The translations under genes were made by a program, and so were the position numbers. The notes under the pieces are model-generated. The model searched no databases. It saw nothing but the letters and a program-made list of their open reading frames with translations, and was not told the DNA's origin. From Terriglobales bacterium (GTDB lineage: Bacteria > Acidobacteriota > Terriglobia > Terriglobales > Acidobacteriaceae), in NCBI GenBank assembly GCA_025934735.1, contig JAICWP010000034.1, positions 1 to 32,725 on the forward strand: a stretch of 32,725 nt of DNA, in the 5' to 3' direction. This document shows positions 1-32,725 of the stretch, in pieces. Within the stretch, counting starts at the first letter, position 1; every line of letters begins with the position of its first letter.

Positions 1-94
1 GGAGAGGTGGCCGAGTGGCTGAAGGCGGCGGTTTGCTAAACCGTTATACGGGCTAACACCTGTATCGGGGGTTCGAATCCCCCCCTCTCCGCCA
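1..94 (+). tRNA. tRNA-Ser (anticodon GCU)
   Basis: Cloverleaf can be folded by eye. The 7-bp acceptor stem GGAGAGG pairs with CCTCTCC, followed by discriminator G91 and an encoded CCA (92-94). The anticodon stem GCGGT/ACCGT closes the loop TTGCTAA, giving anticodon GCT, which reads AGC and AGU. The T-loop GTTCGAATC is canonical. A long variable arm (about 47-66) marks it as a class II tRNA, as expected for serine. It begins exactly at the window edge, so its promoter is outside. Confidence 0.97.
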
Positions 95-278
95 GACCGT
101 TCAAAACGACGTGTGAAGCCAGGCGGTGCTCGATGTCGCGTTCTGCAGCATCAGGAGTCGCCCGGCGCACAGGCTACCCTCCATTCCAAACCAGCAAGGA
201 ACGTTACGCCGGTGTGAAAATGTGTCGTTGCTGGTTGCTGACCTGCTGGCTGCACGCGATAATCGGCACAGGTTCCCA

Positions 279-1001
279 ATGTCAGCCCCTTCCATAGCGC
301 CGCCTGATAGTGACGAATCCGTTTGGCGAAGCACATTGTTTGGCAACGCGGGTAAGGCGCGCATGTGGAGGGCGTGTTCACGGTTTTTTCTAGCCGCATT
401 CGTTTTGGCCCTGCTGGTACACGTTTGGAATATTTCTGCCGACCTGCTGGCGCGCCGCACTTGGCCTAGCGCCAACGGAGAGATCGTGTCGGCGGCGCAA
501 CGGGACGACAACAATGTTTCCTTGAGACGTGGCAGCATCAGAGGCCGCACCCGTTACTGGGTGGAATACGACGTCAGGTTCGCCGTTCCGCAAGACCAAT
601 GCAGAACCGGGATCAGTTACACCGGCCCATCCGAAAATCCGATGCTATGCGAGGGAATTGTAAGGACGCGGAGCACGTACTCAACTGCCGAAGTCTATCA
701 GTGGATGATCCACGGCTACTACCGGAACGAGCCGGTGAAGGTTCAGTACAATCCGAGCGGCCCCGAAATCACAATTGTGGGTGAATCCGTTTGGCTGCGC
801 TACAACTTCGACCAGCTGATGTTGAATGTGCTTTGGGTGATTGTGTTTGGCGCGCTGCATGCTTTTGCGCAGCGGCGCCTGGAGTATTTCAAGAGCCACC
901 CAGAAGCCGAGGCCGTGCAAACGCAGCCCGATACAGCGGACAAGTACAAGCTCACGACCTTGGATCTGTCGTACATCTCGATCAACGAGCACATGCTGTG
1001 A
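279..1001 (+). CDS. Membrane protein of DUF3592-like type
   Basis: A 240-residue protein of unknown function. It has two hydrophobic segments, at about residues 36-53 and 178-195, flanking a hydrophilic domain. That domain has the layout of DUF3592 proteins: a 'WP...GEI' opening, central beta-rich 'RYWVEYDVRF', then 'Y..G..V.V.YNPSGPE' before the second helix. The central domain probably sits on one face of the membrane. The open frame extends upstream to 126, but that part has no clear ribosome site and reads like non-coding sequence. I chose the ATG at 279 (MSAPSIAPP), and the ATG at 363 is also possible. It stands alone between the tRNA and another hypothetical. The family assignment comes from overall pattern, not a search. 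Confidence 0.6.
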   Translation: MSAPSIAPPDSDESVWRSTLFGNAGKARMWRACSRFFLAAFVLALLVHVWNISADLLARRTWPSANGEIVSAAQRDDNNVSLRRGSIRGRTRYWVEYDVRFAVPQDQCRTGISYTGPSENPMLCEGIVRTRSTYSTAEVYQWMIHGYYRNEPVKVQYNPSGPEITIVGESVWLRYNFDQLMLNVLWVIVFGALHAFAQRRLEYFKSHPEAEAVQTQPDTADKYKLTTLDLSYISINEHML

Positions 1002-1108
1002 TGTGCATGCCAATGCCGCGCGGATTCCACCAGACTGGCGCCAGTCGGCGAGAGTATTGAAAAGTCCCTAAATATGGCCCAGTGTCGCACGGACTCTTTT
1101 TAGAAATC

Positions 1109-1675
1109 ATGGAGGCTCGTTCATTGAGAAACCTACCTCAATTCACCATGTGCGTTTTGTCGTTTGTAGTAACCCTTTCGGCGACTGCGCAGACCGACGC
1201 GCCTCGTTCATATAATGCCGGCGGTAGGACCATACATTACAAGCTCACTGTGTTCGATCCTCCCATACCGGTGCGACCTGACCCGAACCGTCTGAACCAG
1301 GACACGGCCGTAAACTGCACTATTTTGTTTCTTACGAAACTCCACGACGGCGATCTGGAGGGTGCTGCTGCGATGACGACAGATCCACCAACTACATTGA
1401 AGCTTTACCAAGCCGCCAAGGCACGCCTTGGTGAAGCGGAATTCTCAAACAAAATGGCGAAGCTATTCAATGGCGACCGATATCAGTTCGAACTTGTTGA
1501 TGGCTCGGAACACCTGCTTGTTGGCGAAAAGCATCCTGACGGCGCACAGGCAGTCGTCGCACGAGATGGGAAATTCTGGATGGATCGCCAGAAGTTCCAA
1601 CACGAATCTCAAGAATTCCGCGACTTATTTGTTCTAGTGAACGCCCACGCCGCTGGGAAACTGGCATTTAAGTGA
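1109..1675 (+). CDS. Secreted hypothetical protein
   Basis: A 188-residue protein that I do not recognise. The N-terminus reads as a signal peptide: basic start (EARSLR), a hydrophobic stretch CVLSFVVTLSA, then A-T-A-Q as a plausible signal peptidase site, so the product is probably periplasmic or outside the cell. The mature part is mixed alpha/beta with a helical middle ('TAVNCTILFLTKLHDGDLEG') resembling the start of SnoaL/NTF2-like or DUF4878-like folds. This is only a resemblance. The frame can also start at a GTG at 1082, but the ATG at 1109 places the signal peptide more sensibly. No ribosome site is convincing for either. It converges on ackA. Confidence 0.6.
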   Translation: MEARSLRNLPQFTMCVLSFVVTLSATAQTDAPRSYNAGGRTIHYKLTVFDPPIPVRPDPNRLNQDTAVNCTILFLTKLHDGDLEGAAAMTTDPPTTLKLYQAAKARLGEAEFSNKMAKLFNGDRYQFELVDGSEHLLVGEKHPDGAQAVVARDGKFWMDRQKFQHESQEFRDLFVLVNAHAAGKLAFK

Positions 1676-1766
1676 ATTTGATACTTAATCCGCGCTGGAG
1701 TTCAGGCTCAATATGAGTTGCATCCAGACGGGGACGACACTTCGGAGGAGTAGTAAGAGGCTGAGC

Positions 1767-2999
1767 TCAGTGGCGCAACTGGGTAGCTGCTTCCTTTCGC
1801 GCGAGCTTCCAGCATTCGCGAGCAATGGCCCAGTCTTCCTGAGCTCGGATCACCAGCACGCGGACAGCGGAATCGGAGGCTGCAATGTCCTCATCGAGAG
1901 ATGGCTGGACATTCTTCTTCTCGTCCAATCTGAGGCCAAGGAAACCCAGCTGTCTGCATGTGGATGAGCGTACTTCAGGAGAGTTCTCTCCCACTCCAGC
2001 GGTAAACACCAGAGCGTCCAATCCGCCCAATGCGGCCACCATTGCGCCGATACCGGCCTGCAAACGATGGATGTAAATGTCGAAAGCCAGCCTTGCTCGC
2101 GAATTGCCCGCCTTCATTGCTTCCAGAATATTCCTCATGTCCCCGGAAACACCTGAGATTCCAAGCAGCCCTGATTTGTAGTTCAGGATCTCATCGAGCG
2201 TCTCGCCGTCTACCTGTTCCCGGCGCATCAAGTACGTGAGAATTCCGGGATCCACGGACCCAGAGCGGGTCCCCATCATAAGCCCTTCGAGAGGCGTGAA
2301 ACCCATGGTGGTATCAATGCTATGTCCCTCGCGAATGGCCGCCAGGGAGCAACCGTTGCCCAGGTGGCAAGTCACCAGCTTGATCGAGGCGAGTTTGTTT
2401 TGCAGAAGCTGCGCGGCGCGATGCGCACAATATTGGTGATTAATGCCGTGGAATCCGTAGCGCCGGATGCCCTGGTCGATCCATTCGTACGGGCCGGGAT
2501 ACACCGCCGATGCCAGCGGCATGTTGCGATGAAATCCGGTGTCGAACACCGCCACTTGTGGTGCCCGACCCATAAGTTTCTCGACGATGTCCATGCCTTC
2601 CAACTCGGCGCGATTGTGGAGAGGCGCAAACACCGCAGCGGCGGCAATCCCAGATTTGACTTCGGGCGTGATCAAGATCGGCTGTTCGTATTTTGGACCG
2701 CCGTGGACCACGCGATGGCCTGTCACATCTATGTCGCTAAGCGCCGAAAGCACTTTCTCAGGTCCGTTCGAGAGGCTCGTGAGTAAATGCTTGAGGGCTT
2801 CCATTCGCGAAGAAACGTGAACTCGGGTCCGCTGCGCAGTGTTATTAGATTTTTCGACCGTGACCGTGCTCTCGCGGTCGCCCCACTCGATCTTGGCTCC
2901 CCATACACATGGCGGCGGATTCTCCGGGAGGACCTCGCCCAACTCGTAAAGGCAGATTTTCTGGCTGCTGGAGCCGGAATTAAGAACCAGGACTTTCAT
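1767..2999 (-). CDS. ackA: Acetate kinase
   Basis: A 410-residue acetate kinase of the ASKHA fold, a normal length for the family. It interconverts acetyl phosphate plus ADP with acetate plus ATP in the cytosol. Visible hallmarks are the N-terminal VLNSGSSSQK with the conserved Asn7, GHRVVHGG carrying the substrate-binding Arg, VFDTGFH with the catalytic Asp, the phosphate loop HLGNGCSLAAI, and the family signature TTMGFTPLEGLMMGTRSG. The start ATG at 2999 lies 3 bases after the stop of the phosphoketolase gene, so the two are one operon and translation is probably coupled. Here AckA would harvest ATP from acetyl phosphate made by the upstream enzyme. No phosphotransacetylase is seen nearby. 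Confidence 0.97.
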   Translation of the reverse strand: MKVLVLNSGSSSQKICLYELGEVLPENPPPCVWGAKIEWGDRESTVTVEKSNNTAQRTRVHVSSRMEALKHLLTSLSNGPEKVLSALSDIDVTGHRVVHGGPKYEQPILITPEVKSGIAAAAVFAPLHNRAELEGMDIVEKLMGRAPQVAVFDTGFHRNMPLASAVYPGPYEWIDQGIRRYGFHGINHQYCAHRAAQLLQNKLASIKLVTCHLGNGCSLAAIREGHSIDTTMGFTPLEGLMMGTRSGSVDPGILTYLMRREQVDGETLDEILNYKSGLLGISGVSGDMRNILEAMKAGNSRARLAFDIYIHRLQAGIGAMVAALGGLDALVFTAGVGENSPEVRSSTCRQLGFLGLRLDEKKNVQPSLDEDIAASDSAVRVLVIRAQEDWAIARECWKLARKEAATQLRH

Positions 3000-3002
3000 T
3001 CG

Positions 3003-5399
3003 TCAGTAGGTCCATGTCCAGTTTTTCACTTCCGGCATATCGTCCCCGTGCTCGCGAATGTACAACTTGTGCTCTACGAGTTTGTCGCGAAGCATTTGCT
3101 TAAAATGCGCGCCCACATTCTGTAATTTCGGCACGCGATCTACAACATCGCTGGCAAGGTGGTAGCGGTCAAGATCGTTCAGAACCGTCATGTCGAAGGG
3201 GGTAGTGGTCGTGCCCTCCTCCTTATACCCGCGAACATGGAAGTTGCCGTGGCCGGTGCGTCGGTAGGTGAGCCGGTGGATCAGCCATGGGTAGCCGTGA
3301 TAGGCAAAGATGACGGGCGTGTTGCTGCTGAACATTGAATCGAATTCATGGTCGGAAAGCCCATGCGGATGTTCGCTCGGGGACTGTAGGGTCATCAAGT
3401 CCACTACATTTACGACGCGGATTTTAATGTCAGGAAACTCCCGGCGCAGCAGGTCAACCGCCGCCAAGGTCTCAAGCGTAGGGACATCTCCCGCGCAGGC
3501 CATCACCACATCCGGCTGTTGCCCTTGATCCGTGCTCGCCCAGGACCAGACGCCAATCCCGTTGGTGCAATGCCGGATAGCCGCATCCATGTTGAGCCAC
3601 TGCAGTTCGGGCTGCTTCCCGGCCACAATCACGTTTACGTAATCCCGGCTGCGCAAACAATGATCGGCGACTGAAAGCAGGCAGTTCGCGTCGGGCGGCA
3701 GGTACACGCGTACCACGCTGGCTTTCTTGTTCATTACAAAATCAATGAAGCCCGGGTCTTGGTGGCTGAAGCCATTGTGGTCCTGGCGCCATACGTGAGA
3801 GGTGAGCAGATAATTAAGCGACGAAATGGGCCGGCGCCAGGGAATCTTGTGCGCGGATTCCAGCCATTTGGCGTGCTGGTTGAACATCGAGTCCACAATG
3901 TGAACGAAGCCTTCGTAGCAGGAGAAGAAGCCGTGCCGGCCTGTGAGCAGATAGCCTTCCAGCCAGCCCTGGCACATGTGCTCGCTTAACACCTCCAATA
4001 CACGCCCGTCCGGGGACAGGTGCTCATCGGTCGGCAACACGGGCTCCATCCACTCTTTCGGGGTGACCTGAAAGAGTGCGTCGAGGCGATTGGACGCCGT
4101 CTCGTCCGGACCAAAAACGCGGAAGTTCCTGGATCCCCGGTTCAGCTCCATCACATCGCGCAGGAAGACGCCAAGAGCCTTGGTGGATTCCGCGGTGTGT
4201 GAGCCCGGGCTAGGCACCGGCACCGCGTAATTTTTGAAGTCGGGCATCAGCAGAGCTTTTCGCAGCAGGCCGCCATTGGCGTGCGGGTTCGCCCCCATGC
4301 GGCGGTTGCCACGCGGCGCGAGGTCCGCCAGTTCAGGAATCAGCCTTCCCGATTCGTCGAATAGTTCCGCGGGGCGGTAGCTGCGCATCCAGTCTTCGAG
4401 AATTTTCAGGTGTTCAGGCTTGTCCAGGTCGGCAACCGGCACCTGGTGGGCGCGCCACGTGCCCTCGACCGGCTTGCCGTCCACGTATTTTGGTCCCGTC
4501 CACCCCTTGGGGCTGCGCAAAATAATCATCGGCCAAGCAGGGAGCGCCATAGATCGCTGGGAGCGAGCTTCGCTCTGGATGGCGTGGATCTCTTCAATGA
4601 TTTTGTCCGTGGTGGCTGCCATGAGCTGGTGCATGCTTTCTGGCTCATGCCCTTCCACAAAGTGAGGTTTGTACCCGTACCCGGTGAAAAGGCGAGCCAA
4701 CTCGTCGTCATCGAGACGGCTAAGCACCGTGGGATTGGCGATCTTGTAACCATTCAGATGAAGGATAGGGAGCACGGCTCCGTCGCGTGCCGGATTCAGG
4801 AACTTGTTGGAATGCCAACTCGCCGCCAGTGGGCCCGTTTCCGCTTCCCCATCCCCGACCACGCAACAAGCCAGCAGGTCAGGATTATCAAAAACGGCCC
4901 CATACGCGTGAACCAGGGAGTAACCCAGTTCACCACCTTCATGGATTGAACCCGGGGTTTCGGGCGCGGCATGGCTCGGAATTCCTCCGGGGAAGGAGAA
5001 TTGTCTGAAGAGTCTTCTCAGCCCTTCCTCATTTTGTTGAACGTCGGTGTAAAGCTCGGTGTAGGTGCCTTCCAGGTAGGTATTGGCTACCATGCCCGGA
5101 CCGCCGTGTCCCGGTCCGCATACATAAATGACGTTGAGATCGTATCTCTTGATGGCTCGGTTCAGATGCACATAGACGAAATTCAGTCCAGGCGTGGTTC
5201 CCCAATGTCCCAGGAGGCGTGGTTTAACGTGGTTCAGAGTGAGCGGCTGCCGCAGGAGAGGATTGGCATGGAGATAGATTTGTCCCACGGAAAGGTAATT
5301 CGCTGCCCGCCAATAGGCGTGGACCTTGCGCAGCTCTTCGCTGGAAAGGGGCTGCTTCGAAACCGACAGACTGGAGTCTGCGGAGGCTACCGGAGTCAT
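3003..5399 (-). CDS. xfp: Xylulose-5-phosphate/fructose-6-phosphate phosphoketolase
   Basis: A 798-residue thiamine-diphosphate enzyme that splits xylulose 5-phosphate (and often fructose 6-phosphate) with phosphate to give acetyl phosphate plus glyceraldehyde 3-phosphate (or erythrose 4-phosphate). Seen in the sequence: [11 protein letters not shown] near residue 36, [11 protein letters not shown] with His65, GPGHGGPG at 95-102, and the ThDP/Mg motif GDGEAETGP at 182-190 followed by the downstream '[12 protein letters not shown]' stretch. Length fits the family (about 790-830). The open frame runs back to 5672, but the ATG at 5399 is preceded by a strong GGAGGAGG ribosome site and begins where family members begin, so the extra 91 codons are rejected. 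It is directly followed by ackA, making a phosphoketolase-acetate kinase pair like that of the bifid shunt. Whether it prefers X5P or F6P cannot be told. Confidence 0.96.
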
Positions 5400-5582
5400 A
5401 ACAATTCCTCCTCCCCATCGTACTGCAGAGCCGGGAATCGAGACACACCCCGGCCGGAGGTTTCCCGTGCTGCTGGTTAATGCAACCACGGAATGGATTT
5501 GCTTGCCCAGAGGCTCGATCGATAACTGCTTCGAAGCTCCTCGGCGACTTTGCCCAGGACCGTGCGGCTGGCGGCGAAACCT

Positions 5583-5612
5583 GGCCGGGGGGAACACTGA
5601 ATCCTCCCGGCC
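5583..5612 (-). terminator. Stem-loop after the beta-propeller gene, weak terminator candidate
   Basis: Arms 5583-5593 and 5602-5612 pair over 11 positions with one G-T pair, leaving an 8-base loop. It begins 8 bases beyond the stop of the minus-strand gene ending at 5620. There is no good U-run after it, so it may be only a protective 3' hairpin or a Rho-dependent end. Confidence 0.4.
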
Positions 5613-5619
5613 ATGCCGG

Positions 5620-7698
5620 CTACTGGCTCTGAATCTGAATGTTGCCGCTGGTAAGCGTGCCCGAGTTGGCATAGGAAAAATTGGGCCCGCTCACATTGAT
5701 GGAGAAGGTGTCATTGCCGGAGCCCGGGTTGCCGTTGTCACAAGCCTGCGCGGTATAACTGTAGCCTGGCTGCTTGTTGACTTGCGCGCTGCCGCTCACC
5801 GACACACAACTGCCGGAAAACGTAACCGAGGGCACCGTAATATTGGAACTGCGCACATCCAGCGCGCCGCCTGGAGCGCCGGCATCCTGGTAGGAAAGCG
5901 CCGCATTCGCCGGCTGGTTTTTGGCGACCAGCCCGAAGCTGGCGCTGGTTCCTGCTTGCACGGAGTTGATTTGTCCGTGTCCCGTGACCTTCTCCTCGCC
6001 CGGGGTGGGTGCCGGCGCTCCGGCGCACGTGCCGGTGGTCGCGATGGCCGGATTAGCCGCCAGTTGGTAGGTGAAATATGGCTGGCCATTGCGGAATGAC
6101 TGCGGGTCGCTGGCGTTGCAGTGTCCGGGCGTCTGCGTGGTGCAAAGCGGGCTGACTACGTGGTCGTCAGAAAACGCAATGTTCGCGCGATGGTGTCCGT
6201 CGAGCGCCACCTGGAAGAAGTCCCCGAGGTTGCGGTTGGCTGAACCACCCAATCCGCCGGTTGAAATCGTCCCGTAATGGATCACGTGGTCGCTGGCCGT
6301 GTACTGGGTGAAGTTGGGCACCAGCTCGTGGCCGTTCACCGTCTCCGCCAGATAAGTGTTCCACTGCGCCCAGCAACTGTTCGTGCCATCGGAGCAGGTA
6401 GGTTCCATCACGCTGGTGTCGTTGGAATTTCCCGCCCTGTTAGCCCCAAACCAGGTCACCACCACGTGGCCGTTGGCGTCGGCCGCCACCCAGGGAAACA
6501 CATTGGCCTTGCCCACCGTGCCGCCCGAATTCACCCGCACCGGAGTGGTCCAGGTCGTGCCCTGGTCAGAAGATGAAGCGTAATAGATGTTGGTATGGTC
6601 TGACCAAACTGCATACACATAGCCGAAACGATCGGTGGCCATGGCGGGGAAAATCTGATTGGTTCCGTTGATGGCGCCCGGCGAGCCCACGGGACTGGTG
6701 TAAATCTTGTGGTCGGTGAACAGGAACGCCGGTAGCCCCAGCTTGGCACTGTCGGACACGCCCACATAAACGCTGCGCATAGGCTGGCCCAAAGCATTTT
6801 CGGTGGCGTTATCAGGGGCAACGAATATCGAATACAGGTTGCCGCCACTCGGACAACTGCTCTGGTCAATGCGAAGCTGGCCGGCGATGTTGGCACTGCC
6901 GGCTCCTCCTCCGGCAGTAGGAAAGGTCTGCGGGTCAATGGCTTCGCCGAACCCATTTATGTAGGTCAGGCCACCGTCGTTGGAACGCTGCACGTCAATG
7001 TTGAAGGTGGCCGCGTCGTGGTAGCTGAGATAAACCGTCGCCGGCCCTGTCGCTTCCTGCCACTGCCGATCGTCGCCCGGAATCAACGCCGCAGCCACGT
7101 TCGGAGGATTGAAGAAGCTGTCGCCGCGATTAGTGGAATTGGTCGCGGTCACCCCGGGAGCCAGCGACAAGCTGGTGGCTGCCAAATTGGGAATGCCGGA
7201 ATTGGGATCAGGGGTGTTCACCGCAATGTCGGCGTCGCCACCTCCGGGCGCAACCCCCAGATTGGTCAGGCTGCCCACATTGTTGGCGCAGCCGTTGGTC
7301 AAAATGCCGCAATTGTCCGGCTGGCCTTCATACTTGAAGGGCAACGTCCCGTTCGAGTTCGGTGGTCCATCAGCGGTGGCGAACCAGCGCCACAGGTCAA
7401 TGCCTCCGGGCACTCCGCGGATGGAAACGCCGTATACAGAACCTTGCGAGTCCACCCGCACCCCAGGTTCACTGCCGCCCACGATGAAGGACAGGGGCCC
7501 CATCGAACCTCCCACGGGCGCAAGTTGTGGCAAACACAGGTTCTGGTTGGGGCTGAAGACCCCATTTCCCGGGCCCACATAAGCCGGAATGGCGCCGTTT
7601 GCCGGACAGTTGTGCTCCCCGGCCGGGGCTTGGGCGAATAGGAGTGGAGCGGAAAACAGGAGAAGAATCGCTACTTCCACCACAAACTTTCTTTGCAT
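5620..7698 (-). CDS. Secreted sialidase-fold (BNR/Asp-box) beta-propeller protein
   Basis: A 692-residue exported protein of unknown ligand. The start ATG at 7698 has AAGGAG 6 bases upstream. An in-frame ATG eight codons earlier has no such site. The signal peptide is [24 protein letters not shown], cut near A-Q-A. The body contains Asp-box-like turns (SNDGGLTY and SSDQGTTW) and repeated beta-rich units typical of six-bladed exo-sialidase-like propellers. Sialidase catalytic arginines and tyrosine are not evident, so I do not call it a sialidase. The last roughly 90 residues form a separate beta-rich domain (disulfide candidates, '[11 protein letters not shown]') of the sort that ends many acidobacterial surface proteins. 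It is divergent from a TetR regulator, which is its likely controller. Confidence 0.75.
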
Positions 7699-7769
7699 GA
7701 TGGGCTCCTTCAAATGAATCAAGGAACGATTCCCGGGGAGCAGTATTACGGTTGGAAGTAGATGTGGGA

Positions 7770-7781
7770 TAATCCGGATTA
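7770..7781. promoter_or_regulatory. 12-bp perfect palindrome, candidate TetR operator
   Basis: TAATCCGGATTA is a perfect palindrome in the 109-base gap between the divergent secreted propeller gene (start 7698) and the TetR gene (start 7808). Its location fits autoregulation and control of the neighbour by the TetR dimer. This is inferred from position and symmetry only. Confidence 0.45.
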
Positions 7782-7807
7782 GTTGTACTACTACTTTTCA
7801 GGTTTTG

Positions 7808-8446
7808 GTGCGACCCGAGGACTTGCAGGTGGATGGTTCGACCCCACCCGACGGATTGAGCAGCCGCCAGCGTATTGAGCAGGCGGCCAAGCACCTGTTT
7901 GCCACGCGCGGGTACGACTCCACCTCTACGGCTGCCATCGCCCGCCTGGCTCACACCAGCGAGTCACAACTACTCAAGCACTTCGGAAGCAAGCAAGGGC
8001 TGCTGGAAGCCATCCTGCAGGACGCCTGGAGCGCGATCAATCCGGCGCTGCGGCTGGCGACGGAGAGCGTCGCCTCGGTGCAGGAAAAGTTCCGGATCCT
8101 GGTGGAAATGGTGCTGAACTTCCTGGGCAAGGACGCGGAGTTACGCGCATTGCTTTTGTTTGAAGGACGCCGTATCCGCCACCAAGGCGAAAGCGTAGCC
8201 CTGGTCCCCGGTTTTCTGGAATTTGTATCTATTGTGGACGGCATCCTTGGGCAACTGGCGGAGCACGGTGAACCCGCTCCCGACGTCACTCCGCAGGCGC
8301 TGCGCTCGGCCATTATGGGATGCATCGAGGGCATGCTGCGCGACCGCATGCTGGCGGACGCCGTCCACTACCCCGCTGCCTTTTCGGAAACCGAAATGCG
8401 CGCTATCGCCTTCCGCCTGCTGGCTTCCAGCATCGTGCACGGGTAG
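7808..8446 (+). CDS. TetR/AcrR family transcriptional regulator
   Basis: A 212-residue one-component regulator. The N-terminal DNA-binding domain is clear at about residues 18-65: 'RQRIEQAAKHLFATRGYDSTSTAAIARLAHTS', then 'LLKHFGSKQGLLEAIL', the usual TetR helix-turn-helix and the following Y/H-F-x-x-K-x-x-L motif. The C-terminal helical half is the ligand-binding and dimer domain, and its ligand is not predictable. A GTG (7808) preceded in frame by TTG (7805) gives the start. No strong ribosome site is seen, and a later GTG at 7829 would still keep the domain. It probably represses the divergent propeller gene and itself. Confidence 0.9.
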   Translation: MRPEDLQVDGSTPPDGLSSRQRIEQAAKHLFATRGYDSTSTAAIARLAHTSESQLLKHFGSKQGLLEAILQDAWSAINPALRLATESVASVQEKFRILVEMVLNFLGKDAELRALLLFEGRRIRHQGESVALVPGFLEFVSIVDGILGQLAEHGEPAPDVTPQALRSAIMGCIEGMLRDRMLADAVHYPAAFSETEMRAIAFRLLASSIVHG

Positions 8447-8581
8447 AGTTCCGTTCCCGGCGTGCTGGAGGTCGGCAGTCTGCACCTGTGCAGCCTAATT
8501 TGTGGCATTGCAAATGGGCGAGCGCGCCCGCGCCACGACTTTTTTGGTGGCAGGCTAAGCAGCGACCTGCAACGGGAAGCC

Positions 8582-9004
8582 TCACATCGGCACACGGTCC
8601 AGGGACACGACGAACTGAATTCCCTCTATCTTCTTGCTTTGCAGCCGCGCATCATTGGTGACGAACAGATCCACGCCTGCCGCCGAAGCACAAGCCAACT
8701 GAAGGGCATCAGGAGCACGAAGGGAGCGATCGCATCGCAACAAAGCATAGTTCCTTGCGACTTTAGTATCGAAGGGTAACACCAGCGATGTAGCCAAGAT
8801 CGCCTCCTCGTACTTTCTGCAGAGTTCTGGATCGTGCTGTTCGGTGGGCTTCACCAGAATTTCTCCTAAAGTTAGTGCGGAGGTCAGCAGTCGATCTCCG
8901 CGAGCCAGCATCTTGCGGCGCAGTTCCACGGCTTGCTCGGAGAGTTCTCCGTAGTTCTCAAACAGGTAAATGAAAATGTTTGTATCCCAGAACACCCGGC
9001 TCAT
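8582..9004 (-). CDS. PIN-domain ribonuclease toxin (VapC-like)
   Basis: A 140-residue PIN-domain protein. The four acidic residues of the active site are in place: Asp7 (FWDTNIFIY), Glu48 (LTLGEIL), Asp99 (RAPDALQLA) and Asp118 (FVTNDARL). VapC toxins use these with Mg2+ or Mn2+ to cut structured RNAs such as tRNA or rRNA. I prefer the ATG at 9004, because GAGGG lies 6 bases upstream and this ATG overlaps the stop of the upstream gene as ATGA. The ATG at 9010 is jammed against that site. The 4-base overlap implies coupled translation with the partner gene, as in toxin-antitoxin modules. The partner is not a recognisable VapB. Confidence 0.88.
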   Translation of the reverse strand: MSRVFWDTNIFIYLFENYGELSEQAVELRRKMLARGDRLLTSALTLGEILVKPTEQHDPELCRKYEEAILATSLVLPFDTKVARNYALLRCDRSLRAPDALQLACASAAGVDLFVTNDARLQSKKIEGIQFVVSLDRVPM

Positions 9005-9504
9005 TCCCATCCCTCGCGCAAGCGGCGCACATAATCATCCGCGTGTTCGGCTTGCCACAGCCGGGCGCCGGAGCCGCGCAGCGCCAGCAAGGGATCCGAT
9101 TTACGCGCTCGGCTGCTCGCGACTAAACACCAGTCGCGATACCAATCCAGGAGTCCCCGATATTGAGGCGGCAACTCTTCCGGCACGGGTGTGATCTTGC
9201 CCCCCTCGCGTTCGGGATCGTAGGCGTCTCCTGGCCGGTACAGTCGGCGTCGTCCCGCGGCGGTCTCAAAAAGCATGCGGTATCGCCCAGGATTGGGGTG
9301 GCGATTGGCAACGCAATGTTGCACGACGTGGACGTAAACCCCCGGCCGCAGCGCCCCACCCGTAAGACCTTCCCGTCTGGCCATGTTTACGATTTCTTCG
9401 ACTGCAAAATCGGGCTGCTCGGAATTTTCGCGGTGTAAGAGGGCGGTCGCTACCCAGACCTCATCAGCAACCTTGACCATAGATCGTTCGGAAACCGTCG
9501 GCAA
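9001..9504 (-). CDS. Conserved hypothetical, probable antitoxin partner of the VapC-like toxin
   Basis: A 167-residue protein of unknown family. The N-terminal half may be a winged-helix DNA-binding unit: 'VADEVWVATALLHREN', then 'FAVEEIVNMARREGL' and a GRYRMLFE...RRRLYRPGD wing-like strand pair. This fits an antitoxin that represses its own operon. The C-terminal part (PPQYRGLLDWYRDW... to the end) is helical and could wrap the toxin. The start is a TTG at 9504, supported by GGGAGG 5 bases upstream; the in-frame ATG at 9480 (MVKVADEV) lacks a ribosome site. It sits first in the operon, overlaps the toxin start by 4 bases and has a promoter with an embedded inverted repeat. At 167 residues it is much larger than ordinary VapB antitoxins. 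The antitoxin role is inferred from context. Confidence 0.65.
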   Translation of the reverse strand: MPTVSERSMVKVADEVWVATALLHRENSEQPDFAVEEIVNMARREGLTGGALRPGVYVHVVQHCVANRHPNPGRYRMLFETAAGRRRLYRPGDAYDPEREGGKITPVPEELPPQYRGLLDWYRDWCLVASSRARKSDPLLALRGSGARLWQAEHADDYVRRLREGWE

Positions 9505-9527
9505 GGGAACCTCCCGAATGTTCTTAC

Positions 9528-9557
9528 ATTCTAAACTAAGTAATTAGTTTTTGTCAA
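9528..9557 (-). promoter_or_regulatory. Sigma70 promoter of the toxin-antitoxin operon
   Basis: Read on the minus strand, TTGACA (9557-9552) is a perfect -35 hexamer and TAGAAT (9533-9528) a 5/6 -10, separated by 18 bases. Transcription would begin near 9521, leaving a short leader with GGGAGG before the TTG at 9504. The region is distinctly AT-rich against its GC-rich surroundings. Confidence 0.75.
9533..9550. promoter_or_regulatory. Inverted repeat inside the promoter spacer, candidate autoregulatory operator
   Basis: AAACTAA (9533-9539) and TTAGTTT (9544-9550) are perfect 7-base inverted arms around GTAA. They fill the space between the -35 and -10 hexamers of the operon promoter. A dimeric protein bound here would block RNA polymerase, as antitoxins commonly do. 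Confidence 0.6.
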
Positions 9558-9652
9558 TTCTACCTTTATAGCACCTCTTTGGGGATTTCTTGATTTTGCG
9601 CCTTTCCTTTAGGATGAATGGCTTAACAACAATCGGGAGCGCAAGCCAACTC

Positions 9653-11419
9653 ATGCACCGCTGGTCACAACTGTTCATCCCTACCCTGCGCGAGGCGCCG
9701 GCCGATGCCGAGGTCGCCAGCCACAAGTACCTGCTGCGGGCGGGTTATATCCGCCAGCTATCGGCCGGAATTTACTCGTACCTGTTCCTGGGCTACCGCT
9801 CGATGCGGAAGATCAGCGAAATCGTGCGCCAGGAAATGGACAAGATTGGGCAGGAGTTCTATCTGCCGGCGCTACATCCGCGCGAACTGTGGGAAGCCAG
9901 CGGGCGCTGGTCTCTCATGGGCGACAACATGTTCCGGCTTAAGGACCGCAAGGGAGCGGACCTATGTCTGGGCTTCACTGAAGAAGAAGTAATGACCGAA
10001 ATCGCCCGCAAGGAGTTGCGCAGCTACAAGCAGTTGCCGCAGATCTGGTATCAGATTCAGTCCAAGTTTCGGGACGAGCCTCGCCCCAAGTCGGGACTAC
10101 TGCGGGTCCGCCAGTTCACCATGAAGGATTCTTACTCCTTCGACCTGGATGCGGCCGGACTGGACATCTCCTACAAGAAGCACTACGAGACGTACTGCCG
10201 GATTTTTGACCGCTGCGGCCTGCAGTACATGGCGGTGGAAGCGCATTCCGGGGCCATGGGCGGGTCGCAGTCGCATGAATTTGTGGTCAACACCAACGCC
10301 GGCGAAGACTTCGTTGTCAGTTGCCCCAATTGCCGCTATGCCGCCAACCTGGAGAAGGCCACCTCGCGACTGGAACCGGTGGAGGACTACAAAGCCACGG
10401 GCACTGGCGAACCGGAACTGGTGCACACCCCCGGGCTGAAAACGGTGGAGGAAGTGGCGAACTATCTGGGGGTTTCCCCCAAGAACAAAATGAAGACGCT
10501 GGCGCTGATGGCAACCGAAACCAAGAGCGGAGCGGAAAAGCCGCACGAGGTGCCCGTCATCCTTTTCCTGCGCGGCGACCACACGCTGAACGAGGCCAAG
10601 CTATCCACGGCGCTCGCGGGAGCGCAGTTCCGCCCCATGCACCTGGAAGAAATCCAGGCAGTCTTCGGCGCGCCTGCCGGATTTTTGGGGCCAATCGGAT
10701 CCGAAGGGCGGCAGTATAAAGGCATTAAGGCGCGGGTGTTGGTGGACCAGGCGCTGCTGGGGCGGAAAAACCTGATCGCCGGAGCCAACAAGGAGGATTA
10801 TCACCTGCGGAACGTGACACCGGAGCGGGATTTCACCGTATCGGAGTGGACGGACCTGCGCAGCGTGGGTGAGGGCGAAGGCTGTCCGAACTGCGGTACG
10901 ACGCTGAAGATCGCCAAGGCGATGGAGATTGGACACATCTTCAAGCTGGGCTACAAGTATTCCGAGTCCATGGGAGCGCGGGTGCTGGACCAGAACGGCA
11001 AGGAAGTGGCGCCCATCATGGGCAGTTACGGAATCGGGATCGAGCGCATCCTGACGGCGGCGGTGGAGCAGAATCACGACAATGACGGTTTCTGGCTTCC
11101 AGCGGCTATTTCCCCATTCGAGGTGGTGGTGACGCCCACCAACGTCAAGGATGCCACGCTGCTTTCCACCTCCGTCCAGATTGCGGAACAGCTGGCGGGG
11201 GCGGGTTTCGACGTCTTGTTGGACGACCGTGACGAAAGGCCAGGGGTGAAATTCAAAGATGCTGACCTGGTGGGCATACCCTTTCGTGTAACCGTAGGTA
11301 AAAAGGTTACCGAAGGCATGGTGGAGGTGGTTCCCCGCTCGACACACCAAATGCTGGATGCTAATATCCGCGATATAACCAGTCATCTGGAGAAACTTCT
11401 CCGGCCCGCACACTCCTAA
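9653..11419 (+). CDS. proS: Prolyl-tRNA synthetase (bacterial type, with editing insertion)
   Basis: A 588-residue class II aminoacyl-tRNA synthetase that charges tRNA-Pro with proline. The N-terminus '[13 protein letters not shown]' and '[19 protein letters not shown]' are typical of bacterial ProRS. The motif 2 region '[25 protein letters not shown]' covers 139-163, and motif 3 [11 protein letters not shown] is at 457-467. The insertion between motifs 2 and 3 (about 230-405) is the YbaK-like domain that hydrolyses Ala-tRNA-Pro. Two CPNC pairs (224-227 and 411-414) flank this insertion and could bind one zinc. The C-terminal anticodon-binding domain follows ('[20 protein letters not shown]'). 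An ATG at 9614 is an alternative start, with AGGA close upstream. I chose 9653 because family members begin there. Confidence 0.97.
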
Positions 11420-11453
11420 GGAGTCCTCCCCTGCAGGCCGCAGCGGGGTTCAC

Positions 11454-11816
11454 GTGCGCACACTGAAATTGCTGTTAGCGTTGGGAGCCATCGGCTTCGG
11501 GATATACGTCGGAGTCCAAATCGTGCCTCCGTTCTTCGCCAATTACCAGTTCCAGGACGCGATCCAGTCTGAGGCGGTACTGCAGGCCTACAGCAACCAG
11601 AACGAAGACCAGATTCGCGACAGCATCTTCCGGAAGGCGCAGGACCTGGAAATACCGATGAAAGAGGAGCAGATCACGGTACAGCGCATCGGCGGAGCCG
11701 GCAGCGGGACGCTAGCGATTTCGGCGGATTACACGATTCATGTGGATTTGCCCGGCTACCCCCTCGACCTGGAGTTCCACCCGTCGTCCAAGAGCAAGCC
11801 GATTCCGGGAGCATAG
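11454..11816 (+). CDS. Small membrane-anchored protein, DUF4845-like
   Basis: A 120-residue protein with a single N-terminal membrane helix (about residues 5-27: LLLALGAIGFGIYVGVQIVPP) and a soluble domain outside the membrane. The domain begins 'FFANYQFQDAI' with a helical stretch and ends in beta strands 'LAISADYTIHVDLPGYPLDLEFHP'. This layout resembles DUF4845 proteins, though no function is known. The start is GTG at 11454, 34 bases after proS, with a G-rich stretch upstream, so it is probably cotranscribed with proS. The assignment rests on fold pattern only. Confidence 0.65.
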   Translation: MRTLKLLLALGAIGFGIYVGVQIVPPFFANYQFQDAIQSEAVLQAYSNQNEDQIRDSIFRKAQDLEIPMKEEQITVQRIGGAGSGTLAISADYTIHVDLPGYPLDLEFHPSSKSKPIPGA

Positions 11817-11824
11817 AACCGGCA

Positions 11825-11845
11825 GTCAGGAGTCAGGCTCCTGAC
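11825..11845. terminator. Stem-loop between convergent genes, built from a dispersed repeat
   Basis: GTCAGGAG (11825-11832) and CTCCTGAC (11838-11845) pair perfectly around a 5-base loop in the 52-base gap between two convergent genes. No U-run follows on either strand. The sequence belongs to the recurrent 'GGAGTCAG' repeat class of this window, so its role as a bidirectional terminator is uncertain. Confidence 0.4.
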
Positions 11846-11868
11846 GCTCGACTACTGACTCCCGCCTT

Positions 11869-12816
11869 TCATCTGCCGTGCTCTTCCAGGAATTTCTCTA
11901 CTTCCATAGCGGCCATGCAGCCGCTGCCTGATGCGGTAATCGCCTGGCGGTAGCGCCGGTCCTGCACATCGCCGCAGGCAAAGACGCCGGGAACGCGGGT
12001 GAAAACGTAATTTTCCGTTTTGATATAACCGTCGGAGTCCTTATCGAGCTGGCCATCGAACATGGCGGCATTGGGAATGTGGCCGATGCCTAAAAAGAGC
12101 GCGCTGGCGGGAAAATCGCTGGTCACGCCTGTTTTCACGTTCCGCAGCTTCAGCCCGGTCACTTCCTGCTTGCCTACATCGTAAACGTCCTCCACCACTG
12201 TATTGGTCAGAAAGCGGATGCGGTCATTCTGGCGAGCACGCTCCAGCATGATCTTGGAAGCGCGGAACTGCTCACGGCGGTGAATGATGCTCACCCGGGT
12301 GGCAAAGCGGGTCAGGAACAGCGCCTCTTCCATGGCGGAATCGCCGCCGCCCACCACTGCGACTTCCTTGCCGGTGAAGAAGAAGCCATCGCAGGTTGCG
12401 CAGGAGGAGACCCCATGACCAATCAGGGCCTGCTCGTGAGGCAAGCCCAGCCAACGGGCCGAAGCGCCGCTGGCAATGATAAGGGTACGGGTGCGGAGCT
12501 TGTCTTTGCCCAGGTCGAGCACGAAGGGACGCTGCCGAAGATCGGCATGCACCAGGTGCCCGGTCTGGAATTCGGCGCCGAAGCGGGCCGCCTGCTTCTT
12601 CATGTTCTCGATCAGTTCCGGGCCCTGGATGCCTTCGGGAAACCCGGGGAAATTCTCCACCAGGGTCGTAAGCGAAAGCTGGCCGCCGGGCTCATGGCCT
12701 TGCAGCACCAGCGGTTTAAGATTGGCGCGGCCGGCATAGATGGCCGCTGTCAGGCCGGCGCAGCCGGCGCCTATGATGACGGTGTCGCGAGGTTCCTGGC
12801 TCATGTGTGGAAACAT
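11869..12816 (-). CDS. trxB: Thioredoxin reductase
   Basis: A 315-residue FAD/NADPH disulfide reductase that recycles thioredoxin. The FAD-binding motif GAGCAG is at residues 16-21, the redox-active CATC at 139-142, the NADPH-binding GGGDSAMEEA at 156-165, and the C-terminal FAD motif ACGDVQDRRYRQAITASGSGCMAA near 285. Length is normal. Two ATGs four codons apart (12816 and 12804) are both possible starts, and neither has a clear ribosome site. It lies 27 bases after the hybrid histidine kinase on the same strand and is probably cotranscribed with it. No thioredoxin gene is adjacent. Confidence 0.95.
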   Translation of the reverse strand: MFPHMSQEPRDTVIIGAGCAGLTAAIYAGRANLKPLVLQGHEPGGQLSLTTLVENFPGFPEGIQGPELIENMKKQAARFGAEFQTGHLVHADLRQRPFVLDLGKDKLRTRTLIIASGASARWLGLPHEQALIGHGVSSCATCDGFFFTGKEVAVVGGGDSAMEEALFLTRFATRVSIIHRREQFRASKIMLERARQNDRIRFLTNTVVEDVYDVGKQEVTGLKLRNVKTGVTSDFPASALFLGIGHIPNAAMFDGQLDKDSDGYIKTENYVFTRVPGVFACGDVQDRRYRQAITASGSGCMAAMEVEKFLEEHGR

Positions 12817-12843
12817 TTTAGATGTTGGGGACGGATTTTGGCT

Positions 12844-15810
12844 TCAATTCTCCGCCGAACCCTGCGGGGCAGCGCCGCAGCAGCGCTCAATTTCTTCCTG
12901 AACCACGTCGAAATCCACCGGCTTGGAGATATAGGCGTCCATGCCGGCGGCCAGGCAACGCTCGCGGTCTGCGGGCAGCACGGAGGCGGTCATGGCAATG
13001 ATGGGGAGATGGCTCCCGCGGCCGCTTTCCCAACGCCGTAGTTCCGCCGTGGCGGAGAGGCCATCGAGCTTGGGCATCTGGATATCCATGAAAAGCAGGT
13101 CGAAGTGCTGCGACTCGGCAAGGGTCAGAACCTGCCGGCCATCGTCGGCCAGGGTGACGGTGTGGCCCAATTTTTGCAGGAGGCTGAGGATAACGGTGCG
13201 GTTCACGGGATTATCCTCGGCTACCAGGATGGAGAGCTTGCGCCGGGACTCGCGCAAGCTGTGGCGGGTGATGAGAGCGGAAGGCTGGCCGGGATCGTGG
13301 CCCAAGGCGAGGCGAACTGCCCGCAGCAGGTCGGCCTTGTGGATGGGTTTCACCAGGTAGGCGCAAATGCCCATCTCCCGACAGCGGGCGCCATCGCCGC
13401 GCTGCCCGTCGGAAGTGAGCATCATGATGATGGGCTGGGCCAATTGGGGATCGCTCTGCACGCGTTCCGCCAGGGTAAAGCCATCAATGCCGGGCATGCG
13501 CCGGTCAAGCAGCAGGACCCGAAATGGAAGACCGGCACAATGAGCCGAACGCAAGGTCTCCAGGGCTGCCTGGCTGTTTTCCACGGCCACCGGCCGCATG
13601 TCCCACGCGGCAGTGTACTCGGTGAGGATGCGGCGATTGGTGGCATTATCGTCCACGATAAGGATAGGCACCTGTCGCAAGTCCACGACAGCGGGCGCGG
13701 GCGGAGGTGCCGGGTCAACTCCAAAGCGGGATGTGAAGTGGAAGGTGCTGCCGGCGCCTTCGCCGCTTTCCAGCCAGATGCGGCCTCCCATCAAGGTCAC
13801 CAGCCGGGAACAGATGGCCAATCCCAGACCAGTTCCGCCGAACTTGCGCGTGATGCTGGTGTCTGCCTGGGCGAAGGCCTGGAACAGGAGCGCCTGCTTG
13901 TCCGCGGGAATACCGACGCCGGTGTCCACCACGCGGAAATGCAATTCCACGTTCTTTTCATCGCACGAATCCTGGTCCACATACAACACCACTTCGCCGC
14001 GGTCAGTGAACTTGATGGCATTGCTGATGAGGTTGAGAAGGATCTGGCGCAGGCGGCTAGGGTCTCCGGCTAGCCGCTCCGGGATATCCGAGGCGATCCG
14101 ATAAGCCAATTCCAGCCCCTTGCTGTGGGCGCGCAGGGAGAGGGCGTTCATTTCCTGGGCGAGACAATCGGCCAGGCTAAACTCAATGCACTCCAGGTCG
14201 AGCTTGCCCGATTCCACTTTGGAAAAATCGAGAATGTCATTGATGACCTCCAGCAGCTGCTCGCCGGATTGTTTGGCCATGACCAGGTACTCGCGCTGTT
14301 CCGAGGTAAGATCGGTATCCAGGGCGAGGTCGGTCATGCCCAAAACGCCGCTGATGGGAGTGCGTATTTCATGGCTCATGTTGGCCAGGAACTCGCTTTT
14401 GGCGCGATTGGCGGATTCGGCAAGTTCCTTGGCCTGGATCAGATCGGCCTCAGCGCGCTTGCGGGCGCGCTCCTGGGCATCGCGCTGCAGGCGGGCGTGC
14501 AGGACAGGAGCGAGGAACTCGACAATCCGGCTCAGCCGTTCCAGGTCGGCTTCCTCGTAGTCGGTGGTTTTGTTGGCGACCAGCAGCAGGCCAATGAGTG
14601 CATCGTTGTGCAGAACGGGGACACTGAGGCAACGGTTGATGGCTAAGTGTCCTTCCGGCACCTTACCCGGTTGATTGCAGCAGAAGGCCTTTTTCTCGAC
14701 CAGGCTGCGGCCCCACAGGCCGCCCCAAATCTCGCGGCGAAAGCGCAGGCTTTTGTTCGCCACAGCACACTTTTCCCAAGCATCGCTGGTCAGAGAAGGA
14801 ACCACCAGAATGTTGTCTTCGTCAATGTAGCCGAACAAGCCCAGAGAACTGTGCATGACTTCGAGCACGATGTTTAGCACCTCGCCATACATCTGCTCAT
14901 CGGGCACAGTGAGGCAGATGTTGGCCAAGCGGTTTTTCAGCGCAATACGTTTCTCGGACTCGCGCAGGGCGGCTTCCGTGCGCTTGCGATCGCTGATGTC
15001 AATAAAGGTTCCCTCGAGCACGAAAGGCTGATCGCCGCGGTATTCAGTGACGCTCACGTTTTCCAGGATCCACACTGGGGTATTGTCTTTTCGCAACAGG
15101 CAGGTCTCGAAATTCTTCAGAACCCCATCTCGCGCGAGCAATTGCATCGCTTCTTCCAAGTCGCGGGCATGGGCGAAGTAACTGCCCGCATTCTGCCGCA
15201 TAAGCTCCTGGGAGGAGCGATACCCCAGGATACGGGCCCCCGCTTCATTGCATTCCACCAGGCCTTGGTCCATCTGGTAGCGGAAAATGCCGGCCAGGCT
15301 GCGCTCGAACAACAGGCGGTAACGGGCCTCCGACTGTCGCAACTCTTCTTCTGTCCTTTTGTGCTGGCTGATATCAATGCCTACCCCGGCAATGCAGGGA
15401 CTACCCTGGAGAGATACAAGAGCAGAACTCAGATAATAGAGGATCTTTACCCTTTCCTTGGTGAGTAGCGCGGCTTCTGCCTCGGAAGATCCGGTCTCCA
15501 GCGCCTGCTGCACTTTGGCTCGCATGAGTTCGCGGCTCTCTTCGGCAATGCTGTCCATGACGGGCAAACGTTCTATTTCCGCCGCTGAATAGTGCAGGAC
15601 TTCTTCCACTCGCTTGTTCCAGCGGACAAACCTGCCTTCCTGGTCAATGATGATGAACAAGACGGGCAGACTTTCAATCAGGTCCTGGGAGAAGCTTTGC
15701 TCGGACGCCAACTTCCTCTCGGCCTGACGCAAGGCATTCTGTAGGCGGTGAATGTCTTCAAGTGAGGCCGCGATGGGCTGGGGCTGACTGCAGTTGTGGT
15801 CGCGTTGCAT
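12844..15810 (-). CDS. Hybrid sensor histidine kinase (PAS-PAS-GAF-HisKA-HATPase-REC-REC)
   Basis: A 988-residue probably soluble kinase with no membrane segment. Order: PAS 1 (about 40-150), PAS 2 (162-277), GAF (290-437), a helical linker, HisKA with phospho-acceptor His480 in [10 protein letters not shown], HATPase_c with N-box NLISNAIKF (593-601), VDTGVGI and GGTGLGLAI (658-666). Two receiver domains follow: REC1 with Asp769 and Lys821, REC2 with Glu865/Asp866, Asp909 and Lys963. No Hpt domain follows, so a separate phosphotransfer protein is expected. The GAF domain carries Cys348, Cys377-Cys378 and Cys394. The frame extends 78 codons upstream to a TTG, but that stretch is proline- and glycine-rich with no domain; ATG 15810 has AGGA upstream. 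It is followed by trxB in the same operon. Confidence 0.93.
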
Positions 15811-16049
15811 GAAAAGAAATCCTCTGCTGAGGCCCGGCAGGCCAGTCAGCAGGTCAGGCATTCTCCCGTGATGGGGAAGCCCACCCCCTGATAGTAAGAG
15901 TGGGCGCAAGCCGGATTGAGGGACAGTCTGGGCCAGCGTCCCCAAAGTGTTCCCAAGATGGGCCGCATTTTCAAAACAGAGCAGGCGAGTTGGCGTAACT
16001 GACGAGAGGGCGGGTGAGGGCTGCGGAACCTCGTTCGAGCGCAAAACAG
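15811..16049. other. Gap between hybrid kinase and secreted hypothetical
   Basis: This 239-base gap lies between the end of the minus-strand secreted protein (16050) and the kinase start (15810). It is long enough for a kinase promoter and leader, but I see no convincing hexamer pair, known riboswitch or terminator. Part of it stays open in the kinase frame. Confidence 0.4.
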
Positions 16050-16853
16050 CTATTTCTTGGGCACTGTAGCCGGGGCGGCTGCAATCTGGCGAACCCGGGC
16101 CAATTCCTGGGGAACGGTACGGCGAGCCGCCAACGCCCCGCGGTAGGCAGCAAGGATGGTGGCTGCCTGGCGGAACAGAGGCTCGTAGGCGCTCTGGTCC
16201 ACCTTGGGCGCATCCGGCCCGCCGGCGCAGCGCGCCAGCACCACTGAGGGCTTACCGAAGCGCTCCAGGCGAATGCGGTCAGGAGGAGTGCCGGCGGCCA
16301 GTGCCGCGGCCGGGCTGGTGACTGCCGACACCGTTTCGCTGAGCGAAACCTGCAGCAGATCCTTGGGTTCGCGGACAGGAAACACCAGGGTCTCGGCCAT
16401 GTTCTGCTTATCCACGCTGAAGGAATAGAGCGCATTGAGGAAGGGCGAAGCGGCGGAAAATTCGCGGCGAATGCGCACCCAATCGGAAACTGGACCAGCC
16501 GCAGCGGCGCGCTTTCCGGTCAGCGCGGCGGCCGCATCCTGCGAGAGCGTGGTGCGCCCGCGAGCCACCTCGAAATCCGTCCCCCAGCGCGGCTGGGCGG
16601 GGATGCGGGCCAGGGCGGCGGCAATTTCCTTCTGCTCCGCAGGGCTGGGCTGGCATACGTTCAATACGTTCAACCGCACCGGCGGAGTTTTTTCCTGGGC
16701 CGCGGCGCGGGGGACGAAAAAAATCAGGATTGCCACGGAGGCACAGAGGCACAGAGAAAGGCGGAGCCAGGAGTCAGCTCTCAGGAGCCGGGAGTCAGCA
16801 CCGCAAACCAATAACGAGGCTGCCTTACCAACAACCGAGCTGTTCCTCGTCAT
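16050..16853 (-). CDS. Secreted hypothetical protein with a repeat-derived signal peptide
   Basis: About 267 residues, family not recognised. After the signal peptide the mature protein starts near [15 protein letters not shown] and contains one striking element, [16 protein letters not shown]. The rest is helical and alanine-rich, ending in a basic tail. The export signal [18 protein letters not shown] with A-A-A-Q cleavage is encoded partly by a dispersed repeat (16733-16760), the left arm of an inverted-repeat element. The start is uncertain: ATG at 16853, TTG at 16811 (which gives a more normal n-region) or TTG at 16931, all inside the element. It is divergent from the M1 peptidase gene. 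The periplasmic location is inferred. Confidence 0.6.
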
Positions 16854-16962
16854 GGCCGAGGAAATTGAGCACAGAGATTCAGTATCGCCGCTAGGCGACT
16901 GATGACTGAGTCCTGAGTCTTGAGTCCCCAAAGTCTTTCTCCGTGTCTCTGTGTCTCTGTGG
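16733..16962. repeat. MITE-like inverted-repeat element
   Basis: The 28-base arm at 16733-16760 and the reverse complement of 16935-16962 agree at 24 of 28 positions, all differences being transitions. Just inside each arm lie 'GGAGTCAGC'-type repeats in opposite sense (16768-16799 and 16899-16929), so the inversion extends inward. The interior (16800-16898) codes for nothing recognised. The element occupies the gap between two divergent genes. No transposase or clear target duplication is seen. Confidence 0.55.
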
Positions 16963-17098
16963 TGAAGTAATTTTCAAAGGCATTCTAAGCCGAACTCGCA
17001 AACGGGCAAAGAACACCCGAGGTTCCTCGGTTTCCCCTGCCCGCTTACATTGTTGTAAGCTGCTGGCGCACACAAGCGCTCCTACGGAGGTTGGAAGC

Positions 17099-19048
17099 AT
17101 GGACCGGGCTCGCCGCTGGTGGTTCCTGATTATTTCTGTCCTGGCCGGTGCGACCGCAATGTGCGCCGCCCAGCCGATGCCCTCGGCCACGCTCTCCGAC
17201 AAGCCGCTTTCGCAGCGCTGGCTGGACTACAACATTGACGCCCGGGTGGACGCGCAAAAGCACACCGTTGACGCCACCGAGGTGCTCACCTGGCACAACT
17301 TCACCGGCAAGCCCCAGGACACGTTTCCCTTCCACCTGTATCTGAACGCGTTTCAGCCCAAGTCAACGTTCATCCGTGAAACCCATCTTTATGATCTGGA
17401 GTTCGAGTGGAAGCAGAAGAATTACGGCGCGGACGAGGTGAAATCATTTGAGGTAGTGGGGATGGGCGATTTAACCTCGCAGATGCGGTTCATTTCGCCC
17501 GACGACGGAAATCCCGACGACCGCACCGTGTTCCAGGTAAAGCTGCCCAAGCCTGTTCCTGCGGGCGGCCAGGTGCAGTTCAAGATTGTGTTTCACGACC
17601 AATTGCCAGAGGTGCTGGCGCGCACCGGCTACAAGCGCGACTTCATCATGGGCGCGCAGTGGTTTCCCAAAGTAGGCGTGTGGTGGCAGGGAGCATGGAA
17701 TTGCCACCAGTTCCACCGCACCACCGAATTCTTTGCTGAGTTCGGCACCTTCCAGGTCAAGCTCACCCTTCCCCAGAACGAGGTCGTCGGCGCGAGCGGG
17801 GTGGAAGTCTCAAGCGTCAACCACCCCGACGAGACCAAGACGGTGAGCTTTTACGGCGAAGATATCCACGACTTTGCCTGGACCGCCGAGCCCGAATACC
17901 GAGTGATTACCGATACGTTCCAGGGCAGCATGGGCGCGGTGAAGGTTCGCATGCTGGTGCAGCCCGGGCACATGAGCAGCGCGCCCCGCTACCTTCACGC
18001 GCTCAAGGGCACCCTCGACCGCTTCGACAAGTGGTACGGGCCGTATCCCTACAAGCAGATCACGCTGGTGGACCCGCCGCATGGCGCTCTGCAGGCGGGC
18101 GGCATGGAATATCCCACCCTGTTCACGGCTGATACCACCTGGTGGGCGCCGAAAGGGTTGCTGTTTCCGGAACTGGTCACCGAGCATGAATTTGGCCACC
18201 AGTACTGGTACGGCATGGTGGCCACCAACGAATTTGAAAATGCCTGGATGGATGAGGGCATCAACAGCTACACCGAAGTCAAGATCATGGATTCGCTGTA
18301 CGGCAAGGACACGTCCATCCTGAACCTGCTGGGCACGCACATGGGCGAAAGCGACTACCAGCGCCTTTCCTATGATTCAGTGGCCGAGGATGACCCTATG
18401 TCGCGCTTTGCCTGGCAGTACATGAACGGCAATTCGTATGGCGGCATCACCTACGGCAAAACGGCCACTGTGCTGCTCACGCTGGAGAAGGTGATCGGCG
18501 AGCAGACGCTGCAGCGGGCGCTGCAGACTTACTTCATGCGCTATCGCTTCACCCATCCCACGCAAGAAGATTTCCTGAAAACAGTGGAAGAGGTCTCCGG
18601 CAAAGATCTGCGTTGGTACTACGACCAGGCGGTGTATGGCACGCAGGTGATGGATTACGAGATCCTGGGCGTGCGCTCCGAGCGGTCGGACTGGTACAAA
18701 GAGTACCCATCCAAGGCGAAGAAGGGCGAGACGGTCTATCACAACACCGTGCTGGTACACCGCAAAGGTGATTTCATCTTCCCCCTGGACGTGCAGATCA
18801 AGTTCGACAATGGCGAGACGACAACCGAGCACTGGGACGGGCGCGATCGCTGGGTGCGCTATCAATATGACAAGAAGGCGCGCATTGTTTCCGCCGAACT
18901 GGACCCCGAGCACCAGGGGTGGCTGGACAAGAATTCTTTCAACAACAGCTACACGCGTCAAAGCAATCAGGCACCGCACCACAAGCTGGCGGCATATTGG
19001 ACAGTGATTTCGCAATACTGCGCGCAGCTGCTGGCGTGGCTGGTGTGA
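17099..19048 (+). CDS. Secreted M1-family zinc metallopeptidase
   Basis: A 649-residue exported aminopeptidase-like enzyme of the gluzincin clan. The start ATG 17099 has GGAGG 8 bases upstream. The frame continues to 16943, but that extension is a translated dispersed repeat. The signal peptide is RARRWWFLIISVLAGATAMCAAQ. The zinc site is complete: His363, Glu364 and His367 in HEFGH, then exactly 18 residues to Glu386 in WMDEGINSYTE. The exopeptidase-type motif appears as GGMEYP (Glu337) in place of GAMEN, so N-terminal amino-group recognition may be kept. An N-terminal beta domain precedes the catalytic domain, and the C-terminal part is beta-rich. Probably it acts on peptides in the periplasm. 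Substrate is unknown. Confidence 0.92.
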   Translation: MDRARRWWFLIISVLAGATAMCAAQPMPSATLSDKPLSQRWLDYNIDARVDAQKHTVDATEVLTWHNFTGKPQDTFPFHLYLNAFQPKSTFIRETHLYDLEFEWKQKNYGADEVKSFEVVGMGDLTSQMRFISPDDGNPDDRTVFQVKLPKPVPAGGQVQFKIVFHDQLPEVLARTGYKRDFIMGAQWFPKVGVWWQGAWNCHQFHRTTEFFAEFGTFQVKLTLPQNEVVGASGVEVSSVNHPDETKTVSFYGEDIHDFAWTAEPEYRVITDTFQGSMGAVKVRMLVQPGHMSSAPRYLHALKGTLDRFDKWYGPYPYKQITLVDPPHGALQAGGMEYPTLFTADTTWWAPKGLLFPELVTEHEFGHQYWYGMVATNEFENAWMDEGINSYTEVKIMDSLYGKDTSILNLLGTHMGESDYQRLSYDSVAEDDPMSRFAWQYMNGNSYGGITYGKTATVLLTLEKVIGEQTLQRALQTYFMRYRFTHPTQEDFLKTVEEVSGKDLRWYYDQAVYGTQVMDYEILGVRSERSDWYKEYPSKAKKGETVYHNTVLVHRKGDFIFPLDVQIKFDNGETTTEHWDGRDRWVRYQYDKKARIVSAELDPEHQGWLDKNSFNNSYTRQSNQAPHHKLAAYWTVISQYCAQLLAWLV

Positions 19049-19097
19049 GCTAGCCAGCCAGTCAGCTACAAGTACTGAGCTGTTCAGGTGTTTCACA

Positions 19098-20021
19098 ATG
19101 GAAAAGAGCTTTCTTTCTGACGGCAGTTCCCGCGTGTGGCGGCACCAGCGAATCCTTTGGTGGCTGTTCGTGGTTAACCTGGTGCTCGGCCATCTCTCGA
19201 TTTTTGCCATGGTGACGCGCTGGGCGGGCGTGCTGGACCACAGCCTGGCCGCCGACCAGCTTTACCACGGCTTCAATCTTGGCCGGTATATCGAACTGGC
19301 CATGCAACCTGGAATCGGCTTTGGCACGGCCAGCCCCGGCATCGCCGCCTTCGCGATCATCTTTTTCGTGTTCATGCTGTTCGTGACCGGCGGAATTCTG
19401 GAGGCGTATCGCTCGCCTTATAAGATCTCGACTGCCGACTTCTTCCAGGCCAGCGGCGCATACTTCTGGCGGTTCGTCCGCCTGCTGATCATGTTTGTGA
19501 TCGTGCTTATCCCAGTGGCCATTGCGGCCAATGCCATCAAAGACTGGTCGGGCGACCTTTCCACGAACGCGGCCCCGGAGAAGTTGGGATTCTGGGTGGA
19601 CGTGGCCGGCGCGATCGTGATCTGGTTCATTGCCATGTGCCTGCGGCTGTGGTTTGACGTGGCGCAGGTTCACGCCGTAGCCACCGGCGAGCGCGCCATG
19701 CGCCGCGCTATCCGGTGCGCGTTCAGTCTGACCTTCGGGAATTTTGCTGCCTTGTTCCCGCTGTACCTGGTGCCCAGCCTGGTTTCATTTATCGGGATGG
19801 CGGTGATTCTGCTGATCTGGACGAAGGTCCCGGCCGCCAGCGTGGGCGTATCGTTTGTGCTGATGGAAATCTGGATGCTGCTGTGGCTGGGCACGCGGCT
19901 GTGGCAGAGGGCGGGCGAGACCGCGTGGTATCAGCGCACGCAGGTACCGGCGGAAATGCCGGCCATGCCCCCTGTAGTGGCAGGAGACGCAACGCCCGGC
20001 ATGGCAGTGGGAAGTCAGTAG
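19098..20021 (+). CDS. Polytopic membrane protein of unknown function
   Basis: A 307-residue integral membrane protein with about six hydrophobic helices. These are near residues 20-42, 76-100, 124-148, 168-190, 210-235 and 238-262, with a proline- and alanine-rich cytosolic tail. The loops contain aromatic and arginine-rich 'YRSPYKISTADFF' and 'TGERAMRRAIRCAFSL' segments, typical of families with two repeated helical bundles such as DUF4013- or YihY-like proteins. No active-site motif is seen and I do not assign a family. The ATG has AGGTG upstream. It follows the M1 peptidase by 49 bases on the same strand and may be cotranscribed with it. Confidence 0.8.
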   Translation: MEKSFLSDGSSRVWRHQRILWWLFVVNLVLGHLSIFAMVTRWAGVLDHSLAADQLYHGFNLGRYIELAMQPGIGFGTASPGIAAFAIIFFVFMLFVTGGILEAYRSPYKISTADFFQASGAYFWRFVRLLIMFVIVLIPVAIAANAIKDWSGDLSTNAAPEKLGFWVDVAGAIVIWFIAMCLRLWFDVAQVHAVATGERAMRRAIRCAFSLTFGNFAALFPLYLVPSLVSFIGMAVILLIWTKVPAASVGVSFVLMEIWMLLWLGTRLWQRAGETAWYQRTQVPAEMPAMPPVVAGDATPGMAVGSQ

Positions 20022-20148
20022 CTCGGAGTCAGTAGCCCGGAGTCGGAGTCAGTAAAACCATAGGCTGTGGCGCGTTCTGCGTAGAACGCAATCGCCCGTC
20101 ATCCATCTGAAATTGATCTTCTCCGCGCCTCTGTGTCTCCGTGGTGAA
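20012..20148 (+). repeat. Composite dispersed repeat between convergent genes
   Basis: Tandem-like 'GGAGTCAGTAG' units at 20012-20056 are followed by a perfect hairpin GCGTTCT/AGAACGC (20072-20078 and 20083-20089). A 27-base unit at 20118-20144 then matches the right arm of the 16733-16962 element at 23 of 27 bases. The same two repeat classes are adjacent in both places, which suggests relics of one element family. Confidence 0.55.
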
Positions 20149-20157
20149 TGGATTTTC

Positions 20158-21738
20158 TCAGCCCGCCAGAATCGCCTCGGCTTCTTCTCGGTCCACGTCG
20201 CTGACCATGGGCACGCCGCTGATGGCGCTGGCTTCCGGCGTGAGCGCGGCGATATCGGTGCGGTCAATGTACTTGATGCCGAACTTGCGCGCTCCCGCCA
20301 TCAACTGCCGCAGGCCCTGCGCCAAGCGCTGGTAGTAGGTGTAGAAGCCGATGGCGCCCACCGGCAGCTTGTTGAAACGACCGCCGAATTTCTGCCGCAA
20401 CTCGGGCGCGCTCACGAACACTTCGTCCACGGTGGTGCCGAAACGCTCAATGTAAATGGGCAGGCTCTGCTGCTCCATGGATTTTCCGATAGTTTTGGCC
20501 ACCATGGCCGCCGCCAGAGGCGCGCGCGCCATGGCAATCAGCTTGACGTAGGGAGCGCCCAGGGCGAACCCCTTGAAAATCTGATCTTCAAAGGTGAAGC
20601 CGCCAGCCACCGCCACGCTGGGGATGTGAGCGCCCTTCTTCTCCAGTTGTTGCAGGTACTGGCGAAGCAGCGAGTGCAGTTCGATGCCGGGCACACCCCA
20701 CTCGTTCATCATGCGCCAGGGGCTCATGCCGGTGCCGCCGCCAGCCGCATCCACAGTGAGCAGGTCGAGTTCGGCCAGCGAGGCAAATTTCACCGCGCGC
20801 GCCAGGTCGGCGGGCCGGTAGGCGCCAGTCTTCAGGAAAATGTGCTTGGCGCCCAGCTTACGTAACTGTTCCACGCGCGCCAGAAACGATTCCTTGGTCA
20901 CCATGCCTACGCGGGAGTGGCGCTCGAATTCATGGAAGCTGCCGCGCTTGAAAGCCTCAATCACCACGTGGTTGGAAGGGTTGGGCAGCACCACGTAGCC
21001 GCGCTTCTGGAGTTCCTGCGCCTTGGCCAGATCGCGGATTTTTACTTCCCCGCCGATATCCTTGGCGCCCTGTCCCCACTTGAGTTCCACAGTTTCGACG
21101 CCCAGCTTGGCAAGGGCGTATTCCTGCACGCCCAGCATGGTGTCTTCCACGTTGCTTTGCACCGCCACATCACCGTAACCATCCTGCTGCCATTCGCGGA
21201 AACATTTCACGCGCCATTCCAGGTCGGTGCTGGAAATCACCTTTCCACTCTCGAAACGTGATTCCATATCCATGCCAACCACGTTTTCACCAATGGCAAT
21301 CACCGTCCCGGTGATGGCCGCCCCCGCAGCGATGCCGGGCCAGTTATTTTTGGCCACATTGGTGGAGCCCATGGCGCCTAGCGTGAAGGGCAGCTTGTAG
21401 CGGATGCCTGGCGCTTTGCCGATGGTCATTTCCAGGTCCACGTTGGGAAACAGCGCGCGGTTGGAGTCCGCCTCCATGCCAAAGGCGCCGGTAGCGCGGC
21501 CGAGGATGGTGAAATGCGACAAGTCCACCGGGTAATCCTTCTGCGAGGCGGTGGTGATAATGCCGAACGGCTGCGGGTAGATCATCTCCGCGCCCCGATA
21601 GGCGGACTTGCCGATTTCGCACATGCCAATGCACCCATCCACACAAGTGGTGCACATGCCGCTGAAGGGGCTGACCGAATCCTCGGTGCGGTTCTTGGTC
21701 AGCGTGGCGGCGGATGAGTTCAATCGCGTATAGGTCAT
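20158..21738 (-). CDS. FMN-binding glutamate-synthase-like protein, putative catalytic partner of a bifurcating complex
   Basis: A 526-residue protein equivalent to the FMN (synthase) domain of glutamate synthase. Seen: the TIM-barrel phosphate-binding stretch 'TVDAAGGGTGMSPWRMM' and 'VAGGFTFEDQIFKGFALGAPYVK', which bind FMN in this family. It has no N-terminal glutaminase domain and no C-terminal GXGXG domain. Four cysteines form an N-terminal C-x2-C-x3-C-x3-C (29, 32, 36, 40), and the only other cysteine is near residue 183. The usual 3Fe-4S triplet of glutamate synthase beside the FMN is therefore absent and a cluster may be bound at the N-terminus instead. The start overlaps the preceding gene's stop as ATGA, so it is the last of five coupled genes. 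The substrate is unknown; glutamate synthesis is only one possibility. Confidence 0.85.
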   Translation of the reverse strand: MTYTRLNSSAATLTKNRTEDSVSPFSGMCTTCVDGCIGMCEIGKSAYRGAEMIYPQPFGIITTASQKDYPVDLSHFTILGRATGAFGMEADSNRALFPNVDLEMTIGKAPGIRYKLPFTLGAMGSTNVAKNNWPGIAAGAAITGTVIAIGENVVGMDMESRFESGKVISSTDLEWRVKCFREWQQDGYGDVAVQSNVEDTMLGVQEYALAKLGVETVELKWGQGAKDIGGEVKIRDLAKAQELQKRGYVVLPNPSNHVVIEAFKRGSFHEFERHSRVGMVTKESFLARVEQLRKLGAKHIFLKTGAYRPADLARAVKFASLAELDLLTVDAAGGGTGMSPWRMMNEWGVPGIELHSLLRQYLQQLEKKGAHIPSVAVAGGFTFEDQIFKGFALGAPYVKLIAMARAPLAAAMVAKTIGKSMEQQSLPIYIERFGTTVDEVFVSAPELRQKFGGRFNKLPVGAIGFYTYYQRLAQGLRQLMAGARKFGIKYIDRTDIAALTPEASAISGVPMVSDVDREEAEAILAG

Positions 21739-22517
21739 TTCAGTTCTCCTGTGGATGGCGCAACTTTCTGGCCGGCGTCGTGCAGCGCGTGGACCTTGAT
21801 GCCGACCTCATGGCGAAACGGCCCGCTCAGCTCGCAGGTGTGGCATGGCTCCAGAAAGCACATGGCATCGCTGTAACTCTGGAAACATACGGGCGAAAAA
21901 TTCAGGCAGCCGTTGCACAACAGACTCTCGGCCGTGGAGGCCTGGCAGCGGAGTTCGCAAACCGGGCAGGCGTAGAGGCAGGCGCCACACTGGCGGCACT
22001 GCTCGCTGGTCATGCCGAAGGGACGGGCCACGTGGCGGCTCTTGCCCCGGCCGGAAAAACCGATGGCTCCGGCCATCATCTGCTCGGCGCAAATGCGCAC
22101 GCACAGCCCGCACTGGATGCAGTTGGCTTTGGGATCCCAGGGCGCGCCGGGCTGGCCGTCCACCGGTTGGTAGCGACACTGGCGGACGCCATACTCGGAG
22201 GCCAGATCCTGAATGCGCTTCGACTGCGGGCAGGTGGCGACGTAAAGCTCCAACAGCAGGCGGCGCGCGCGCTGCACCCGCATGGAGTTGGTGCGCACCT
22301 TCATTCCTTCTTCCACGCGGTAGCCGCAGGCAGCCACCAGCTTGCTTTTCGGGCCTTCGCCAATCTCCACCAGGCAGAGGCGGCAGGCGCCGTAGGAATT
22401 CAGGCCATCCTCATGGCAGAGGGTGGGAATGGGAAAGTTGTAGAACCGCGCCACTTCCAGCAGCGAGCTTCCGCACTCCGCTTCCACCGCCAGCCCGTTC
22501 ATTGTGATGTGGACCAT
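21735..22517 (-). CDS. HydA/NuoG-N-terminal-like iron-sulfur subunit with Cys-rich tail
   Basis: 260 residues and 23 cysteines. A plant-ferredoxin-type [2Fe-2S] domain with Cys34, 45, 48 and 64 opens the protein, as in NuoG and the HydA subunits of NAD-linked hydrogenases. Two [4Fe-4S] motifs follow: CIQCGLC...C (133, 136, 139, 143) and CRQCGAC...C (174, 177, 180, 184). The His/Cys-ligated cluster of NuoG is not evident. The tail adds Cys187, 191, 201, 204, 211, 220, 225 and 228 in an uncommon arrangement. No hydrogenase H-cluster or molybdopterin domain is present. ATG 22517 is 2 bases after the upstream stop. The likely role is passing electrons between the NuoF-like flavin and the glutamate-synthase-like partner or ferredoxin (inference). 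Confidence 0.85.
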   Translation of the reverse strand: MVHITMNGLAVEAECGSSLLEVARFYNFPIPTLCHEDGLNSYGACRLCLVEIGEGPKSKLVAACGYRVEEGMKVRTNSMRVQRARRLLLELYVATCPQSKRIQDLASEYGVRQCRYQPVDGQPGAPWDPKANCIQCGLCVRICAEQMMAGAIGFSGRGKSRHVARPFGMTSEQCRQCGACLYACPVCELRCQASTAESLLCNGCLNFSPVCFQSYSDAMCFLEPCHTCELSGPFRHEVGIKVHALHDAGQKVAPSTGELK

Positions 22518-22519
22518 GA

Positions 22520-24436
22520 TCAGTGCACCAGTACCGCGTCGAACTTGCACATCTCCAGGCAGGCGCCGCATTTCGTGCACTGCGCCTGGGTGATGATGTG
22601 CGGCTTCTTCTTCTCGCCCAGAATTGCCTTCCCGCTGCAGATCTGCACGCAGGCGCCGCACCCGTTGCACAGCACCGGATCAATTGCAAAGGTGATCAAC
22701 TCGCGGCAGCGGTGCGCCGGGCAGCGCCGGTCGCGGATGTGCGCCAGATACTCGCTGCGAAAATAGCGCAGCGTGGAAAGCACCGGGTTGGGCGCCGTCT
22801 GGCCCAGCCCGCAGAGTGAGCCTTCGCGCACCAGCCAGCTCAGGTCCTGCAGCAGATCCAGGTCTTCTTCCTTGCCCTCGCCTTGGGAGATGCGCGTCAC
22901 AATTTCCTTCAGGCGCTGCGTTCCCACGCGGCACGTAAAGCATTTGCCGCAGGACTCGTCTTCAAGAAACTCGAGAAAATATTTGGCGATGTCGACCATG
23001 CAGGTGTGATCGTCCATCACGATCATGCCGCCGGAACCCATGATGGAGCCGGCCTGGTTGAGGCTGTCGTAGTCCACCGGAAGGTCGAACTTGTCGGCGG
23101 GAATACATCCTCCTGAAGGCCCGCCAGTTTGCACCGCCTTGCAAGCACGACCGTTCGGAACGCCTCCGCCGATTTCGTAAACAATTTCCGCCAGGGTGGT
23201 ACCCATCGGCACCTCAATGAGGGCGGTATTCTCGATGTTGCCCACCAGGCTAAAAACCTTCGTTCCTTTGCTCTTTGCGGTTCCAATCTGCGAGAACCAG
23301 TCGCCGCCGCGCTGCACAATGACCGCAATGTTGGCCCAGGTCTCGACGTTGTTGATGCAGGTGGGCTTGCCCCACAGGCCGTGCTGCGCGGGATAGGGCG
23401 GGCGCTGCTGCGGCTCCCCGACTTTCCCTTCAATCGAGCGGATGAGCGCTGTTTCCTCCCCGCAGACGAAAGCGCCCGCCCCTTTCACAACCCGTATTTC
23501 AAAACTGAATCCGGAATCGAAAATGCTCTGGCCCAGCAGGCCGGCGTCTTGCGCCTGGCGAATGGCCTGCTTCATGCGCATGACCGCCAGCGGATACTCC
23601 TCGCGCACATAGATGATGCCCTCGTGCGCGCCCATGGCGTAGCCGCCAATGGTCATTCCTTCCAGCACGCTGTGGGGATCGCCCTCGAGCACACCGCGAT
23701 CCATGTAGGCGCCGGGATCGCCTTCATCGGCGTTGCAGATGACGTACTTGGGCTCGCCCTGCGCATCGCGTACCGCCTGCCACTTCACGCCCGTGGGGAA
23801 GCCGGCGCCGCCTCGGCCGCGCAGCCCGCTGCGCTTCACTTCGTTCAAGATTTCTTCTGGTGTGTGCTTGCGCAACGCATGCCAAAGCGCGTGATAACCG
23901 CCGCGGGCGATGTACTCTTCCAAATTGTCGGGATTGATGATGCCGCAATTGCGCAGCACAATGCGCAGCTGGCGTTTGAAAAGCGGCAGATCTTTGTAGG
24001 CAGTGAGGCCATCCATGTGGCCGTTATGGGGAACACAGTAGTTGACGTGGGCGCCATTGAGCGTATTCTCATCGCCCGGCATCATGGCCAGCGCCCATTC
24101 CCGCTTGACCTCAGGGATGGCGCGCACAATTTCCCGCGCCCGGCCCGGCTTCATGCGGCCATAGGTGACGCGCGGGCGCCCGGGAATGCAGATATCGAGC
24201 AGCGGCTCCTGCGAACACCAGCCGATGCAGCCGGTTTCGGTCACCTGATAGGGCAACTTGCTGTTGGCCACCTCTTCGCGCACCGCATGCAGGACTTCTT
24301 CCGCGTCGGCCGCCAGCCCGCAAGTGGCCGTGCCGATCATGATCTTCGGCTCGCTGGGATAAAGCAGATCGCGGCCCTGGCGCATGGCCTGGTGCAAGTC
24401 TTCGAGATTGACCAGGCGATGCGCCGTGCTGATCAT
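22520..24436 (-). CDS. NuoF/HydB-like flavoprotein subunit (BfuB-type) with C-terminal ferredoxin domain
   Basis: 638 residues, the architecture of HydB in electron-bifurcating hydrogenases. The N-terminal thioredoxin-like domain has only three of the usual four [2Fe-2S] cysteines (39, 70, 74). The NuoF core holds LRGRGGAGFPTGVKW (205-219) for NADH/FMN, CNADEGDPGAY (234-244), GAGAFVCGEETAL (319-331) and the N3-type [4Fe-4S] site Cys496, 499, 502 and 542. The C-terminal 2x[4Fe-4S] domain has Cys590, 593, 596, 600 and 620, 623, 626, 630. Complex I NuoF lacks that last domain, so this is a hydrogenase/bifurcating-type subunit. It overlaps the NuoE-like gene by 4 bases (ATGA). It would oxidise or reduce NAD(P)H. 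Confidence 0.95.
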   Translation of the reverse strand: MISTAHRLVNLEDLHQAMRQGRDLLYPSEPKIMIGTATCGLAADAEEVLHAVREEVANSKLPYQVTETGCIGWCSQEPLLDICIPGRPRVTYGRMKPGRAREIVRAIPEVKREWALAMMPGDENTLNGAHVNYCVPHNGHMDGLTAYKDLPLFKRQLRIVLRNCGIINPDNLEEYIARGGYHALWHALRKHTPEEILNEVKRSGLRGRGGAGFPTGVKWQAVRDAQGEPKYVICNADEGDPGAYMDRGVLEGDPHSVLEGMTIGGYAMGAHEGIIYVREEYPLAVMRMKQAIRQAQDAGLLGQSIFDSGFSFEIRVVKGAGAFVCGEETALIRSIEGKVGEPQQRPPYPAQHGLWGKPTCINNVETWANIAVIVQRGGDWFSQIGTAKSKGTKVFSLVGNIENTALIEVPMGTTLAEIVYEIGGGVPNGRACKAVQTGGPSGGCIPADKFDLPVDYDSLNQAGSIMGSGGMIVMDDHTCMVDIAKYFLEFLEDESCGKCFTCRVGTQRLKEIVTRISQGEGKEEDLDLLQDLSWLVREGSLCGLGQTAPNPVLSTLRYFRSEYLAHIRDRRCPAHRCRELITFAIDPVLCNGCGACVQICSGKAILGEKKKPHIITQAQCTKCGACLEMCKFDAVLVH

Positions 24437-24948
24437 GAGCGCACCTTCTCCGGGCTGGCAGCGATCTTATCCACCGTGGCGGGCTTCCTGCGCGGGTGGT
24501 AGCGATTGACAATGCCCCGCACCTTGGCCTGATCCAGGTGAGCGAAGGTGTCGCGGTCCACTCGCATGACGGGCGCCAGGCCGCAGCATCCCAGGCAGCG
24601 CACCGGCTCCACCGTAAACTCCAGATCGGGGCTGGTGCCGCTTAGGCCGGCTCCGGTTTCCGTCTGCGTACGTTCCAAAACCAAATCGCCGCCGCGCACG
24701 TGACAGGCGGTTCCCAGGCAAACCTGCACCAAATGCCGGCCTCTGGGCTTCAGGCTGAAGCAGCGGTAAAACGTGGCTACCTGATACACGTCGGTGACCG
24801 GAACGTGCAGCTTGCGAGCTACCCGGCGCAGAGCTTCTTCCGGCAGGTAGGAGAATGCGGCCTGAATCTCTTGCAAGATGGGAATCAGGTTGGCGCGTTC
24901 GTCCTTAAACTGCGCCAGCAGCGGCTTGACGGCTTCCATTTCCGGCAT
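24433..24948 (-). CDS. NuoE/HydC-like [2Fe-2S] subunit (BfuC-type)
   Basis: 171 residues with the thioredoxin-like [2Fe-2S] fold of the NuoE family. Ligands are Cys77 and Cys82 in CLGTAC, and Cys118 and Cys122 in CLGCCG. The helical N-terminus 'LIPILQEIQAAFSYLPEEALRRVARKL' and 'VYQVATFY' are diagnostic. The frame extends to a TTG at 25032, but that would overlap the small upstream gene. The ATG at 24948 has AGAGG upstream and is preferred. The stop overlaps the NuoF-like start by 4 bases. It is expected to form the flavin/iron-sulfur core with that subunit. Confidence 0.94.
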   Translation of the reverse strand: MPEMEAVKPLLAQFKDERANLIPILQEIQAAFSYLPEEALRRVARKLHVPVTDVYQVATFYRCFSLKPRGRHLVQVCLGTACHVRGGDLVLERTQTETGAGLSGTSPDLEFTVEPVRCLGCCGLAPVMRVDRDTFAHLDQAKVRGIVNRYHPRRKPATVDKIAASPEKVRS

Positions 24949-24989
24949 AGCGGCAGCCTCTTGTCCTGGCCGACTTCTTGGCCGTTTGG

Positions 24990-25238
24990 CTACTCCTTCG
25001 AACTGCGGCGCCACAAGACGTGCTTGTTCCAACCGTGCACCTTGCTGGCGAAATCGCCTGGCTTGGGCGGCTTCTCTTCGGGCGCACCCACCGCCACCGT
25101 CTCTTCCGAGCGATTAAGCTCGGCGACGATCTTCTCCGGCAAATCAGGGTCTTCCAACCGAGCAACAATTTCGGTTCGCGACATTTGTCCGTGACCTTGG
25201 CAGAAGGGACAGGGCAGCAGGGGTTCGGATGGCGGCAT
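24990..25238 (-). CDS. Small CPFC-motif protein, first gene of the NuoEF-like operon
   Basis: An 82-residue protein of unknown function. It has one CPFCQGHGQ knuckle (Cys10, Cys13) of the zinc-ribbon or DnaJ-CxxCxGxG kind, then an acidic helical region 'EIVARLEDPDLPEKIVAEL' and a basic C-terminus. With only one CxxC pair it may bind metal as a dimer. The ATG at 25238 has CGAGG about 7 bases upstream. It ends 41 bases before the NuoE-like gene on the same strand. The position suggests a maturation, assembly or regulatory role for the complex, but nothing in the sequence proves this. Confidence 0.65.
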   Translation of the reverse strand: MPPSEPLLPCPFCQGHGQMSRTEIVARLEDPDLPEKIVAELNRSEETVAVGAPEEKPPKPGDFASKVHGWNKHVLWRRSSKE

Positions 25239-25536
25239 GGGCGACCTCGTTTCGCGCTTCCGGCGGCGCTTACGCCGGGCTCCGCGGCGATTTGATTACA
25301 AGCCTTTTATGAAGCACGCCGCTGTGATGGCAGTCACCAGACGCGGTGAGGCGTGAGCAGGAATTGCGTGATGGAGGCGGATGTTCGGCATGGCTGAAGC
25401 CATGCTCTGATACCAACCACGTACTCAGGATAATCAAACGATGAGAGTGCCCAGCAATCCCAATACGGAGTCGATACGAGGAAGTTGAAGCGAAGGCGGC
25501 AACTGACAACTGAGTACCAGGAACTGAGAACTGGCC
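25239..25536. other. Intergenic region with a hairpin and dispersed repeat
   Basis: These 298 bases separate the phosphatase gene from the NuoEF-like operon on the same strand. They contain a perfect 8-base hairpin GCATGGCT/AGCCATGC at 25388-25405 with a 2-base spacer, and an 'ACTGAGAACTGG'-type repeat at 25498-25534. The operon promoter must lie here if it is independent, but no clear hexamer pair is visible. Confidence 0.45.
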
Positions 25537-27648
25537 CTACCGAGCGCGGGCCAGCACCAGGGTGATGTCGTCGGGCTGCTCACGGCCGCCGATCCAGTCG
25601 TCCACGGCGGCGGTAACGAGTTCAGCAATGCGAGCCAGTGATTGATGGCGGTGGTCGCGCACCAGCCCAATCAGGCGCTCCTCGCCAAATTCGCCGAAGT
25701 CATTTTCCGGCTCAGTGACACCGTCGCTGAAAGCAAGGAAGAGGTCGCCCTGATGCAGTTCGACCGAGCTCTCCTCAAAAGAAAGCGCGTCGAACAGGCC
25801 GACCACGGTACCGCCACAGTCGAGGCGGCGCACGCTGCCGTCGGTGGCAATCAGCACCGGGGGGAGGTGCCCGGCGTTGGTGTAAGTGAGCCGGCGTGAG
25901 CTGCCGTCGTAGTTCCCTAGAAACAAGGTGGCGTACTTCTCGGGCGGCGTGCTCTCGTACAGCCGCCGGTTCAGCAGGCCCACCAAGGTGGCGGGCGAAA
26001 GCAAGCCGCCGCCCCGCGCGGCGTGCTCCCGGGAAGAATTTACTTGCGCACCCACCGCCAGGGGCACGGACAGAGGCACCGGTTCGAGGGCGTAGGCGCG
26101 CAGGGCCGCGTGCAGAGTCGCCATGAGCAGGGCCGCCGAAATGCCTTTGCCGCTCACGTCGCCCACGGCGATGGTCAGCCGGTCCGGAGGCTGGGGGAGA
26201 AAATCGTAATAGTCGCCGCTGACGGTCCGCGCCGGGCGGCAGAATCCATGCAGCTCCAGCGATTCCAGCTGGGAGATCTGCCGGGGGAAAAGCTGCGCCT
26301 GCACCTCCTGGGCGATGGCCAGCTCGTTTTCCATGCGCTGCTTTTCCTTCTGCTCCGCCAGCAGGCGCTGGATGGATTCGGTCATGGAATTGAACGAGCC
26401 TTCCAGCGCAGCCAGCTGGTCGCGGCTCTTCACCACTATTCGGTGACTGAAGTCGCGCCGATTAATGTGTTGGGTGGCCACATAAAGCTGGGCCACGGAC
26501 CGGGTAATGGTGCGGGTAAGGCGGATGCCGATGAGCAGGGCAACCAACTCGATGAGGATGAAGCTCAGGGCAATGGCACCCAGCAGAGTGGCCCAACCCG
26601 CGGCAAACTTGCCCAGCGCCGAAAAGAGCTGATCGTAGAGGCGGGAGGAGCGGGTGCCGACTACGAGTATGGCGGTGGACTCCCGGTTGTTCCCTTCCCA
26701 ATTCACCACGGAAACGGTGGTGAAAAAGTGCACCTCACGATCCAAGCGGCCGGTGGGCGGTGGTACCTGGCCTACGCTGGTCGGCTGCACCTTCTCGCCG
26801 CCGATTTGCACCCCGTTTGTGTCAACTTTCAGATTGGAATCTGAGGAGGCTTTGGACTGGTCGCTTTTCCCGGGAGCGACGTCCGGCTCTGTTAAGTTGA
26901 GCTCACCCGTATACAAGCTGATCTCGCCCAGGTCGGCGGCAATCCTCTGCAGCAGGGATTCACCCAGGGGTTCGCTGGAGATAACCGTGAGTTGATCTCC
27001 TCCTACGGGCACGCGGGCCACCGCCCGTAAATAGAGCTGGCCGCGGTCGCGGGCCAGATCGCTGAAGCTTCCGGGGATGAAAGCAGGCGGAGGGCGCAGG
27101 GTGGCTTCGGTTATGGCCTTCCCGCGAAACCAGGCGGCCACCTGGCGTCCGGTTGCCTTGCCCTCGGCCGCCAGCATGCTTGTGGCATTGGGCCGCTCGC
27201 CACGCCGCAGCTGCCCGGCCAGGGCATCCGCCAGCGTACCGTTCGCGGCTTCCAGGCTCTTCAGTTCTGACCGGATATCGCCCGTGACAATGAAGGTGGC
27301 GAACTGTCCGGCGAAAATGTAGCCAGCGATGCCCGCCATCGCGATCAGGAGCAGGATAGGCACCACTGCCATGAATACGTAGGTGACGATCAGGCGGTTG
27401 CGCAGGCGCCACATCAGGTCATTGCGCAGCCAGCGCACAAAAAGCACAAAAAGCAGGATGGCGGCGATGAAAGTAAGGAAATCAATCCAGCCCGCCAGGC
27501 TGGAGCCGGCTTTCGGGCCAGCCAATTTCAGCAGCCGCTGCAGCAGGTACAGAAAGAGATCAAAGGCCAGGATGTACAGGGTCAGCCGAGCCAGCAGGCT
27601 GCGCGGAAACCAGCGCCAGGTCGTGATTTTCTGCCGCACGGAGGCCAT
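25537..27648 (-). CDS. Membrane-bound SpoIIE-type (PP2C) serine phosphatase with HAMP domain
   Basis: A 703-residue sensor phosphatase. Membrane helices lie near residues 18-42, 52-72 and 86-118, an external sensory region spans about 120-345, and a further helix is at 350-373. Next come a HAMP domain (374-428), a short coiled coil (430-455) and a PP2C/SpoIIE catalytic domain (465-701). Metal ligands are visible in SGDYYD (Asp479, Asp482), GDVSGKG (496-502), SDGVTE (641-646) and QPDDITLV (691-698). Such RsbU-like enzymes dephosphorylate anti-sigma-factor antagonists in partner-switching stress pathways. No STAS or RsbW-type kinase gene is nearby, so the partner is elsewhere. The gene is divergent from the thiolase. 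No strong ribosome site precedes the ATG. Confidence 0.92.
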   Translation of the reverse strand: MASVRQKITTWRWFPRSLLARLTLYILAFDLFLYLLQRLLKLAGPKAGSSLAGWIDFLTFIAAILLFVLFVRWLRNDLMWRLRNRLIVTYVFMAVVPILLLIAMAGIAGYIFAGQFATFIVTGDIRSELKSLEAANGTLADALAGQLRRGERPNATSMLAAEGKATGRQVAAWFRGKAITEATLRPPPAFIPGSFSDLARDRGQLYLRAVARVPVGGDQLTVISSEPLGESLLQRIAADLGEISLYTGELNLTEPDVAPGKSDQSKASSDSNLKVDTNGVQIGGEKVQPTSVGQVPPPTGRLDREVHFFTTVSVVNWEGNNRESTAILVVGTRSSRLYDQLFSALGKFAAGWATLLGAIALSFILIELVALLIGIRLTRTITRSVAQLYVATQHINRRDFSHRIVVKSRDQLAALEGSFNSMTESIQRLLAEQKEKQRMENELAIAQEVQAQLFPRQISQLESLELHGFCRPARTVSGDYYDFLPQPPDRLTIAVGDVSGKGISAALLMATLHAALRAYALEPVPLSVPLAVGAQVNSSREHAARGGGLLSPATLVGLLNRRLYESTPPEKYATLFLGNYDGSSRRLTYTNAGHLPPVLIATDGSVRRLDCGGTVVGLFDALSFEESSVELHQGDLFLAFSDGVTEPENDFGEFGEERLIGLVRDHRHQSLARIAELVTAAVDDWIGGREQPDDITLVLARAR

Positions 27649-27772
27649 GAGAGATCCGCTCAGAGTGATTATAGACGCGACTATCTTGAGTGGGGCGCCC
27701 GTTCATTGTTCCCGAACCGTCAGAATGCCCGTGCCACTATCGAATGCTAGACTGAAAATACGAGGAGCTCAC

Positions 27773-28954
27773 GTGCCCGACGTCTTCATCATTTCCGCGG
27801 TGCGCACGCCGATCGGGAAATTCGGCGGTTCGCTCGCCTCGCTGACCGCCGCCGATATGGGCGTGATCGCCGCCAAGGCAGCGCTGGAGCGTGCCGGCGT
27901 GCACCCGGAGCAGGTGCAGGAAACGATTTTCGGCAATGCCCGCCAGGCCGGCGGCGGTCCTAATCCCGCCCGCCAAGTTTCCGTGCGCAGCGGCGTGCCC
28001 CAGGAAGTCCCCGCCTACACCGTGAACATGGCCTGCGCCTCAGGCATGAAGTCCATCGCGCTCGGCTATCAGGAGATCGCCGACGGCAACCTGGAGTGCG
28101 TACTGGCCGGCGGCACTGAATCCATGTCTCGCCTGCCCTACTACCTGGATGGGGCGCGCTGGGGCTATCGCCTGGGCAATGCCGACCTGGTGGACGGCAT
28201 GTACCGCGACGGGTTCTTCTGCCCATTGGCCAAGATGGTGATGGGCGAAACCGCCGAGGTCCTGGCGGAACAATACAAGATTTCTCGCGAAGAACAAGAC
28301 CAGTTCGCCCTCTGCTCGCAGACCCGGGCGGCTGCGGCCGTCAACTCCGGGCGGCTGCGCGATGAAATTGTGCCGGTGACAATCGAAAGCAAAAAGGGCA
28401 CGCAAGTGTTCGAGCGCGACGAACACCTGTTCCCCGATGCCAGCCTGGACAAAATGGCTAAGCTTTCGCCGGTGTTCTCCAAGACGGGCACGATCACAGC
28501 GGCCAATTCCTCTGGCATTACGGATGGCGCGGCAGCGCTGGTGCTGGCATCGGAAGGATTTGTAAAGCGCAACAAGCTGAAGCCCCTGGCCCGCATTGTG
28601 GCGGCCACCTCGGCGGGTGTGGACCCGCGCACCATGGGAATCGGGCCGGTCCCGGCTATGCAGAAACTGAAGGAGAAGACTGGCTTAGGGGTGAACGACT
28701 TCGAGGTCATCGAACTGAACGAAGCTTTTGCCGCCCAAGTCCTGGCCTGCGACCGCGAACTGCGCTTCGACCGCAGCCGCTTGAACGTGAACGGCGGCGC
28801 CATTGCTCTGGGTCACCCCATCGGCTGCACCGGCGCCCGCATCACGGTCACGCTGCTGCACGAAATGCTGAAGCGCAAGGCTCACCGGGGCGCGGCCACC
28901 CTCTGCGTCAGCGGTGGCATGGGCATGGCCCTGGCTTTGGAAAGCGCCGCTTAA
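27773..28954 (+). CDS. Thiolase, probable acetyl-CoA C-acetyltransferase
   Basis: 393 residues, the usual thiolase length. It condenses two acyl-CoA (acetoacetyl-CoA synthesis) or cleaves 3-ketoacyl-CoA. The nucleophile is Cys88 in NMACASGMKS. His348 is in NGGAIALGHPIGCTGAR and the acid/base Cys378 in TLCVSGGMGMA. The frame extends to 27383 antisense to the phosphatase gene, but the GTG at 27773 has GAGGAG 6 bases upstream and gives a standard 'PDVFIISAVRTPIGKFGG' N-terminus. The sequence cannot separate biosynthetic (AtoB/PhaA) from degradative (FadA) use. No beta-oxidation or PHB genes are adjacent. Confidence 0.95.
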   Translation: MPDVFIISAVRTPIGKFGGSLASLTAADMGVIAAKAALERAGVHPEQVQETIFGNARQAGGGPNPARQVSVRSGVPQEVPAYTVNMACASGMKSIALGYQEIADGNLECVLAGGTESMSRLPYYLDGARWGYRLGNADLVDGMYRDGFFCPLAKMVMGETAEVLAEQYKISREEQDQFALCSQTRAAAAVNSGRLRDEIVPVTIESKKGTQVFERDEHLFPDASLDKMAKLSPVFSKTGTITAANSSGITDGAAALVLASEGFVKRNKLKPLARIVAATSAGVDPRTMGIGPVPAMQKLKEKTGLGVNDFEVIELNEAFAAQVLACDRELRFDRSRLNVNGGAIALGHPIGCTGARITVTLLHEMLKRKAHRGAATLCVSGGMGMALALESAA

Positions 28955-29003
28955 ACCGCTTTCCGCGCCGCGCTTCTTCTGATATCCTCCATCGCCAACG
29001 TTA

Positions 29004-29025
29004 CCGCCGGGGAATGCTCCGGCGG
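29004..29025 (+). terminator. GC-rich hairpin downstream of the thiolase
   Basis: CCGCCGG (29004-29010) and CCGGCGG (29019-29025) pair perfectly around an 8-base loop, 50 bases after the thiolase stop and 16 bases before the next gene's ribosome site. No U-run follows. It could be a weak terminator or a 5' leader structure for the DUF4412-like gene. Confidence 0.35.
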
Positions 29026-29054
29026 CCCTGATGAACCTACAAGGAGGAACGACC

Positions 29055-29699
29055 ATGCTCCGCAGGCGCCCCGGAATTTTGTGGATTGGAATTTATCTGA
29101 TAGTGCTCCCGTTCCTCAGCGTCAGCCTGTTCGCCCAGGAATTCTCTGCCGACTTTGTCAACACTGGTAAAGACAAGGGTGATAGGACGCCCTCCAAGAT
29201 CTACGTTGGACAACACAAGATGCGCATCGAAACCAATGATCGCGGCGAAAACAGCGGGGCGGCCATTATGGATTTTGCCAATCAGAAGATGGTTATCCTG
29301 GTGCCCCAGCAGAAAATGTACATGGACTCCATGCCGCGAATGATGCAAGAGCGCCAGATGTGGTTCCGTCCCGAGGACCCGAACAACGCCTGCCCGCAAT
29401 ACGAGAGTCTGGTCAAGAAATACAGCCCGAATGAGAATGTAACTTGCCGCAAGGTCGGGGAGGACACGGTTAATGGGCGCCCGGCCATCAAGTACGCGGG
29501 AACATCCAACAAAGGATCTGGCTTCGTTTGGGTTGATCCCAAGCTGCGCTTCGTGCTCAAGTGGCAAGATGATAAAGGCGGTGGCGGAGAATTGCGTAAC
29601 ATCCAGGAAGGCACGCAGGCCGCCAGCCTGTTCGAAGTACCGTCCGATTATCACAAGTTCGACATGCAGCAGATGATGCGCCGGCGCCAGCAGCAATAG
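29055..29699 (+). CDS. Secreted DUF4412-like protein
   Basis: A 214-residue exported protein. ATG 29055 has AAGGAGG 8 bases upstream. An in-frame ATG at 29031 lies before that site and is rejected. The signal peptide RRRPGILWIGIYLIVLPFLSVSLFAQ ends in A-Q. The mature part has the pattern of DUF4412 and outer-membrane-lipoprotein-like beta sheets: 'IYVGQHKMRIETND', 'AAIMDFANQKMVILVPQQKMYMD', and 'GRPAIKYAGTS...GFVWVDPKLRFVLKWQ'. There is a conserved-looking Cys pair (ACPQYESL and VTCRKVG). Function is unknown; periplasmic location inferred. A hairpin terminator follows. Confidence 0.7.
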   Translation: MLRRRPGILWIGIYLIVLPFLSVSLFAQEFSADFVNTGKDKGDRTPSKIYVGQHKMRIETNDRGENSGAAIMDFANQKMVILVPQQKMYMDSMPRMMQERQMWFRPEDPNNACPQYESLVKKYSPNENVTCRKVGEDTVNGRPAIKYAGTSNKGSGFVWVDPKLRFVLKWQDDKGGGGELRNIQEGTQAASLFEVPSDYHKFDMQQMMRRRQQQ

Positions 29700-29708
29700 C
29701 TAACCTGA

Positions 29709-29743
29709 CTGGACTGCTTGCCGGTATGCAGTCCAGCCGTTTT
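29709..29743 (+). terminator. Rho-independent-like terminator
   Basis: CTGGACTGC (29709-29717) and GCAGTCCAG (29728-29736) form a perfect 9-bp stem with a 10-base loop, followed by CCGTTTT. It begins 10 bases after the DUF4412-like stop. The U-run is short, but stem quality and position support a terminator. Confidence 0.65.
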
Positions 29744-29774
29744 GCCCTGAGGCCTGAGCTCCTGCCTGGGCACC

Positions 29775-29804
29775 TTGCTGCCTCGGAAACCTCGCCGTTA
29801 TACT
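29775..29804 (+). promoter_or_regulatory. Candidate promoter of the LytTR regulator
   Basis: TTGCTG (29775-29780) and TATACT (29799-29804) are separated by 18 bases and lie just downstream of the terminator at 29709-29743. Transcription would start about 20 bases before the ATG at 29832, with GAGGAG between. The -35 box is only a partial match. Confidence 0.45.
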
Positions 29805-29831
29805 TTTTACAGCGCCCGAGGAGAGCCAATT

Positions 29832-30611
29832 ATGTCGTTATCCGCCGTGATCGTGGACGATGAGCAGTTGGCCCGCGACGAACTCGCCTTCCTGCTGAAG
29901 AATGTGGGCGATGTCGAGGTGGTGGCCCAGGGCAAGAACGGCGTGGAAGGCGTTAACCTGATCCGCGAGCACAACCCCGACCTGGTCTTCCTCGACGTGC
30001 AAATGCCTGGCCTGGATGGCTTTGGCGTCCTCAAGAAGCTGCTGGACAAGAAAGTACCGCTGCCGCAGATCGTTTTTGCCACCGCCTATGACCAGTATGC
30101 GGTCAAAGCCTTTGAAGTGAACGCGATTGACTACCTGCTCAAGCCCTTCGATAAGAAGCGGGTAGCCCAATCCGTGCAGCGGGTGCGCAACAAACTGGGC
30201 TCCAGCGCCGCGCCCGGCGAACGCCTCGACACCCTGGTGCGCATGCTGGAGTCGCAGCAGCCGCACGCTTCCAAACTGCTGCTCAAAGCCGTCGGCCGGC
30301 TCTTCCTCGTGGATCAGAAGGACATTTGCTACGCCTCCATTGAAGATGGGGTGATTAGTGTTGTGACCGGCGGACTCAGCGGCATGGAAGGCCAATCCAA
30401 CTGCCGCACCTTGGAAGAGCTGCTGGCCAATCTCGACCCCAACCTGTTCTGGCGCGCTCACCGTTCTTACCTGGTGAATATCAACCATATCAAGGAAGTG
30501 GTGCCCTGGTTCAAGAGCTCCTACCAGTTGCGCATGGACGATAAGAAGCAGACCGAGATCCCGGTCAGCCGCGCCCAGACCAAGCGCCTGCGCGAACTTT
30601 TCCGGCTGTAG
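29832..30611 (+). CDS. LytTR-family response regulator
   Basis: 259 residues. The receiver domain (about 4-120) has the acidic pocket Asp9-Asp10-Glu11, phospho-acceptor Asp55 in LVFLDVQMPG, the Thr/Ala switch in FATAYDQ, and Lys104 in LLKPF. The C-terminal LytTR DNA-binding domain (about 155-257) includes 'YASIEDGVISVV', 'RTLEELLANLDPNLFWRAHRSYLVNINHIKEV' and the basic end 'IPVSRAQTKRLRELF'. The ATG at 29832 has a GAGGAG upstream. No histidine kinase lies beside it. LytTR regulators often pair with membrane kinases of the LytS/5TM-5TMR type, which must be elsewhere. Confidence 0.95.
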   Translation: MSLSAVIVDDEQLARDELAFLLKNVGDVEVVAQGKNGVEGVNLIREHNPDLVFLDVQMPGLDGFGVLKKLLDKKVPLPQIVFATAYDQYAVKAFEVNAIDYLLKPFDKKRVAQSVQRVRNKLGSSAAPGERLDTLVRMLESQQPHASKLLLKAVGRLFLVDQKDICYASIEDGVISVVTGGLSGMEGQSNCRTLEELLANLDPNLFWRAHRSYLVNINHIKEVVPWFKSSYQLRMDDKKQTEIPVSRAQTKRLRELFRL

Positions 30612-30796
30612 CTTCGCCCGTCATTTGTGGCGCGGGCGCCCCTGCCCGCGAAAGCTTCATCGGCAAGCCTGGGCCTTGTGGGCCTTTGCCCTCGAATTTG
30701 AGGCGCCCTGCGCCGTTTTCAGCCCAGCCAATTCCCGCCTGTCTCCCTCCCGTCGTGTTCTGCATCAGATGTACTCGGCAAGGAGCACGACGGACT

Positions 30797-31705
30797 ATGC
30801 GCAAGCGAATGGTGGTAGCTGCGGCGGCCCTGTTATTAGCCACGTGTGCCCTCGCCCAATCGCGCGGGAAGCCTGAGCCGCAGAGGGTCGCGGTGACCAT
30901 GCGCAACATCCGGTACCACTACACCGGGAACATCGCAGTACATATCTTCGAGCTTTCGGGATGGCTTACTCCCACCGGTGAGCACGCATTCCCCATTTTT
31001 GACGATAACCGATCCTTCGTCCTGCACATCGCGGCAGCCAGGATGGCCATCACTACCGATGCCATGAGCAACATTCTGAACGACCACGTTTTTGCCGCAC
31101 CCGATGCACCGCTGAAAAAAATATCCATTACGGCCAGCGGCAACACCCTGAGGATCAAGGGCAAGCTGCATTCCAAGGGGGATATTCCGTTCGAGGAGGA
31201 AGGCGTGCTGAGCCTGACTCCCCAAGGCGAAATCCGCATCCATTCCCAAAAGGTCAAAGCGGCGCACCTGCCGGTGAAGGGTTTGATGGATCTGCTGGGG
31301 GTAAATATTTCGGATCTGGTCAGCACCAATAAGGTGCGCGGCGTGCGCACCGAAAAAGACGACCTGCTGCTGAACCCGCAGGAAATCTTGCCTTTGCCGA
31401 AGATCGAGGGGCGACTCACCGGGATTCAAGTGCAGGGCAGCATCATTGTCGAGCATTTCGGGCAACAAATTCCGGCGATGCCGCCGGGAAATTACATGAC
31501 TTACCGCGGAGGGCGGCTGCGCTTCGGCAAGCTGACCATGGACGACACCGACATGGTCCTGATTGATATGAACCCCCAAGATCCGTTCGACTTTTTTCTC
31601 TCTCATTACAAGGAGCAACTGGTCGCCGGCTACACCAAAACCACGCCCGCCTTTGGCTTGCGCGTGTTCATGCGCGATTACAATAAGCTGGGAAAAAGAA
31701 AGTAG
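30797..31705 (+). CDS. Secreted hypothetical protein, beta-rich
   Basis: A 302-residue exported protein with signal peptide RKRMVVAAAALLLATCALAQS, cut after ALA. The mature part is long-stranded and beta-rich with alternating hydrophobic residues. It contains the phrase 'KGKLHSKGDIPFEEEGVLSL', then 'HSQKVKAAHLPVKGLMDLLG'. The look recalls the lipid-binding LmeA/DUF2993 or AsmA-like folds, but I cannot confirm it. There are no cysteines in the mature chain and no catalytic motif. The ATG at 30797 was chosen over the upstream frame beginning at 30686 because it begins the signal peptide. AAGGAG is present but rather distant. Confidence 0.65.
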   Translation: MRKRMVVAAAALLLATCALAQSRGKPEPQRVAVTMRNIRYHYTGNIAVHIFELSGWLTPTGEHAFPIFDDNRSFVLHIAAARMAITTDAMSNILNDHVFAAPDAPLKKISITASGNTLRIKGKLHSKGDIPFEEEGVLSLTPQGEIRIHSQKVKAAHLPVKGLMDLLGVNISDLVSTNKVRGVRTEKDDLLLNPQEILPLPKIEGRLTGIQVQGSIIVEHFGQQIPAMPPGNYMTYRGGRLRFGKLTMDDTDMVLIDMNPQDPFDFFLSHYKEQLVAGYTKTTPAFGLRVFMRDYNKLGKRK

Positions 31706-31819
31706 TTGGTAGTTGTTGGTCATCGGTCCCTGGTGATTGCGACTAAGTGCCAACTACTTTGGTTCGCCAGTAGCCGGCCTGAATCACCATTGGCACGTGT
31801 TCCAGCTACTCTCGGGCCG

Positions 31820-31825
31820 TATAAT
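31820..31825 (+). promoter_or_regulatory. -10 box close to a start codon, probably leaderless transcript
   Basis: A perfect TATAAT ends 6 bases before the GTG at 31832. Transcription normally begins 6-8 bases after the -10 box, so the mRNA would start at or beside the GTG. No ribosome site lies before the GTG and no good -35 is seen. Confidence 0.5.
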
Positions 31826-31831
31826 GGAATC

Positions 31832-32074
31832 GTGGCCAGAGGTTGGGAAAGCAAGGCAGTAGAAGCTCAGGTCGAAGCGGCTAACGAAGAACCAGCGGAC
31901 GCCAAGCCCCGCCTGGACGCACAACAACTCGAAAACCAGCGCAAGAGAACGGGCCTGGCACTCGCCCGCGCACAAGTCCTGCAACAATTGGAAGCCAGCA
32001 GCAATCCGCGCCACCGCGAGATGCTGGAGGCGGCGCTTGCTGACTTGGACGCCAAGTTGGGGCAACTCCGCTAG
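31832..32074 (+). CDS. Small helical hypothetical protein
   Basis: An 80-residue, highly charged, all-helical protein starting ARGWESKAVEAQVEAANEE and ending in 'REMLEAALADLDAKLGQL'. Heptad-like leucine spacing in the second half suggests a coiled coil. The frame is open back to 31706, but that part is a repeat-like intergenic sequence, and the GTG at 31832 directly follows a TATAAT. Its function is unknown and no membrane segment or metal motif is present. It precedes purS by 75 bases, which has its own TATAAT. Confidence 0.6.
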   Translation: MARGWESKAVEAQVEAANEEPADAKPRLDAQQLENQRKRTGLALARAQVLQQLEASSNPRHREMLEAALADLDAKLGQLR

Positions 32075-32134
32075 ATCAACGGCCCGACACAAACCTCAGG
32101 GGCTGAGCACTCCAAGGCAGCTTGTTTGCTGACG

Positions 32135-32140
32135 TATAAT
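32135..32140 (+). promoter_or_regulatory. -10 box immediately upstream of purS
   Basis: A perfect TATAAT ends 9 bases before the ATG at 32150. The expected start site is near 32147, leaving at most a few leader bases and only GAAAAAAAG between, with no ribosome site. This again suggests a leaderless message. Confidence 0.5.
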
Positions 32141-32149
32141 GAAAAAAAG

Positions 32150-32392
32150 ATGAAAGCCTACGTGTACGTCTCCCTCAAGAAGAGTGTGCTCGATCCCCAG
32201 GGCAAGACCATCCAGAGCGCTTTGCGCAAGATGGGGTATCAGGGGCTGGAAGAGGTGCGCCAGGGCAAATATTTTGAAATCACCCTGGACGGCGGCCTCA
32301 GCCGGGAGCAGGCGGAAGCCGAGGTGGGACGCATCGCACGCGAAGTGCTGACCAATCCTGTCATCGAAGAGTTCCGTTACACCTTCGAATAA
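32150..32392 (+). CDS. purS: Phosphoribosylformylglycinamidine synthase, PurS subunit
   Basis: 80 residues, exact PurS size. PurS is the small dimeric subunit that bridges PurL and PurQ (glutaminase) in the three-part FGAM synthase of purine synthesis (FGAR plus glutamine and ATP to FGAM). Seen: 'VYVSLKKSVLDPQGKTIQSALRKMGYQGLEEVRQGKYFEI', the standard PurS opening, and 'VLTNPVIEEFRYTFE' at the end. The next gene is glmS and not the usual purQ or purL, which must be elsewhere or further right. The ATG has no ribosome site. Confidence 0.94.
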   Translation: MKAYVYVSLKKSVLDPQGKTIQSALRKMGYQGLEEVRQGKYFEITLDGGLSREQAEAEVGRIAREVLTNPVIEEFRYTFE

Positions 32393-32422
32393 AAGGCCCA
32401 TCCCCCGGCAAGGAGTAGCAAC

Positions 32423-32725
<303 letters not shown>

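Follow-up and report, generated by a model that had tools for sequence, protein, structure and literature searches.

A conserved gene in the stretch of DNA analysed here (32,725 nucleotides of a soil acidobacterium of the Terriglobales, hereafter the window) encodes a predicted secreted protein, and all in-frame ATG, GTG and TTG codons upstream of its mature part (TTG 16931, ATG 16853, TTG 16811 and GTG 16736) lie inside a dispersed repeat, as the original prediction stated; the question is where the beginning of this gene comes from. The explanation that we hold to be probable, though some way short of certain, is that an inversion of ~16733-27743 cut the head off the gene and that the adjoining repeat arm now supplies part of its signal peptide. 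One end of the inversion would coincide with the outer edge of a hairpin repeat, one of a dispersed family and presumably older than the inversion, and the other would fall inside the codons of the signal peptide. The gene would have been deprived of its -10 box, its GTG start and the three codons that follow, and this head would remain 11 kb away, between a gene for a 703-aa protein and a thiolase gene. The arm, which is free of stop codons and mostly hydrophobic, would then stand in frame ahead of the half of the signal peptide that survives, giving a chimeric signal that might start, for example, at TTG 16811. The features on which this argument draws are collected in Table 1.

Table 1. Features of the window that bear on the origin of the signal peptide.
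Feature	Position	Strand	Remarks
Conserved part of secreted protein	16053-16697	-	215 aa; stop codon ends 16050
Native signal-peptide remainder, AxA cleavage site	16698-16732	-	directly abuts arm
Left arm of hairpin element	16733-16760	+	complement in secreted-protein frame reads LSLCLCASV
Two direct repeats	16763-16799	+	GGAGCCAGGAGTCAGC and a 94% copy; TGAGTC repeats 16907-16926 opposite
Right arm of hairpin element	16935-16962	-	24/28 match to left arm, inverted
Box A, promoter-like TAGAAT	16982-16987	-	TTGCCC 16 nt upstream; outside right arm
M1-family peptidase	17099-19048	+	beside secreted gene through inversion
703-aa HAMP/SpoIIE protein	25537-27648	-	secreted gene's divergent neighbour in relatives; now at far end
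Likely stranded head	27721-27743	+	CAGAAT 27721-27726, GTG 27731-27733, then CCA CTA TCG A
TAGACT, probable thiolase -10	27748-27753	+	common to G010 (GCTAGACT)
Thiolase	27773-28954	+	adjoins M1 peptidase in G010
Inverted segment relative to G010 and G068	16733-27743	.	element at left end, no arm at right

No Pfam or NCBIfam family matches the secreted protein. Its mature part is matched in 53 of the 150 relatives searched with the own genome counted, that is in 52 of 149 others, and in 153 of 398 genomes of the family, the start-region counts that follow covering the 52 and a set of named loci. In all 52 of the other genomes the best in-frame start (50 GTG, 2 ATG) stands 5-8 nt past a box that reads TA[AGC]AAT in 51 of them and TATCAT in one. 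A set of named loci, which are the best 80 of 107 relatives and mostly carry Acidobacteria labels such as Candidatus Sulfotelmatobacter or Terriglobia, has box and start in each of the 79 that are testable (78 GTG, 1 ATG), the 80th being too short; 19 of these 80 duplicate genes of the 52-genome set, and together the two sets comprise 111 distinct orthologues. Since the choice of starts was guided by the box the conservation of the arrangement is partly circular; in a scan with a box matrix made from the same 52 loci the start site takes the top rank in 51 and comes second in the remaining one. The relatives thus have, at box-chosen starts, the -10-like box a few nucleotides before the start codon that marks leaderless genes, and the native gene was probably leaderless. 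The window copy differs, as it has no in-frame start 5-8 nt past either of the boxes that a scan of the two junctions returned, which were just 16982-16987 and, weakly, 27721-27726. By eye the N-termini of the 52 relatives resemble signal peptides, they are unlike that of the window and have no repeat, and the window's signal is found without the repeat in none of them.

The repeat itself is largely as it had been described. The inverted 28-base arms at 24/28 identity are real, in that no match as good arose when the 230-base element was shuffled 300 times by dinucleotide, and the minus strand of the element has a predicted fold of -102.9 kcal/mol (z -4.47). The GGAGTCAGC repeats were said to face each other, but GGAGTCAGC occurs twice in one orientation (16770 and 16791) and it is a related motif, TGAGTC, that occurs three times on the other side of the element (16907, 16914 and 16921). 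The label MITE-like holds for the terminal inverted repeats and not for copy number: a 301-nt query against the own genome, of which 40 of 55 candidates were scored, returned itself and 13 arm-sized matches in place of the anticipated full-length copies with target duplications. The outer flank of the right arm is TTCA, the commonest flank among family members, and by eye neither this element nor any other listed pair shows a target duplication at its outer flanks. With neither a second full-length copy nor a target duplication seen, the element is named here a dispersed hairpin repeat and not a MITE. In Rfam the only match to 16600-17200 up to an E-value of 1 is the HOTTIP_3 lncRNA, at 13.1 bits against a threshold of 50, which we take as chance.

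What is dispersed is the arm. With up to 3 mismatches allowed, the 24-mer CCACRGAGRCACRGAGRCACRGAG is matched 56 times across the 4.94 Mb of the genome, at least two of the matches being a single site in two registers, against 17 for a reversed-pattern control, and an arm copy at up to 1 mismatch is present in 38 of 396 sampled genomes of the phylum, own genome counted. Adjacent arms up to 320 nt apart are convergent in 11 of 12 cases in the own genome and in 16 of 17 in loci from other genomes, their spacer lengths vary and some arms are solitary; convergent arms with unequal spacers suggest that many copies form hairpins. Six of the 11 convergent pairs in the own genome have TCA/TGA at both outer edges, and the element at 16733-16962 has it on the side of the M1 peptidase only. 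Co-variation of the arms within pairs, as would be anticipated for a selected hairpin, is unsupported both in the own genome (identity 18.1/24 against 18.6 when shuffled, p 0.98) and in the loci of other genomes (20.1 against 20.0, p 0.28). Read outward the arm is free of stops in all three frames and mostly hydrophobic, one frame giving LCLCASV, and read inward it is charged; 36 outward frames of at least 80 codons run beyond the 56 arm matches. A solitary arm is also present in the window at 20121-20144 (-), just past the 3' end of the gene at 20158-21738, and elements at other loci (L016, L023, L026, L027, L078, L092 and others) enclose a second short repeat, GATTGA-like and in one or both orientations, which parallels the GGAGTC/TGAGTC inside the 16733-16962 element. 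In four relatives (L067, L172, L191 and L193) family arms are furthermore found upstream of the box of this same secreted-protein gene with its native start intact, in L067 at ~10 nt from the -10 box. Literature searches for the repeat, by its DNA sequence and by the peptides that its frames encode, returned no paper, the subscription literature being largely outside their coverage.

The inversion is seen in the gene order. In the window the secreted gene (-) is followed by the M1 peptidase (+), genes 19098(+), 20158(-), 21735(-), 22520(-) and 24433(-), the 703-aa gene (-) and, outside the segment, the thiolase (+). In contig C16 of the relative G010 the order is TrxB(-), secreted gene (-), then 703-aa gene (+), further genes, a homologue of 19098(-) and M1(-), then thiolase (+), so that three of the seven inner genes are present with identical outer neighbours on both sides. 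In contig C35 of G068 the 703-aa gene, 24433, 22520, 21735 and 20158 lie on one strand followed by 19098 and M1 on the other, and the seven window genes are exactly reversed against it in both order and strand; the thiolase did not turn up in the stretch from G068, and G010 is alone among the stretches examined in having the M1-thiolase neighbourhood. Because 66 of the 111 distinct orthologue loci have the 703-aa gene adjoining the secreted one and divergent from it, it is the window order that is probably derived. A 1066-aa hybrid histidine kinase (12844-16044, -) separates the secreted gene from the TrxB-like gene in the window; as these two are adjacent in G010, G068, G041 and G058, the kinase has the appearance of a lineage-specific insertion.

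Short dispersed repeats can mislead assemblers, and with a short repeat at one junction and a genus represented by a single genome the contig might in principle have been misjoined at the repeat. We regard such an artefact as highly improbable: a false inversion calls for errors at both junctions, the arms are just 28 nt long and the junction between the 703-aa gene and the thiolase has no arm at all. That lack of an arm also counts against homologous recombination between two repeat copies as the simple cause of the inversion.

At the left junction the native codons meet the arm edge GTGG at 16732/16733, and the alanine codon ahead of the native remainder spans this edge (16733-16731). At the right junction the promoter of the 703-aa gene, GATTATAG, is common to G010 and G041; the sequence past it ends in TTCATTGTTCCCGAACCGTCAGAATGCCCGTGCCACTATCGA and is followed by ATGCTAGACTG, which contains the thiolase box that G010 also has. 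The interval 27649-27746 aligns with that between the 703-aa gene and the secreted gene in G010, the nearest relative, through its GTGCC start, with a score of 34, against a mean of 20.1 (sd 3.8) for 1000 single-base shuffles (p<=0.003); it has no alignment with the M1/thiolase interval (p 0.90), the comparison with G041 is not significant (p 0.13), and the gene-side half alone aligns weakly with G010 (p 0.066 by shuffles, 0.089 against random window segments). Joined to the body of the gene the sequence at 27721-27743 gives an in-frame reading, and it is likely to be the stranded original head, though an imperfect one, with C for T at the first position of the -10 box and a 4-nt spacer, neither of which occurs in the 52 relatives or the testable named loci.

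The first model of this locus was a different one, in which the element was inserted between box A and the body of the signal peptide, and within its codons; box A (TTAGAATGCC-TTTG-AAA-ATT) would be the native -10 with its start, and a separate inversion would have broken between this promoter and the 703-aa gene. Of the two sites box A is the better match as a box, and it is the top one in the 511 nt scanned, with a score of 12.1 that 14 of 366,858 background positions attain (a tally that includes overlapping loci and box A itself), as compared with 4.3 for the stranded box and a minimum of 5.8 in relatives; an independent scan likewise gives TTGCCC-16-TAGAAT there, and it lies ~20 nt from the right arm. 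With the start context included the order changes slightly, box A scoring 7.9 (reached at 15 background positions) and the stranded head 8.6 (11 of 178,916, itself counted), both below the relatives (minimum 10.1, median 25.2); both sites have a 4-nt spacer, and the joint score was therefore made to permit it. That spacer and the TTG start of box A are found neither in the 52 relatives nor in the 79 named loci, the model needs two independent events at the same spot, and no target duplication is visible at the ends of the element. The surroundings of box A align neither with the region upstream of the gene (G010 p 0.62, G041 p 0.39) nor with the interval between M1 and thiolase in G010 (p 0.51), and this alignment test thus favours neither model. 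It was the gene order and the junction alignments that demoted insertion to a rival, which now seems unlikely. In the inversion model box A could be what drives the secreted gene now. Its own TTG frame stops at 16891, inside the element, and so cannot yield the secreted protein directly.

LSLCLCASV is, as had been noted, the reading of the minus strand in the frame of the secreted protein, but it is only in part the predicted hydrophobic core: the arm appears to supply half of the core, and the remainder, including the cleavage site, is native. Starting from TTG 16811 the reading combines a basic stretch with a hydrophobic core and an AAA/Q site, in the pattern of a predicted signal peptide, with a peak hydropathy of 2.99 that lies within the range of the relatives (1.79-3.47, median 2.46). 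The value falls to 1.98 for a start at GTG 16736 and to 1.97 for the joined native signal, whose low peak and length at the short end weigh against the preferred reading. By eye TTG 16931 is the sole start with a good ribosome-binding site (GGAG, 7 nt), with a pre-region of 78 residues. The repeat-headed chimera is put forward as the candidate export signal of the secreted protein; recruitment in the sense of the original prediction holds as far as the in-frame upstream sequence comes from the repeat, but the contribution would be partial and its history, going by gene order, that of an inversion.

It may instead be that the beheaded gene is silent, or that its product stays inside the cell, and that the frame stays open through the arm simply as a result of the repeat lacking stops; we judge this possible but not the reading to be expected. 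The native promoter and start are lost, the TTG frame of box A ends within the element as described above, and long outward frames are common through the arms of this family. However, the chimeric stretch does have a hydrophobic core and an AxA site, and the 215 conserved codons are intact and unaccelerated against relatives. The mean identity of the secreted protein to 128 outgroup loci, two sets pooled with some genes counted twice, is 53.2%, compared with 52.1 for G010 and 51.9 for G041, and that of the TrxB control (117 loci) is 76.6 in the window, 78.5 in G010 and 76.7 in G041. The protein is not evolving faster than its relatives, yet the inversion could be recent, and a recent one would leave no trace there. 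As dS among the nearest relatives is large (0.97, 2.08 and 3.25), dN/dS was set aside.

The secreted gene would be one of two in this genome with a repeat-encoded signal peptide: inspection by eye of the own-genome loci with the 56 arm matches recognised one further case with the same pattern. On contig 49 (L268:1-4317, -) an open reading frame at least 1439 aa long starts MRNPFTTETLRYGENLNPMRLSTRFSLCLCVSVVMLTGLARAQ, a start that overlaps the stop codon of the preceding gene, and both arms are coding; distant homologues on the own contig 26 and in G049 have different, ordinary-looking signal peptides. Among loci of other genomes with 57 arm matches seven frames pass the hydropathy filter and the arm was recognised as a signal core in none of them; in L097, L112 and L152 a signal peptide of native appearance lies just downstream of the arm. 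On the own contig 48 (L093, arms 19533 and 19584) a gene that we take to be DUF488-like has its nearest start codons at the arm edge. A tentative wider suggestion, which we would not yet expect to hold, is that the family repeatedly provides export signals, re-heading secreted genes cut by rearrangement or insertion at its edges, of which the window gene and the contig 49 protein would be living examples.

On the preferred reading, inversion followed by use of the arm, this locus would be a readable case of a broken gene regaining a candidate export signal with a dispersed repeat as the patch, both halves of the old signal sequence being apparently still visible 11 kb apart. It also implies that start-codon annotation is unreliable next to such repeats.

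That a repeat can provide an export signal has already been proposed in print. In Yersinia the RU-2 (YPAL) repeat is described as contributing to the signal peptide predicted for YPO1552, and similar proteins in other genera have unrelated signal sequences (Delihas 2007, PMC2759123; PMC2229807); further repeat-containing frames with predicted signals are YPO2495 and YE2643 (PMC2759123). The window differs from that case, as described there, in its repeat family and its phylum, and in having an inversion end at the repeat and the likely old head of the gene 11 kb away. The Rickettsia palindromic elements (RPE) are likewise translated in frame within conserved genes (PMC2229807), but as described they are inserted in protein reading frames, whereas the repeat of the window would give an N-terminus and possible start codons. 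The REP palindromes, described as tagged with GTAG/CGTC, are also short dispersed bacterial palindromic repeats (PMC3733652). The arms of this family are based on an octamer (CACRGAGR). Leaderless genes with a TANNNT box are listed for 3 of 3 Acidobacteria genomes in a table of PMC3160421, and the native start of the relatives, with a -10-like box ending 5-8 nt before it, fits that type as presented there, an arrangement that the window gene does not have. With respect to this cited literature what is new is the repeat family, a second case within one genome and the evidence of an inversion end at the repeat cutting the gene. The enterobacterial precedents would gain a counterpart in a different phylum and a different repeat family, with two genes of a single genome.
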